Assembly (NCBI GenBank): GCA_018713325.1
Contig: DVFJ01000037.1
Coordinates: forward strand, 36,414 to 100,413
Source: Candidatus Onthenecus intestinigallinarum
GTDB lineage: Bacteria; Bacillota; Clostridia; Christensenellales; Aristaeellaceae
Direction of reading: 5' to 3'
DNA length: 64,000 nt
The notes below the pieces were generated by a model that saw only the letters and a list, made by a program, of their open reading frames with translations, searched no databases and was not told the DNA's origin. Shown one piece after another: positions 1-64,000 of the stretch. Each line of letters starts with the position of its first letter. Within the stretch, counting starts at the first letter, position 1. Both the position numbers and the translations under genes were made by a program.

Positions 1-47
1 GCGTTTGGTGCGATCGACTCGTCTATATAGGTGAAGGGGGGAGGAAC

Positions 48-545
48 ATGCCGCAGAGCGACAGCTGGCTGGAGGAGGCCATGGCGCGCTGGGAGGTCCC
101 GCTGCTGCGCACGTGTTTCCTGCTGCTGGGGGATGCAAAGCTGGCGGAGGACGCCGTGCAGGAGGCGTTCGTCAAGGCGTGGCGGGCGCATGGACGGTAC
201 CGGGGCGAGGCGTCGGAGAAGACCTGGCTGATGCGCATCGCCGTGAACACGTGCCGGGACATGCGGCGCGGCGGGTGGATGCGGCACGTGGACAAGGCGG
301 TCCGCCTGGAGGACCTGCCCGAGCCCGCCGTTCCGTTTGAGCCGGCGGACCACGAACTGACGCAGGCCGTCCTGGGCCTGCCGCAGCGCCTGCGTCAGGC
401 GGTGATCCTGCGCTTTTACCAGGGGCTCGGCGTCGAGGAGGCCGCGCAGGCGCTTGGGGTATCGCGCAGGACGGTGCAGTACCGGCTCGCAAGGGCGGAA
501 CGGATGCTCAAACGCAGCTTGGAGGGGTTGGACGATGTGGAATGA
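48..545 (+). CDS. RNA polymerase sigma-70 family (ECF-type) sigma factor
   Basis: 165 aa; sigma region 2-like DAVQEAFVKAWRAHGRYRGEASEKTWLMRIAVNTCRD and region 4 HTH (LPQRLRQAVILRFYQGLGVEEAAQALGVSRRTVQYRLARA). Confidence 0.93.
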   Translation: MPQSDSWLEEAMARWEVPLLRTCFLLLGDAKLAEDAVQEAFVKAWRAHGRYRGEASEKTWLMRIAVNTCRDMRRGGWMRHVDKAVRLEDLPEPAVPFEPADHELTQAVLGLPQRLRQAVILRFYQGLGVEEAAQALGVSRRTVQYRLARAERMLKRSLEGLDDVE

Positions 546-1719
546 AGCGCGGATTCGGGAGGGGCTGGAGCGCAAGCTGTCCGGCCTGGAGGCGTCAGGG
601 GAGCGCCGCGCGCGCATCCGGGACGCGGTGGCAACATGCCAGAAGGAGGAGCGGACGATGAAACGCAAGCTGTCCATGGCGCTGGCGGCGGCGCTGGCGC
701 TGGTCGCGATTGCGGCGGCCGTGGCCGTCGCGGAGGGGCTGAACCTGTTCCAGCTCTTCGGCCAACGGAACGAGCGCTACGCGAGGGTGGCGCAGGAGGC
801 CGCGCTGGAGACGGCGCAGCCCGTGCAGGTGGAGGATGAACGCTTGGGCGAGGTGCATGCCGCCATCGACGGCGCCTACTTCGACGGCCTGACGCTGAGC
901 GTCGCATTCCGGATCGACAATGCCGCCGGCTGCGAGGCGTATACGCCCACGGCGGAGGAGCTGGCCGGCATGGAGCGGACGGGCGCGATGCTGGCCGCCG
1001 TTGCGCAGGACGAGCCGGGCGCGGAGGTCGTCGCCGCGTTCAACGAGGCCGCCGAGGCCGGCAAGCCGGGCGGATACCGGCGCTACAGCATCGTCGCAGG
1101 CGACCATACGCTCACGGACGACGGCGTCGACATCCCGCCCAGCCAGGCGGACGGCCGCTACACGGCGGACGGCGCGTACTGCGAGATGCGCGACTTCGCC
1201 ACGCCCCTGCCGGAGGCGATCCGCGATCGGGAGCGCCTGACGCTGCGCATCCCCCTGTATCGGTTTGAGACGACGGTCTACTTTGACGGCGCGTCGTGGT
1301 ACATGCGCACGGAGCGGGAGGATGCAGGCACCATCACCGCCGAGGTCGGCCGCGCGCAGGCGCAGGCGCAGCGCATGTCCGGCCAGGCGCGCATCGGCGG
1401 CGCGACGTGCACGGCTGAGGCGGAGGTCTCCGCAATGAGCGCCGTGTTGACCGTGCGAAGCGACATGCCCTTGGACAGCTTCCTGGCCGCGCCGCCCGAG
1501 GGGACGGACCCAGCCGACTGCTGGGTGACGGCCGATGTGTATGACGAAGACGGGGCGCTGTGGCGCGTGCAGGAGGTGAACGCCGAAGCGACGCAGGTCA
1601 CCTTCACCCTGGAGGGGACGGGCAGCCTGCCGGATGCATTGAAGGTCTACCTCTACGCCGCATGGGAGGGCGGCGAGCCGGACCTGTCCGGCGTGGAGTC
1701 CATCGAGCTGACGCGATGA
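535..1719 (+). CDS. Probable anti-sigma factor, single-TM, DUF4179-like
   Basis: ATG at 535 overlaps the 3' end of the sigma gene; cytoplasmic N-terminus, one TM (LSMALAAALALVAIAAAVAVA), large extracytoplasmic domain. Confidence 0.75.
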   Translation: MWNEARIREGLERKLSGLEASGERRARIRDAVATCQKEERTMKRKLSMALAAALALVAIAAAVAVAEGLNLFQLFGQRNERYARVAQEAALETAQPVQVEDERLGEVHAAIDGAYFDGLTLSVAFRIDNAAGCEAYTPTAEELAGMERTGAMLAAVAQDEPGAEVVAAFNEAAEAGKPGGYRRYSIVAGDHTLTDDGVDIPPSQADGRYTADGAYCEMRDFATPLPEAIRDRERLTLRIPLYRFETTVYFDGASWYMRTEREDAGTITAEVGRAQAQAQRMSGQARIGGATCTAEAEVSAMSAVLTVRSDMPLDSFLAAPPEGTDPADCWVTADVYDEDGALWRVQEVNAEATQVTFTLEGTGSLPDALKVYLYAAWEGGEPDLSGVESIELTR

Positions 1720-1730
1720 CGCCGTGCGAA

Positions 1731-1765
1731 ACGCCCTGCCGGCCTGGGCCGGCAGGGCGTTTTTT
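1731..1765 (+). terminator. Rho-independent terminator
   Basis: ACGCCCTGCCGGC-CTGG-GCCGGCAGGGCGT followed by T run. Confidence 0.9.
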
Positions 1766-1776
1766 GCGAAGTGCGC

Positions 1777-2622
1777 TCAGCGTCCGCTTTCCATCCAGTC
1801 CAGCACGTCCTGCGTTTGCAAAAACGCGGAGCGGTTGAGGCGTCCGAGCAGATAGAGGCAGTCTGCGGAGCGGGTGAGCACGTTGACGTGCTCCTCGCTG
1901 GTGAGCGTGGCCAGGAAACCGTGCGCCTGCAGGAGCGGCTCTGCCAGCGGCTCCAGGCTGCCGTAGGGATAGGCGAACACGGGTTCAAACGCGACGCCGG
2001 CAGCCTCGCACAGCGCGGTCATCCGCTGCAGGTCGCCCTGCAGCACCTGCGTATATGCCGCCTCGCTCTCGCACTCCAGACGGGCCACGCCGGAGCGCTG
2101 GCAGTAGACGTGCAGACCGGCGGAGCGGCTCACGAATTCCACCAGCCCCGACTGCGCGGCCTCTTGCAGTTCGTCCCAGCTCATGAACGCGCCGCCGTCC
2201 CCCGCACGCGCCTGCTGCGCCTGCCGTCCGATCACGGAGACCGCCGCCGGCGCGTCATGGGCCCGCAACAGCGGCAGCGCCCGGGTCAAAAAGCTGCGGT
2301 ATCCGTCGTCGAAGACCAGCAGCACGGGCCTGTCGGGCAGCGGATCGCCCTCGAGCACGTAGCGCAGCACTTCGGAGACGGAGACGGGCGTCCAGCCGCT
2401 GTCCTTCAGCGCACGCAGGTCCGCTTCCAATTGATCCGACGTCAGCGCGTAGTCGCCTGCTTCAAGCGGATTGTCGGTGATGTCGTGATACATCAGAATC
2501 GGGAGATGCACGCCTTCCTCGGATTCGGCGGCCCGGCCCGCCCACCAGAAGGAAAGCAGCAAGGCAAGCGCCGCCGCGATCACGAGCAGATAGAGCAGCG
2601 TCCCCTTCCATCCCTTGAACAT
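1777..2622 (-). CDS. Polysaccharide deacetylase family protein (membrane anchored)
   Basis: N-terminal TM, then LPILMYHDITDNP, PVLLVFDDGYRSF and FAYPYGS motifs. Confidence 0.88.
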   Translation of the reverse strand: MFKGWKGTLLYLLVIAAALALLLSFWWAGRAAESEEGVHLPILMYHDITDNPLEAGDYALTSDQLEADLRALKDSGWTPVSVSEVLRYVLEGDPLPDRPVLLVFDDGYRSFLTRALPLLRAHDAPAAVSVIGRQAQQARAGDGGAFMSWDELQEAAQSGLVEFVSRSAGLHVYCQRSGVARLECESEAAYTQVLQGDLQRMTALCEAAGVAFEPVFAYPYGSLEPLAEPLLQAHGFLATLTSEEHVNVLTRSADCLYLLGRLNRSAFLQTQDVLDWMESGR

Positions 2623-2656
2623 ATCTGAAAACCCCTTTCACAATGCCTTCTCAAGA

Positions 2657-3858
2657 CTATGCCTTCCAGGCAGTCCGGCATCGCGTCAAGGCCTGCGCGT
2701 ACCCGGTCAACGAGCACAGCGACTGGATGGGCTGAAACAGCGCGAAAAAGCACGCCAGCCCGAGCGCGCTGTGCCGAACGCGCACCGCGCGGATGCCGCG
2801 CTGGAAGGCGTACACGCTGGCCGAGCCGGCGATCAGGCCGGGCAGCGTGAGCAGCGTCATCCACCCGACGAACCACGTCGCGCCCGTCAGCGCCAACAGC
2901 GTACCGCCCAGAAAGCCGAACACGTACGCCAGATCCAGATAGACGATCGAGGCGTTCAGCGCCTCAAAATACCCGGCGTACAGGCTGGACTGCCGCCACG
3001 GACGGACCGCGTGCAGCCCTTCGAACATCCCCCTCGCCCAGCGCGCCCCAGCGCCAGCAGGCGGTAGGTCAGCACGATGTCCTCGCCCACCCCCGGGGTT
3101 CAGCCTCCGATCCGGCGCACCGCCGACGTCTCGTATGCGCTGAACGCGCCCTGCGCCACGAGGGTCGCGCCATAGCTGCCCTGGTAGCGCTTGACGGCGG
3201 CGATGCTGAGCAGGTAGTCGTAGATCTGCATCTTGCCGACCCAGGTCTTCGGCTCGGCGGCCAGCAGGTTGCCCGCCACGCATGCGGCCCCGTCGGACTG
3301 GATGCGCGCCAGGAGGGTCGCCAGGGCGCGCGCCTCCAGCTCCGTATCCGCATCGACGGTGAGAAAGTGCTCCGTGCCGACGTGTGCAAGGGCCTCGTTT
3401 AGCGCGTGCGCCTTGCCGGGCCTGCGGCAGGTCAGAAGCAGAATCGTCCGGTCCTGCCGTCCAAGCTCCGACGCCGCGCGCTCGATTTCCGCACGCGTCC
3501 GGTCGGTGGAGCCGTTATCTACACACAGGATCGTGATGGGACCGTCATACCGCTGCCCGACGACCGACCGGATTGTGCGGTAGACGGACGCCTCCTCGTT
3601 TCTGGCGCAGATGAGGACGCTGACGGGCGCCGGCCTGACGCTTGGCAGGCGCGCCGGACGGGCGTGCAGCAGGTTGGACAGAAACATCGCCCCCATCAGA
3701 TACCCGGGCAGCAGCGCGATGCTCATCACGACCCAAACCGTATAACTCCATGGAAGCGCCGCGGATACGTCCCTGATCCAGGGGATGGCCAGCGCGCAGG
3801 ACAGCGCGAGCCAGACGAACGCCGCGACGACGCTGAATGCAAAAACACATCGTTTCAC
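2657..3858 (-). pseudogene. Family 2 glycosyltransferase, membrane, disrupted by in-frame TGA (3100-3102) and a frameshift (~3041-3049)
   Basis: ORF 3100-3858 carries the GT2 N-terminus (PVSVLICARNEEASVYRTIRSV...DADTELE); the GEDIVLTYRLLALG motif continues after the TGA in the same frame, then the C-terminal TM part continues in the frame of ORF 2657-3283 (RWARGMFEGLHAVRPWRQSSLYAGYFEALN...). Confidence 0.8.
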
Positions 3859-3922
3859 AAAAAGACCTCCGCATCACCCTATGAGCGCCCGGCCCCGAGG
3901 GTTCGACGGATGCGCGGACGGC

Positions 3923-3951
3923 TTGCAAAGCGTCCGGACGCGTGCTATAAT
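3923..3951 (+). promoter_or_regulatory. Sigma-A type promoter of the CsoR-like gene
   Basis: TTGCAA - 17 bp - TATAAT with extended TG motif (TGCTATAAT). Confidence 0.8.
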
Positions 3952-3980
3952 CCTCATATCCCCCCTGGGGGGATATGAGG
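3952..3980. promoter_or_regulatory. Putative CsoR-family operator, perfect palindrome
   Basis: CCTCATATCCCCCC-T-GGGGGGATATGAGG, abutting the -10 and overlapping the expected start site. Confidence 0.8.
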
Positions 3981-3994
3981 GGAGGAGAAACGGC

Positions 3995-4264
3995 ATGGCG
4001 CATCACCACACGCGCTCCCAGGCGGTCATCCACCGCCTTTCGCGCGTCATCGGGCATCTGGAGGCCATCAAGACCATGGTGGCGGAGGACCGGGACTGCT
4101 GCGAGGTGCTCACGCAGATTGCGGCGGCCAAGGCGGCGATCAACAACATCGGCCGGGAGGTGCTCAAGGACCACATCGAGCACTGCGTGGCCGACGCGGT
4201 TCAAGAGGGCGACAGGCAGGCGCTGGACGATCTGGCGGCGGCGCTGGACCGCTTCATGAAGTGA
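3995..4264 (+). CDS. Metal/persulfide-sensing transcriptional repressor, CsoR/FrmR (DUF156) family
   Basis: HRLSRVIGHLEAIKTMVAEDRDCCEVLTQIAAAKAAINNIGREVLKDHIEHCVADAV; retains the C...H-x3-C ligand pattern. Confidence 0.92.
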   Translation: MAHHHTRSQAVIHRLSRVIGHLEAIKTMVAEDRDCCEVLTQIAAAKAAINNIGREVLKDHIEHCVADAVQEGDRQALDDLAAALDRFMK

Positions 4265-4274
4265 GGGGATTTGC

Positions 4275-5156
4275 ATGAACGACGGGCAGAGACGCGGCGT
4301 GGCCTGCGCCGTCCTGGCGGCGGCCTTCTATGCGCTCAACTCGCCGCTTTCCAAGCTGCTGCTGGGCGACGTGGCGCCGACGATGATGGCGGCGTTTCTC
4401 TATCTGGGCGCGGGTCTGGGCATGGCGGCGCTGCAATGGCTGCGCAGCCGGAGCGGGCGCGCCGGGCGCGAGCAGCGGCTCACGCGCAGGGAACTGCCCT
4501 TTACCGTCGGGATGGTGGCGCTGGACATCGCCGCGCCCATCGCGCTGATGGTGGGCCTCTCGCGCACGACCGCCGCCAACGCCTCGCTGCTGAACAACTT
4601 CGAGATCGTCGCTACTTCGCTCATCGCCCTGGTCTGTTTTGGCGAGGCCATCTCCCGCAGGCTGTGGGCGGGCATCGGGCTGGTCACGCTCTCTACGGCG
4701 CTCCTGTCGGCGCAGGACGCGGGCAGCTTTTCCTTTTCGTCGGGATCCGTCTGGGTCCTGATCGCCTGCGTCTGCTGGGGATTTGAAAACAACTGCACGC
4801 GGCGCCTCTCAGCCAAGGATCCGGTGGAGATCGTCGTCATCAAGGGCATCTTTTCCGGGCTGGGCTCGCTGTGCATCGCCCTGTACGTGGGGGAACCGCT
4901 GCCCGCGTGGCTCCCTGCGCTGCTGGCCCTCGGCCTCGGGTTCGTCGCCTATGGCCTGAGCATCGCGCTGTACATCTACGCGCAGCGCGAACTGGGCGCG
5001 GCCAGGACCAGCGCATATTATGCCGTCGCGCCGTTCATCGGCGCGGGGCTGTCCCTGATCATCTTTAGGGAGATCCCTACGCCTGGCTTTATGGCCGCGC
5101 TGGCGCTGATGATTGCGGGCACGTGGTGCGTGACCTGTGCGCAGGGCGCGGCCTGA
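4275..5156 (+). CDS. EamA/DMT family transporter
   Basis: Ten-TM type hydrophobic protein, EamA-like repeats; 10 bp after the CsoR-like stop. Confidence 0.88.
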   Translation: MNDGQRRGVACAVLAAAFYALNSPLSKLLLGDVAPTMMAAFLYLGAGLGMAALQWLRSRSGRAGREQRLTRRELPFTVGMVALDIAAPIALMVGLSRTTAANASLLNNFEIVATSLIALVCFGEAISRRLWAGIGLVTLSTALLSAQDAGSFSFSSGSVWVLIACVCWGFENNCTRRLSAKDPVEIVVIKGIFSGLGSLCIALYVGEPLPAWLPALLALGLGFVAYGLSIALYIYAQRELGAARTSAYYAVAPFIGAGLSLIIFREIPTPGFMAALALMIAGTWCVTCAQGAA

Positions 5157-5281
5157 CCCGGCGCCCTTTTCGTCGCTACGCCGCCTGAAAGCGCCGCGGG
5201 GCATTGTGCTTCGGGCGTTTTTCTGTTACAATAGACGCGTGCGCCCGGACGGCGCGCGAAGAAGCAGACGGGGGAATGTGC

Positions 5282-6007
5282 ATGCCCAAACTCGAGGCCT
5301 ACGACCGGTCGCTGTCCTATTCCTATGCGCCGGGCATCTTTCCGTCGACGGAATGCCTGAGGGCATGTCCTGAGCGGTGCCTGCGCCTGCTGGTGAGCAG
5401 CGCCGCGGAGCACAGCGAGGGCGTGCGCAGCCTGGCGCAGGCGAGCGAGGCGGCGGGCGTGCGCGTGGAGGTGGCGGACCGTGCGCTGGCGCGGATTGCC
5501 CACAAGGACAACTGCTTTGCCGCGATGGTCTTTGAAAAGCGGGAGAGCGAGCTGTCCGCGGACGGCGCGCACGTCGTGCTGCACCATCCCTCCGACAGCG
5601 GCAACCTGGGCACGATCCTGCGCGCCTGTCTGGGCTTCGGCCTGCGGGATGTGGCGATCATCCGCCCGGCGGTCGACCTGTTCGATCCGCGCGTCGTGCG
5701 CGCGTCGATGGGCGCGCTCTTTTCGCTGCGCGTGCGCCATTACGACGACTTCGACGACTACCGCGCCGCCTTTTCGCAGCATGCGCTCTATCCGTTCATG
5801 CTCACGGGCGCGGTGCCGGTCGAGGAGGCCGCGGAGAAGGCCGTCCGTCCGTTTTCGCTGATCTTCGGCAACGAGGCCAGCGGGCTGCCGGATGCGTTCG
5901 CGCAGCTGGGCACGAGCGTGCTCATCCCCCACAGCAGCGAGATCGATTCGCTGAACCTGGCCGTCGCCGTGGGCATCGGCGCGTATGCGTTCACCCGGCG
6001 CCGGTAA
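5282..6007 (+). CDS. TrmH/SpoU family RNA methyltransferase
   Basis: VVLHHPSDSGNLGTILRACLGFG, LIFGNEASGLP, VLIPHSSEIDSLNLAVAVGIGAY motifs. Confidence 0.92.
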   Translation: MPKLEAYDRSLSYSYAPGIFPSTECLRACPERCLRLLVSSAAEHSEGVRSLAQASEAAGVRVEVADRALARIAHKDNCFAAMVFEKRESELSADGAHVVLHHPSDSGNLGTILRACLGFGLRDVAIIRPAVDLFDPRVVRASMGALFSLRVRHYDDFDDYRAAFSQHALYPFMLTGAVPVEEAAEKAVRPFSLIFGNEASGLPDAFAQLGTSVLIPHSSEIDSLNLAVAVGIGAYAFTRRR

Positions 6008-6043
6008 AGCTCATACCGACAACATGGAAGGAAGCGTTGACAA

Positions 6044-6607
6044 ATGGAAGCGCAGGCATTGCGCGCGCAGGCCGCTGCCGATCTGGAGCGGGCTGTCGCA
6101 TTTTTGACGGCGGAGGGGCATGTGGCCCCCGGCGGGCTGATCGTGCTCGGCTGCTCCACGAGCGAGGTGTGCGGCGGGCGCATCGGCAAGCAGTCGGATC
6201 CGGAGATGGGCGCGGCGCTGGCGGAGGCGTTCCACCGCGCGTGCGCGGCGCACGGCGTCTCGGGCTGTGTGCAGTGCTGCGAGCACCTCAACCGCGCGCT
6301 CGTCATCGAGCGCACGCAGGCGGAACTGCGCGGGCTGGAGGAGGTCAGCGCCGTGCCGTATCCCAAGGCGGGAGGCTCCTGCGCGTCGGCCTACTATCGT
6401 ATGCTGCGCGATCCCGTCCTCGTGGAGAGCGTGCAGGCCGATGCGGGCCTGGACGTGGGCGATACGCTCGTGGGCATGCACATCCGGCGCGTGGCCGTGC
6501 CGCTGCGCGCCCCCTTTGACTGCGTAGGGCATGCGCACCTGGTCATGGCCTATGCGCGCCCGCGGCTCATCGGCGGCGCCCGCGCGCGGTATACGCTTGA
6601 ACCCTGA
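6044..6607 (+). CDS. TIGR01440/UPF0340 (DUF436) family protein
   Basis: LIVLGCSTSEVCGGRIGKQSDPEMG and CCEHLNRALVIER motifs. Confidence 0.88.
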   Translation: MEAQALRAQAAADLERAVAFLTAEGHVAPGGLIVLGCSTSEVCGGRIGKQSDPEMGAALAEAFHRACAAHGVSGCVQCCEHLNRALVIERTQAELRGLEEVSAVPYPKAGGSCASAYYRMLRDPVLVESVQADAGLDVGDTLVGMHIRRVAVPLRAPFDCVGHAHLVMAYARPRLIGGARARYTLEP

Positions 6608-6655
6608 GGAAAAATTTGATACAATAAATCGATACCTTGCGGATGGAGGCGGAGT

Positions 6656-7681
6656 ATGAAGATCGTAGTGGATGCCATGGGCGGCGATCTGGCCCCGGGC
6701 GTCAACGTACAGGGGGCCATCGACGCGCTGCGGGAGTTTCCCGATGTTTCCATTGTGCTCGTCGGCCGGAAGGACGAGGTGCGCGCCTGCCTGGGCGAAT
6801 ATGCCGACGTGGCCGATCGCCTGGAGATCGTCGACGCGCCCGACGTCATCACCACCGACGAACACCCCGTGATGGCGCTGCGCAAGAAGCCGCGTTCGTC
6901 GCTGGTGATGGGCATGAACCTCGTGCGCGAGGGCCAGGCGGAGGCCATCGTCTCCGCGGGCTCGACGGGCGCGATCATGGCGGGCGCGATGTTCCGCATC
7001 GGCCGCATCGAGGGCATCGAGCGCCCGGCGCTCGCGCCCGTGCTGCCGGCGCCCGGCCGGCCGCTGATGCTCATCGACTCCGGCGCGAACGTCGACTGCA
7101 AGCCCGAGTGGCTGGTGCAGTTCGGCCTGATGGGCAGCGTCTACATGGAAAAGGTGATGGGCGTGCGCGCGCCGGAGGTCGGGCTGATCAACATCGGCGT
7201 GGAGGCCGAAAAGGGCGACAACCTGACCCGCCAGACGTTCGAGCTGATGAGCCAGGGACAGCCCTACCGGTTTGCGGGCAACATTGAGGCGCGCGAGATC
7301 CTCTCGGGCCAGGCGGACGTGCTCGTGTGCGACGGCTTTGTGGGCAACGTCGTGCTCAAGTACACCGAGGGCATGGCCTCGACGATGTTCTCGATGATCA
7401 AGGACGGCCTGATGGCCTCCACGCGCGGCAAGCTCGGCGCGCTGCTGAGCAAGCCGGCGTTCCGCCAGATCAAGCGCTCGATGGACTCGACGGAGGTCGG
7501 CGGCGCGCCGCTGCTGGGCGTGGAGGGCGCCGTCGTCAAGGCGCACGGCAACTCCAACGCGCGCGCCATCTTCTGCGCGATCCGTCAGGCGCGCAGGATG
7601 GTCGAGGGCCAGGTGGTGGGCATCATCCGCCGCGAGGTGACCAACCTCGTGCTCGCACAGGAAGAACAACAGAAAGATTGA
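6656..7681 (+). CDS. plsX: Phosphate acyltransferase PlsX
   Basis: MKIVVDAMGGDLAPGVNVQGA...; SAGSTGAIMAGA; VCDGFVGNVVLK. Confidence 0.97.
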   Translation: MKIVVDAMGGDLAPGVNVQGAIDALREFPDVSIVLVGRKDEVRACLGEYADVADRLEIVDAPDVITTDEHPVMALRKKPRSSLVMGMNLVREGQAEAIVSAGSTGAIMAGAMFRIGRIEGIERPALAPVLPAPGRPLMLIDSGANVDCKPEWLVQFGLMGSVYMEKVMGVRAPEVGLINIGVEAEKGDNLTRQTFELMSQGQPYRFAGNIEAREILSGQADVLVCDGFVGNVVLKYTEGMASTMFSMIKDGLMASTRGKLGALLSKPAFRQIKRSMDSTEVGGAPLLGVEGAVVKAHGNSNARAIFCAIRQARRMVEGQVVGIIRREVTNLVLAQEEQQKD

Positions 7682-7712
7682 ACCCCCAACGGCATGGAAA
7701 GGAGCGTTATCC

Positions 7713-7940
7713 ATGGTCTTTGAAAAGGTCAAGAAGATGATCGTGCAGGAACTCAAGGTGCCCGAAAGCGCGGTCACGCTCGAGGCGCGCCTGCAGGAGG
7801 ACCTGAAGGCCGACAGCGCCAACGTCATGATGCTCGTCATGGACATCGAGCAGGACTTCGACATCACCGTCGAGGACGATGCGATCACCACCGTGAAGAC
7901 GGTGGGCGACCTGGTCCGGTACATCGAAAACAAGCAGTGA
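7713..7940 (+). CDS. acpP: Acyl carrier protein
   Basis: 75 aa acidic; DLKADSANVMMLVMDIEQDF phosphopantetheine site. Confidence 0.96.
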   Translation: MVFEKVKKMIVQELKVPESAVTLEARLQEDLKADSANVMMLVMDIEQDFDITVEDDAITTVKTVGDLVRYIENKQ

Positions 7941-8062
7941 CGCGCGGAGCGGGCGCGGGCGAGCATTCGCCCGCGCCCGACGGACGCGTATGCGGCGAAG
8001 CATGAGCAGTGCGGCCCGGTGCGGGCGACAGTGCTGATGCTTTGCGCGGAAAGAGAGGAAAC

Positions 8063-8740
8063 ATGGACATCGAATCCCTGCAGGGCGCGCTGGGCTATGC
8101 CTTTCGCGACAGCCGGCTGCTGCGCCAGGCGCTGACGCATCCCTCCTACGCGCTGCGCAACCACGCGCAGGACAACCAGCGGATGGAGTTTCTCGGCGAC
8201 GCGGTGCTGGAGCTGTGCGTCAGCCGCGAGCTGTACGCGCGCTGCCCGCAGATGCAGGAGGGCCAGCTCACGCGCCGGCGCGCGCTGCTCGTGTGCGAGG
8301 CGACGCTGGCCGCCGCCGCCCGCGCGCTGGGCGTCGACGGGGCGCTGCGCCTCGACCACGGCGAGGAGCTGGACGGCGGGCGCGGGAAGGATTCGATCCT
8401 CGCCGACGCCATGGAGGCCGTGCTGGCCGCCGTATACCTGGACGGCGGGCTGGACGCCGCCGCGGCGCTGGTGGACCGCATGATGGGCGACTATGAGCCC
8501 GCGCAGCAGGAGGATCGCGATCCCAAGTCGTGCCTGCAGGAGTACCTGCAGGGCACCGGCGAACCGGTCCCGCAGTACCGCATCGTCGACGCGACCGGGC
8601 CGGCGCATGCGCGCACGTTTACGGCCGAGGTCCTGCGCGCGGACGGCACGCTGATCGGCCGCGGCACGGGCGTGAGCAAGAAGCGCGCGGAGCAGCATGC
8701 CGCGCAGGCGGCGCTGGAGCGCCTGACCCGTCAAGAGTAA
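8063..8740 (+). CDS. rnc: Ribonuclease III
   Basis: NQRMEFLGDAVLEL signature, C-terminal dsRBD; between acpP and smc. Confidence 0.97.
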   Translation: MDIESLQGALGYAFRDSRLLRQALTHPSYALRNHAQDNQRMEFLGDAVLELCVSRELYARCPQMQEGQLTRRRALLVCEATLAAAARALGVDGALRLDHGEELDGGRGKDSILADAMEAVLAAVYLDGGLDAAAALVDRMMGDYEPAQQEDRDPKSCLQEYLQGTGEPVPQYRIVDATGPAHARTFTAEVLRADGTLIGRGTGVSKKRAEQHAAQAALERLTRQE

Positions 8741-8755
8741 GGAGTTGGAAGGCCT

Positions 8756-11700
8756 TTGCGGCTGAAGAAACTGGAGATATACGGCTTCAAGTCGTTTGCC
8801 GACCGCACGGAGATCGTCTTTGATCAGGGGATCACCGGCATCGTCGGTCCCAACGGCAGCGGCAAGTCGAACATATCCGACGCGGTGCGCTGGGTGCTCG
8901 GCGAGCAAAACGCGCGCAGCCTGCGCGGCGGGCGCATGGAGGACATCATCTTCGGCGGGACGGAGAAGCGCAAGAAGCTGGGCTACTGTGAGGTATCGCT
9001 CACGTTCGACAACGAGGACCGCGCGCTGCCCGTGGACTTTTCCGAGGTCTGCGTCACCCGGCGCGTCTACCGCAGCGGCGAGAGCGAATACCAGCTCAAC
9101 AAGACCGCCTGCCGCCTGCGCGACATCATCGACCTGTTCCGCGACACCGGCATCGGCAAGGAGGGCTATTCGCTCATCGGCCAGGGCCGCATCGACGAGA
9201 TCCTCTCCGCCCGCTCGGAGGACCGCCGCCAGACGTTCGAGGAGGCTGCGGGCATCGTCAAGTACAAGGTGCGCAAGGACGAGGCGCAGCGCCGCATGGA
9301 GAACACGCGCCAGAACCTGCTGCGCGTGGAGGACATTCTGGAGGAGCTGCAGGGCCAGCTGGAGCCGCTGCAGCAGCAGAGCGAGACGGCGCGCCGCTAC
9401 ATCGCCCTGCGGGAGGAGCTGCGCGGGCTGGAGCTGAACGCATTCGTCGTGCGCTCCGACCGCGCCAAGGAGCGCATGGACGCGCTGCAAAAGACGCTGG
9501 ACGGCCTGCAGGAGGCGATCGCGGAGGGCGAACGCCGCTCGCAGGCGGATGCGCAGGAGCGCGCGCAGCAGGAGGAGGCCGTCGCGGAGTTGGACCGTCA
9601 GGTCTCCGCCGCGCACGCGCTGTCGCTGGACCTGACGCGCGAGCTGGAGGCGCGCGAGGGCGAGAACAACGTCCTGCGCGCCGAGATCGCCCACGCCCGC
9701 CAGGACGAGGAGCGGCTGTGCGCGCAGATGGACGAGGCGGACAAGCGCCTGGCCGCGCTTGCGGAGCTGGCCAGAAGCAGCAGCGGCGACGCGGGCAGCC
9801 GCAGCGGCCTGCTGGAAGAAGGCCGCGCGCAGCTGGCCGCGATGGAGGCGGATCTGGCGCGCGCGCAGGCGCGCGCGGAGGAGACCGAGCGGACGTTGGA
9901 CGCGAACAAGGCGGCGATCATCGACGCGATGAACCGCCTGTCGGACGTGCGCGCCACACAGACGCGGCTGACGACGATGCGCCAGTCGCTGGAGAAGCGC
10001 CTGGAGGAATCCGTCTCGCAGCAGGGCGACATGGAGCGGGAGCGGGCGCGGCTGCAGGCGGCGCTTGAGGCGGCGCAGGCGGCGCTGTCCGAGGTCGACG
10101 GCGGCCTGCGTGAGATGCAGGAAGAGGCCGGACGGCTCGACGCGCAGGTGCGCGCCCATGGCGAGCGCGGCGAGAAACTGCGCGCGCAATTGCAGGAGCT
10201 GCTGGGCAGCCAGCAGGCGCTGACCTCGCGCCTGCGCGTGCTGCGCGAGATGGAGCGCGACTACGAGGGCTATCAGCATGCGGTCAAGCAGGTGCTGCTC
10301 TACGGCGAAAAGCAGGGCGGCGTGCACGGCGTGGTGGCCACGCTGATCCGCGCGCCCAAGGCATACGAGCGCGCGATCGAGGCGGTGCTCGGCGGCGCGC
10401 TGCAAAACGTCGTCACGGAGGACGAGTACGTCGCCAAGGACATGATCGACTACCTGCGCCGCAACCGGTTTGGCCGGGCGACGTTTCTGCCGCTGACGAG
10501 CGTGCACGGGCGCGTGCTGACGCCTGCGGAGCGCCAGGCGCTCTCGACGCCCGGCTGCCTGGGCGTCGCGTCGGAGTTGATCTCGTTTGACGAAAAATAC
10601 CGCGGCGTCGTGGAGAACCTGCTCGGGCGCACGGTCATCGCGGAAAACCTGGATGCGGGCATCCAGATCATGCGCCGCGGCCGGCATGCCTTCCGCCTGG
10701 TGACGCTCGAGGGCGACGTGATGCACTCGGGCGGCTCGATGACGGGCGGCAGCTCGCAGTCGCGCATGACGAGCCTGCTCTCGCGCGAGCGCGAGATCGG
10801 GGAGCACGAGCAGCGCATCGCGCAAAACGAGGCGCAGATCGCGGCCATACGCAAGAGCCTGGAGGAGATCGAACAGTCGCGCGCCGAGGAAAAGCGCCTG
10901 CGCGGCGAGATGTTCAGTCGCCTGCACCAGGAGGAGATCGCCGTTGCGCGCGAGCAGGAGCGCGTCTCCTCCGCGCAGGCGGAATTGATGCAGCACGAGA
11001 CGCGCATGCGCCAGGCGCAGGCGATGCGCGAGCAGATCGGCGACAACCTGCAGGACATCGCCGAGCAGCTCGCCGGTATGACGCAGCGCCAGGACGGCGC
11101 GCAGCAGGATACTGCGCGCATGCAGCAGGAGACGGCCCGCCTGTCGCAGGCACAGGCCGAGGAGCGCGCCCAGGTGGACGCCATGCGCGAGCAGGTGACG
11201 GCTCGGCGCGTGGAGCTGGCCGCGCTGGAGCGCGAGCTGGAGGCGCTGCGTCGGGACGGCGCGCGCCTGGAGGAGGAGCGAAAGGCGCTGGCTGCGTGCC
11301 GGGAAGAGAGCGGGCGTGCCCTGGCGGACAGCCGGGCGCGCCAGGCGCAGGCGCAGGCGCAGCTGTCGGATGGCGAGGCTGAGCGCGACGCGTGCGGCGC
11401 GCGGCTGGCGCAGGCCAAGGAGGCGCTGGAGGTCGCGCAGGGACGGCGCGCGGACCGGCAGCGCGCGGTGCGCGAGCTGACGGAGCGCCTGGACGCGTTG
11501 CGCGAGACCGTCGCTCAGGATGTGGACAAGCACCACCGCGCGGAGTTGCAGCTCTCCCGCGCACAGAGTGAATTGAACCAGCTGCAAGAGCGCATCTGGG
11601 AGGACTACGAGCTGACGTACGCGGGCGCGCTGGAGTTTCGCGATCCCGCGTTCGAGCCGGCCGAGAGCGAGAAGCGCATCGCGTCCATCCGCGGGGAGAT

Positions 11701-12328
11701 CCGCCAGATGGGCTCGGTCAACGTCAACGCGGTCGAGGACTACCGCGCCTGCCGCGAGCGCTACGACGACCTGTGCGCCCAGCGCGACGACCTGCTGCGC
11801 GCGCAGGAGGACCTGCAGGGCATCATCGAGGGCCTGATCAGCAAGATGGAGAAGCAGTTCAAGCAGAACTTCGACCAGCTGAACGTCTACTTCACCCAGA
11901 CCTTCACGCGCCTGTTCGGCGGCGGGCGCGCGGAGCTGAAGCTGGAGGATCCCACCGACGTGCTCAACTGCGGCATTGAGATCGTTGCGCAGCCGCCGGG
12001 CAAGAAGCTGCAGCTGCTCAGCCTGCTCTCGGGCGGCGAGCGCGCGCTGACGGCGATCGCGATTCTGTTTGCGATGCTGCGCCTCAAGCCCACGCCGTTT
12101 TGCATCCTGGACGAGATCGAGGCCGCGTTGGACGACGCCAACATCTCCTACTACGCCGATTATCTCAAGGAATTCGCCCAGAACACCCAATTCGTCGTCG
12201 TCACGCACCGCAAGGGCACCATGGAGCGCTGCGACGCGCTCTACGGCGTGGCGATGGAGGAAAAGGGCGTATCGCGCATGATCAGCGTACAGCTGAGCGA
12301 CCAACTCGAAGAAGGGGGACAGTCCTGA
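8756..12328 (+). CDS. smc: Chromosome segregation protein SMC
   Basis: TTG start; GPNGSGKSNISDAVRWVLGE Walker A, long coiled coils, hinge, LLSGGERALTAIAILFAML and FCILDEIEAALDDAN. Confidence 0.98.
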   Translation: MRLKKLEIYGFKSFADRTEIVFDQGITGIVGPNGSGKSNISDAVRWVLGEQNARSLRGGRMEDIIFGGTEKRKKLGYCEVSLTFDNEDRALPVDFSEVCVTRRVYRSGESEYQLNKTACRLRDIIDLFRDTGIGKEGYSLIGQGRIDEILSARSEDRRQTFEEAAGIVKYKVRKDEAQRRMENTRQNLLRVEDILEELQGQLEPLQQQSETARRYIALREELRGLELNAFVVRSDRAKERMDALQKTLDGLQEAIAEGERRSQADAQERAQQEEAVAELDRQVSAAHALSLDLTRELEAREGENNVLRAEIAHARQDEERLCAQMDEADKRLAALAELARSSSGDAGSRSGLLEEGRAQLAAMEADLARAQARAEETERTLDANKAAIIDAMNRLSDVRATQTRLTTMRQSLEKRLEESVSQQGDMERERARLQAALEAAQAALSEVDGGLREMQEEAGRLDAQVRAHGERGEKLRAQLQELLGSQQALTSRLRVLREMERDYEGYQHAVKQVLLYGEKQGGVHGVVATLIRAPKAYERAIEAVLGGALQNVVTEDEYVAKDMIDYLRRNRFGRATFLPLTSVHGRVLTPAERQALSTPGCLGVASELISFDEKYRGVVENLLGRTVIAENLDAGIQIMRRGRHAFRLVTLEGDVMHSGGSMTGGSSQSRMTSLLSREREIGEHEQRIAQNEAQIAAIRKSLEEIEQSRAEEKRLRGEMFSRLHQEEIAVAREQERVSSAQAELMQHETRMRQAQAMREQIGDNLQDIAEQLAGMTQRQDGAQQDTARMQQETARLSQAQAEERAQVDAMREQVTARRVELAALERELEALRRDGARLEEERKALAACREESGRALADSRARQAQAQAQLSDGEAERDACGARLAQAKEALEVAQGRRADRQRAVRELTERLDALRETVAQDVDKHHRAELQLSRAQSELNQLQERIWEDYELTYAGALEFRDPAFEPAESEKRIASIRGEIRQMGSVNVNAVEDYRACRERYDDLCAQRDDLLRAQEDLQGIIEGLISKMEKQFKQNFDQLNVYFTQTFTRLFGGGRAELKLEDPTDVLNCGIEIVAQPPGKKLQLLSLLSGGERALTAIAILFAMLRLKPTPFCILDEIEAALDDANISYYADYLKEFAQNTQFVVVTHRKGTMERCDALYGVAMEEKGVSRMISVQLSDQLEEGGQS

Positions 12329-13242
12329 TGACAGAGGAACGCAAGAAGGGCTTCTTTGCCCGGCTGAAGGAGGGCCTTCAGCGTACGCGCGACACGCTCG
12401 CCGGCCGCGTGGACGAGCTGGTCGGCTCCACGCGCGAGATCGACGAGGACTTCTATGAGGAATTGACCGACATCCTGATCATGGCGGACATCGGCATGAA
12501 GACGGCCGACGAGGCGATTGCGGAGCTCAAGCGCCGCGTCGCCGCGGAGAAGACCCGCAGCGCCGACCGCGCGCGGGAGATCCTCAAGGACATCCTCAAG
12601 GAAAAGATGAACATGCCGCGCCCGCCGCTCAAGTGGCCGATGGTGATGCTGATCGTGGGCGTCAACGGCGTGGGCAAGACGACGACCATCGGCAAGCTGG
12701 CGCTGCGCTTCAAGGACGCGCAGCACACCGTCATGCTCGCCGCGGCCGATACGTTCCGCGCGGCGGCGGCGGATCAGCTGGAGATCTGGGCCCGGCGAGC
12801 CGACGTGCCGCTCGTGCGCCGCGACGAGGGCACCGACCCTGCCGCGGTCGTCTACGACGCGGTGCAGTCCGCCAAGGGCCGCGGCGCGGATCTGCTCATC
12901 GTCGATACAGCGGGCCGTCTGCACAACAAGAAGAACCTGATGGAGGAGCTGCGCAAGATGTCGCGCATCATCGAGCGCGAGTATCCGCAGGCCCAGGTGC
13001 GCACGCTGCTGGTCATCGACGCCACGACGGGGCAGAACGGCCTGTCGCAGGCCAGAGAGTTCAACGACGTGGCGGACATCACGGGCATCGTGCTGACCAA
13101 GCTGGACGGCACGGCCAAGGGAGGCATCGCCGTGGCGATCCGCGACGCGCTCAACGTGCCCGTGCTCTACGTGGGCGTGGGCGAGGGCATCGACGACCTG
13201 CAGGCCTTCGACGCCTCGGAGTTCGTCGACGCGATCTTCTGA
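12328..13242 (+). CDS. ftsY: Signal recognition particle receptor FtsY
   Basis: GVNGVGKTTTIGKLA, AADTFRAAAADQLEIW, DTAGRLHNKKNLMEEL, LTKLDGTAKGG; ATG overlaps smc stop. Confidence 0.98.
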   Translation: MTEERKKGFFARLKEGLQRTRDTLAGRVDELVGSTREIDEDFYEELTDILIMADIGMKTADEAIAELKRRVAAEKTRSADRAREILKDILKEKMNMPRPPLKWPMVMLIVGVNGVGKTTTIGKLALRFKDAQHTVMLAAADTFRAAAADQLEIWARRADVPLVRRDEGTDPAAVVYDAVQSAKGRGADLLIVDTAGRLHNKKNLMEELRKMSRIIEREYPQAQVRTLLVIDATTGQNGLSQAREFNDVADITGIVLTKLDGTAKGGIAVAIRDALNVPVLYVGVGEGIDDLQAFDASEFVDAIF

Positions 13243-13248
13243 TCCATG

Positions 13249-13276
13249 CAAAAAAAGCGCCCCGTGAACGGGGCGC
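13249..13276 (-). terminator. Rho-independent terminator of the 13287-13934 minus-strand gene
   Basis: GCGCCCCGTTCACGGGGCGC followed by T run on minus strand. Confidence 0.8.
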
Positions 13277-13286
13277 CGTCGGGCGC

Positions 13287-13934
13287 TCAGAGGTTGGAGG
13301 CGCCCAGCGTGATGCGGGAAACCGTGTTGTCCGTCGGATCGATCGTGTAGCGGCACCAGACGCTGGGAGACTTGACAAAGCAGGCGCCGACGTCTTCGGG
13401 CAGCTCGGTCATGGGCGCGACGAGCGTGATCTCCAGCTTGTCCGACGCGACGCTCAGCGTGGCGTAGGGCGGCAGCAGCGTCTGCCCGTCCTCGGCGGCG
13501 GAGTAGAGTACGGCCAGGTCGGTTTCCATGTCCGCGCTGTAGGCGACGGGCAGGCGGTCGAGCACCGTGTCGATCGAATCGCCCAGCGAGATGCCGCGCG
13601 GGCCGGCCTCGCCCTCCTCCAGGTCGAAGGAGCCCTCCTGCATGGCGCGCTGCAGCTGCGCCTGCGTCAGCTCCGACGCGCCAAAGGGCATGCCGGGATC
13701 ATATGCGGCGGGCGAAGCGGTGGCCGCGGCTCCGGCCGGATCGGCCGGGCCTGCCTGGCGGCGCGAGAGCACCAGTACGGCGAGCACGATCGACAGGATC
13801 ACGATGCCGCACAGCAGCGCAAGGGTGACGATGCGAAGGGCGCGCTCGCCGGAGGCCTGCGCGCGCTCCTGCGGGTCGCTTTGTTCGGGGGGCCGCTCGG
13901 GGCGGCGCGTGCGTCTTTCCATAGGCACCTCCAT
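13287..13934 (-). CDS. Hypothetical single-TM secreted/membrane protein
   Basis: Basic N-terminus, TM IVTLALLCGIVILSIVLAVLVL, then extracytoplasmic domain; no family recognised. Confidence 0.7.
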   Translation of the reverse strand: MEVPMERRTRRPERPPEQSDPQERAQASGERALRIVTLALLCGIVILSIVLAVLVLSRRQAGPADPAGAAATASPAAYDPGMPFGASELTQAQLQRAMQEGSFDLEEGEAGPRGISLGDSIDTVLDRLPVAYSADMETDLAVLYSAAEDGQTLLPPYATLSVASDKLEITLVAPMTELPEDVGACFVKSPSVWCRYTIDPTDNTVSRITLGASNL

Positions 13935-14029
13935 TTGATGGCGTTTGTCCTGTAAAGATCATTATAGCATATTCTATGCCGGACTGCCACCCGGTTTGCC
14001 GGAGGGCGCAGGAGAGGGGTTTTGCAAAG

Positions 14030-15457
14030 ATGTTCTCGTTTGTCCAGGCGCATCCCACCGCGGTGATCGCCGGCGCGGCGGCGGCGCTGCTGCTGCTGTT
14101 GGCGATGTGGCTGCTCTCGCGCCGGCAGACGCGCCGGCTCGAGCAGCGCCTGGGCGCGCTCTCGCAGCAGCTGCAGGAGCAGGCGCAGCGGGAGGCGCGC
14201 GAGACCGCGGAGCGCGAGCGCCAGCAGCGCGAAGAGCTGCGCGCCGACGTGCGCGGCGTGAACGACGCCCTCGTGCGCATGATGGGCGAGATGGCGCGCA
14301 CGCAGCAGGGCCAGCTCGACTCCTTCGGCGGCCAGCTGCGCGCGGTCAACCGCTCCGACGAGGAGCGCATGGAGCGGATGCAGCGCACTGTGGGCGAGCG
14401 ATTGGAGGCCTACGAGGCGCAGATGGAGCGCATCACGCAGGTGCTGGATGACAAGCTGGCCGGCAATGAGGAGCGCATCGAGCGCGTGCGCGCCGCACTG
14501 GAGGGCGGGCTGACGCTCATCCGGCGCGAAAACGAACAGAAGCTGGAGCAGATGCGCCAGGCGGTGGACGAGAAGCTCTCCGGATCGCTGGACCGGCGGC
14601 TGGGCGAGTCGTTCCGCGCGGTCAGCGACCGGCTGGAGCAGGTGACGCGCGAGCTGTCGCAGATGCAGACACTGGCCAGCGGCGTGGGCGATCTCAAGCG
14701 CGTGCTGACGCACGTCAACGTCAGCGGCACGTGGAGCGAGGTGCGCCTGGGCGCGCTGCTGGAGCAGATGCTTGCGCCCGGCCAGTACGAGGCCTGCGCC
14801 CGCGTCAATCCGGACGGCGACGCGACGGCGGACTACGCGCTGCTCATGCCGGGCAGCGGCGAGGGGCGCGTGTACCTGCCCATCGACGCGAGCTTCCCGC
14901 AGGAGGACTACCGCCGCTACCTCGACGCCGCCGACAGCGGCGATGCGGGCGTGATCGAGGCGGCGCAGCGCGCGCTGGAGGCGGCCCTGCGGCTGCATGC
15001 GCGCCGCATCCGCGACCGGCTGATCGTCCCGCCGCACACGACGGACTATGCGGTCCTGTTCCTGCCCTCCGAGGGGCTGTACGCGCAGGCCCTGCGCCTG
15101 GGCGCGCTGCAGGACCAGCTGCAGAGCCAGTACCGCGTGGCGCTGGCCGGGCCGACGACGCTGTGCGCGCTGCTCAACAGCCTGCAGCTGGGCTTCCGGA
15201 CGCTGGCGATCGAGCGCCAGTCCGCCGAGGTATGGAAGCTGCTGGGCGCGGTGAAGACGGAATTCGGACGCTTTAGCGAGCTGCTCGCGCGCACGCAGCA
15301 GAAGCTGCGCGCGGCCTCCGAGTCGATCGAGGACGCCGCGCTCAAGACGCGCACCATCCAGGAGCGGCTGCAGGACGTGCAGCCCCTGCCGGGGGATGCG
15401 GCGCGGGAGGTGCTGCCTCTCGGGCGCGACGAGGACGCGGACGACGAATGGAACTGA
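14030..15457 (+). CDS. rmuC: DNA recombination protein RmuC
   Basis: N-terminal TM, coiled coil, GTWSEVRLGALLEQMLAPGQYE and KFPQEDY-like (DASFPQEDYRRY) core. Confidence 0.93.
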   Translation: MFSFVQAHPTAVIAGAAAALLLLLAMWLLSRRQTRRLEQRLGALSQQLQEQAQREARETAERERQQREELRADVRGVNDALVRMMGEMARTQQGQLDSFGGQLRAVNRSDEERMERMQRTVGERLEAYEAQMERITQVLDDKLAGNEERIERVRAALEGGLTLIRRENEQKLEQMRQAVDEKLSGSLDRRLGESFRAVSDRLEQVTRELSQMQTLASGVGDLKRVLTHVNVSGTWSEVRLGALLEQMLAPGQYEACARVNPDGDATADYALLMPGSGEGRVYLPIDASFPQEDYRRYLDAADSGDAGVIEAAQRALEAALRLHARRIRDRLIVPPHTTDYAVLFLPSEGLYAQALRLGALQDQLQSQYRVALAGPTTLCALLNSLQLGFRTLAIERQSAEVWKLLGAVKTEFGRFSELLARTQQKLRAASESIEDAALKTRTIQERLQDVQPLPGDAAREVLPLGRDEDADDEWN

Positions 15458-15481
15458 ATGGACAACGAAGGAGGAACGATC

Positions 15482-16384
15482 ATGGCGATGCGAACCCTAA
15501 AAACCCACGAGCTGGACGCCTGGTATGCGCTGTGCGGAACGGTCTTCCCGGTCGGCTCCGCGTATTTCCGGCGGCACTTTGAGATGGATCCCTGGGCGGA
15601 CATCGACGGCATCTTCGTCGCGGAGGAGGACGGCCGGCTCGTCTCGAGCGTGCGCGTCTTCACGCGCCGCCTGATGCTCGGCGGCCGTCCGGTGCTCACC
15701 GGCGGCATCGGCGAGGTCTGCACGCTGCCCGAATACCGCGGGCGCGGCCTGTCCGACCGCCTGCTGAAGATGGCCGACGACTACATGGACGCGCACGGCA
15801 TGTACCTGCGCGCCCTCTACGGGGTGCTGACCTCGCACTACGGACGCCACGGCTTTACGCCGGTGCATCCGCACTACGGCCGTGTGCGCGCGCAGAGCCT
15901 GCCGGCCCTGGGACGGGGCCAGAGCGTGCGCGCCTTTGAGCGCGCGGATCTGCCGGCGGCGCAGGGCCTGTACGACCTGTACATGGGTCAGTTCCCGCTC
16001 GCGTTCTGGCGCGGGGAGAGCGCCTATTGGGAGCGTTGGGTGCTCTCCGAGTGGCATGATGCCTGGGTGCTGGAGGAGGGCGGACGCATCTGCGCCTATG
16101 TGGAGGTCAAGGCGCAGCAGGACGGCCTGCTTGTGCGCGATGCGGCGTGCGTGCCGGGCGAGGAGGGCGCGCTGTACGCGCTGCTGGGCGAGGTCGCGCG
16201 CGCGCGCGGCGCGGCCTTCGTGGAGGGGCCGGCGCCCGTGCTGGCCGGTCTTCCGTGCGAGCGCGTAGAGGACGGGCACCTCATGCTCGCCCTGACGGCG
16301 CCGCTGGAGGGCGCCGCGACAGTCGCCGAGCTGGAGGCGCTCACCGGCGGACGCATTGCGCAGTGGGAAGTGGATGGATTCTGA
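15482..16384 (+). CDS. GNAT family N-acetyltransferase
   Basis: GGIGEVCTLPEYRGRGLSDRLLKMADDYM acetyl-CoA binding region; Eis-like length. Confidence 0.85.
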   Translation: MAMRTLKTHELDAWYALCGTVFPVGSAYFRRHFEMDPWADIDGIFVAEEDGRLVSSVRVFTRRLMLGGRPVLTGGIGEVCTLPEYRGRGLSDRLLKMADDYMDAHGMYLRALYGVLTSHYGRHGFTPVHPHYGRVRAQSLPALGRGQSVRAFERADLPAAQGLYDLYMGQFPLAFWRGESAYWERWVLSEWHDAWVLEEGGRICAYVEVKAQQDGLLVRDAACVPGEEGALYALLGEVARARGAAFVEGPAPVLAGLPCERVEDGHLMLALTAPLEGAATVAELEALTGGRIAQWEVDGF

Positions 16385-16431
16385 TCGCGCGCATAGACAT
16401 GGATACATCAATGCTGTGAGGACGTGATACC

Positions 16432-17256
16432 GTGGAAATGCTCAAGGCGATCTTTCTCGGGCTGGTCGAGGGCATCACCGAATGGCTGCCCATCTCGAGC
16501 ACCGGCCACATGCTGCTGGTCGACGAATTCGTCCGGCTGAACGCGAGCGACGCGTTCAAGGAGATGTTTTTCGTCGTCATCCAGCTGGGCGCCATCCTGG
16601 CGGTCGTGCTGCTGTTCTTTCACAAGCTCTGGCCGTTTTCGGCGAATCGGGCGCGCCCAGTCAGGCAGGACGTGCTGCGCCTGTGGGGCAAGGTGCTGGT
16701 GGCCAGCCTGCCCGCGGCGATCATCGGCGTGCCGTTCGACGACGCGATCGACGCGCTTTTCTACGACAGCCCCTTCGTCATCGCCGCGGCGCTGATCGTC
16801 TACGGCGTGCTGTTCATCGTGCTGGAGAACCGAAACGCCCGCGACCTGCACAGGAAGCGGCTGAACGACCTGGAGGAGCTCTCCTACGCTCAGGCGCTGT
16901 TGATCGGCGCGTTTCAGGTGCTGGCGCTCGTGCCGGGCACGTCGCGCTCGGGCTCTACGATCCTGGGTGCGATGATCCTGGGGCTGGCGCGTCCGGCCGC
17001 GGCGGAGTTCAGCTTTTACATGTCGATCCCCGTGATGTTCGGCGCAAGCCTGCTCAAGCTGCTCAAGTTCGGCCTGGCCTTCACGGGAACAGAGGCGGGG
17101 CTGCTGCTCGCGGGCATGCTGACGGCGTTTGTGGTATCCGTGCTGGCGATCAAGTTTCTCATGGCCTTTGTGCAGCGGCACGACTTCAAGGTCTTCGGCT
17201 GGTACCGCATCGCGTTGGGCGCGCTGGTCATCGCGTATTTTGCGCTGTGGGCCTGA
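16432..17256 (+). CDS. uppP: Undecaprenyl-diphosphate phosphatase
   Basis: GTG start; [22 protein letters not shown] and [22 protein letters not shown]. Confidence 0.97.
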
Positions 17257-17264
17257 CAAAAACG

Positions 17265-17296
17265 GGGCATCCGCGTGGTGGATGCCCTGCTTTTTT
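17265..17296 (+). terminator. Rho-independent terminator after uppP
   Basis: GGGCATCC...GGATGCCC then TGCTTTTTT. Confidence 0.85.
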
Positions 17297-17380
17297 GTCG
17301 AAAATGTCGATTTTTCGGTTCTGTTCTCTAGCCGTATCGTATGCGCTATGCTATAATGAGGACAAAATGGAGGGATCGAC

Positions 17381-18874
<1,494 letters not shown>

Positions 18875-18899
18875 CTCAAAATACCTATATTTTTCCTCC

Positions 18900-18948
18900 A
18901 TTCCCGATGGGTGGTACCAAGATCACCTGAATCGGGAATGGTTTTTTT
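18900..18948 (+). terminator. Rho-independent terminator after glpK
   Basis: ATTCCCGAT...ATCGGGAAT then GTTTTTTT. Confidence 0.85.
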
Positions 18949-19074
18949 CGTTTAATCTATCGAAAAACAGCACAAAAGAAGCAAAATCGAAAAAAATTAC
19001 TGTTTTTGGCTTCACAAATGGCTTGAAGTGTGGTACAATCTTCCCACGTCGAAATGGTGATGAAATATAATGAA

Positions 19075-19081
19075 TTCGACA
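19075..19081 (-). promoter_or_regulatory. Putative 0A box upstream of spo0A
   Basis: TTCGACA = reverse complement of the 0A-box core TGTCGAA, immediately after a TATAAT at 19066-19071. Confidence 0.5.
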
Positions 19082-19154
19082 AAAAACGTCATTTTTCGCC
19101 ACGTGCGGCGCACGGGGCTGGAAAATAGAAATTTGAAGATGGGGGACGGCCGGA

Positions 19155-19937
19155 ATGGAACCAGTAAAACTTCTCATTGTGGACGACAACGTGGAACTTC
19201 GGCGAATCATCGCCGACTATTTCACACAGCGCGAAGACGTGCGCGTGGTCGGTCAGGCGGGCAACGGTGTGGAGGCGCTGGAACTGCTCCCCAGAACGCA
19301 GCCGGACGTGCTGCTCACGGACATCATCATGCCGCAGATGGACGGCTATACGATGCTGGAGCAGCTGGCGCACATGGACCTGGAGCGCAAGCCCGGGGTC
19401 ATCGTGCTGACCGCTTTGGGAAGGGACGACTTTATCATGCGTGCAGTACAGCTGGGCGCCCGCTATTACATGATCAAGCCGTTTGACTTTTCCACGCTCT
19501 ACCAGCGCGTCGTGGAGGTGGCGCGCACCCGCCCTACCCTGCAGGAGGCGCTGATGTCGCCTCCGCCCACACCGGCCGAGAGCTCCAGGTCGGCAGACGA
19601 GAAAATTGCCTCTCTCTTTTTGACGGTCGGCATCCCGGCGCACATCAAAGGATATCAGTTTCTGCGCGAAGCGGTCAAACTGGTGATGGACCAACCCGAG
19701 ATGATCAACCGCATCACCAAGGAACTCTACCCCGGCATTGCCCGCAAGTTCTCCACTTCCCCCAGCAAGGTGGAGCGCGCCATCCGTCATGCGATCGAGG
19801 TGGCCTGGAGCCGCGGACGCGTCGAGGTCCTCAACCAGGTCTTTGGCGCAAATGTCTGTTCGCCGGACGACAAGCCGACGAATGGGGAATTCATCGCACT
19901 GATCGCGGACAAGATGCGCGTGGACCGTACGGCGTGA
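19155..19937 (+). CDS. spo0A: Sporulation transcription factor Spo0A
   Basis: Receiver domain (LLIVDDNVELRRIIADYF, DVLLTDIIMPQMDGY, ALGRDDFIMRAVQLGARYYMIKPFD) plus C-terminal Spo0A HTH (GIPAHIKGYQFLREA...LYPGIARKFSTSPSKVERAIRHAIEVAWSRG). Confidence 0.98.
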   Translation: MEPVKLLIVDDNVELRRIIADYFTQREDVRVVGQAGNGVEALELLPRTQPDVLLTDIIMPQMDGYTMLEQLAHMDLERKPGVIVLTALGRDDFIMRAVQLGARYYMIKPFDFSTLYQRVVEVARTRPTLQEALMSPPPTPAESSRSADEKIASLFLTVGIPAHIKGYQFLREAVKLVMDQPEMINRITKELYPGIARKFSTSPSKVERAIRHAIEVAWSRGRVEVLNQVFGANVCSPDDKPTNGEFIALIADKMRVDRTA

Positions 19938-20042
19938 CAGGAAAGGGCTGGCTCAAAAAGAAAGAGCTGCCCGGCGCGGGCGCCCTGCGGCGCATTGTCT
20001 GCAGCTGGCAGCTGTTTTGGCACAGGCGAGCCCTGCGGCATT

Positions 20043-20095
20043 AAAAAAAGGGGGCGAACTGGTCTTCGGATGGCCGAAACCAGACCGCGCCCCAT
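20043..20095 (-). terminator. Probable terminator of the nucleoside hydrolase gene
   Basis: Minus strand GGGGCGCGGTCTGGTTTCGGC...GAAGACCAGTTCGCCCCC then T run. Confidence 0.65.
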
Positions 20096-20101
20096 CGCGG
20101 A

Positions 20102-21016
20102 TCAGATCTGCGAGAGCCGACGAAACAGGTCTTCAAACACCGCGTCCCGATCGATCGCGCGCACGCAGCAGATTGGGTGCCGGCGCGGGTCGAAGCTGTA
20201 GTGATGGTCGTATTGCGGGATGGGAGCCGGAATGATCTCGTCGCGCATCCAGCTGCCGGATTCGTCCAGGAGCCAGGCGACGACGGAGATATCCCAAATC
20301 ACGCGACTCCAGGGCTTGCCGGCCGCATAGCGCTCCGCTTCTGCGACGGTATTGTCGACCAGGTAGTCGCACAGCGCGTTACGACCGCGCAACCAGCGGA
20401 TAAGCTCCGGCTCGGTTGCGCGCAGCTGATCGACGACGCCCATGCAGGGCAACTGAACGAGCGCGGCCCCGCTGCTGAAGACGACGCGGGCGGCCGCCAC
20501 GTCCTGGCACATGTTGAACTCCCGCGTGTCGGGCCAGTGCAGCGCGTGCCCGCCCAGCCAGACGATCACGATGCTGCCGGCAATGGACGGATCGAGAAGC
20601 AGGGCGGAGGCGACGTTGGTGATGGCGCCGATCGCCAGTACATACAGCGGCGCCTCCGGCGTATGAGCCGCCGCGCGCCGAACCAGGTCGCGCGCAGCGG
20701 GCGAGTCGACAGGTGTGCGCTCGTCGGGCAGATAGCGCTCGGAGCCGCGCAGCGTGACGGAAGCCAGATCCTCCCGGCCGGCCAGGCGAAGCAGATGCAG
20801 GATCTCTCGATAGCTGCGCTCCATGCCGTCCGCGGGGCCGGCAGACCGTTCGTTGTAAAAAGGTGCGGCGTAAAAGGCCTGGATGGCGGCCCGTTCGCCC
20901 GCGCGCAGCAGGTAGGCGATGGCAAACTGGTCGTCGATCTCGTTATAGGCATCGGTGTCAAGGACCACGTCCACGCGTCCAGACGGACGGCGCAGCAACG
21001 CCGTAAGGTCTTTCAT
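20102..21016 (-). CDS. Inosine-uridine preferring nucleoside hydrolase family
   Basis: VDVVLDTDAYNEIDDQFAIAYLL and VLAIGAITNVASALL motifs; start chosen at MKDLTALL. Confidence 0.9.
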   Translation of the reverse strand: MKDLTALLRRPSGRVDVVLDTDAYNEIDDQFAIAYLLRAGERAAIQAFYAAPFYNERSAGPADGMERSYREILHLLRLAGREDLASVTLRGSERYLPDERTPVDSPAARDLVRRAAAHTPEAPLYVLAIGAITNVASALLLDPSIAGSIVIVWLGGHALHWPDTREFNMCQDVAAARVVFSSGAALVQLPCMGVVDQLRATEPELIRWLRGRNALCDYLVDNTVAEAERYAAGKPWSRVIWDISVVAWLLDESGSWMRDEIIPAPIPQYDHHYSFDPRRHPICCVRAIDRDAVFEDLFRRLSQI

Positions 21017-21092
21017 GGAAGTCCCTCCTTCGCCATTCCACTCGGGCACGTTTGTCCTGCCGTACACAGCCTGCGCCGGCCCTGGACGCAAA

Positions 21093-21647
21093 TCAGGACA
21101 AGTCCCCGTCTTCTTCCGGACAGTCGGACGCGTCTTCTGGCGTGGGATGCTCCGCCTCTGCGGCCCACAGGTCGACGAACGCGACATGTTGCCGCAACGT
21201 ATGCTCCGCGTGCGCCGGCGGACCGAAATCATATGCCCAGGACGAGCTGTCGACCGCTTCATCCGGCGAATCACCGTCGGCGGCGTAGCCGACGCAGGCG
21301 CCGCCGTCTTCCGGAACGGGATCGGACCGGTCTGGGGAGACGTCGCTCTGGGCATCCTCGTCAGGCGCCGCGCGGAAGACGGACGGCCCGGCAACCCGCT
21401 CGGCGCTCTCCGTTCCATCTGCCGACTCCGCAGCCGTATCCAGGGAATCCTCCAGCAGATGGTCGGGATTGATGCCCAGCACGCCGCACAGATCCATCAA
21501 CGTTTGCAGGCTGGCCTTACGGCTTCCGCGCTCGATGTGACCCAGAAACGAGAGGGAAATGCCGCATGTCTGCGCCAGCTGCGCCTGCGTCCAATGAAGC
21601 GACCGGCGCAGTTGACGTACGCGCCGCCCAAAGGCCACGTAGTTCAT
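21093..21647 (-). CDS. XRE-family HTH transcriptional regulator with acidic C-terminal tail
   Basis: FGRRVRQLRRSLHWTQAQLAQTCGISLSFLGHIERGSRKASLQTLMDLCGVLGIN HTH, then ~115 aa Asp/Glu-rich tail. Confidence 0.85.
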   Translation of the reverse strand: MNYVAFGRRVRQLRRSLHWTQAQLAQTCGISLSFLGHIERGSRKASLQTLMDLCGVLGINPDHLLEDSLDTAAESADGTESAERVAGPSVFRAAPDEDAQSDVSPDRSDPVPEDGGACVGYAADGDSPDEAVDSSSWAYDFGPPAHAEHTLRQHVAFVDLWAAEAEHPTPEDASDCPEEDGDLS

Positions 21648-21984
21648 AATCCCCTCCACGAGAAAAATAAATACGAACTTATACAAACATGAGCAATGTT
21701 GGTAGAGAGATTCGACCCACATGCGCAGAATCCTGCCGAACAAAGGCAAATTTTCGTGCTTGGAATGAATTGACGAGGGCTCGGTGAATCAAAACAAAAA
21801 AAGGGACTGGTCAAGCAAAGCAAAACGTGCTATAATATTCGACGTTGGACCTCAACCATGGGATTGCCCGGTTCGTTTTCAAGACCTCCTTCGTCTATCG
21901 CTTCGTTCGATGATCGGAAGTCCGTCTGGAGCACATCAGGGTTTGTCGTCGGGTGAGGCACAAATTTTTCGGGAGGTTTGATTC

Positions 21985-22275
21985 ATGTACCAGGACAAGA
22001 CGCTGACCTGCCGCGAGTGCGGCGCCGAATTTGTTTTCTCCGCTTCCGAGCAGGCGTTCTATGCGGAGAAGGGCTTCCAGAACGAGCCGGGCCGTTGCCC
22101 CAGCTGCCGTGCGGCGCGTCGCGCCCAGAACGGCGGCGGCCGTCCGGAGCGCCAGATGTACGAAGTCGTCTGCGATGGCTGCGGCTGCACGACGCAGGTG
22201 CCCTTCCAGCCCCGTGGCGACAAGCCCGTCTACTGCCGCGAGTGCTTTGAGCGCAACCGTCAGAACCGCTACTGA
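21985..22275 (+). CDS. Small zinc-ribbon protein (probable zf-trcl type)
   Basis: TCRECGAEFVFSASEQAFYAEKGFQNEPGRCPSCRAARR and CDGCGCTTQVPFQPRGDKPVYCRECF. Confidence 0.88.
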   Translation: MYQDKTLTCRECGAEFVFSASEQAFYAEKGFQNEPGRCPSCRAARRAQNGGGRPERQMYEVVCDGCGCTTQVPFQPRGDKPVYCRECFERNRQNRY

Positions 22276-22283
22276 GAAAGAAA

Positions 22284-22307
22284 GGAGCCGAGAGGCTCCT
22301 TTTTTTG
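22284..22307 (+). terminator. Rho-independent terminator
   Basis: GGAGCC-GAGA-GGCTCC then TTTTTTT. Confidence 0.85.
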
Positions 22308-22380
22308 ACGCACTGCGCAGGAAAACGGGCGCGCCGCACAGAAAACAATCCGAAAATTGCCAAAGAAACGAGGAACGCCC

Positions 22381-23160
22381 ATGCAAAGCGCACATTCGCT
22401 GCGAAAGCCGGTTCTGGGCGCAAGCACTGCGACCGGCACGCTCAAGCTCATCGCCCTAGTCTTCATGATGACCGACCACATGGGCAAAATGCTCTTCCCC
22501 GACGTGCCGGAGATGCGTATACTGGGCCGCATCGCGTTTCCGCTGTACGCCTGGTGTCTGGTGGTCGGGTTTTGCTACACACGCAACGTCTGGCGGTACG
22601 CGCTGCGCCTGCTGGCGGTGGGGCTGATCTCCCAGCCGCTCTATATGGCGGCGCTGGCGCATACGTGGCGCGAGCCGAACATCTTCCTGACGCTGCTGCT
22701 GGGGCTGTTGGCGCTCGTGGCCGTCGCGGAAAAGCCCTGGGAGCGCATGAGCCCGGCGGCGCGGGCGCTGGGACGCCTGGCAGCGGGCGTGGGGCTGGCG
22801 CTTTCGCTGCTGCTGGCGCAGCTGCTGGGGTGCGACTACGGATGGCGCGGCGTGCTGCTGATCGTGCTGCTGTATGGCGCGCGCGAACGCGCCGGCGCGC
22901 TGGCTGCGGTGATGGCGGCGTTCTGCCTGTACTGGGGCTCCTCCTCCAGCACCGTCACGTCCTTTCTGGGGCTGACGCTGCGGCCGGAAGGCGCGGCGGC
23001 GGTGCTGCTGTCTCCCTGGCTTCGACTGCAGGCGCTGGCCGTCCTTGCGCTGCCGCTGATGCTCTTCCCCTGGAAGCAAAATGCACGCCTGCCCGCGTGG
23101 GCGGGATATGGCCTGTATCCGGCGCATCTGGCAGTCTTGTGGCTGTTGGAGCGCATCTGA
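22381..23160 (+). CDS. TraX family membrane protein
   Basis: KLIALVFMMTDHMGKMLFP...RILGRIAFPLYAWCLVVGFCYTRN; multi-TM. Confidence 0.85.
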   Translation: MQSAHSLRKPVLGASTATGTLKLIALVFMMTDHMGKMLFPDVPEMRILGRIAFPLYAWCLVVGFCYTRNVWRYALRLLAVGLISQPLYMAALAHTWREPNIFLTLLLGLLALVAVAEKPWERMSPAARALGRLAAGVGLALSLLLAQLLGCDYGWRGVLLIVLLYGARERAGALAAVMAAFCLYWGSSSSTVTSFLGLTLRPEGAAAVLLSPWLRLQALAVLALPLMLFPWKQNARLPAWAGYGLYPAHLAVLWLLERI

Positions 23161-23162
23161 AC

Positions 23163-23204
23163 AAAAAAAGACGACCGGACTGCCCAAAGGCGTCCGGTCG
23201 TTTG
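23163..23204. terminator. Convergent/bidirectional terminator
   Basis: ACGACCGGAC...GTCCGGTCGT flanked by A run and short T run. Confidence 0.7.
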
Positions 23205-23213
23205 CGTGGCAGA

Positions 23214-23597
23214 TCAGGCCTTGTCCGGCTGCGCGTTCTTGTGCGGCTCCAACGTCTCGTGCAGGATCTCGTCGTCGTGCTGAAGATGACGGATCTCCCA
23301 GTGGATCAGGAAATTCAGCGCGCCGCGCAGGATGATGATGGCACCTACGGTGAGAATCTCGTTCCAGTCGCGCGCGATGACGGTGCGCAGGATCTCGCCG
23401 CCGAGCTTGAACTCCAGACCCAAGGCCATGGACTGCGCCAAATCCAGCCGGATATTGGAACCGCGGCGCGAAAAGAAGCAGAAAAAGTCGCGTATGGCGC
23501 CCAGGATGATGATGACGACGCCCATGAGCTCCAGCAGGTGAATCGTCAGCGTAATGCCGATGCTGAAGTAGAGTTCCAATTGGTCCATCCATTCCAT
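23214..23597 (-). CDS. DUF1622 family membrane protein
   Basis: Multi-TM with SNIRLDLAQSMALGLEFKLGGEILRTVIARDWNEI. Confidence 0.85.
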   Translation of the reverse strand: MEWMDQLELYFSIGITLTIHLLELMGVVIIILGAIRDFFCFFSRRGSNIRLDLAQSMALGLEFKLGGEILRTVIARDWNEILTVGAIIILRGALNFLIHWEIRHLQHDDEILHETLEPHKNAQPDKA

Positions 23598-23818
23598 AAA
23601 TCGTCCCTCCCTCCCAACGTATTCACTGCCTAAGAGTATAGCGTATTTTAGGGCTTTTTGCAAACGAAACATTGAGGGCTCCATGCGGATGTGCGCGGGG
23701 CGATTGCAAAAAGGACGTCCAGGGTGTAAAATAAGTGAGGCATTGCGCCGGACTTTATTTTATTTGCACTTTTTCCAACCTAGGGCTATCGGACCGACAA
23801 AACAGAGAGGATGATTGG

Positions 23819-24688
23819 ATGGAGAAGATCGCAGTTTTGACCGATTCGGCCTGCGACCTATCAGAGGAAATGCAAAGGGAAAACGGAATCGACATCGTCA
23901 ACTTCAAGATCGCGCTGGATGGTAACGCCTACACAGAGCGGGAGGATTTTACCCCGCAGGAATACTATGAGATGCTGCGCAATGCAAAGGGCGTTCCCAC
24001 GACCTCTCAGGTGACGGCGCATGAGTTCCTGGAAAAGTTCAAGGCGTATGACGACGCGGGCGTGGAGCAGGTGCTCTATGTGAGCATCAACTCCACCGGA
24101 TCGGCAACCAACGCCGCCGCCCATCAGGCAGCCGAGCAGCTGCGCGAGGAGCGGCCCGACAGCGCCCTGCGCGTGCACATCGTCGACAGCCACTGCTACT
24201 CCCTGGGCTACGGCTACCCCGTCGTACAGGCGGCGCAGGCGCTGCGCGCTGGCACGCCCATGGACGAGGTGATCGACCGGCTGGAGGACACGTTCGCCCG
24301 CACGGAGATCCTGCTGTGCGCCTATTCGCTTAAGGTCATTCGCAAGTCCGGTCGCATTTCGGCGGCGGCTGCGATTGCGGGCGAACTGCTCGGGCTGCAC
24401 CCGATCTTCACGCTCAACGACGGCGTGTCCGAAGTCGTGCGCAAGGTGCGCGGCGAAAAGGCGGCCGCCAGCGCCGCGGCTTCACTGATGCGCGCGCGCA
24501 TCGTCGAGGGCGGCGCATACGGCATCGCCGCGACGGATGAGCGCTATATTCGCGCGTATGCCGAGGCGTGCGAAAAGGCGGTTGGATATCCGCCGGCCTT
24601 CTGCGGATACCTGGGCGCGGCGGTCGCATCCAACACGGGTCCCGACGCCGTGGGCCTCATCTACATCGGCGAAAAAAGGCCGCGTTAA
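23819..24688 (+). CDS. DegV family protein
   Basis: KIAVLTDSACDLSEEMQRENGIDIVNFKIALDG; PTTSQVTAHEFLEKF. Confidence 0.93.
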   Translation: MEKIAVLTDSACDLSEEMQRENGIDIVNFKIALDGNAYTEREDFTPQEYYEMLRNAKGVPTTSQVTAHEFLEKFKAYDDAGVEQVLYVSINSTGSATNAAAHQAAEQLREERPDSALRVHIVDSHCYSLGYGYPVVQAAQALRAGTPMDEVIDRLEDTFARTEILLCAYSLKVIRKSGRISAAAAIAGELLGLHPIFTLNDGVSEVVRKVRGEKAAASAAASLMRARIVEGGAYGIAATDERYIRAYAEACEKAVGYPPAFCGYLGAAVASNTGPDAVGLIYIGEKRPR

Positions 24689-24693
24689 GGGCC

Positions 24694-24734
24694 GCGGGCG
24701 TCTGCGCAGAGGATGCGCGGACGCCCGCTTTTTT
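24694..24734 (+). terminator. Rho-independent terminator after degV
   Basis: GCGGGCGTCTGCGC...GCGCGGACGCCCGC then TTTTTT. Confidence 0.85.
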
Positions 24735-24844
24735 GTGGAAAAAAAATTCCTTTTTCGGGAGCGGGAAACAAAAATCTCCTTGCGGATTAACGTGCAATGT
24801 GGTATGCTAATATTGTTTTTATGGAAGAACACGGACGGGGGCTG

Positions 24845-25519
24845 ATGAACGTGTCGGAACGCGAAACGCGCTCGTCGGAGATGAGCAGAGAGGTCGCCTG
24901 GAAAAACCTGATATGCAAAATTGACGGCGTACAGTCCGCGCGCGTGGTCTTTGGCGAGCGCGGAGAGGTGGAGGAGATCCACGTCATCGCGGATGAGCGG
25001 CGCACCGCCAAGCAGGTGACGCGCGACATCCAGTCTGCCCTGATGGCCGCCTTTGACGCGGAGATCGACTATCGCGTCATCAGCGTAGCGCGCATCCCCG
25101 TGGAAGAAAGCCGGGAGGAGTCCCTTCCTGTCCAAAACGTCCGCCTGCTCTACGAGGGCATCGACCTGCATTCCCAGCGGGACAGCATGTCTGTGGGCGT
25201 GCGGCTGGGCTGCGGCGACCGCGAGTATGAGGGACTGGCCTCCTGCCAGAGCGGCGCGTTCTCCCGTCAGCGCATGGTCGCCATGGCCACTGTGAGCGCG
25301 ATCAACGAATTCATGGGCGCGCCTGTGTTTGAACTGATCGACGTGCAGACGGCGCAGGTCAGTGGACGGGCGGCCGTGCTGGCAAGCGTCAACTGCGTGA
25401 AGGGCCCCGAGCTGCTGCTCGGCGGCGCTTTCCTGCGCGACGATGCGGACAAGGCCGTCGTCAAGGCCACGATGGACGCCGTCAACCGCCGCGTGAGCTA
25501 CATCAAGCGTTCCCTGTAA
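24845..25519 (+). CDS. Conserved-looking hypothetical protein
   Basis: ~224 aa, no TM; N-terminal alpha/beta domain (DGVQSARVVFGERGEVEEIHVIADERRTAKQVTRDIQSALMAAF) and C-terminal domain; upstream start (24821) possible. Confidence 0.75.
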   Translation: MNVSERETRSSEMSREVAWKNLICKIDGVQSARVVFGERGEVEEIHVIADERRTAKQVTRDIQSALMAAFDAEIDYRVISVARIPVEESREESLPVQNVRLLYEGIDLHSQRDSMSVGVRLGCGDREYEGLASCQSGAFSRQRMVAMATVSAINEFMGAPVFELIDVQTAQVSGRAAVLASVNCVKGPELLLGGAFLRDDADKAVVKATMDAVNRRVSYIKRSL

Positions 25520-25564
25520 CAGAAGCCCACTTTGCCATGCCTTTTTTCGCGCCTCTCATTTGAC

Positions 25565-25793
25565 GAAACAGATCCGGCCACAACGGCATCTTTCAAAGCG
25601 TAGCGGATATAGCCTGCTCAACTAGCGGTAAGCAGAGCCTGTGAAACAGGAGGCTATATATCGTGAAGAAGATCATGCTGGCCGTCTCGGCGGTGGCTGC
25701 GTTCCTGCTCTCTTCCGGCGCCTTCTTTGGCTGGAACTGGAAGTACTAAGCTTTAGGTAGGATCATCTGGAACCATGCGGCCGGATCTGTTTC
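25565..25793 (+). promoter_or_regulatory. Putative structured leader: 15-bp inverted repeat enclosing a three-way-junction RNA and a short ORF
   Basis: GAAACAGATCCGGCC (25565-25579) perfectly complementary to GGCCGGATCTGTTTC (25779-25793); inner stems ATATAGCC/GGCTATAT (25607-25614/25652-25659), TGCT/AGCA (25615-25618/25631-25634), CCTGT/ACAGG (25638-25642/25646-25650). Confidence 0.5.
25663..25749 (+). CDS. 28-aa hydrophobic small peptide
   Basis: GTG start preceded by AGGAGG; VKKIMLAVSAVAAFLLSSGAFFGWNWKY*; not in the ORF track because of its length. Confidence 0.5.
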   Translation: MKKIMLAVSAVAAFLLSSGAFFGWNWKY

Positions 25794-25841
25794 TATACAT
25801 TCGGCCCCTGTTTGCACCGCCGCAGCAGGCGGAGGTAGCTG

Positions 25842-27125
25842 ATGAATAAAAGCCAAAAGGTCTACATCGCTTTCATATTTCTCGTTGGACTGTTGATTAC
25901 GGCCGTGGACGTCATGCCCTCGGTGCTGATCGTTCGCGAGGCGGGGCCGTCCAACGCCCTGCCACAGATGGTCATCATGCTGGTGCTGATGGCCGTCTTT
26001 CGCTCCATTCCGCTACAGTTATCCGAAGAGCACATCGTAGACGTCTCCTTCATCATCGTGCTTGCGGCCGTCTTGACGATGGAGGCGTCGGTCGTGCAGC
26101 TGCTCTACGCGCTGAGCACGCCGCTTATGTTTGCGCGCGAGGGCCGGACGCAAAAGCTGGGCCTGAGCCTGTTGCACCGGCCGGTTCAGCTGCTGTTCAA
26201 CACCTGTATCGTGCTGATCGCGCTCTCGTTTGCCAATGTGGTGTTCCTGCTCCTGGGCGGCAACAACGAGAGCTTCCGCATCCCGTATTCGATCCTGCCC
26301 AGCACGCTGTTCTCCGCGGTCGTCATGGTCGTCAACCTGCTGCTGCTGCTCGTGCTCTTTGCCCTGGGCGGCGAGGACGTCCGCGGCAACCTGCGCGAGA
26401 ACATCGTGGGCATTCTGCCCAACATCCTGGCGACGATGCCCGTCGGCATTCTGCTGGCCTATATGCTCAAACTGCCGGGCGGCGAATACCTGCTGGCAAT
26501 CTTCATGCTGCCGCTGCTGCTGGCGCGGTATTCGTTCAAACTCTATGTGGAGAGCAAGGAGCAATACATCAACATGATCGCGGCGCTCTCCAGCGCCATC
26601 GAAGTCAAGGACCCCTATACCGAGGGCCATTCGCGCCGCGTGAGCGAATACGCCGTGCGCATCGCGCAGGTGATGAACCTGCCGCACAAGCGCATCGCCG
26701 ACCTGCGCGTGGCCGCCCTGCTGCATGATATCGGCAAGATCGGCGTCAACGATCAGGTGCTCCACAAGCACGGACCGCTCGACGACGAAGAATGGAAGAT
26801 CGTACGCCAGCATCCGGTGATCGGCTATCGCATCATCAGCTCGCTCAACATCGCCGAGACGGCCAAGCAGGCGATCCTGCACCATCACGAGCGATTTGAC
26901 GGCAAGGGGTATCCCGACGGCAAGCCCCTGTCCGAGCTGCCGCTGGAGGTGGCCATCCTCTCCATCGCGGATGCGTTTGACGCGATGACGAGCGACCGGC
27001 CCTACCGCAAGGCGATGCCCAAGGCGCGCGCGCTGGACGTGCTGCGCGCGGAGGCGGGCAACCAGTTCCACAGCGAGGTCGTCGCCGCAATGGAAGAAGT
27101 GGCCCGCACGCTCGACCTGCCTTGA
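25842..27125 (+). CDS. HD-GYP domain phosphohydrolase with N-terminal membrane domain
   Basis: VKDPYTEGHSRRVSEYAVRIAQ...ALLHDIGKIGVNDQVLHKHGPLDDEEW...HHERFDGKGYPDGKP...SIADAFDAMTSDRPYRKAM. Confidence 0.95.
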   Translation: MNKSQKVYIAFIFLVGLLITAVDVMPSVLIVREAGPSNALPQMVIMLVLMAVFRSIPLQLSEEHIVDVSFIIVLAAVLTMEASVVQLLYALSTPLMFAREGRTQKLGLSLLHRPVQLLFNTCIVLIALSFANVVFLLLGGNNESFRIPYSILPSTLFSAVVMVVNLLLLLVLFALGGEDVRGNLRENIVGILPNILATMPVGILLAYMLKLPGGEYLLAIFMLPLLLARYSFKLYVESKEQYINMIAALSSAIEVKDPYTEGHSRRVSEYAVRIAQVMNLPHKRIADLRVAALLHDIGKIGVNDQVLHKHGPLDDEEWKIVRQHPVIGYRIISSLNIAETAKQAILHHHERFDGKGYPDGKPLSELPLEVAILSIADAFDAMTSDRPYRKAMPKARALDVLRAEAGNQFHSEVVAAMEEVARTLDLP

Positions 27126-27180
27126 TCCCTTCCGGCCCGCTTCGGCGGGCCTTCTCATCAGGAAGCGGAGGAATGCCATC

Positions 27181-27729
27181 GTGATGCTCATTCTGGCGGC
27201 CGTGCCGGTCGCGCTGTGCCTGCTGCTGGCGCGCCGCAGGGGCGGCGGCCTGCGCCGGATCGCCCACAGCGAGATCCAGGCGCTGGCGCTGCCCATCCTG
27301 GCCTTTTTGCTGGAGGCTGCCTTTCAGGCAGCCTCCCGGTATGTCAGGCTGCCGGACGGCGCGCTCGCCCTGCAGGTGCCGATCCAGTATGCGGCGCTGC
27401 TGCTGTTCGCCTGGCGCAACCGGCGCTTTGACCCCGGCGCATGGGCCGCTGGCGCGGGCGCGCTGTGCAACTTCGCCGTCATCGCGCTCAACGGGTTTTG
27501 CATGCCCGTGTCGTCCACATCGCAGGCGGCCGGAATGCTCGCGGCAGGGGAGATCTACGGCTACGCGCTGCGGGATGCGTCCACGCGCCTGGCGTGGCTT
27601 GGCGACGTCATCCCGCTGGCCGGCGGATTTGCCAGCGTTGGAGACCTGCTGCTCATTGCGGGCGCTGTGCGCCTGCTGTATGCGATGATGCTTCCGCGCA
27701 GAGAGGAGGACGCGCATGGGACGGCATGA
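27181..27729 (+). CDS. DUF5317-like membrane protein
   Basis: Multi-TM; GALCNFAVIALNGFCMPVS...WLGDVIPLAGGFASVGDLLLIAG. Confidence 0.7.
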   Translation: MMLILAAVPVALCLLLARRRGGGLRRIAHSEIQALALPILAFLLEAAFQAASRYVRLPDGALALQVPIQYAALLLFAWRNRRFDPGAWAAGAGALCNFAVIALNGFCMPVSSTSQAAGMLAAGEIYGYALRDASTRLAWLGDVIPLAGGFASVGDLLLIAGAVRLLYAMMLPRREEDAHGTA

Positions 27730-28567
27730 AGAGGCGATCGAAAGACACGGATTTCGCTTCAAGCACAGCCTGGGACAGAACTTCATCTTTGATGAGGCGC
27801 TGCTGGACCGCCTGGCGGAGGCTGCCGGCGTGACGGCGCAGGACGACGTGCTGGAGATCGGCCCCGGCAGCGGCACGCTGACCGCCCGTCTGGCGGCGCG
27901 CGCGCACCGGGTGCTGGCGCTGGAGCTCGACCGCGCGCTGATACCCGTGCTGCAAGACGCGCTGGCCGGCCGCGGCAATGTGACGCTCGTGCAGGGCGAC
28001 GCGACCCGGGCGGACCTGTGTGGGCTGGCGGCGCAGGCCTTTGGCGAGGGGCGGCCGTTTCTCGTTGTGGCCAACCTGCCCTATTATGTGACCACGCCGG
28101 TGCTTACGCGCCTGTTGACCGAGAGGCTGCCCGTGGCGCGCATCGCCGTCATGGTGCAGCGCGAGGTCGGCGAGAAGCTGACGGCGCAGCCGGGAGATGC
28201 GGCCTACTGCCTGCTGTCGGCGCTGTGCGCCTGGCATGCTAAGGCGCGCGAGGCGCTCGCGGTACCCGCTGCATATTTTATACCGCGGCCGAAGGTGGAC
28301 TCCTCCTTTATGGTGCTGGACATGCGTGAACAGCCGCCCGTGCCGGAGGCTGACGCCGGCCTGACGATGCGTGTGGCGCGCGCGGCGTTTGCGATGCGGC
28401 GCAAGACGATGCTGAACAACCTGCAGCCCGCCTTCGGCCTGACGCGCGAGCAGGCCCAGGCCTGTCTGGAGGCCGCCGGCATCGAGCCCGCGGCGCGCGG
28501 CGAGACGCTCTCCGTGCAGGCGTTTGCCGACATCGCGCAGGCGCTGGCGCAAATCAAGAAAATCTAA
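27716..28567 (+). CDS. rsmA: 16S rRNA (adenine1518/1519-N6)-dimethyltransferase RsmA/KsgA
   Basis: HSLGQNFIFDEALLDRL...VLEIGPGSGTLTARLA...VVANLPYYVTTPVLTRLL. Confidence 0.97.
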   Translation: MGRHEEAIERHGFRFKHSLGQNFIFDEALLDRLAEAAGVTAQDDVLEIGPGSGTLTARLAARAHRVLALELDRALIPVLQDALAGRGNVTLVQGDATRADLCGLAAQAFGEGRPFLVVANLPYYVTTPVLTRLLTERLPVARIAVMVQREVGEKLTAQPGDAAYCLLSALCAWHAKAREALAVPAAYFIPRPKVDSSFMVLDMREQPPVPEADAGLTMRVARAAFAMRRKTMLNNLQPAFGLTREQAQACLEAAGIEPAARGETLSVQAFADIAQALAQIKKI

Positions 28568-28738
28568 AAATTTTTTTGATTTCTTTTCGAGTCCGGGAGG
28601 AAAAACAGGTTTTTCGTCGAAAATATAACAATGAGGGTAAGGATTGGATTTTCTATCAGATCCGGCTTGCCCATGTTGCAATCTTCCTGTCCGCGCTGCG
28701 GTGCGGATGTGACAAAAACGCATGGAGGGACATCAGAA

Positions 28739-30316
<1,578 letters not shown>

Positions 30317-30334
30317 TTTCATCCACCGCGCACG

Positions 30335-30375
30335 GCGCGCGGGGTTCCCTTCGGGGCGCCCCGCGCGCTCTTTTT
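30335..30375 (+). terminator. Rho-independent terminator after pckA
   Basis: GCGCGCGGGG...CCCCGCGCGC then CTTTTTT. Confidence 0.85.
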
Positions 30376-30498
30376 TGGAGACTGGGATAGACCTACGCTT
30401 TGTGGATTCTGCTACGGACTATGCGGCGGACTGTGGGCATCTGCGCACGGATATGGTATAATCGCGCCAGAAAATCCACCCTTAAAGGAGGCATTGGC

Positions 30499-32823
30499 AT
30501 GGACAACCGAACCCCGCTGCACGTCGCGGGCGCGGAGGCCGTGCGCCCGCTGGCCGGCACGGACATCGAGCGCAAGATGCGCCGCAACGCGCAATGGCTG
30601 CTCTCGCTCAACCCGGACCGCATTGTCGCCTGCATCCGTATCCCATGCGGTGTGGATACCCGCGGCGTTCAGCCCTACGGCGGCTGGCCGAGCTACCACT
30701 ACTACTACGTGCGGGCGCTGTGCAACCTGCATCGCGCCTTTGCCGGGCTGGACGATTCGATCGCCGCGGCGGCGCGAGAACGCGCGCTGTACACGGTCGA
30801 AGCGATGCTCGAATGCCAGCGGGCGACCGCGAAGACCTGCCCCGAAGGCATGCTCACCCCGGAGGACGACGCGCTGCTCGTCGGGCGCATGCGCTTGGAG
30901 ACGGACAGCGTCTACTCGCATACGCACATCAAGGCGGTCATGTACGACATCCACAAGGACATGGTGGCGCTGCTGCTCGCCTACCGCCAGTTTGGCATGG
31001 AGGAGGCGCTGGAGGGCGCCAAGCGCATGGCCGGGCGTGTGCGGACCGTGATGGAGCCGCTGACGCAGGAGGAGCGGGAGCGCACGACGAACAGCCGCCG
31101 CGTGGAGCCGTTCTTCTCTGAGGCGGGCGGCATCATGGATGCGTTCCTCATGCTCTACGAGCACACGCACGATCCCAGGGACCTGGAGACGGCGGGCTAT
31201 TTCCGGCGCAGCTGGTTCGACGACATGTTCCTCCGGGACGACGACCGCCTCGCCTACGGCATGGAGCACGCCAACTCCGAAAGCCCCTATGTGGAGGCGC
31301 TGGTCGATCAGTATCGCATCACCGGCGAGCAGGCGGCGCTGGACGCGGCCCGCGGCTTCATGCGCGCCAACCGGGAAGGGCATGAACTGCCCACGGGCAG
31401 CGTCTCGGGGCGCAGCGCATTCCCCGACTATCAGTCGGAGCTGTACAACTATCCCAAGCGCGTCTACTTCCACATCATGGACACGAAGTCGCGCCACAAC
31501 GTCGAGGGCGGCGAGAGCTGCTGCGCGCACAACCTCAACCGCGTCGAGCGCAAGCTGCTGGAGATCTCGCCGGACGCCGTGGCCGCGGACGCGTGGGAGC
31601 GCCGGTTCGTGAACGCCGTGCTCGCGCAGCAGAACCCCGATACGGGCATGTTCATCTACAACCTCAACCTGAAGAACAGCGCCTACAAGAAGTGGGGGAC
31701 GCCGGAGGATTCGTTCTGGTGCTGCTATGGCACGGGCGCGGAGACGTACGCATCCCTGACGGAGGGCGCGTTCCTCGAAGATGCGGCGCACGCCTACGCC
31801 TGCCTGTACATGCCCTGCGCCTACACGCACGGGCCGACGGGCATGCGCATCGTGGAGCGCACGGAATACCCCAATGACGGGCGGATTGCCTTTGAGTTCC
31901 TGGACGGGGGCGAGCTGACGCTCTGCCTGCGCCTGCCGCACTGGCTGCAGGGCCCCGCGCGCATTACGCTGCCGGACGGCACATGCGAGGAGCGCGAGGA
32001 GCACGGCTTTGTGCAGCTGACGCGGACGTGGCATGCGGGCGACGTGGTGCGCCTGGAGCTGCCCTTTGCGCTGGCGGCGGAGCGCATGCCGGACCGCCTG
32101 GAGTACGTCAGCGTCACCTACGGCCCGAACCTGCTGGTGGCCTGCGCGCCGCAGGATGCGCTGTTCGTGGGCAACCAGGCGGAACTGCTCGCATCGCTTG
32201 CGCCCAACGGCGAGCCGTGCACGTTCTGCGTCGAGCTGCAGGGCGCGGGCGCGGGCCACCGCGTGCTCAGGCCCATCCGCCTGGTCAAGGACGAGACCTA
32301 CTGCGGCTACATCCGCCTGAGCGAGCCGCCGCGGCGGGAGATTGCCGATGCGCTGGCATTCGGCTGCGCGGACAGCCGCGAGGCGCATAACCTCCACGGC
32401 GTGCGCATGCAGCTGGGCGCGCATGACGGGCATACGACGTTGCAGACGACGCTGACATTCTGCTCGGAGCGGGGCGAGATCGAGTTTGAGCTCGCGTCGC
32501 ACCCCGGGCGGGAGATGCTGCTGCGGCTGTATCTGGATGGCTCGACGAAGATGTACATCCATCCGTTTTCCGGGCATGCGGTCAATCCGCTGTTCGATCT
32601 GCAGGTCTTTGCGCAGGGCGAATGGCACACGTTCGGCACCAAGTCCATGGAGGCGGACTTTGAGGGCGAGATCTATTACGAGGACTTCGTCGTACCGGTC
32701 AAGTGGACCGGCGACGCGGACAGGCTGCGCCTGCGCCTGAGCGCCCGCAATTTCCACGAGATCCCGGGCGTCGTCGAAGGACTGATCGACCGCCTGGAGC
32801 TGTACAGCGTTGCAGACGCGTAA
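30499..32823 (+). CDS. Glycoside hydrolase family 127-like (beta-L-arabinofuranosidase type)
   Basis: VEGGESCCAHNLNRVERKLLEISPD and DSFWCCYGTGAETYASL cysteine motifs of DUF1680/GH127. Confidence 0.85.
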   Translation: MDNRTPLHVAGAEAVRPLAGTDIERKMRRNAQWLLSLNPDRIVACIRIPCGVDTRGVQPYGGWPSYHYYYVRALCNLHRAFAGLDDSIAAAARERALYTVEAMLECQRATAKTCPEGMLTPEDDALLVGRMRLETDSVYSHTHIKAVMYDIHKDMVALLLAYRQFGMEEALEGAKRMAGRVRTVMEPLTQEERERTTNSRRVEPFFSEAGGIMDAFLMLYEHTHDPRDLETAGYFRRSWFDDMFLRDDDRLAYGMEHANSESPYVEALVDQYRITGEQAALDAARGFMRANREGHELPTGSVSGRSAFPDYQSELYNYPKRVYFHIMDTKSRHNVEGGESCCAHNLNRVERKLLEISPDAVAADAWERRFVNAVLAQQNPDTGMFIYNLNLKNSAYKKWGTPEDSFWCCYGTGAETYASLTEGAFLEDAAHAYACLYMPCAYTHGPTGMRIVERTEYPNDGRIAFEFLDGGELTLCLRLPHWLQGPARITLPDGTCEEREEHGFVQLTRTWHAGDVVRLELPFALAAERMPDRLEYVSVTYGPNLLVACAPQDALFVGNQAELLASLAPNGEPCTFCVELQGAGAGHRVLRPIRLVKDETYCGYIRLSEPPRREIADALAFGCADSREAHNLHGVRMQLGAHDGHTTLQTTLTFCSERGEIEFELASHPGREMLLRLYLDGSTKMYIHPFSGHAVNPLFDLQVFAQGEWHTFGTKSMEADFEGEIYYEDFVVPVKWTGDADRLRLRLSARNFHEIPGVVEGLIDRLELYSVADA

Positions 32824-32828
32824 AGAAG

Positions 32829-32857
32829 CGGCCCGCCGGATTTCCGGCGGGCCGTTT
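32829..32857 (+). terminator. Rho-independent terminator
   Basis: CGGCCCGCCGGA-TT-TCCGGCGGGCCG then TTT. Confidence 0.7.
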
Positions 32858-32923
32858 GCCCTTTGCAGCTTGCGCGATCTATGCTATACTGTATGAAATG
32901 ACAGCGCGCACGGGAGGGCTTGT

Positions 32924-34297
32924 ATGCTCGCGGATGTACGGAAGAACCGGGACTTTTACCTATATGCGACGGCGATCATGCTGCCGGTCATCGCCCAGCA
33001 GCTGATCTCCGCGCTCTTCAACTTTGCGGACAACTTCATGGTGGGATTGCTGGGCGCGGCTTCTCTGGCCGGCGTATCGGTGGCCAACAAGCCCTACACG
33101 GTCTTTCTGTGCCTGCTCTTCGGCTTCACGGGCGCGGGGGGCATCCTCATCGCGCAGTACTACGGGGCGCGTGAACGGCGCACGATGCAGCAGCTGTTCG
33201 GCCTGCAGGTGATGGGCGGGCTGGCGATTGGCGTGATCTTCTTCCTGGCGCTGCACTTCTTCCCGCGCCAGATCATGGGCGCGTTCGTCACCGACCCGCA
33301 GACGATGCGCGCCGGGCTGGACTACCTGTCCGTCATCAAGTGGAGCTATATCCCCACGGGCGTGTCGCTGGCGTGCATGCACGCGCTGCGCGCGCTGGGC
33401 CGCAACCGCATGCCCATGATCGCGGGCTTTGTGACGATGCTGGTGAACATCGCGCTCAACAGCCTGCTGATCTTCGGCCTGCTCGGATTTCCGCGCCTGG
33501 AGGAGCGCGGCGCGGCGCTGGCCACGCTGATCGCCCGGCTGGTGGAGATGGGCTTTTACCTGTACGTGCTCCAGCGCCAGAAGACGCCCTTCACGCGGGA
33601 CGTCGGCAGCTTCCGCCACCTGCCGCGGCGCGTGCTGGGCACGTTTGTGCGCAAGGGCGTGCCGCTGACGGCGAACGAAGTGCTCTGGACGGGCGGACAG
33701 ATGATCTTCTTCTGGACGTATGCGCACGTGCAGGAATACGCGCTGCCTGCGATCTCGCTGCTGGATCAGACGACGACGCTGATCTACGTGCTGACGGCAG
33801 GCATGTCCTCGGCGGCGTCGGCGATCATCGGGCAGACGCTGGGGGCCGGGGATATCGCACGGGCCAAGGAACAGGCCCGCCGCCTGCTGCGCCTGGCGTC
33901 GATGCTGGGGGCGGCGTGCCTGGTGCTGGGCTGCGCGCTGGCGTTCGTCGTGCCCGCGGCCTATGGCACGCTGAACGCCGACCTGCGCGAGATGGCCACG
34001 CAGATGATCCTCGTGCAGGCCGTGCTGGTGATTGCCAATGCGCTCTATATGACGACGTTTTCCGTCCTGCGCGCGGGTGGCGACACGCGCTCGGCGGTCA
34101 TGCTGGATTCGGGGTATATGTGGGTTGTGGTCGTGCCGGCGGCGCTGCTTTGCGCGTTCGTGCTGCCCGCAGTGGGCAGGCCGGACGTGCGCATCGCGTT
34201 TGTCGTCGTGCAGGTGCTGATGAACGCCAAGATCTTCTGGGCGCTGGCTGTGCTGCGCCTGGGGCGCTGGGCCAACAACATGACGCGAAAGAACTAA
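32924..34297 (+). CDS. MATE family efflux transporter
   Basis: YATAIMLPVIAQQLISALFNFADNFMVGLLGAASLAGVSVANK; 12-TM type. Confidence 0.93.
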   Translation: MLADVRKNRDFYLYATAIMLPVIAQQLISALFNFADNFMVGLLGAASLAGVSVANKPYTVFLCLLFGFTGAGGILIAQYYGARERRTMQQLFGLQVMGGLAIGVIFFLALHFFPRQIMGAFVTDPQTMRAGLDYLSVIKWSYIPTGVSLACMHALRALGRNRMPMIAGFVTMLVNIALNSLLIFGLLGFPRLEERGAALATLIARLVEMGFYLYVLQRQKTPFTRDVGSFRHLPRRVLGTFVRKGVPLTANEVLWTGGQMIFFWTYAHVQEYALPAISLLDQTTTLIYVLTAGMSSAASAIIGQTLGAGDIARAKEQARRLLRLASMLGAACLVLGCALAFVVPAAYGTLNADLREMATQMILVQAVLVIANALYMTTFSVLRAGGDTRSAVMLDSGYMWVVVVPAALLCAFVLPAVGRPDVRIAFVVVQVLMNAKIFWALAVLRLGRWANNMTRKN

Positions 34298-34310
34298 GCG
34301 GCACACGCAG

Positions 34311-34348
34311 AAAAACGGGCGCGCCTCCGAAGAGTGGAGGCGCGCCCG
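34311..34348 (-). terminator. Terminator of the MoxR-DUF58-transglutaminase operon
   Basis: Minus strand CGGGCGCGCCTCC...GGAGGCGCGCCCG then TTTTT. Confidence 0.85.
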
Positions 34349-34354
34349 CGTGCG

Positions 34355-36805
34355 TCAGAGGGATTTCAGGCTGCCCAGGCCGCGCAATGCGCGGCGGACG
34401 ATCATGCGCGCCCGCTGGCGCAGCGTCAGGCGCGCTTCGAGCGCACGGTAGCAGCGTTCGGCGCGGCGCAGCCAGTCCGGCGATGCGGCGCGTCCGCCGT
34501 ATTGCACCAGACACAGCGCGCGCACGAAGGGCGTCAGGCGCACGCCCCGGCCCAGCGCGGCCTCGGCGCGCCGGGCAAAGGCGAGCGGCGACTCTCCGGG
34601 AAGGCGGACAAGGCCTGCGGCGTACAGCGCCGATTCCGCGCCGCGGTACCAGCACAGCAGGCGCGCCTCGTCGCTGCGCTGCCGCGCGGCGGTGCGGGCA
34701 GGCTGCGTCCACAGCACGCGCGCCGCGAAGGCGGCGACCAGCAAAAGCAATCCCAGCAGCCACGGCCAGCGCGGCGGACGGTCGGCGGGGGGATCGTCCG
34801 GCGGGGGCGTCGGCGACGGCTCCGGCGAGGGCGTCGCGTCCGGGGGCAGGCTCGGCTCAGGCGTCGGTTCGGAGGACGGATCGGGCGTCGGGCTTGCGAT
34901 CGGATCGTCCGGGGAATCCTCCGGATCAGGCGTGGGTGTGGGCGTGGGGGCGGAGGCATCCGGCGTGGGCGATGCGCCGCCCTGCCCGGCAGGCCCCTCG
35001 TCCTCGCTCTGTGAATCGCCGTCCCGCGTTTCACCGTCAGGCTCCGGCGTGGGCGTGGGCGCATCCGGGGCCGGGGAGGACTGCGGTTCGTCGGGGCCGC
35101 CCGCATCCGGTGCGTCCGGCGCGTCGGAGCCCTGCGCGGGCGTCGGATCGAACGTCAGCCAGCCGAAGCCCTCAAAACAGACCTCGACCCAGGCGTGCGC
35201 GTCCTGCTGGGAGACGTGCGCGATGCCGCTGTCGCCTGGGCGCGCGACATAGCCCTCCACATAGCGCGCCGGCAGGCCTGCGATGCGGCACATGACCGCC
35301 ATTGCCGACGCAAACGACGTGCAGTACCCCTGCCGCTCGTCGAGCAGGAACCAGGAGACGAAGTCCCGGCCTGCCGTGGGAACCGACTGGTCGAGCGTAT
35401 AGGGATAGTCCTGACGCAGAAAGTCCGCAATGCGCTGCGCGCGCTCATAGGGGGTGGCGGCATCCTGCACCAGGTAGGACACGATGCGCACGACCTCGTC
35501 CTCGACGGTCTCGGGATAGGCGGCGTACGTCTCGCAGATGGCGGCCCAGTCCGAGGCGCCCGCCGAGCCGTCGCGCGACCGCGCGCGGCTCTGGGCCTGC
35601 AAAAGGAGCTGGTCGATGCCGGGGTCGTCCGCGGAGGGCAGGGGCGCCGTGACGGTATATGCGTCGCCCGCCTGCGTGTCACGCGTGATGAAGACCTCGG
35701 AGCTGGAGCCAAAGTAGGGCACGAAGCCCTCTGCGGAGGAGATGTTTGTCAAACGCTGGGGGACGAAGAGTGTTGAGGTGCCGTCCGCGAGCAGTTCGAC
35801 GGTGACGGTGCGCTCATCAAACGCCGCATCGCCCGTGCGCAGATCCTGCGCCGGAAGGCTTGCGTCGAACAGCCCGTCGCGCAGCGTGCGGTAGCGCGGG
35901 TCGATGAACAGATAGCGGCGGCCTGCGACCGTGTCGCGCCAGGCCGTGCCGGTGTATTCGTTCTTGACGACGCCGCGCAGATAGACCGTCTCGCTGGTCT
36001 GTACGCGCAGCACGAGGTCATCCGTCGGGCTGGCAGGACCGCCCAGCTGGTCCGCGCCCAGGGGCTGATAGCCGCTGAGCAGCAGGGAAAAGACGGTGCG
36101 GGGCTCGGTGAAGAAGAAGTAGTCGTACACGACGCTGCGCACGCGCTCGGCAAAGTCGGACATGGCGCTGGAGACGGGCGCGGCGGCGGGCATCAGCAAT
36201 GCGGCCAGCAGCGCCGCGGTCAAGGCCGTGGGCAGCGCGCGCAGGATGGTCGCGCCGTGCTCGCCCGCGCGCGCATAGAGCAGCACGAGCGCGGCCAGCG
36301 CAGGCAGGCACAGCAGCACGTCCCCGCGCGCGCCGTAAAACCAGGCGGCCAGCAGCACGAACGCGGCCAGCGCCAGCGCGGGGTAGAAGCCGCCGCTGGC
36401 GTGAGAGAGCACGAATGCCAGCAGCACGAACAGCAGTGCCAGCAGGGGATAGAGCGTCCCTGCATACAGGCGCAGCGCCAGCGGCGCGCCCTGCGCGGCC
36501 AGCGCCAATGCCTGTGCCAGGCCGGGAAGCTGGGCAGGCAGGCGCAGCGCGTAGGGCAGAAGCGAGAGCAGCGCGCCCGCCGCGCCGAGCAAGGCCGTCA
36601 GCGGCGACAGGGCAAACAGGGCCAGCAACAGCGAAAAGCCCGCGCACGCCAGCAGCATGTCGGCCGTGCCGACGGGCAGCGCCAGCGCGCTGCACAGCGG
36701 CAGCAGCAGGCCCGCGGCGTAGAGAAACGCGGTCAGCGCGCTCTCCAGCACGCGCGGCAGGCGGGCGCGCATCGCGCGCAGGGGAGAGGGACGATTTCGG
36801 CTCAT
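34355..36805 (-). CDS. Transglutaminase-domain membrane protein (TgpA-like)
   Basis: N-terminal multi-TM; WFLLDERQGYCTSFASAMAVMCRIAGLPARYVEGYV and QQDAHAWVEVCFEGFGWLTFDPTP; Pro-rich linker, C-terminal TM. Confidence 0.92.
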   Translation of the reverse strand: MSRNRPSPLRAMRARLPRVLESALTAFLYAAGLLLPLCSALALPVGTADMLLACAGFSLLLALFALSPLTALLGAAGALLSLLPYALRLPAQLPGLAQALALAAQGAPLALRLYAGTLYPLLALLFVLLAFVLSHASGGFYPALALAAFVLLAAWFYGARGDVLLCLPALAALVLLYARAGEHGATILRALPTALTAALLAALLMPAAAPVSSAMSDFAERVRSVVYDYFFFTEPRTVFSLLLSGYQPLGADQLGGPASPTDDLVLRVQTSETVYLRGVVKNEYTGTAWRDTVAGRRYLFIDPRYRTLRDGLFDASLPAQDLRTGDAAFDERTVTVELLADGTSTLFVPQRLTNISSAEGFVPYFGSSSEVFITRDTQAGDAYTVTAPLPSADDPGIDQLLLQAQSRARSRDGSAGASDWAAICETYAAYPETVEDEVVRIVSYLVQDAATPYERAQRIADFLRQDYPYTLDQSVPTAGRDFVSWFLLDERQGYCTSFASAMAVMCRIAGLPARYVEGYVARPGDSGIAHVSQQDAHAWVEVCFEGFGWLTFDPTPAQGSDAPDAPDAGGPDEPQSSPAPDAPTPTPEPDGETRDGDSQSEDEGPAGQGGASPTPDASAPTPTPTPDPEDSPDDPIASPTPDPSSEPTPEPSLPPDATPSPEPSPTPPPDDPPADRPPRWPWLLGLLLLVAAFAARVLWTQPARTAARQRSDEARLLCWYRGAESALYAAGLVRLPGESPLAFARRAEAALGRGVRLTPFVRALCLVQYGGRAASPDWLRRAERCYRALEARLTLRQRARMIVRRALRGLGSLKSL

Positions 36806-37974
36806 GCGCGCACCGCCTCGCTTTCATCGATGAGCATGACGGTCTCGACCTCGATGTCCGCGCACTCGATGCGCGTGAGCAGCAGCGAGGCCTCCGGGGT
36901 CAGCTCGTTGACGTGCACGTAGATCAGGCGCACCTGCGGCCCCATGCGCCGGATCGTAACGATCATGTCGGCGATGCGGCTGGACAGGTGCGTGGTCAGG
37001 ATCGCGGTTGAGCCCGTGCGGCGCATGCGGCGCGTCTCGAGCATCAGCACGCGCTCAAAGCGCTCCGTGCCGTCAAACGACGCGCCGGCAAGGCCCTCTA
37101 GGATCAGCGGCAGATGCGCCGCATGGTCGCCCGCCAGCTCGCGCGGTCGGGCGCAGGAGAGCGGAATGCGGACGATGTGCGAGGCCGATAGCTGCACCGA
37201 AGCCAGCGACGCCGCGCTCTCGCACAGCGCGTCGCGCATGTACAGCGCCGTCTCGCCGGAGGCGGCGGGCGGCGAGCAGTCCATCAGGATCAGCGCGTCG
37301 GGCCGCGCGGGCTCCTCGAACGTGCGGACCATCAGCGAGCGGCGGCGCAGGCTCAGCTTCCAGTGGACGCGGCGCAGCTCGTCGCCCTCCTGATAGGCGC
37401 GCACGTCCGCGGGCGAGGTGGCGTCGTCGCGCGCGCGCGCCATCTTGTCGTCGCCCGAGTCGTCCGAACTGAAGCGCAGCGGCGTCTCCTGCAGCACGGC
37501 GGGCAGCACGGTCAGCGGCAGCAGTCCCTGTCCGGCGCCCTTGGACAGCGCAAAGAGCCCCAGCGCGTCGCGGAATACGACGCGCCGCACGCCGCAGGAG
37601 AACACGCCCACATGCGGGCATGCAAACCGGTGCCGCGCCACGCTGCGCCCGAAGGCGCGGGCGGCGACGTCGGCCTCGTATTCTGCGTCCAGGCCGGGCG
37701 GCGTCACGCGAAGGCGCAGCGGCGCGATGGGCAGGGGCACGCGCAGCTGCAGGGTGCACAGCAGCACGGCCTCCTCGCCGCGTATGACGCGCGCGCGCTC
37801 CAGCTCACACGAGAAGCGGGAGAGCGCATACGCGCACGTCACGCTGACGAGCGAAAGCAGCGCGGCCAATGCAAGCAGCAGGAAAAACAGAAAGTACAGC
37901 GCGCCGCCGGTGGACAGCGCCGCCGCCAGCAGCGACAGGGCGGCGACGAGCAGCGCGGCCAGGCGCGCCGTCAC
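36802..37974 (-). CDS. DUF58 domain protein
   Basis: DVRAYQEGDELRRVHWKLSLRRRSLMVRTFEEP motif; GTG start overlaps the MoxR stop. Confidence 0.92.
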   Translation of the reverse strand: MTARLAALLVAALSLLAAALSTGGALYFLFFLLLALAALLSLVSVTCAYALSRFSCELERARVIRGEEAVLLCTLQLRVPLPIAPLRLRVTPPGLDAEYEADVAARAFGRSVARHRFACPHVGVFSCGVRRVVFRDALGLFALSKGAGQGLLPLTVLPAVLQETPLRFSSDDSGDDKMARARDDATSPADVRAYQEGDELRRVHWKLSLRRRSLMVRTFEEPARPDALILMDCSPPAASGETALYMRDALCESAASLASVQLSASHIVRIPLSCARPRELAGDHAAHLPLILEGLAGASFDGTERFERVLMLETRRMRRTGSTAILTTHLSSRIADMIVTIRRMGPQVRLIYVHVNELTPEASLLLTRIECADIEVETVMLIDESEAVRA

Positions 37975-38918
37975 GGCAGCTTCACCGGCAGCTTGACCCG
38001 CGCGAGCACATCCGACAGCACCTGCTCGGCCGTCTGATCGCGCATGCGCGCCTCGGGCGAGAGGATCATGCGGTGGCAGAGCACCGAATGGGCCATCTGC
38101 TGCACGTCGTCGGGCAGGATGAAGTCGCGGCCGTCCAGCAGCGCCGTCGCCTGCGCCGCGTGGATGAGCGCGATGGCCGCGCGCGTGGATACGCCCAGCT
38201 GAAGCGCCGGGTGCGTGCGCGTGGCGGCGCACAGATTCGCCACATAGGAGCGGACCTCGCGCGAACAGTAGACGGCCTTGACCTGCTCCTGCATGGCCAC
38301 GACGTCCTCCGCATAGCACACGGGCTGCAGGGCGGACAGCGGCGTCGTCGGCTGGCTGTAGCGCTCCAGGATCTCCATCTCGTCCTCGACGGAGGGATAG
38401 CCGATGGAGATGCGCATGAAGAAGCGGTCCATCTGCGCCTCGGGCAGCGGATAGGTACCGACGAAGTCGACGGGGTTTTGCGTGGCGAGCACCATGAACG
38501 GCTGGGGCAGGCGGTAGGTCGTGCCGTCGACGGTGACCTGGTGCTCCTCCATGACCTCCAGCAGCGCGCTTTGCGTCTTGGGCGAGGTGCGGTTGATCTC
38601 ATCCGCCAGCACGATCTGGCTCATCACCGCACCGGGGCGGTATTCCATCTCGCCCGTCTTCATGTTCGCGACGGAAAAGCCCGTGATATCGGATGGGATG
38701 ACGTCCGGCGTGAATTGGATGCGCCGGAACGAACAGGCCAACGAGCGGGCCAGCGCGCTGCACAGCGTGGTCTTGCCCACGCCCGGCACGTCCTCGATGA
38801 GCACATGGCCGCCGCACACCAGCGCGATGAGCGCCAGATGCACGACCTCCTCCTTGCCGACGATGACGGTGGCGATGTTCTGCTTGAGCGCCTGGATGAT
38901 CCGGTTGGGCTGGGGCAT
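37971..38918 (-). CDS. MoxR-family AAA ATPase
   Basis: LIEDVPGVGKTTLCSALARSL...RIQFTPDVIPSDITGF...LADEINRTSPKTQSALLEVMEE. Confidence 0.95.
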   Translation of the reverse strand: MPQPNRIIQALKQNIATVIVGKEEVVHLALIALVCGGHVLIEDVPGVGKTTLCSALARSLACSFRRIQFTPDVIPSDITGFSVANMKTGEMEYRPGAVMSQIVLADEINRTSPKTQSALLEVMEEHQVTVDGTTYRLPQPFMVLATQNPVDFVGTYPLPEAQMDRFFMRISIGYPSVEDEMEILERYSQPTTPLSALQPVCYAEDVVAMQEQVKAVYCSREVRSYVANLCAATRTHPALQLGVSTRAAIALIHAAQATALLDGRDFILPDDVQQMAHSVLCHRMILSPEARMRDQTAEQVLSDVLARVKLPVKLP

Positions 38919-39157
38919 TTCGCACATTCTCCTTTGCCGTGAAGACTCCATAGGAAGTATCGGAATTCAATCCTAAATTATACGAAAAATGAGGGGCTTT
39001 GGCAAGCGCCCCAATATATGACGATCCGAAAAAGGAAAATCCTGCACCCGTGCGGTCGCTTTCGGAGCGGAAAGGACGCTTTTTTGCCGCGGCGTTTGAG
39101 GTCGGACCGCGTCTGTGGTATAATAGAACATACGATTACAGGAAGGAAGGTGCGATC

Positions 39158-40114
39158 ATGGACGAGGTGCTTCGCCTGCTGCTGGGCGGCGAGGTAATCT
39201 CTGGCGCGCAGATCAGCGAGCGGCTGGGCATCACCCGCGCGGCGGTCTGGAAGCGCGTGGAGCAGCTGCGCGCGGCGGGATACGACGTGCAGGCGGTGGG
39301 CCGGCGCGGCTATCGCCTGGCGGCCTGCCCCGACGCGCTGGATGCGCCGCTGATTGAGCGGGGCCTGCGGACGGTATGGGCCGGCCGGCCGACGTTGTTT
39401 GAACGGCAGGTCGATTCGACCAACCTGTGGGCGCGCCGCCTGGCCGCGCAGGGCGCGCCGCATGGCACGCTGGTCGTGGCGGACGAGCAGACCGCCGGTC
39501 GTGGCCGGCGCGGGCGCGTGTGGACCTCGCCGCCGGACGCGGGCGTCTTCATGACGCTGCTGCTGCGCCCGAAGGCGCACCCGTCGCAGGTCGCGCAGCT
39601 GACGCTGCTCACGGCGCTGGCCGTCGCGGAGGCGATCGAGGACGTGTGCGGCGCGCAGGCGCAGATCAAGTGGCCCAACGACGTCGTCATCGACGGGAAA
39701 AAGACCTGCGGCATCCTGCTGGAGATGGGTGCGGACGAGTCGCAGGTCGACTTTGTCGCGGCGGGCGTGGGCGCCAACGTGCATGCGAGCCCGCCGGACC
39801 TGCGCGACATGGCCACCTGCCTGGACGCGGCCTGCGGGCAGCGCGTGCTGCGTGCGCCGGTCGTGTGCGCGTTCATGGCGCGCTTCGAGGCGCGCTATGA
39901 CGCCTTTGCGCGCGGGGAAGACTGGATGACGGCCTATCGGGCGCGCTCGGTGACGCTTGGGCGGCGTGTGCGTGTGATGAGTGTGGACGAGACATTCGAA
40001 GGGACCGCGCAGGACGTCGACGCGTCCGGCGCGCTCGTGGTACAGACGCAGGACGGCCCGCGCACGGTGCTCGCGGGCGACGTATCGGTCAGAGGAGTGA
40101 TGGGCTATGTATGA
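39158..40114 (+). CDS. birA: Bifunctional biotin operon repressor / biotin-[acetyl-CoA-carboxylase] ligase
   Basis: N-terminal HTH (GEVISGAQISERLGITRAAVWKRVEQL), ADEQTAGRGRRGRVWTSP, IKWPNDVVIDGKKTCGILLEM. Confidence 0.95.
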   Translation: MDEVLRLLLGGEVISGAQISERLGITRAAVWKRVEQLRAAGYDVQAVGRRGYRLAACPDALDAPLIERGLRTVWAGRPTLFERQVDSTNLWARRLAAQGAPHGTLVVADEQTAGRGRRGRVWTSPPDAGVFMTLLLRPKAHPSQVAQLTLLTALAVAEAIEDVCGAQAQIKWPNDVVIDGKKTCGILLEMGADESQVDFVAAGVGANVHASPPDLRDMATCLDAACGQRVLRAPVVCAFMARFEARYDAFARGEDWMTAYRARSVTLGRRVRVMSVDETFEGTAQDVDASGALVVQTQDGPRTVLAGDVSVRGVMGYV

Positions 40115-41036
40115 AGGCAGCATTACGGACGTTCTGGGCATCACGGTCGGCCAGGTGGAGCTTCGGGAGGCGCGCACGGGCGTGACGGCCGTGCTCTGCC
40201 CGCCCGAGACGGTCGGCGGCGTGGACGTGCGCGGCGCGGCGCCCGGCACGCGGGAGACGGATCTGCTGCGCCCCGGCAACCTCGTCAAGGGCCCCAACGC
40301 CGTGCTGCTGTGCGGCGGCAGCGCGTTCGGCCTGGCGGCGGCGGACGGCGCGATGCGCTTTTTCGAAGAGCTCGGCGAGGGCGTGGACGTGGGCGTCGCG
40401 CGCGTGCCGATCGTGCCGGCGGCGGTGCTGTTCGATCTGGGCGTCGGCCGGGCGGACGTGCGCCCGACGGCGGACATGGGCTATGCGGCGTGCAAGGTGG
40501 CGTCCAACGTCGTGTTGCAGGGCGCGCACGGCGCAGGCTGCGGCGCGACGGTGGGCAAGCTCGTGCCCGGCGCGACGCCTGCGCCCGGCGGCACGGGCAC
40601 GGCGAGCATCACGCTGGCCGACGGCACGCACGTGGGCGCGATCGTCTGCGTCAACGCCTGTGGCGACGTGTACGATCCGCAGAGCGGCATGATTCTGGCC
40701 TGCGGCCACCTCGGCGGGCGTGCGACGCCCGCGCAGGCGTCGCTGACGGGCGCGCGGCTCGAGGGGCGCATCGGCGAAAACACGACCATCGGCGTGATCG
40801 CCACGGACGCCAGGCTGTCCAAGGAGGAGGCAAACCGTCTGGCGCTGTCGGCGCACGACGGCTATGCGCGCGCCATCCGTCCCGTACATACGATGATGGA
40901 CGGCGATACGATCTTTGCGATGGCCACGGGCCAGACGGCCTGCCGCCTGCCGCTGCTGATGCTGTGCGCCGCGGCGGCGGAGGCCATGGCGCGCGCCATC
41001 GCCAACGCGGTGGTCGCCGCGCGGGACGAGGCATGA
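40107..41036 (+). CDS. P1 family peptidase (DmpA/NylC-like)
   Basis: GPNAVLLCGGSAFGLAAADGAMRFFEE...; DGDTIFAMATGQ. Confidence 0.9.
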   Translation: MYEGSITDVLGITVGQVELREARTGVTAVLCPPETVGGVDVRGAAPGTRETDLLRPGNLVKGPNAVLLCGGSAFGLAAADGAMRFFEELGEGVDVGVARVPIVPAAVLFDLGVGRADVRPTADMGYAACKVASNVVLQGAHGAGCGATVGKLVPGATPAPGGTGTASITLADGTHVGAIVCVNACGDVYDPQSGMILACGHLGGRATPAQASLTGARLEGRIGENTTIGVIATDARLSKEEANRLALSAHDGYARAIRPVHTMMDGDTIFAMATGQTACRLPLLMLCAAAAEAMARAIANAVVAARDEA

Positions 41037-41401
41037 TCCTTGGCCTGGGTGTGGACCTGTGCGAGATCGCGCGCATGGAGCGTGCCATCGCACGGGAAGG
41101 GTTTCTCGCGCGCTATTTCACGCAGGAGGAGCGCGACTATATCGCCTCGCGCGGCGCGATGGGCGCGCAGAGCGCGGCGGGCCTGTTTGCGGCCAAGGAG
41201 GCGATGCTCAAGGCGCTGGGCGTCGGGCTCGCCGTGCCGCTGCGCGAGGTGGGCGTGACGCACGACGCGCAGGGGGCGCCCCGGGCGGCGCTCACGGGTG
41301 CGGCGGCGGCGCGCCTGGCCGCGTTGGGCGGACGGACGATGCACCTTTCGATCTCGCACGAGGGCGGCATGGCGGTGGCCATGGCGGTTGCGGAGGGATG
41401 A
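41033..41401 (+). CDS. acpS: Holo-[acyl-carrier-protein] synthase
   Basis: MILGLGVDLCEIARMERAI...FAAKEAMLKALG...HLSISHEGGMAVAMAV. Confidence 0.95.
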   Translation: MILGLGVDLCEIARMERAIAREGFLARYFTQEERDYIASRGAMGAQSAAGLFAAKEAMLKALGVGLAVPLREVGVTHDAQGAPRAALTGAAAARLAALGGRTMHLSISHEGGMAVAMAVAEG

Positions 41402-41402
41402 C

Positions 41403-42872
41403 ATGCGACGGGCGATTTTTCCCGCGGACATGCGGGCGATGGAGCGGACGTTCATGCAGCGCACGGGCTATCCGTCGCTGCTGCTGATGGAACACGCGGC
41501 GCAGGCCGTCGTGCAGGCGCTGCTGCGACATGTGGCGCAGGATGCGCGCGTGGCGTTTGCATGCGGCGCGGGCGGGAACGGCGGAGACGGATACGCCGCG
41601 GCGCGGCTGTGGCGCCAGGCGGGCGGCGAGGCCGTATGCGTGTGCGCGGCGCCGCCGGAGGCGCTCTCGGGCGATGCGGCGGTCAACGCGGGGCTGTGCC
41701 GGGCGCTGGGCATCCCGCTGCTGACGGCGGAGGATCCCGGCGCGCTGACGGGCGCGGCGGCGATCGTCGACGCGCTGTTCGGCACGGGACTGGCGCGCCC
41801 GGTTGAGGGCGTCCATGCGGCGCTGATCGGCCGGATCAACGCGAGCGGGCTGCCGGTCGTGAGCGCGGACATCCCCTCGGGCATCGACGGCGCGACGGGG
41901 CGCGTGCTGGGCTGCGCGGTCCAGGCGGCGGAGACGGTGACGTTTCACCGGCCCAAGCCCGGCCACCTGCTCTTCCCGGGGCGGGCGCTGACGGGCGATC
42001 TCACGGTCGCGGACATCGGTATCCCGCCGCAGCTGGACGGCGCGCCCGGCCCGGACGTGCTGGAGGATGCAGACCTGCGCCTGCCCGCGCGCGCGCAGGA
42101 CGCGCACAAGGGCACGTGCGGCCACCTGCTGATCGTGGCGGGCTCGCGCGGCATGGCGGGCGCGGCGGTGCTGTGCGCGCAGGGCGCGCTGCGCGCGGGC
42201 GCGGGGCTGGTGACGGCGGCCTGTGCGCAGGAGGTGCTGCCCGTGCTGCAGGCGCAGGCGTTTTGCGCGATGGCGGCGGCGCTGCCCACGCGGGACGGCG
42301 CGCTCGCGCCCGAGGCCGGCGGACCGCTCGGGGAGCTGATGCGGGGCAAACAGGCGCTGTGCGTGGGGCCGGGGCTCTCGCAGCGGCCCGGCGTGCTGGA
42401 GGCAATCCGGCCGGCGCTGGAGAGCGACCTGCCCAAGGTGATCGACGCGGACGCGTTGAACCTGATGGCCTCGTCGGGTCTGCGCCCGGGCGCGAACACC
42501 GCCGTCACGCCGCATCCCGGCGAGGCGGCGCGCCTGCTGGGCGTGCCGGTGGGCGAGGTGACGGACGATCCCGCCGGCGCGGCGCGGACGCTGTCGCAGC
42601 GGCTGGGCGCGGTCGTGCTGCTCAAGGGCGGCACGACAGTGATCGCGCACGACGGCGGCATGGCCTTCATGGCGCAGGGGACGCCCGCGCTGGCGACCGG
42701 GGGCAGCGGCGATGTGCTCGCGGGCGTGCTGGGCGCGCTGCTGTGCCAGGGGCTGGAGCCCGCAGAGGCCGCGCGCATGGCGGCGCTGTGGCATGCGCGC
42801 GCGGGACGGCGCGCGGAGGCGGCGCTGGGCACGCGGCAGGTGACCGCGCTGGACGTGGCGGGATGCCTGTAG
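41403..42872 (+). CDS. Bifunctional NAD(P)H-hydrate epimerase/dehydratase
   Basis: YjeF-N domain (LMEHAAQAVVQALL, CGAGGNGGDGYAAARLW) fused to carbohydrate kinase-like domain (GHLLIVAGSRGMAGAAVLCAQGALRAGAGLV, LATGGSGDVLAGVLGALL). Confidence 0.94.
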   Translation: MRRAIFPADMRAMERTFMQRTGYPSLLLMEHAAQAVVQALLRHVAQDARVAFACGAGGNGGDGYAAARLWRQAGGEAVCVCAAPPEALSGDAAVNAGLCRALGIPLLTAEDPGALTGAAAIVDALFGTGLARPVEGVHAALIGRINASGLPVVSADIPSGIDGATGRVLGCAVQAAETVTFHRPKPGHLLFPGRALTGDLTVADIGIPPQLDGAPGPDVLEDADLRLPARAQDAHKGTCGHLLIVAGSRGMAGAAVLCAQGALRAGAGLVTAACAQEVLPVLQAQAFCAMAAALPTRDGALAPEAGGPLGELMRGKQALCVGPGLSQRPGVLEAIRPALESDLPKVIDADALNLMASSGLRPGANTAVTPHPGEAARLLGVPVGEVTDDPAGAARTLSQRLGAVVLLKGGTTVIAHDGGMAFMAQGTPALATGGSGDVLAGVLGALLCQGLEPAEAARMAALWHARAGRRAEAALGTRQVTALDVAGCL

Positions 42873-42946
42873 GCACGGCGCGCGCAGACGCATAGAATGT
42901 AGGGCAGGGGAACGGGGCCGAAGCATGTTACGGAGTGTGGTAGGCC

Positions 42947-43300
42947 ATGTTCAGACGCGGAGAGATCTACTATGCCGACCTCGATCCCGTCGTGGGTTCG
43001 GAGCAGGGCGGGGTTCGGCCCGTGCTCATCATTCAAAACGACCTGGGCAACCGGTACAGCCCGACCGTCATCGTGCTGGCGATCACCTCGCGCACGGGCA
43101 AGACGAATCTGCCCACGCACGTAGCCGTGCCGGCCGGAGAGAGCGGGCTTTTGAAGGATTCCCTCGTGCTGGCGGAACAGGTGCGCACGCTGGAAAAGCG
43201 CAGGCTGGGCCGGCGCGTGGGCAAGCTGCCCGAGGCGCTGATGCGCCGCGTGGACGAGGCGATGCGCGTATCGCTGGGCTTTGCACGGCGGGACGCGTGA
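42947..43300 (+). CDS. mazF: MazF/PemK family endoribonuclease toxin
   Basis: FRRGEIYYADLDPVVGSEQGGVRPVLIIQNDLGNRYSPTVIVLAITS. Confidence 0.93.
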   Translation: MFRRGEIYYADLDPVVGSEQGGVRPVLIIQNDLGNRYSPTVIVLAITSRTGKTNLPTHVAVPAGESGLLKDSLVLAEQVRTLEKRRLGRRVGKLPEALMRRVDEAMRVSLGFARRDA

Positions 43301-43390
43301 GGGCATTTCGGGGGGAGGCTTGCCTCCCTCTTTGAAAGGCGCGCTGGCGGACGAGCTCGGCGGGCCGGGGACGCCGTGGGAGGAGAGCGC

Positions 43391-44245
43391 ATGAAGGAGA
43401 AGAAGACGTTGCTACATATCGGAAAGGCCTATGTGCAGATGGCCCTGGGCTGCCTGATCGCGGGCGTGTCGTTCGCGCAGTTCTTTGTGCCCAACGACAT
43501 CGCGCCCGGCGGCGTGACGGGCATCGCCACGCTGATTGCGGCGGTGGCGGGCGGACCGGTGGGCCTGATCAGCGCCGTGCTCAACGTGCCGCTCTTCCTG
43601 ATCGGCTACCGGGCGGTGGGGCGCAGGTTTGTCTTCCGGTCGTTCGTGGCGATGCTGGCGCTGTCCTTTTGCATCGACCTGCTGCCGCAGCGGGCGGTCA
43701 CGCAGGACATGATGCTCGCCAGCCTGTACGGCGGTATCCTGCTGGGCGTCGGGCTGGGCCTTGTGCTGCGCGGCGGCGCAACGACGGGAGGAACGGACCT
43801 GGCCGCACAGCTGGTGCACAACCGCTTTCCGGTCATTACGGTGGGCACATTCCTGTTCGGCATCGACTGTGCGGTCGTGCTGGCTTCGGGCCTGGTGTTC
43901 GATGCGCAGTCTGCGCTGTGGGCGCTGATCGCGCTATTCATCTCCACCAAGGTGATGGACATGGTGCTGCAGGGCTGGAATACGGCGCACCAGTTCTTCA
44001 TCATCTCCGATCGGGCGGAGGAGATTGCGCGGCGCATCAACACGGAGATGGACCGCGGCGCGACGCTGCTGTCCGCCTACGGCAGCTACAGCGGCGCGCA
44101 AAAGGGCATGGTCTTTTGCGTGATCAACAAAAACGAGATGACGCAGCTGCGGGAGATCATCGCGGATGAGGATGAGCGCGCATTCGTCACCGTCAGCGAG
44201 GTACATGAGGCGATGGGCGAGGGGTTTGCAGGTCTGAAAAAATAG
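43391..44245 (+). CDS. YitT family membrane protein
   Basis: PNDIAPGGVTGIATLI, GGATTGGTDLAAQLV, DUF2179-like C-terminus (GATLLSAYGSYSGAQKGMVFCVINKNEMTQLREII). Confidence 0.92.
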   Translation: MKEKKTLLHIGKAYVQMALGCLIAGVSFAQFFVPNDIAPGGVTGIATLIAAVAGGPVGLISAVLNVPLFLIGYRAVGRRFVFRSFVAMLALSFCIDLLPQRAVTQDMMLASLYGGILLGVGLGLVLRGGATTGGTDLAAQLVHNRFPVITVGTFLFGIDCAVVLASGLVFDAQSALWALIALFISTKVMDMVLQGWNTAHQFFIISDRAEEIARRINTEMDRGATLLSAYGSYSGAQKGMVFCVINKNEMTQLREIIADEDERAFVTVSEVHEAMGEGFAGLKK

Positions 44246-44403
44246 CGCCGATCCTGGCCAAACGGATTTGTGAAAACTGTCGCAAAATTTCAGGTTTTTG
44301 CTCGAATGTGCTTCCAAAATGGACGAAAACCTGCTACAATAAACACGGACGTGCCGCCGGCCTGTTCCGGCGGTCAGGCCCGATTATGAAGGAGGTTTTC
44401 AGG

Positions 44404-45462
44404 ATGAAGAAACTGGTTTCGATGCTGCTTGCGCTCGCGTTGGCGCTGAGCATGGTCTGCTGCGTCAGCGCAGAGGGGACCATTGAACTGGCGTTGATCA
44501 CCGACTCGGGCACGATCGACGACAAGTCCTTCAACCAGGGCTGCTACGAGGGCATGCAGCAGTACGCCGAAGAGAACGGCAAGGCGTACAACTACTACAA
44601 GCCGACCGAGTTCACCACCGACGGCTACCTCGCGCAGATCGACATCGCCGTGCAGAATGGCGCCAAGATGATCATCTGCCCGGGCTTCATGTTCGCCGAA
44701 GCCCTGGGTCAGGCGCAGCAGATCTATCCGGACGTGTCCTTCGTCATCGTCGACTCCGCCCCCACGGTGGAGGGCGTTGAGCAGATCGACGCGAACGTCC
44801 TGTCCGTCATGTATGCTGAGGAGCAGTCCGGCTTCCTGGCCGGCTACGCGGCCGTGAAGGACGGCTACACCAAGCTGGGCTTCATGGGCGGCATGGCCGT
44901 GCCCGCCGTCATCCGCTTTGGCAAGGGCTTCGCGCAGGGCGCCGAGACGGCCGCCGCTGAGCTGGGCCTGACCGATGTGGAGCTGATGTACCACTACACC
45001 GGCAGCTTCGATGCGACCCCCGAGGCGCAGACCCTGGCCGCTTCCTGGTATGAGGCCGGCACCGAGGTCATCTTTGCCTGCGGCGGCTCCGTCGGCAACT
45101 CCGTCATGTCCGCGGCTGAGGCCGCCGGCAAGGCCGTCATCGGCGTCGATGGCGACCAGAGCGGCGAGTCCGAGACCGTCATCACCTCCGCGATGAAGGG
45201 CGTCAGCGCCTCCGTTTACGAGGCTGTGACCGAGTTCTACAACGGCACGTTTGAGGGCGGCCGCCAGATCATCTGCGACGCGGCCAACGGCGGCGTGCAG
45301 CTGCCCATGGAGTCCTCGCGCTTTGCGACCTTCTCCCAGGAGGACTACGACGCGCTGTTTGCGAAGGTCGTGTCTGGCGAGTATGCCGTGAACAACAGCA
45401 CCGACGACATGACCCCCGGCGACCTGGGCCTGACGATCGTCAAGACCACCGTGGTCGAGTAA
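44404..45462 (+). CDS. BMP-family ABC transporter substrate-binding protein
   Basis: Signal peptide (no clear lipobox seen); ELALITDSGTIDDKSFNQGCYEGMQQYA; VIGVDGDQSGESETVITSAMKGV. Confidence 0.93.
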   Translation: MKKLVSMLLALALALSMVCCVSAEGTIELALITDSGTIDDKSFNQGCYEGMQQYAEENGKAYNYYKPTEFTTDGYLAQIDIAVQNGAKMIICPGFMFAEALGQAQQIYPDVSFVIVDSAPTVEGVEQIDANVLSVMYAEEQSGFLAGYAAVKDGYTKLGFMGGMAVPAVIRFGKGFAQGAETAAAELGLTDVELMYHYTGSFDATPEAQTLAASWYEAGTEVIFACGGSVGNSVMSAAEAAGKAVIGVDGDQSGESETVITSAMKGVSASVYEAVTEFYNGTFEGGRQIICDAANGGVQLPMESSRFATFSQEDYDALFAKVVSGEYAVNNSTDDMTPGDLGLTIVKTTVVE

Positions 45463-45480
45463 GCGATTCTGTCCCGATCA

Positions 45481-45515
45481 GCGGGCGGGCGGCAAAACCG
45501 CTCGCCCGCTTTTTT
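45481..45515 (+). terminator. Rho-independent terminator between binding protein and ABC genes
   Basis: GCGGGCGGGCGG-CAAAA-CCGCTCGCCCGC then TTTTTT. Confidence 0.85.
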
Positions 45516-45524
45516 GCAGTTGAC

Positions 45525-45560
45525 GCCTTTGCCCTGCGCGGGCGGGGGCAGGGCAAAGGC
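45525..45560 (+). promoter_or_regulatory. Strong 13-bp hairpin in the leader of the ABC ATPase gene
   Basis: GCCTTTGCCCTGC (45525-45537) perfectly complementary to GCAGGGCAAAGGC (45548-45560). Confidence 0.6.
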
Positions 45561-45596
45561 GCCGGCAGATCCGGCCACAACCAAAGGAGTGAGAGC

Positions 45597-47110
<1,514 letters not shown>

Positions 47111-47114
<4 letters not shown>

Positions 47115-48256
47115 AGACCGTGCGAAAATTGCTCGAATCCAAGGGCATTTCCAGCGTCGCGGCGTCGCTGATCGCCATCGTCGTGGGCCTGCTCTTCGGC
47201 GTGGCCATCCTGGCGATCACGGACGCATCCAACGCGATCCCGGGCCTGGGCATCATCCTGGCGGGCGGTTTTACCGGCGGCATGAAGGGCCTGGGCCAGG
47301 TGCTCTACTTCGCCACGCCCATCATCATGACCGGCCTCTCCGTCGGCTTTGCCAACAAGACGGGCCTGTTCAACATCGGCGCGGCCGGACAGTTCATCGT
47401 CGGCGCGTTTGCGGCGGTGTATGTGGGCGTGCACTGGACGTTCCTGCCCGCCGCCCTGCACTGGCCGGTCGCGATCCTCGTGGCGGCGCTCGCCGGCGGC
47501 CTGTGGGGCCTGGTGCCGGGCCTGTTCAAGGCGCTGCTCAACGTCAACGAGGTCATCTCCTCGATCATGATGAACTACATCGGCATGTACGGCGTCAACT
47601 ACCTGGTCAAGCAGACGGTGTACAACCAGCTCAAGAACGAGTCGGCCAACGTCGCCACGACGGCGGTCATCCCCAAGATGGGGCTGGACAACATCTTCTA
47701 CAACCTGCGCGGCGAGAGCTACCACGACGTGTCCAGCGTCAACGGCGGCATCCTGATCGCCATCGCGCTGGCGATCGTGCTGTACATCCTGCTCAACAAG
47801 ACGACGTTCGGCTATGAGCTCAAGGCCTGCGGCTATAACCGCTTTGCCAGCCAGTACGCGGGCATCAACGAGAAGCGCAGCATCGTGCTCTCGATGGTCA
47901 TCGCGGGCATGCTCGCGGGCGTGGGCGGCGCGCTGCTGTACCTGGCGCCCGCCAGCGGCAAGCACATCATGGTCGTGGACAAGCTGGCGGCGGAGGGATT
48001 CAACGGCATTCCGGTGGCGCTGCTGGGCATGAACAACCCGATCGGCATCATCTTCGCGGGCATCTTCATCTCCTACATCACCATCGGCGGCAACTACCTG
48101 CAGACGCTGCAGTACATGCCCGAGGTCATCGACATCATCATCGCGGCGATCATCTACTTCAGCGCGTTCTCGCTGCTGGTGCGCCAGTTCTTTGCCATGC
48201 GCGCCCAGCGCCGGCGCGCGTCGGCCGAGACGGAAGGGGAAAAGGGGGAAGCATAA
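47111..48256 (+). CDS. ABC transporter permease (BMP/nucleoside type)
   Basis: TGLSVGFANKTGLFNIGAAGQFIVGAF; NEVISSIMMNYIGMYGVNYLV. Confidence 0.94.
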
Positions 48257-49216
48257 TTGGATATTCTGTATTTTCTCGTGCAGCAGACGATGTTCTTCTC
48301 CATCCCGCTGCTGATCGTCGCGCTGGGCGGCCTGTTCTCCGAGCGAAGCGGCGTGGTCAACATCGCCCTGGACGGCATCATGATCATGGGCGCCTTCTGC
48401 GGCATCTTCCTCATCAACCAGCTGCAGGACCGCATGAGCGGCCAGGGGCTGCTCGCCCTGGCGATCCTCGTATCCATGCTCTCGGGCATGATCTTCTCGC
48501 TGCTGCACGCCTATGCGGCGATCAACCTGCGCAGCGATCAGGTCATCTCCGGCACGGCGCTGAACATGTTCGCGCCGGCGTTTGCCATCTATGCGGCGCG
48601 CACGCTGCAGCCCACGGGCGTGCAGCAGGTCGTGTTTGAAAACACGTTCCGCATCAAGTCCGTGCCGGTGCTGGGCGACATCCCCGTGCTGGGCAACCTG
48701 CTGTTCCAGAACTGCTACATTACGACCTACCTGGGCCTGCTGATCCTGGTCGTCGCCACGATCGTGCTGTACAAGACGAAGTTCGGCCTGCGCCTGCGCG
48801 CCTGCGGCGAGCATCCGCAGGCGGCGGATTCGGTCGGCATCAACGTGTACCGCATGCGCTACGCGGGCGTGCTGATCTCCGGCGCGCTGGGCGGCCTGGG
48901 CGGCCTGGTGTTCGTCATCCCGACCTCGACGAACTTCAATGCGACGGTCGCAGGCTACGGCTTCCTGGCCCTGGCCGTGCTGATCTTCGGCCAGTGGCGG
49001 CCGGTGCGCGTGCTGATGGCGGCGTTCTTCTTCGGCCTGATGAAGACGCTGGCCTCGGCCTATTCCGGCATCCCGCTGCTGGTGCAGCTCAACATCCCCA
49101 GCGACTTTTATAAGATGTTCCCCTACATCGCCACGCTCATCGTGCTGGCTTTCACGTCCAAGAATTCGCAGGCGCCCAAGGCCAGCGGCGTGCCCTACGA
49201 CAAGGGCGACAGGTGA
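48257..49216 (+). CDS. ABC transporter permease (BMP/nucleoside type)
   Basis: TTG start; LGGLFSERSGVVNIALDGIMIMGAF; LRACGEHPQAADSVGINVYRMRY. Confidence 0.94.
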   Translation: MDILYFLVQQTMFFSIPLLIVALGGLFSERSGVVNIALDGIMIMGAFCGIFLINQLQDRMSGQGLLALAILVSMLSGMIFSLLHAYAAINLRSDQVISGTALNMFAPAFAIYAARTLQPTGVQQVVFENTFRIKSVPVLGDIPVLGNLLFQNCYITTYLGLLILVVATIVLYKTKFGLRLRACGEHPQAADSVGINVYRMRYAGVLISGALGGLGGLVFVIPTSTNFNATVAGYGFLALAVLIFGQWRPVRVLMAAFFFGLMKTLASAYSGIPLLVQLNIPSDFYKMFPYIATLIVLAFTSKNSQAPKASGVPYDKGDR

Positions 49217-49340
49217 AACGGCATTTTCGGGAACTGTGCAGGATAAAATTCAAAACCTGCATATGCGGGTCAAAAAAACTGGAAACCATGTGCAAAAAAT
49301 AAAAAATCCTGCAAAAACAGAAAAAACTCGCAAAACTTAC

Positions 49341-49384
49341 TTGACGAAATAAAATGGACGGGCGTATAATAGGCCGTCCATTTT
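49341..49384 (+). promoter_or_regulatory. pyrG promoter embedded in a stem-loop/terminator-like palindrome
   Basis: TTGACG (49341-49346), 18-bp spacer, TATAAT (49365-49370); stem AAAATGGACGG/CCGTCCATTTT (49351-49361/49374-49384) followed by TT. Confidence 0.7.
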
Positions 49385-49416
49385 TTGTTTTTGGCCGAGG
49401 AAAGAGGAGTGAGCGG

Positions 49417-51018
49417 ATGAACACCAAGTTTCTCTTCGTCACGGGCGGCGTCGTGTCCTCGCTGGGCAAGGGCATCACGGCCGCGTCGCTGGGGCGGCTG
49501 CTGAAATGCCGCGGCCTGCGCGTTTCGATCCAGAAGTTCGACCCGTACATCAACGTCGATCCCGGCACGATGAACCCGTACCAGCACGGCGAGGTGTTCG
49601 TGACGGACGACGGCGCGGAGACGGACCTGGACCTGGGGCACTACGAGCGGTTCATCGACGAGTCGCTGACGCAGGCGGCCAATGTCACCAGCGGCCGCGT
49701 GTACTGGACGGTCATCTCCCGCGAGCGCAAGGGAGGATACCTGGGCGCGACGATCCAGGTCATCCCGCACATCACGGACGAGATCAAGCGGCGCGTGCTG
49801 GAGGTGGCGCACCACGAGCCGGCGCCGGACGTGGTGATCACGGAGATCGGCGGCACGGTGGGCGACATCGAGTCGCAGCCCTTTCTGGAGGCCATCCGAC
49901 AGCTGCGCACGGAAGTCGGGCGCGAAAACAGCCTGTACATCCATGTGACGCTCGTGCCCTATATCGCGGCGGCGGGCGAGCTGAAGACCAAGCCGACGCA
50001 GCACTCCGTCAAGGAGCTGGCGGGGCTGGGCATTCAGCCGGACATGATCGTCTGCCGCGCGGAGCACCCGATCCCGCGCGAGATGCGCGACAAGATCGCG
50101 ATGTTCTGCAACGTCGCGCCTGAAAACGTCTTTGACAACCAGAACGCCCGCTCCATCTATGAGGTGCCGCTGCTGCTGCACGCGCAGAACCTGGACGGGC
50201 AGGTCTGCCGGCTGCTGGGGATCGACGCGCCCGAGGCGGACCTGACCGAGTGGCGCGCGATGGTCGAGCGCCAGCTGACGCCGCAGCGCACGGCGCGCAT
50301 CGCGCTGGTGGGCAAGTACGTCGAGCTGCCGGACGCATACCTGAGCATCGTGGAGGCGCTCACGCACGGCGGCATCGCGCACCATGCGCGCGTGCAGATC
50401 GACTGGGTGCCCGCCGAAGAGCTGACGGATGAGAACGCAGCGCAGCGCCTGGGAGATGCGCAGGGCGTGCTGGTGCCCGGCGGCTTCGGCGCGCGCGGGC
50501 TGGAGGGCAAGATCGCCGCGGTGCGCTATGCGCGCGAGCACGGCGTGCCGTTCCTGGGCATCTGCCTGGGCATGCAGATGGCGGTTGTGGAATTTGCGCG
50601 CGACGTGGCGGGCCTGCGCGGCGCGCATACGACCGAGGTCGACCCCGCCACGCCCTATCCGGTCATCGACCTGATGCCCGATCAGCAGCATGTCGACGAA
50701 AAGGGCGGCACCATGCGCCTGGGCGCCTATCGCTGCCGCCTGGCGGAGGGATCCCGCGCGATGGCGGCCTATGGCGAGACGGAGGTGTCGGAGCGCCACC
50801 GCCACCGCTATGAGTTCAACGAGGACTTCCGTGAACGCCTCGAGGCGGCCGGCATGCGCGTGACGGGCGTCAACCCCGAGCGCGGCCTGGCCGAGATCGT
50901 CGAGATCCCCGCGCATCCGTTTTTTGTGGGCGTGCAGTTCCACCCCGAGCTCAGGAGCCGGCCCAACAGGCCGCACCCGCTCTTCCGCGACTTCGTGGGC
51001 GCGGCGCTCGCGCGCTGA
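49417..51018 (+). CDS. pyrG: CTP synthase
   Basis: [33 protein letters not shown] domain [22 protein letters not shown]. Confidence 0.98.
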
Positions 51019-51082
51019 AAATGCGCTTGCATTTGAGGGCGATTTATGGTACCTTTTAGGGCAGCATCACGGAGGTGACAGC

Positions 51083-51868
51083 ATGCCCAAGATACAGGTC
51101 TTCAATGCCAACCACCAGTGCCTCGCGCGCGCGGAGCGGCCGGGCGAGGCCGAGCTCTTCTACGGCGCGGAATACCGGCCGGGCGACTACCTGGCCGTCA
51201 CGCTCGACGAGGGCTGCGTCTACGGCGCGGTCCGCCTGGACGCGGCGCTGGACGAGGCCCAGGTGTACCTGCCCGGCGGGCGCATGACGTACCGCATCGA
51301 GCACGGCGAGGGCCGGCTGGCCTTTGCGCCGCAGGCCTTTGCCGGCGCGCGGCACGTCATCGTGGCGCGCGCGCTGGACGACGCGGCGCGCAGGGTCTAC
51401 CGCAATGTGGCGCTCAACCCGGCCGACCAGCGCGGCGAGGCGGACGCCTACCCGCACGCGCATGCCAATGTCGAGACGCGCGGCGAGGCGGTGTTCGCGG
51501 CGCGCAACGTCATCGACGGCATGCGGCTCAACAGCAGCCACGGCGAGTGGCCGTTTCAGTCCTGGGGCATCGGCGCGCGTACGGACGCGCACCTGACGGT
51601 CGAGTTTGGCCGCCCGGTCCGGGTGGATGCCATGGCGCTGACGCTGCGCGCGGACTTTCCGCACGACGCATACTGGACGCAGGCGACAGTCGTGCTCTCC
51701 GACGGCACGGAGCAGACCTTCCCGCTGCAGCGCGCGGCGGGACGGCAGCGGGTCGAGCTGGGCGAGCATACCGTGACCTGGATGCGCCTGGAGCGCCTGC
51801 AAAAGTCGGACGACCCGTCTGCGTTTCCGGCGCTGACGGAGTGGGAGATCTACGGGTGCGATGCATAA
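51083..51868 (+). CDS. Hypothetical protein, possible F5/8-type (galactose-binding-like) domain
   Basis: ORF with RBS GGAGGTGA; C-terminal beta-rich region (SWGIGARTDAHLTVEFGRPVRVDAMALTLRADFPHDAYWTQATVVLSDGTEQTFPLQ) resembles discoidin-like folds. Confidence 0.6.
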   Translation: MPKIQVFNANHQCLARAERPGEAELFYGAEYRPGDYLAVTLDEGCVYGAVRLDAALDEAQVYLPGGRMTYRIEHGEGRLAFAPQAFAGARHVIVARALDDAARRVYRNVALNPADQRGEADAYPHAHANVETRGEAVFAARNVIDGMRLNSSHGEWPFQSWGIGARTDAHLTVEFGRPVRVDAMALTLRADFPHDAYWTQATVVLSDGTEQTFPLQRAAGRQRVELGEHTVTWMRLERLQKSDDPSAFPALTEWEIYGCDA

Positions 51869-51879
51869 AACCCAAAATC

Positions 51880-51920
51880 AACCGGCGGCGCGGAGAATTG
51901 CTTCTCCGTGCCGCCGGTTT
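51880..51920. terminator. Bidirectional convergent terminator
   Basis: AACCGGCGGCGCGGAGAA-TTGC-TTCTCCGTGCCGCCGGTTT. Confidence 0.85.
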
Positions 51921-51940
51921 ATCATGTCTGTTCGTCAGGA

Positions 51941-53227
<1,287 letters not shown>

Positions 53228-53365
53228 AAAAATTCCTCCTGGATGTGTGATGTACGGGACAGATGCTATGTGCATTATAGCATCTCCCCCTGACGAATGC
53301 AACGAGCGCTTTTCATCCGTGCGCGGGCGTGGTATACTGAAACATCGGGTCTTGGAGGCGATGAG

Positions 53366-54991
53366 ATGAACGCGGAACGAATGATGCAAAACCTGCTCGC
53401 GCTGTGCGCGGTACCGAGCGTCAGCCACACGCCGGGCGAGCGCGCCCTTCCGGCGGCGCTGCGCGAGATGCTCATGCAGATCCCCTACTTTTGCGCGCAT
53501 CCGGACGACGTGCGCGTGCTGCCGGTGTCGCAGCGGGCGGAGGACGGCGAGATGGTCTTCGCGCTGCTGCGCGCGGACGCGGGCGTGCGCCGCACGGTGA
53601 TGCTGCTCAGCCACTTTGACGTCGTGGGCGTGGACGAGTACGGCGCGCTGGCGCAGGCGGCCTTTGATCCGCAGGCGTATACGCGCCGCCTGCGCGCGGG
53701 TGAGATGCGCCTGCCGGATACGGCGTTGGAGGATCTGCAGAGCGGGAACTACCTCTTCGGGCGCGGCGTGTGCGACATGAAGTGGGGGATCGCCGCGGAC
53801 ATCGAGCTGCTGTACGACTTCTCGCAGGCGTCCGGCGCGCCTGCGTGCAACCTGCTGCTGGTGAGCGTGCCGGACGAGGAGCGCAACTCCTGCGGCATGA
53901 TCGGCGCGGTGGAATACCTGGAGCGATATGCGCAGGAGAACGGCCTGGACATTGCCGCCTGCGTCGTCAGCGAGCCGAACATCTCGCCCGAGCGGGATGA
54001 TACGGTGCGCGTGATGCATGTCGGCACGGCCGGCAAGCTGATGCCCGCCGTCTATTGCTTCGGCAAGGAGACGCACGTGGGCGAGCCCTTCTCGGGGCTG
54101 AACGCCGACCTGCTGTGCGCGGCGGTGACGCAGGAGGTCGAGCTCAATCCGGCGTTCGCCGACGCCGCGCAGGGCGTGTGCACGCCCGCGCCCTGCTGCC
54201 TCAAGCAGGGCGATCTGAAGGAGGCCTACTCCGTGCAGACGCCCTGTGCGGCCTATGCCTACTACAACGTCATCACCGCCCGCAGCACGCCGGCGCAGGT
54301 GATGGAGCGCATGCGCGCGGCGGCCGAGCGGGCGTTTGAGCGCACGCTGGCACAGGTGGAAGCCCGCCGCGAGGCGTACGCGCGCCTGTCCGGCAGGCCG
54401 GCGCCCGGCGCGCAGTTTTATCCGCGCGTGATGACGTACGCGCAGCTGTGCGACGCCTGCCGCGCAGCGCACGGGGAGGCGTTTGATCGCGAGATGGCGG
54501 CGTTTTTGCGCGCGCATGCGGATGCGGACGTGCGCGAGGCGAGCGTGGCGGCGGTCGCGCACGCCCACGGCATGCTGCCCAACCGCGAGCCGCTGATCGT
54601 GTTGTTCTGCTGCCCGCCGTATTACCCGCACGCGCCCGCCGCCGAAGCGGGCAGCCTCGTGCGCCGCGCGTGCGAGCGCCTGTGCGAGCGGGGCGCGCAG
54701 CTTGGCGAGAGGCTGCGGATCGATCCGTGCTTCATGGGGCTGTCAGACATGAGCTACCTTTCTTTGGGGCAGGATGTGGACGCCGGGGCCCTGGCCGCGT
54801 GCTTCCCTGCGTGGGGCGCGCTGTACGGCCTGCCGCTGGAACAGATGCGCCGCCTGAACATCCCGTTTGTGAACTTCGGCCCGCTGGGCAAGGACGCCCA
54901 CCGCTACACCGAGCGGGTGGACCTGACCTATTCGTTCGGCAAGGCGCCCGCGCTGCTGCGCGAGCTGGTCAGCCTGCTCGCACAGGGGTGA
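53366..54991 (+). CDS. M20-family peptidase, RocB-like
   Basis: VMLLSHFDVVGVDEYG, GRGVCDMKWGIAADIELLYDFS, LLLVSVPDEERNSCGM; ~541 aa length. Confidence 0.88.
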   Translation: MNAERMMQNLLALCAVPSVSHTPGERALPAALREMLMQIPYFCAHPDDVRVLPVSQRAEDGEMVFALLRADAGVRRTVMLLSHFDVVGVDEYGALAQAAFDPQAYTRRLRAGEMRLPDTALEDLQSGNYLFGRGVCDMKWGIAADIELLYDFSQASGAPACNLLLVSVPDEERNSCGMIGAVEYLERYAQENGLDIAACVVSEPNISPERDDTVRVMHVGTAGKLMPAVYCFGKETHVGEPFSGLNADLLCAAVTQEVELNPAFADAAQGVCTPAPCCLKQGDLKEAYSVQTPCAAYAYYNVITARSTPAQVMERMRAAAERAFERTLAQVEARREAYARLSGRPAPGAQFYPRVMTYAQLCDACRAAHGEAFDREMAAFLRAHADADVREASVAAVAHAHGMLPNREPLIVLFCCPPYYPHAPAAEAGSLVRRACERLCERGAQLGERLRIDPCFMGLSDMSYLSLGQDVDAGALAACFPAWGALYGLPLEQMRRLNIPFVNFGPLGKDAHRYTERVDLTYSFGKAPALLRELVSLLAQG

Positions 54992-55109
54992 AGCGGCGGC
55001 GCGCAAAGCCCCGGAATCGCCGGTTGACGCTCGCGGCGGGATGTTGTATAATAAATCATATAAAATGGTTTTGAAAACTACTTTGCAGACCGGTCGGGAG
55101 GACGAAGCG

Positions 55110-55955
55110 ATGAAGATACAGTTGATCGTCGACAGCTGCTGCGACCTGACGGAGGAGATGTACGCGCGGTTTGACGCCAGGCGTGCGAGCCTGCGCGTGA
55201 TCGTGGACGGCGCGCGCGAGTATGTGGACGACGGCACGGTGGACATTCCGGCGCTGATTCGGGACATGGCGTCCGCCCATCAGGGAACGCGCTCGTCTTG
55301 TCCCTCGCCGGAGGAATACGCCGCGCACATGGAGCAGGCGGAGGCGAGCATCGTGGTGACGCTGTCCAGCAAGCTGAGCGGCTCGTACAACGCGGCGATG
55401 CTGGCGCGCGACATGGTGCTCGAACGCAGCCCGGAAAAGCGCATCCACGTGGTCGATTCCAAGAGCGCGTCGGCGGGCGAGGTGCTGCAGGCGCTGGCGA
55501 TCGGCGAGATGATTGAGGCCGGACGTCCCTTTGAGGAGATCGTGCGGGAGGCCGACGCGCGTGCGGACCGGATGCACACGATGTTCGTGCTGGAGGACCT
55601 GGGCAATCTGATCCGCAACGGGCGCATCAGCAAGGTGGCCGGGCTGCTGGCCACGGCGCTTTCGCTGCGGCCGGTGATGCAGTCCAACGATGGGGAGATC
55701 GAGGCCTATCAGAAGGTGCGCGGCACGAAAAAGGCGCTGCACGTCATGGCGCAGGCCGTGGCAGACCGGCTGGCCGATCTGCCGCAGCAGTCGGTACGCC
55801 TGGTGATGGCCTACTGCAACTGCCCGGAGCGCGCGGAGCAGTTCAGGCAGGATCTGCTCTCGGTCTGCCGTCAGCTGCGCGAGATCGTCGTGGTGCCCAC
55901 GGGCGCGCTCTCGACGATGTACGCCAACGACGGCGGCGTGGTCATCGCGTTCTGA
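55110..55955 (+). CDS. DegV family protein (second copy)
   Basis: KIQLIVDSCCDLTEEMYARF...SSCPSPEEYAAHMEQAEASIVVTLSSKLSGSYNAAML. Confidence 0.93.
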   Translation: MKIQLIVDSCCDLTEEMYARFDARRASLRVIVDGAREYVDDGTVDIPALIRDMASAHQGTRSSCPSPEEYAAHMEQAEASIVVTLSSKLSGSYNAAMLARDMVLERSPEKRIHVVDSKSASAGEVLQALAIGEMIEAGRPFEEIVREADARADRMHTMFVLEDLGNLIRNGRISKVAGLLATALSLRPVMQSNDGEIEAYQKVRGTKKALHVMAQAVADRLADLPQQSVRLVMAYCNCPERAEQFRQDLLSVCRQLREIVVVPTGALSTMYANDGGVVIAF

Positions 55956-56079
55956 CGCGGCATATCCTTACAGTGCGGCCCTCAACGGGCCGCACGTTTT
56001 GTTGTACGCGAAGTTTACATTGAAAAACGATGCCGCGTATGTTAAACTATGTAAAAACCTGTGCGCGGACGGTGTTCAC

Positions 56080-56934
56080 ATGAACGACAACGGCAAGTTG
56101 ACGTACCTCCTCAAGCTGACGTTCGGCACGCTGCTGGTGACGGTCGGCGTCTACTTCTTCAAGTTCCCCAACCACTTCTCCACGGGCGGCGTCAGCGGCA
56201 TCTCCGTCGTGCTGGGCGAGGTGTTGCCCCACATGACCCCCGGCGCGATCCAGCTGCTGCTCAACGCCGCGCTGCTGCTGATCGGCTTTCGTGCGATGGG
56301 CGGCCGCTTCGGCCTGGCCACCGCCTACGCCAGCCTGCTGATGTCGGGCGTCACGTTCGTGCTCGAGCGCGTCTATCCGATGCCCGCGCCGTTCACCAGC
56401 CAGCCGTTGCTCGAGCTCATCTTTGCGGTGATGCTGCCCGCGTTCGGCTCGGCGATCCTCTTCAACATGAACGCCTCGACCGGCGGCACGGACATCGTCG
56501 CCATGCTGCTCAAGAAGTACACGCGCATGGACATCGGGCGCGCGCTGCTGCTGACGGACGTGCTGGTGGTCGTCGCCTCCGCGGCGGTGTTCGGCATGGA
56601 GACGGGCCTGTTCTCCCTGCTGGGCCTGGGCATGAAGTCGCTGATGGTGGACAGCGTCATCGAAAACATCAACCTGTGCAAGTTCTTCACGATCATGACG
56701 GAGCATCCCGACCCGATCTGCCGCTTCATCGTCAACGAGCTCAACCGCGGCGCGACGACCTACGACGGCGAGGGCGCGTTCACGCACAAAAAGCGCAAGA
56801 TCATCGTGACGGTCGTCACGCGCGGTCAGGCCATCCGCCTGCGCCAGCACGTCAAGGCCATCGATCCGCACGCGTTCATGCTCATCACCAACACGAGCGA
56901 GATCATCGGCAAGGGCTTTCGCGCCGAGAACTGA
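56080..56934 (+). CDS. YitT family membrane protein (second copy)
   Basis: KFPNHFSTGGVSGISVVLGE, NASTGGTDIVAMLLKKYT, DUF2179-like C-terminus. Confidence 0.92.
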   Translation: MNDNGKLTYLLKLTFGTLLVTVGVYFFKFPNHFSTGGVSGISVVLGEVLPHMTPGAIQLLLNAALLLIGFRAMGGRFGLATAYASLLMSGVTFVLERVYPMPAPFTSQPLLELIFAVMLPAFGSAILFNMNASTGGTDIVAMLLKKYTRMDIGRALLLTDVLVVVASAAVFGMETGLFSLLGLGMKSLMVDSVIENINLCKFFTIMTEHPDPICRFIVNELNRGATTYDGEGAFTHKKRKIIVTVVTRGQAIRLRQHVKAIDPHAFMLITNTSEIIGKGFRAEN

Positions 56935-58183
56935 CGAGCCATCCCAGCGCCTCCATGTCCGCCCAGATGGGCGCGTGGAGGCGCTTGTCTTTCTGGTAGA
57001 CGTAGCGCACGGACGACCAGAGCGCCAGGCCGGGTGCGGGCGACGCCAGGCCCGACGGCCAGCGCACCCGTCCCGCACCGTCCGCGTCCAGGCCGAAGTC
57101 CGCCTCCGAAAGCCCGAGCGGGGGTACGAGCGTCGTCAGCCGCGCGTGCGCCCGGTTGCCCAGAAACAGCGCAAACACGCCCGCCTCGGGATCGAGCGAC
57201 AGGTGGTTGCCGGTAAAGCCGCTCAGCCCCAGCGCGCACGGGCCCATATAGGCGGGCACCTCCGAGAGGCGCTGCTGCGGGTGGCGCGAGAAGCACTGAT
57301 AGCCCAGGTACTGCACGTGCGTGCCATCCGCATTGGGCCGGCCCGTGCGGTTAACGCCGATCTCCCGGACGACGGCGAGCGGCAGCACCTCACCCGAAAG
57401 CAGCGCCTGCGCCAGGCGCGTCATGTCGCCCAGCGTGCTGAACAGCCCCGCATGCCCCGACAGATGGCGTCCGCCGTCCCCGAGCACGCGCGCCTTCGGA
57501 TCGTGCGGCGTGCCTGGCGGCGCGTCCGTGCGCAGAACGGGCCGTCCGTCCGTCAGGCGGCACTCGTAGTTGTAGTTGGCGCAGTCGCCAAGCCGCTGCG
57601 GAGGAACGCGGCAGAACGTCTCCGTCATGCCAGCTGGGCGCAGCACCGCGCGCTGCACATACTCGTACAGCTCCATGTCCGCGCGCAACTCGACCAGATG
57701 GCCCAGCGCCAGCGCGTTCATGTCCGTGTAGAGCTTGACCGCGGGCGGTGCGGCCGGCGCGATGGCAAAGACGCGCGCAAGCGCCTCCGTGCGGTTGGCG
57801 GCCTCGTCCACGCGCGAGGGCGAGCGCAGGTAGGCGCGAAAGGAGAGCACGTCGCCGACCGTCACATCCCGCAGGCCGGGAAAGCGCGGGTCGGCCTCGC
57901 CGAAGCGCTCGTCCAGCGACAGGCGGCCGTCCTCCCGCAGGCGCAGCACGCACAGGCACGTGAACAGCTTGGTCAGCGACGCCAGGTCGTACAGCGTGCG
58001 CCCGGTCAACGGCCTGGCGGCAGGCGCAAAGCCGTCCGGGCCGAGCAGCACCTCCTGCGCGTTGCCGCACAGCGCATGGCGGCTGTCGCGCGCCGTGCCG
58101 TAGCACACGCCCAGGCCCGCCAGCATGCGGTTGCCGTGCACCAGGTAGTCCATGGAATCCAAGAGCTGTTCAAACGGCCGCAT
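56903..58183 (-). CDS. Serine hydrolase (beta-lactamase/class C-like)
   Basis: TLYDLASLTKLFTCLCVLRLREDGRLSLDERF (SxxK) and DLASLTK region. Confidence 0.9.
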   Translation of the reverse strand: MRPFEQLLDSMDYLVHGNRMLAGLGVCYGTARDSRHALCGNAQEVLLGPDGFAPAARPLTGRTLYDLASLTKLFTCLCVLRLREDGRLSLDERFGEADPRFPGLRDVTVGDVLSFRAYLRSPSRVDEAANRTEALARVFAIAPAAPPAVKLYTDMNALALGHLVELRADMELYEYVQRAVLRPAGMTETFCRVPPQRLGDCANYNYECRLTDGRPVLRTDAPPGTPHDPKARVLGDGGRHLSGHAGLFSTLGDMTRLAQALLSGEVLPLAVVREIGVNRTGRPNADGTHVQYLGYQCFSRHPQQRLSEVPAYMGPCALGLSGFTGNHLSLDPEAGVFALFLGNRAHARLTTLVPPLGLSEADFGLDADGAGRVRWPSGLASPAPGLALWSSVRYVYQKDKRLHAPIWADMEALGWLVSSRRESPCR

Positions 58184-58313
58184 GATCCGACTCCTTTCGC
58201 GGGGTTTGGACCAATTATAGGCGAAAACTGCCGCGCTGGCAAGCGGCAGGCAGGAATCGGGTGCCCCGGGGGCGAATCCAAAGACGGATTTTTGAAGGCG
58301 GGAGGCCGAATAC

Positions 58314-59456
58314 ATGTTGGACGATCAGGCGATGGCTTATGTGGAAGCGTGCCGGGAGGAACTGGGTGCGCTGCTGTGGACGCTGTGCGCGATCCCCGCG
58401 CCCTCCGGCAGGGAAGAGCGGCGCGCGGCGTTTATCGAGGGCTGGCTGCACGACGCGGGCGCGCGCGGCGCGTTCATCGACGGAGCGGGCAATGTGATCC
58501 TACCCCTGGGCGACGACGCCGGCCCCGTGACGCTGCTCATGGCGCACACCGATACGGTGTTTCCCGACCTGGAGCCGATGCCCCGGCGGGTGGAGGACGG
58601 CGTGATGTACTGCCCGGGCGTGGGCGACGACACGGCCAGCGTCGCCGTGCTGATGCTCGCCGCGCGCTACGCCGTGCAGCGGAACTTGCGCCCCGCGCAG
58701 GGCGCGCTGGTCTTTGCGTTCAACACGTGCGAGGAGGGCCTGGGCAACCTCAAGGGCTGCCGGGCGCTGATGGACCGCTACGGCGTGCGCGCGCAGGCGG
58801 TCGTGTCGCTGGACTCGACGCTGGGCGGCATGTGCGACCGCTCGGTCGGCTCCGAGCGCTACCGGATCACCGCGCGCACCGAGGGCGGACACAGCTACGC
58901 GGCCTTCGGCAACCGGAACGCCATCCACGCGCTCAGCGAGCTGGTGTGCGCGCTGTACGCGCAGCGCGTGCCGGAGGGCGGGCGCACGACGTACAATGTG
59001 GGCGTCATCGAGGGCGGCACGTCGGTCAATGCCATCGCGCAGGAGGCGTCGATGCTCTACGAGTACCGCTCCGACGAGCGGCGCTGCCTGGAGGCGATGC
59101 GCGCGTCCCTGCGGGCGCGCGTGGAGGCGATGCGGGCGGACGGGCTGGACCTGACGGTCGAGCTGATCGGCGAGCGGCCCTGCATGGGCGAGGTCGACCC
59201 CGAGCGCCAGCGGGCGCTCGTGCGGCGCTGCGCGGACGCAGTGGAGCGCGCCGCAGGGGAGCGGCCGCGGGCGTCGGCGGGCTCGACCGACTGCAACGTG
59301 CCGCTGTCGATGGGCATCCCGGCGGTGTGCATGGGCGCCTATGTGGGCGGCGGCGCGCATACGCGCGGGGAATGGGTGCGGCTGGACTCGCTGCCCCTGG
59401 GCCTGCGCGCCGCACTGGATGTGGCGCTGGGCTTTCTGAACGGCATGGAGGCCTGA
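58314..59456 (+). CDS. M20/M25/M40-family metallopeptidase
   Basis: VTLLMAHTDTVFPDLEP, VGDDTASVAVLMLAA, FNTCEEGLGNLKGCR, SAGSTDCNVPLSMGIPAVCMG. Confidence 0.92.
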   Translation: MLDDQAMAYVEACREELGALLWTLCAIPAPSGREERRAAFIEGWLHDAGARGAFIDGAGNVILPLGDDAGPVTLLMAHTDTVFPDLEPMPRRVEDGVMYCPGVGDDTASVAVLMLAARYAVQRNLRPAQGALVFAFNTCEEGLGNLKGCRALMDRYGVRAQAVVSLDSTLGGMCDRSVGSERYRITARTEGGHSYAAFGNRNAIHALSELVCALYAQRVPEGGRTTYNVGVIEGGTSVNAIAQEASMLYEYRSDERRCLEAMRASLRARVEAMRADGLDLTVELIGERPCMGEVDPERQRALVRRCADAVERAAGERPRASAGSTDCNVPLSMGIPAVCMGAYVGGGAHTRGEWVRLDSLPLGLRAALDVALGFLNGMEA

Positions 59457-59457
59457 G

Positions 59458-60804
59458 ATGCAGCGGGACTTGACGAGCGGCAGCGTGACGGGCGCGATGC
59501 TGCGCTTTGCGCTGCCGATGATCCTGGGCAACCTGCTCCAGCAGCTGTACAACATCGCCGACACGATCGTCGTCGGGCGCGCGCTGGGCGCGGACGCGCT
59601 GGCGGCGGTCGGCTCGGCCTACACGCTGATGACGTTCCTCACCTCCATCCTGCTGGGGCTGTGCCTGGGCAGCGGCGCCTTTTTCTCGATGTGCTTTGGC
59701 GCGCGCGATGAGGAGCGGCTGCGCAGGGGCGTCTTTGCGGCCTTCGTGCTGATCGGCGCGGCAGCGGTGCTCATCAACGCGGTGGTCTACGCGCTGACGG
59801 ACCCAATCCTGCGCTTCCTGCGCACGCCGCAGGCGGTCTACGGCCTGATGCGCGACTATGTGACCGTGGTCTTTGCCGGCATCCTGGCCACGTTCCTGTA
59901 CAACTTCTTCGCCTCGCTGCTGCGCGCGGTGGGCAATTCGACCGTGCCGCTGCTGTTTCTGGCCGTGTCGGCGCTGCTCAACGTGGGGCTGGACCTGCTG
60001 CTCGTGCTGGTGATCCCCTGGGGCGTGCGCGGGGCGGCGCTGGCGACGGTGCTCGCCCAGTGGATCGCGGGCGCGGGCCTGGCCGCCTATGCATTGGCGC
60101 GCTTTCCGGCGCTGCGGCCCGCGCGGCGGCACATGCGCCTGCGCCGGTCGGTCGTGCGGGACATCGTGCAGCTCTCCTCGCTCACCTGCGTGCAGCAGTC
60201 GGTCATGAACTTCGGCATCCTGATGGTGCAGGGGCTGGTCAACAGCTTCGGCCCGGCGGTGATGGCGGCGTTTGCGGCGGCGGTCAAGATCGACTCGTTC
60301 GCCTATATGCCGGTGCAGGACTTTGGCAACGCCTTTTCGACGTTCGTGGCGCAGAACTACGGCGCGGGGCGGACGGAGCGCATCCGGCGCGGCATCCGCA
60401 GCGCGGCGACGGCCGCGACGGCGTTCTGCCTCGTGGTCACGGCGCTGGTGTGCGCGTTTGCCGGGCCGCTGATGCGGATCTTCGTCGGCGCGGGCGAGGA
60501 GGAGATCGTCGCCATCGGCGTGGGCTACCTGCGCATCGAGGGCGCGTTCTACTGCGGCATCGGCTGGCTGTTCCTGCTCTACGGCCTGTACCGCGCGGTG
60601 AAGCGGCCGGGCATGTCGGTCGTGCTCACGGCGATCTCGCTGGGCACGCGCGTGGCGCTGGCCTATCTGCTCTCGGCGATCCCGGCCGTGGGCGTGGCGG
60701 GCATCTGGGCGGCGGTGCCCATCGGCTGGCTGCTGGCGGATGCGACGGGCGTGGGCTACTATCTGCGAAGGCGTGCGCGGCTCATCGGGCCGGATGCGGC
60801 GTGA
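59458..60804 (+). CDS. MATE family efflux transporter (second copy)
   Basis: MLRFALPMILGNLLQQLYNIADTIVVGRALGADALAAVGSAYTLMTF. Confidence 0.94.
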   Translation: MQRDLTSGSVTGAMLRFALPMILGNLLQQLYNIADTIVVGRALGADALAAVGSAYTLMTFLTSILLGLCLGSGAFFSMCFGARDEERLRRGVFAAFVLIGAAAVLINAVVYALTDPILRFLRTPQAVYGLMRDYVTVVFAGILATFLYNFFASLLRAVGNSTVPLLFLAVSALLNVGLDLLLVLVIPWGVRGAALATVLAQWIAGAGLAAYALARFPALRPARRHMRLRRSVVRDIVQLSSLTCVQQSVMNFGILMVQGLVNSFGPAVMAAFAAAVKIDSFAYMPVQDFGNAFSTFVAQNYGAGRTERIRRGIRSAATAATAFCLVVTALVCAFAGPLMRIFVGAGEEEIVAIGVGYLRIEGAFYCGIGWLFLLYGLYRAVKRPGMSVVLTAISLGTRVALAYLLSAIPAVGVAGIWAAVPIGWLLADATGVGYYLRRRARLIGPDAA

Positions 60805-60874
60805 AAGGGGCTGGACAAGGGGCCCCTGCGGGACTACAATAAGAGCGCAAACAGATGCAAAGGAGGCATTTTCC

Positions 60875-61321
60875 ATGTCGAAGATGGACCTGGTTCGCCA
60901 GGAGATGATGGCCGCGCTCAAGGCGCGCGACAAGGAGCGCAAGGAGGCGCTGTCGCTGCTGCTCTCGGCGCTCAAGGCGAAGTACATCGACAAGCGCGCG
61001 GACCTGACGCCCGAAGAGGAGGACGCCGTGGTGCTGCGCGAGATCAAGCAGGCGCAGGAGACGCTGGACACCGCGCCCGCGAACCGGGAGGACATTCAAT
61101 CCGAGGCGCGCTTTCGCATCGAGGTGTACAGCGCGTTTGCGCCCAGGCAGATGGATGAGGCCGAGATCCGCGCGGCCATCGACGGGGTGCTGCAGCAGCT
61201 TTGCATCGAGGCGCCCGGCCCCAAGGACAAGGGCCGCGTGATGAAGGCGCTGATGCCATTGGTGAAGGGCAAGGCCGACGGCGGGCTGGTCAACCGGCTG
61301 GTGGGCGAGCGCCTTGGGTAA
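60875..61321 (+). CDS. GatB/YqeY domain protein
   Basis: MAALKARDKERKEALSLLLSALKAKYIDKRADLTPEEEDAVVLREIKQAQET. Confidence 0.93.
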   Translation: MSKMDLVRQEMMAALKARDKERKEALSLLLSALKAKYIDKRADLTPEEEDAVVLREIKQAQETLDTAPANREDIQSEARFRIEVYSAFAPRQMDEAEIRAAIDGVLQQLCIEAPGPKDKGRVMKALMPLVKGKADGGLVNRLVGERLG

Positions 61322-62015
61322 GGCGGCGTTCAGGCGCGGGCTGGGCCACGGCGTGCCCATCGCGCTGGGCTATCTGTCGGTGGCCTTTGCGTTTGGCATC
61401 CAGGCGGCGGGCGGCGGGCTGACGCCGCTGCAGGCGGTGCTCATCTCCATGACCAACCTGACCTCCGCCGGGCAGGTGGCGGGCCTTTCGCTGATGGTGG
61501 CGGGCGCGCCGCTGTACGAAATGGCGCTCACGCAGCTGGTCATCAACCTGCGCTATGCGCTGATGTCGCTCTCGCTCTCGCAGCGGCTGGATGCGGGCAT
61601 GACCACGCCGTGGCGCGCGCTGCTGGCGTTTGGCAACACCGACGAGATCTTTGCCGTCGCCTCCAGCCAGCCGGGCGAGATCGGCCGGGCCTATCTGACG
61701 GGCCTGATCTGCCTGCCCTATGTGGGCTGGGCCGGCGGCACGCTGCTGGGCGCGGCGGCGGGCGCGCTGCTGCCCGCGCTGCTCACCGATGCGCTGGGCA
61801 TCGCCATCTACGGCATGTTCCTGGCGGTCATCCTGCCGCCTGCGCGCAGCCGGCGCAGCGTGCGCCTGGTCGTGGTCGCCGCGGCCGTGATGAGCTGCAT
61901 CCTGCGCTATGCGCCGGCGTTTTCTTCGATCTCCGGGGGCTTTTCGATCATCCTGTGCGCGGTGTCGGCCGCGGCGCTGGGTGCGTGGCGCTTCCCGGTG
62001 CGGGAGGCGGAGTAG
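61314..62015 (+). CDS. AzlC family branched-chain amino acid exporter subunit
   Basis: HGVPIALGYLSVAFAFGIQAAGGGLTPLQAVLISMTNLTSAGQVAG. Confidence 0.9.
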   Translation: MGKAAFRRGLGHGVPIALGYLSVAFAFGIQAAGGGLTPLQAVLISMTNLTSAGQVAGLSLMVAGAPLYEMALTQLVINLRYALMSLSLSQRLDAGMTTPWRALLAFGNTDEIFAVASSQPGEIGRAYLTGLICLPYVGWAGGTLLGAAAGALLPALLTDALGIAIYGMFLAVILPPARSRRSVRLVVVAAAVMSCILRYAPAFSSISGGFSIILCAVSAAALGAWRFPVREAE

Positions 62016-62333
62016 ATGGACGCGAAGACATATTGCCTGTACGTGCTGGTGATGGCGGGCGTCACCTATCTGATCCGCGCCATCCCGTTGACGCTGTTCC
62101 AGCGCAAGCTGAACAGCCCGTTCATTCGCTCGTTTCTCTACTACGTGCCCTACGCGGTGCTGGGGGCGATGACGTTCCCGGACGTCTTCACCTCCGCCGG
62201 CGCGCCGGCGCCCTCGCTGCTGGGCACGGCGGTCGCGCTGCTGCTGGCCTGGCGCGGCAAGTCCATGGTGCTCGTGGCGCTGGGCGCGTGCGCGGCCGCG
62301 CTGTGCGCTTCGCTGGTACTGATGCTGATCTGA
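62016..62333 (+). CDS. AzlD domain protein
   Basis: YVLVMAGVTYLIRAIPLTLFQRKLNSPFIRSFLYYVPYAVLGAMTFPDVF; follows azlC directly. Confidence 0.9.
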   Translation: MDAKTYCLYVLVMAGVTYLIRAIPLTLFQRKLNSPFIRSFLYYVPYAVLGAMTFPDVFTSAGAPAPSLLGTAVALLLAWRGKSMVLVALGACAAALCASLVLMLI

Positions 62334-62351
62334 CGAAAGGAGAGGATTTCG

Positions 62352-62738
62352 ATGGACATTCGGGACAACATCACGGGGCTTGACCACGTGGGCCTGCCCA
62401 CCAACGACATGGCAAAGACCAAGGCGTTTTACGAGCGTCTGGGCTTTTCCGTGCTGCACGAGCGCGACAACGGCGGCACGCAGGTGGCGTTTCTGGGCAG
62501 GGACGGCTTCGTGATCGAGGCGTACGAGAACGGCCGGGCGGCGCTGTGCGCGGGCGCGGTGGACCACATCGCGCTGGCGGTGAAGGACATCGAGGCGGCG
62601 CACGCGGCGTGCGTGCAGATGGGCCTGCCCATGTATCAGGCGGAGATCCAGTTCCTGCCCTTCTGGGAGCGGGGCGTGCGCTTCTTCATCCTGCGCGGGC
62701 CCAACGAGGAGCGCGTGGAGCTGATCCAGCAGCTGTGA
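62352..62738 (+). CDS. VOC/glyoxalase superfamily protein
   Basis: GLDHVGLPTNDMAKTKAFYERLGFSVLHE...FFILRGPNEERVELIQ. Confidence 0.92.
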   Translation: MDIRDNITGLDHVGLPTNDMAKTKAFYERLGFSVLHERDNGGTQVAFLGRDGFVIEAYENGRAALCAGAVDHIALAVKDIEAAHAACVQMGLPMYQAEIQFLPFWERGVRFFILRGPNEERVELIQQL

Positions 62739-62745
62739 GGAGGGG

Positions 62746-63630
62746 ATGGCAATGGATTTGACGCGCTTTGCCGAGCGCGCGGAGCCGCTGCGCATCCTGG
62801 GCGTGAAGGTCTCCCAGCACGGCGAGCTGCGCGCGCAGCAGCTCTGGGACGACGAGTGCCGGCGCAACGTCTACTCCGCCAGCAAGAGTTTCACCTCCTG
62901 CGCGGTGGGCATCGCCGAGCGCGAGGGCCTGCTCAGCCTGCAGGAGCGCCTGGTCGACGCCTTTGCCGATGACCTGCCCGCGCACCCGGACGAGCACCTG
63001 CAACAGGCGACTGTGCGCGACCTGCTGACGATGTGCCTGGGGCAGGCGCAGGGCAGCCTGATGGGCGCGCAGCGGCCGCTGTACGAGGAGGACGACTGGG
63101 CGCGCCTGGCGCTGGCCATCCCATTCACCGACGCGCCGGGCACGCGGTTTTGCTACAACAACGTCGGGCCGTATCTGGCGGGCCTGCTGGTGCAGCGCCG
63201 CTGCGGGTGCGACCTGGTCAGCTACCTGACGCCGCGCCTGTTCGCGCCGCTTGGCATCCGCCGCCCGATGTGGGAGACGGACCCGCTGGGCAACACGTTC
63301 GGCGCGGGCGGGCTGTTCCTGACACTGTCGGAGCTGCACCGCTTTGGGCAGCTGTATCTGCAGGGCGGGCGGTGGAACGGCCGCCAGCTCGTGCCGGAGC
63401 GCTGGGTGATGGAGAGCACGAGCAAGCAGGTCGAAAACGACCGCGACGCCTACGGCTACGGCTACCTGTTCTGGGGCGGCGAGGCGGGCTCGTTCCGCGC
63501 GGACGGCAAGTACGGCCAGTTCTCCATCCTCATGCGGGACAAGGACGCGGTCGTCACCGTCGTGGCCGAGAGCCGCAGGGCGGGCGCGCTGCTGCACGTG
63601 ATCTTCGACGAAATCTACCCGCAGCTGTGA
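62746..63630 (+). CDS. Serine hydrolase (beta-lactamase-like)
   Basis: VYSASKSFTSCAVGIAEREGLLSL (SxxK) and RFCYNNVGPYLAGLLV (YxN). Confidence 0.9.
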   Translation: MAMDLTRFAERAEPLRILGVKVSQHGELRAQQLWDDECRRNVYSASKSFTSCAVGIAEREGLLSLQERLVDAFADDLPAHPDEHLQQATVRDLLTMCLGQAQGSLMGAQRPLYEEDDWARLALAIPFTDAPGTRFCYNNVGPYLAGLLVQRRCGCDLVSYLTPRLFAPLGIRRPMWETDPLGNTFGAGGLFLTLSELHRFGQLYLQGGRWNGRQLVPERWVMESTSKQVENDRDAYGYGYLFWGGEAGSFRADGKYGQFSILMRDKDAVVTVVAESRRAGALLHVIFDEIYPQL

Positions 63631-63733
63631 GCGCGAGTTTCTCATAGTTAAAGACATTATCCGATTAATCCACGTTTACGACGGAATAAAAAAGAAATGT
63701 ATCGATGTAGAAATTAAATTTTTTATTCTTTAT

Positions 63734-63901
63734 ATGAGGTTTGCATTTTTAAGAAAGTTATTTCGACGGGCGTTGATTTCTCCTACGTTAGCTTATTATG
63801 AAACTGAAGAAAGTATTTTAAAAATCTTAGGAATAAGGCGACTAAATATGGCAGGAGAAACAATGTATAAAATTGGAAATGCCTATAAGATATTAGCTTA
63901 A
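63734..63901 (+). CDS. Short hypothetical ORF in the AT-rich segment (frame open further upstream)
   Basis: MRFAFLRKLFRRALISPTLAYYETEESILKILGIRRLNMAGETMYKIGNAYKILA*; may be a gene remnant. Confidence 0.3.
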   Translation: MRFAFLRKLFRRALISPTLAYYETEESILKILGIRRLNMAGETMYKIGNAYKILA

Positions 63902-63918
63902 GAAAGGAGTTCTCCGCT

Positions 63919-64000
63919 ATGAATTTGATAAGCAAGAAAGTTAAACATAACAAGTTCGGAGAAGGAAAGATTGTAGAACAAGATTCTTCATATGTTTCTG
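63919..64000 (+). CDS. Hypothetical protein, 5' end only (runs off window)
   Basis: AAAGGAG RBS then ATG: MNLISKKVKHNKFGEGKIVEQDSSYVS... Confidence 0.7.
   Translation, partial: MNLISKKVKHNKFGEGKIVEQDSSYVS

Follow-up and report, generated by a model that had tools for sequence, protein, structure and literature searches.

A conserved cassette of a hypothetical protein, a structured leader RNA, a micropeptide and a membrane HD-GYP protein in Clostridia and related bacteria

Introduction

Small membrane proteins of the KdpF, AcrZ and MgtR type are regulators of larger membrane enzymes, while short hydrophobic pheromone precursors are known from systems of the SHP/Rgg type. Small hydrophobic peptides are also encoded by hok-type mRNAs, which combine a hidden Shine-Dalgarno (SD) sequence with long-range 5′-3′ pairing. 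To our knowledge, the input signals of membrane HD-GYP proteins are mostly unknown, and so is the function of DUF5317. HD-GYP phosphodiesterases with sensor domains have been described, including PmGH (4mcw), V-cGAP3 (5z7c), DvhD (9rbz) and proteins with a MASE9 domain, and c-di-GMP-I and c-di-GMP-II riboswitches are RNAs found next to c-di-GMP metabolism.

In this study, we analyzed a locus in a window of DNA, i.e. the whole stretch of 64,000 nucleotides, from Candidatus Onthenecus intestinigallinarum. It encodes a hypothetical protein (hyp), a leader RNA, a micropeptide, a membrane HD-GYP protein and a DUF5317 protein. The enzyme has the same catalytic fold and nearly all active-site residues of the sensor-domain phosphodiesterases named above, but the PmGH metal ligand E185 is replaced by Tyr, and no described HD-GYP protein was found whose gene comes with both a conserved micropeptide and a structured leader RNA. 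The leader resembles the c-di-GMP riboswitches in its position next to c-di-GMP metabolism, but it shows no sequence or structure match to either class, is limited to a single locus, precedes a peptide ORF and lies within a long outer stem. The micropeptide has in common with the KdpF/AcrZ/MgtR type one predicted helix of ~25 residues and co-encoding with a membrane enzyme; however, no sequence relation was found, and it is encoded inside a structured RNA hiding its ribosome site. Like the SHP/Rgg precursors, it is short and hydrophobic, with a short tail and a site at which it might be cleaved, whereas no Rgg or RRNPP-type receptor was recognised in the cassette and its neighbour is a membrane phosphodiesterase. 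Finally, hyp shares the (bbba)x2 order of the LeuA/CimA regulatory domain and a Foldseek fold match with it, but has no catalytic domain.

Neither the RNA, the peptide, hyp nor their combination is described in Rfam, Pfam, NCBIfam, a PDB sequence search or the open literature. For the combination, the supplementary tables of large RNA and micropeptide catalogues (e.g. PMC8040213) lay outside the search, so that an anonymous listing there is possible. DUF5317 gave no match in the open literature search and MASE9 none that was relevant. The cassette is previously undescribed and occurs across many Clostridia and related bacteria, while the enzyme itself is of a known kind. It ties membrane HD-GYP and DUF5317 proteins to a specific tiny peptide and a dedicated RNA across much of Bacillota. 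It also adds one family each of RNAs, micropeptides and proteins, all three absent from the curated libraries searched.

Results

Organization of the locus

An earlier note on this DNA had described five co-oriented elements between a degV terminator and rsmA. All five were found on the forward strand, at or near the positions given there, and the locus is arranged as follows (all features on the + strand).

24694-24734, +: intrinsic terminator of the upstream degV gene, a 15-bp hairpin (24694-24728) followed by TTTTTT
24845-25519, +: hyp, a soluble protein of 224 aa belonging to no named family
25520-25841, +: intergenic region between hyp and the HD-GYP gene, 322 nt
25565-25582, +: 5′ arm of the long-range outer stem (inverted repeat; flank-swap comparison)
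25597-25605, +: AGCGUAGCG, the first two AGCG boxes, near-invariant in the leader alignment except for the central base
25607-25613, +: 5′ strand of P1, AUAUAGC, pairing with 25653-25659
25614-25635, +: P2 hairpin, in which 25614-25618 pair with 25631-25635; third AGCG box in the loop (25624-25627)
25638-25650, +: P3 hairpin, CCUG...CAGG, overlapping the SD sequence and varying among lineages
25648-25659, +: SD sequence AGGAGG (25648-25653) and 3′ strand of P1 (25653-25659)
25663-25749, +: ORF of the 28-aa micropeptide MKKIMLAVSAVAAFLLSSGAFFGWNWKY, with GTG start and AGGAGG ~10 nt upstream
25776-25793, +: 3′ arm of the outer stem (inverted repeat; flank-swap comparison)
25842-27125, +: membrane HD-GYP protein of 427 aa, with an N-terminal membrane domain and a C-terminal HD-GYP phosphodiesterase domain
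27181-27729, +: hydrophobic DUF5317 protein, whose gene overlaps rsmA (27716-)

The degV terminator, reported before and present as a hairpin plus T run, marks the start of the transcription unit of the cassette. Also borne out were the long inverted repeat in the intergenic region of ~320 bp, whose arms are 94% complementary, the overlap of the DUF5317 gene with rsmA, and the identities of the two membrane proteins: Pfam assigned the HD-GYP protein to HD_5 (PF13487; 1.7e-38) and its neighbour to DUF5317 (PF17248; 66.2 bits at a cut-off of 25, 4.3e-18), which is matched by six relatives too. A simple consensus scan of both strands of 24600-27300 gave no promoter-like sites. Sigma-A-like sites with at most one mismatch were present upstream of hyp in 8 of 77 loci and in none of the shuffled sequences. 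A sigma-D or other special promoter was considered for the same region and discarded, sigma-D-like matches being no better than in shuffled sequence.

Conservation of the cassette

The hyp gene, the leader RNA, the micropeptide, the membrane HD-GYP gene and usually the DUF5317 gene belong, with near certainty, to one cassette that is conserved across Bacillota. When the DNA of 100 relatives was searched, the intergenic element was detected in other genera too, again between hyp and HD-GYP. Among 250 genomes drawn from the family, hyp was present in 22 and adjoined by element and peptide in 21; the exception (L011) has a gap of 29 nt and a reported in-frame stop in hyp. A pattern search of 291 genomes of the class yielded seven true cases in other families, all in the same context, and one chance match in a tuf-like gene.

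The hyp alignment was scanned against 84,980 species genomes and gave 573 relatives; 80 hyp loci from named genomes were kept, including Papillibacter, Pseudoflavonifractor, Caproiciproducens, Clostridium, Thermoanaerobacter, Desulfosporosinus, Geosporobacter and Caldicoprobacter. HD-GYP lies directly downstream of hyp in 78 of these 80 loci, usually at a distance of 200-450 nt, and in the remaining two the contigs end first; the genes are neighbours elsewhere, contrary to the first refuting condition of the earlier note. The peptide ORF is present in essentially all 80 loci: eight were skipped by the automatic peptide filter, and inspection showed that six carry the peptide (one of them cut where its contig ends), a seventh is interrupted by N, and the last (L112) is masked by a tandem hyp copy. 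DUF5317 follows HD-GYP, usually directly, in at least 62 of 75 loci. rsmA is absent from the recurrent neighbour clusters of the cassette loci, nor is there an exporter, a protease or a peptide permease among the constant neighbours.

Leader RNA

The intergenic region had been proposed to contain a foldable RNA. Its folding energy is no better than that of shuffled sequence (z = -0.46), so that the window alone gives no proof of a structured RNA, and covariation was used instead. On this comparative evidence, which covers both the core and the outer stem, the proposal holds. The core has the order AGCGnAGCG, P1 (AUAUAGC/GCUAUAU in the window), P2 with a UAGCG loop, CAGAG, and then the SD sequence within or beside P1. 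Across 48 sequences, pairing is kept in 92.4% of the pair cells of the peptide-proximal core, compared with 30-50% when the partner columns are slid, and changes on both sides occur at 11 of 13 core pairs, compared with 5.1 in shuffles. The same core helices are recovered unaided by RNAalifold, and the core has a compact shape with invariant unpaired positions; P3 is not kept as a helix across lineages. AGCG occurs in 77 of 77 leaders, mostly in three copies, with mostly none in shuffled sequences, and in deep branches the spacing between the boxes widens, with AGCG itself kept.

The leader helix is predicted to occlude the peptide's SD sequence, whose mean pairing probability is 0.77, compared with 0.52 when the upstream sequence is shuffled and 0.58 for the SD sequence of HD-GYP itself. 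As read from the sequences of Desulfosporosinus, a different helix, CCUUUGAU/AUCAAGG, covers the SD sequence there, indicating that occlusion is kept while the sequence changes.

A covariance model was built from 48 leaders, using the RNA alone, and run over 399 genomes of the phylum. It gave 39 matches, one per genome. The genome of the window has a single match. Among 30 fetched loci, hyp is upstream in 30 and HD-GYP downstream in 29, the last contig being cut, and the peptide was detected automatically in 27. The leader RNA was never found away from the cassette locus in this search, and its confinement speaks for a dedicated partner, for example hyp, rather than for a general switch that responds to a small molecule. 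Rfam gave no match in the window at the gathering score, none around the leader at E<=5, and none over the leader in ten other cassette loci. Three other identities were rejected for the leader: a mobile element or repeat, because the model matches the genome only once; a known riboswitch, for want of an Rfam match; and a set of CsrA sites (loops with GGA), because it is AGCG, and not GGA, that stays constant in the boxes.

Outer stem

The outer stem encloses the leader core and the peptide ORF. Its sequence is wholly different among lineages (AAACAGATCCGGC, AAGCCAAAACATC, GGGCCGAC, AAAATCAGGTTTGCAG), with complementarity kept. The mean score is 34.4, compared with 19.1 (sd 4.3) for 5′ flanks combined with the 3′ flanks of other loci, and 57 of 72 loci lie above the 95th percentile of the swapped controls. 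The 3′ arm ends before the SD sequence of HD-GYP, and a ribosome in the peptide ORF leaves the strands of the stem uncovered. An intrinsic terminator was dismissed for this element, in view of a loop of ~190 nt and U runs that follow only in some members or lineages.

Micropeptide

The peptide family has 92 distinct members with lengths of 20-32 aa, nearly all of them within 24-30 aa, and no Pfam or NCBIfam model scores above cut-off. The peptides have K/R near the N-terminus and a hydrophobic segment of nearly fixed 20 residues that ends in [GSAC]-[GA]-[AS] (n = 92; position -1: A 86, S 6; position -2: G 88, A 4; position -3: G 64, S 13, A 12, C 3), followed by a tail of mostly 4-6 residues of the pattern x-aromatic-x-[W/I/L]-[R/K/G]. 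Small residues, rich in A/S/T, are located at -11, -8 and -4 and leucines at -13, -10, -7 and -5, which would give the helix one small and one bulky face. Close peptide pairs differ by 277 synonymous and 107 nonsynonymous single changes; the resulting dN/dS-like ratio of 0.137 indicates that the peptide is under purifying selection. Together with core covariation and the kept outer stem, this shows that RNA and peptide are conserved, contrary to the second refuting condition of the earlier note.

In a partial Mantel test with HD domain and hyp controlled, and with phylogeny only partly controlled, peptide distance followed that of the HD-GYP membrane domain (partial r 0.20, 0/500 permutations). 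The corresponding value for hyp was 0.07 (p 0.14). The comparison thus lends weak support to a coupling of peptide and membrane domain, and the partial Mantel test gives none to a coupling of peptide and hyp.

HD-GYP protein and hyp

In the HD-GYP protein, H295, D296, G356, Y357 and P358 are invariant in 58 homologues. The metal ligands of PmGH are E185, H189, H221, D222, H250, H276, H277 and D305 (PMC4159591). Seven of these eight, and equivalents of D183 and K225, are present and invariant (D257, H263, H295, D296, K299, H324, H348, H349, D377), while the protein of the window has Tyr259 at the position of E185. The predicted structure (pLDDT 91.7) matches PmGH and c-di-GMP-bound DvhD in its catalytic half. 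The enzyme is predicted to hydrolyse a cyclic dinucleotide, most likely c-di-GMP; Tyr259 at the E185 position and the best PDB sequence match, a 3′3′-cGAMP phosphodiesterase, count against fixing c-di-GMP as the substrate. MASE9 (PF20972) was recognised at the N-terminus of two relatives, L107 and L117 (41.6 and 28.5 bits at a cut-off of 24.3); the copy in the window gave no match to this profile.

For hyp, a structure was predicted with a pLDDT of 88.5 and a pTM of 0.58. Its N-terminal a-b-b-a-b domain is similar to the motifs with which EscJ/FliF build rings, and its C-terminal (bbba)x2 domain resembles the regulatory domain of LeuA/CimA, for which Foldseek searches with the isolated domain gave E values of about 1e-4 to 2e-4 (3f6g_B, E 2e-4) and a TMt of 0.58. 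This likeness is at the level of the fold only, as no Pfam, NCBIfam or PDB sequence or profile match was above cut-off, and hyp belongs to no recognised RNA-binding family. A conserved basic stretch (R53, K56, R60) could bind nucleic acid.

Discussion

The earlier note had suggested that the peptide or the RNA could regulate, or be sensed by, the HD-GYP protein. Indirect support for this comes from the predicted occlusion of the peptide SD, from the weak correlation of peptide and membrane-domain divergence and from the confinement of the RNA to this locus. Building on the gene linkage, the RNA helices, the predicted SD occlusion, the peptide conservation and the conserved active-site residues, we arrive at a more explicit reading, to which we assign a probability of roughly 0.45: the RNA acts as a translational gate for a membrane peptide, the peptide regulates the sensor domain of the HD-GYP protein, and hyp is the likely RNA-binding sensor. 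The leader would fold with the peptide SD inside P1/P3, so that peptide translation would be off by default, and a regulator reading the three AGCG boxes would open or lock this fold. The likeliest candidate is hyp, which would bind RNA and sense a small molecule through its LeuA-like domain, since the leader RNA is found only beside hyp. Once translated, the peptide would insert into the membrane as a single helix, with the positive N-terminus in and the aromatic tail out, and its small-residue face would pack on the N-terminal membrane domain of HD-GYP. This putative contact would change the hydrolysis of a cyclic dinucleotide, most probably c-di-GMP. The outer stem might isolate or process that part of the polycistronic mRNA which encodes the peptide, allowing its expression separately from hyp and HD-GYP; this part is a guess.

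Several other explanations share parts of this evidence. The peptide may be a secreted pheromone, i.e. a signal-peptide-like precursor cut after [GSAC]-[GA]-[AS] to release a tail of mostly 4-6 residues with aromatic character (e.g. TFKW, YVTWR, GFFWW) that is sensed by the membrane HD-GYP receptor. All 92 peptides have Ala or Ser at -1, and all 92 have a small residue at -3, which fits signal peptidase I; the short aromatic tail differs among lineages, the HD-GYP protein has an integral membrane sensor-like domain, and peptide and membrane domain diverge together (partial r 0.20). However, Gly at -2 in 88 of 92 and the nearly fixed spacing of 20 residues are unneeded for signal peptidase, W/R at a helix end are also ordinary membrane-interface residues, and the genes for export, proteolysis or uptake are missing as constant neighbours; we regard this explanation as unlikely. 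Direct sensing of a small molecule, perhaps c-di-GMP, by the leader as a riboswitch would agree with its compact conserved core, its invariant unpaired positions and the c-di-GMP metabolism next door. It is rendered unlikely by the missing Rfam match even at E<5, by repeated AGCG boxes that are more like protein sites and in deep branches separate while AGCG stays, and by the occurrence of the leader once per genome, at this locus only, whereas these genomes contain as many as 11 copies of the c-di-GMP-I riboswitch.

As a leader peptide, the ORF would only control downstream HD-GYP through its translation, by attenuation or translational coupling, and its product would be functionless. The short ORF directly upstream, the structured leader and the SD hidden in a helix are what such a device would have, but the product is conserved over its whole length rather than just in the last codons and has a membrane-helix pattern, it is too short to emerge from the ribosome before termination, and the outer stem stops short of the HD-GYP SD with strands that the ORF ribosome leaves uncovered, all of which makes this explanation improbable. 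A type I toxin-antitoxin-like unit, in which a membrane-active peptide is silenced by SD sequestration and 5′-3′ pairing, is brought to mind by the hok-like combination of a small hydrophobic peptide, a hidden SD and long-range pairing. We consider it highly improbable in view of the single copy in a fixed operon position across Bacillota, the invariable linkage to HD-GYP, the strong peptide conservation and the lack of a promoter on either strand in the consensus scan of 24600-27300.

If the peptide controls the enzyme, as in our preferred reading, the cassette would provide a link from a peptide to a second messenger with its own translational gate, and it suggests a new way of controlling c-di-GMP. 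Going further, and tentatively, the cassette could represent a new class of signalling system, in which an RNA-binding sensor protein, a locus-tied leader RNA and a micropeptide jointly control a membrane cyclic-dinucleotide phosphodiesterase, with the peptide as ligand or subunit of the membrane receptor domain and possibly as a secreted pheromone read directly into c-di-GMP levels.

GGDEF proteins (diguanylate cyclases) are encoded in 12 of 12 cassette genomes examined, and c-di-GMP-I riboswitches are present in 10 of these 12, with up to 11 copies per genome. In some lineages, flagellar genes, a ribosome-hibernation factor gene and secA adjoin the cassette, and these neighbours suggest that it takes part in decisions on motility or stationary phase.

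Variants and genomic surroundings of the cassette

Within the bacterial family searched for the soluble protein that opens the cassette (hyp), locus L011 (genome and contig G035:C69) is the sole member having hyp and the HD-GYP gene without the leader RNA or the peptide. The gap there measures 29 nt, and an in-frame stop was reported in hyp of this locus, possibly a sign of decay. Apparent tandem duplications concern hyp, ahead of the HD-GYP gene, at locus L112 and DUF5317, 3′ of the HD-GYP gene, at L069, L078, and L093. Desulfosporosinus leaders (L095, L097, L105, L106, L108-L111, and L117) carry expanded repeats of the AGCGRARCGG type, and their Shine-Dalgarno sequence is covered by a different helix.

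Known RNAs were also detected near the cassette, namely raiA RNA (RF03072) about 2-3 kb upstream at three loci and c-di-GMP-I riboswitches, one of them about 2 kb away from the new leader RNA in genome G841:

L056:3571-3782, raiA RNA
L069:2453-2697, raiA RNA
L069:2871-2955, c-di-GMP-I riboswitch
L078:2884-3120, raiA RNA
G841:C1 2850346-2850417, new leader RNA of locus L125
G841:C1 2852329-2852415, c-di-GMP-I riboswitch, strand opposite to this leader

In some lineages, the region upstream of the cassette contains flgN, fliD, and fliS together with hpf, which encodes the hibernation factor, and the region downstream contains secA (loci listed: L056, L058, L069, L073, L078, L098, L112, and L114). 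Among the neighboring genes of the cassette loci, HPF was found at 17 loci and a SecA-like protein at 18.
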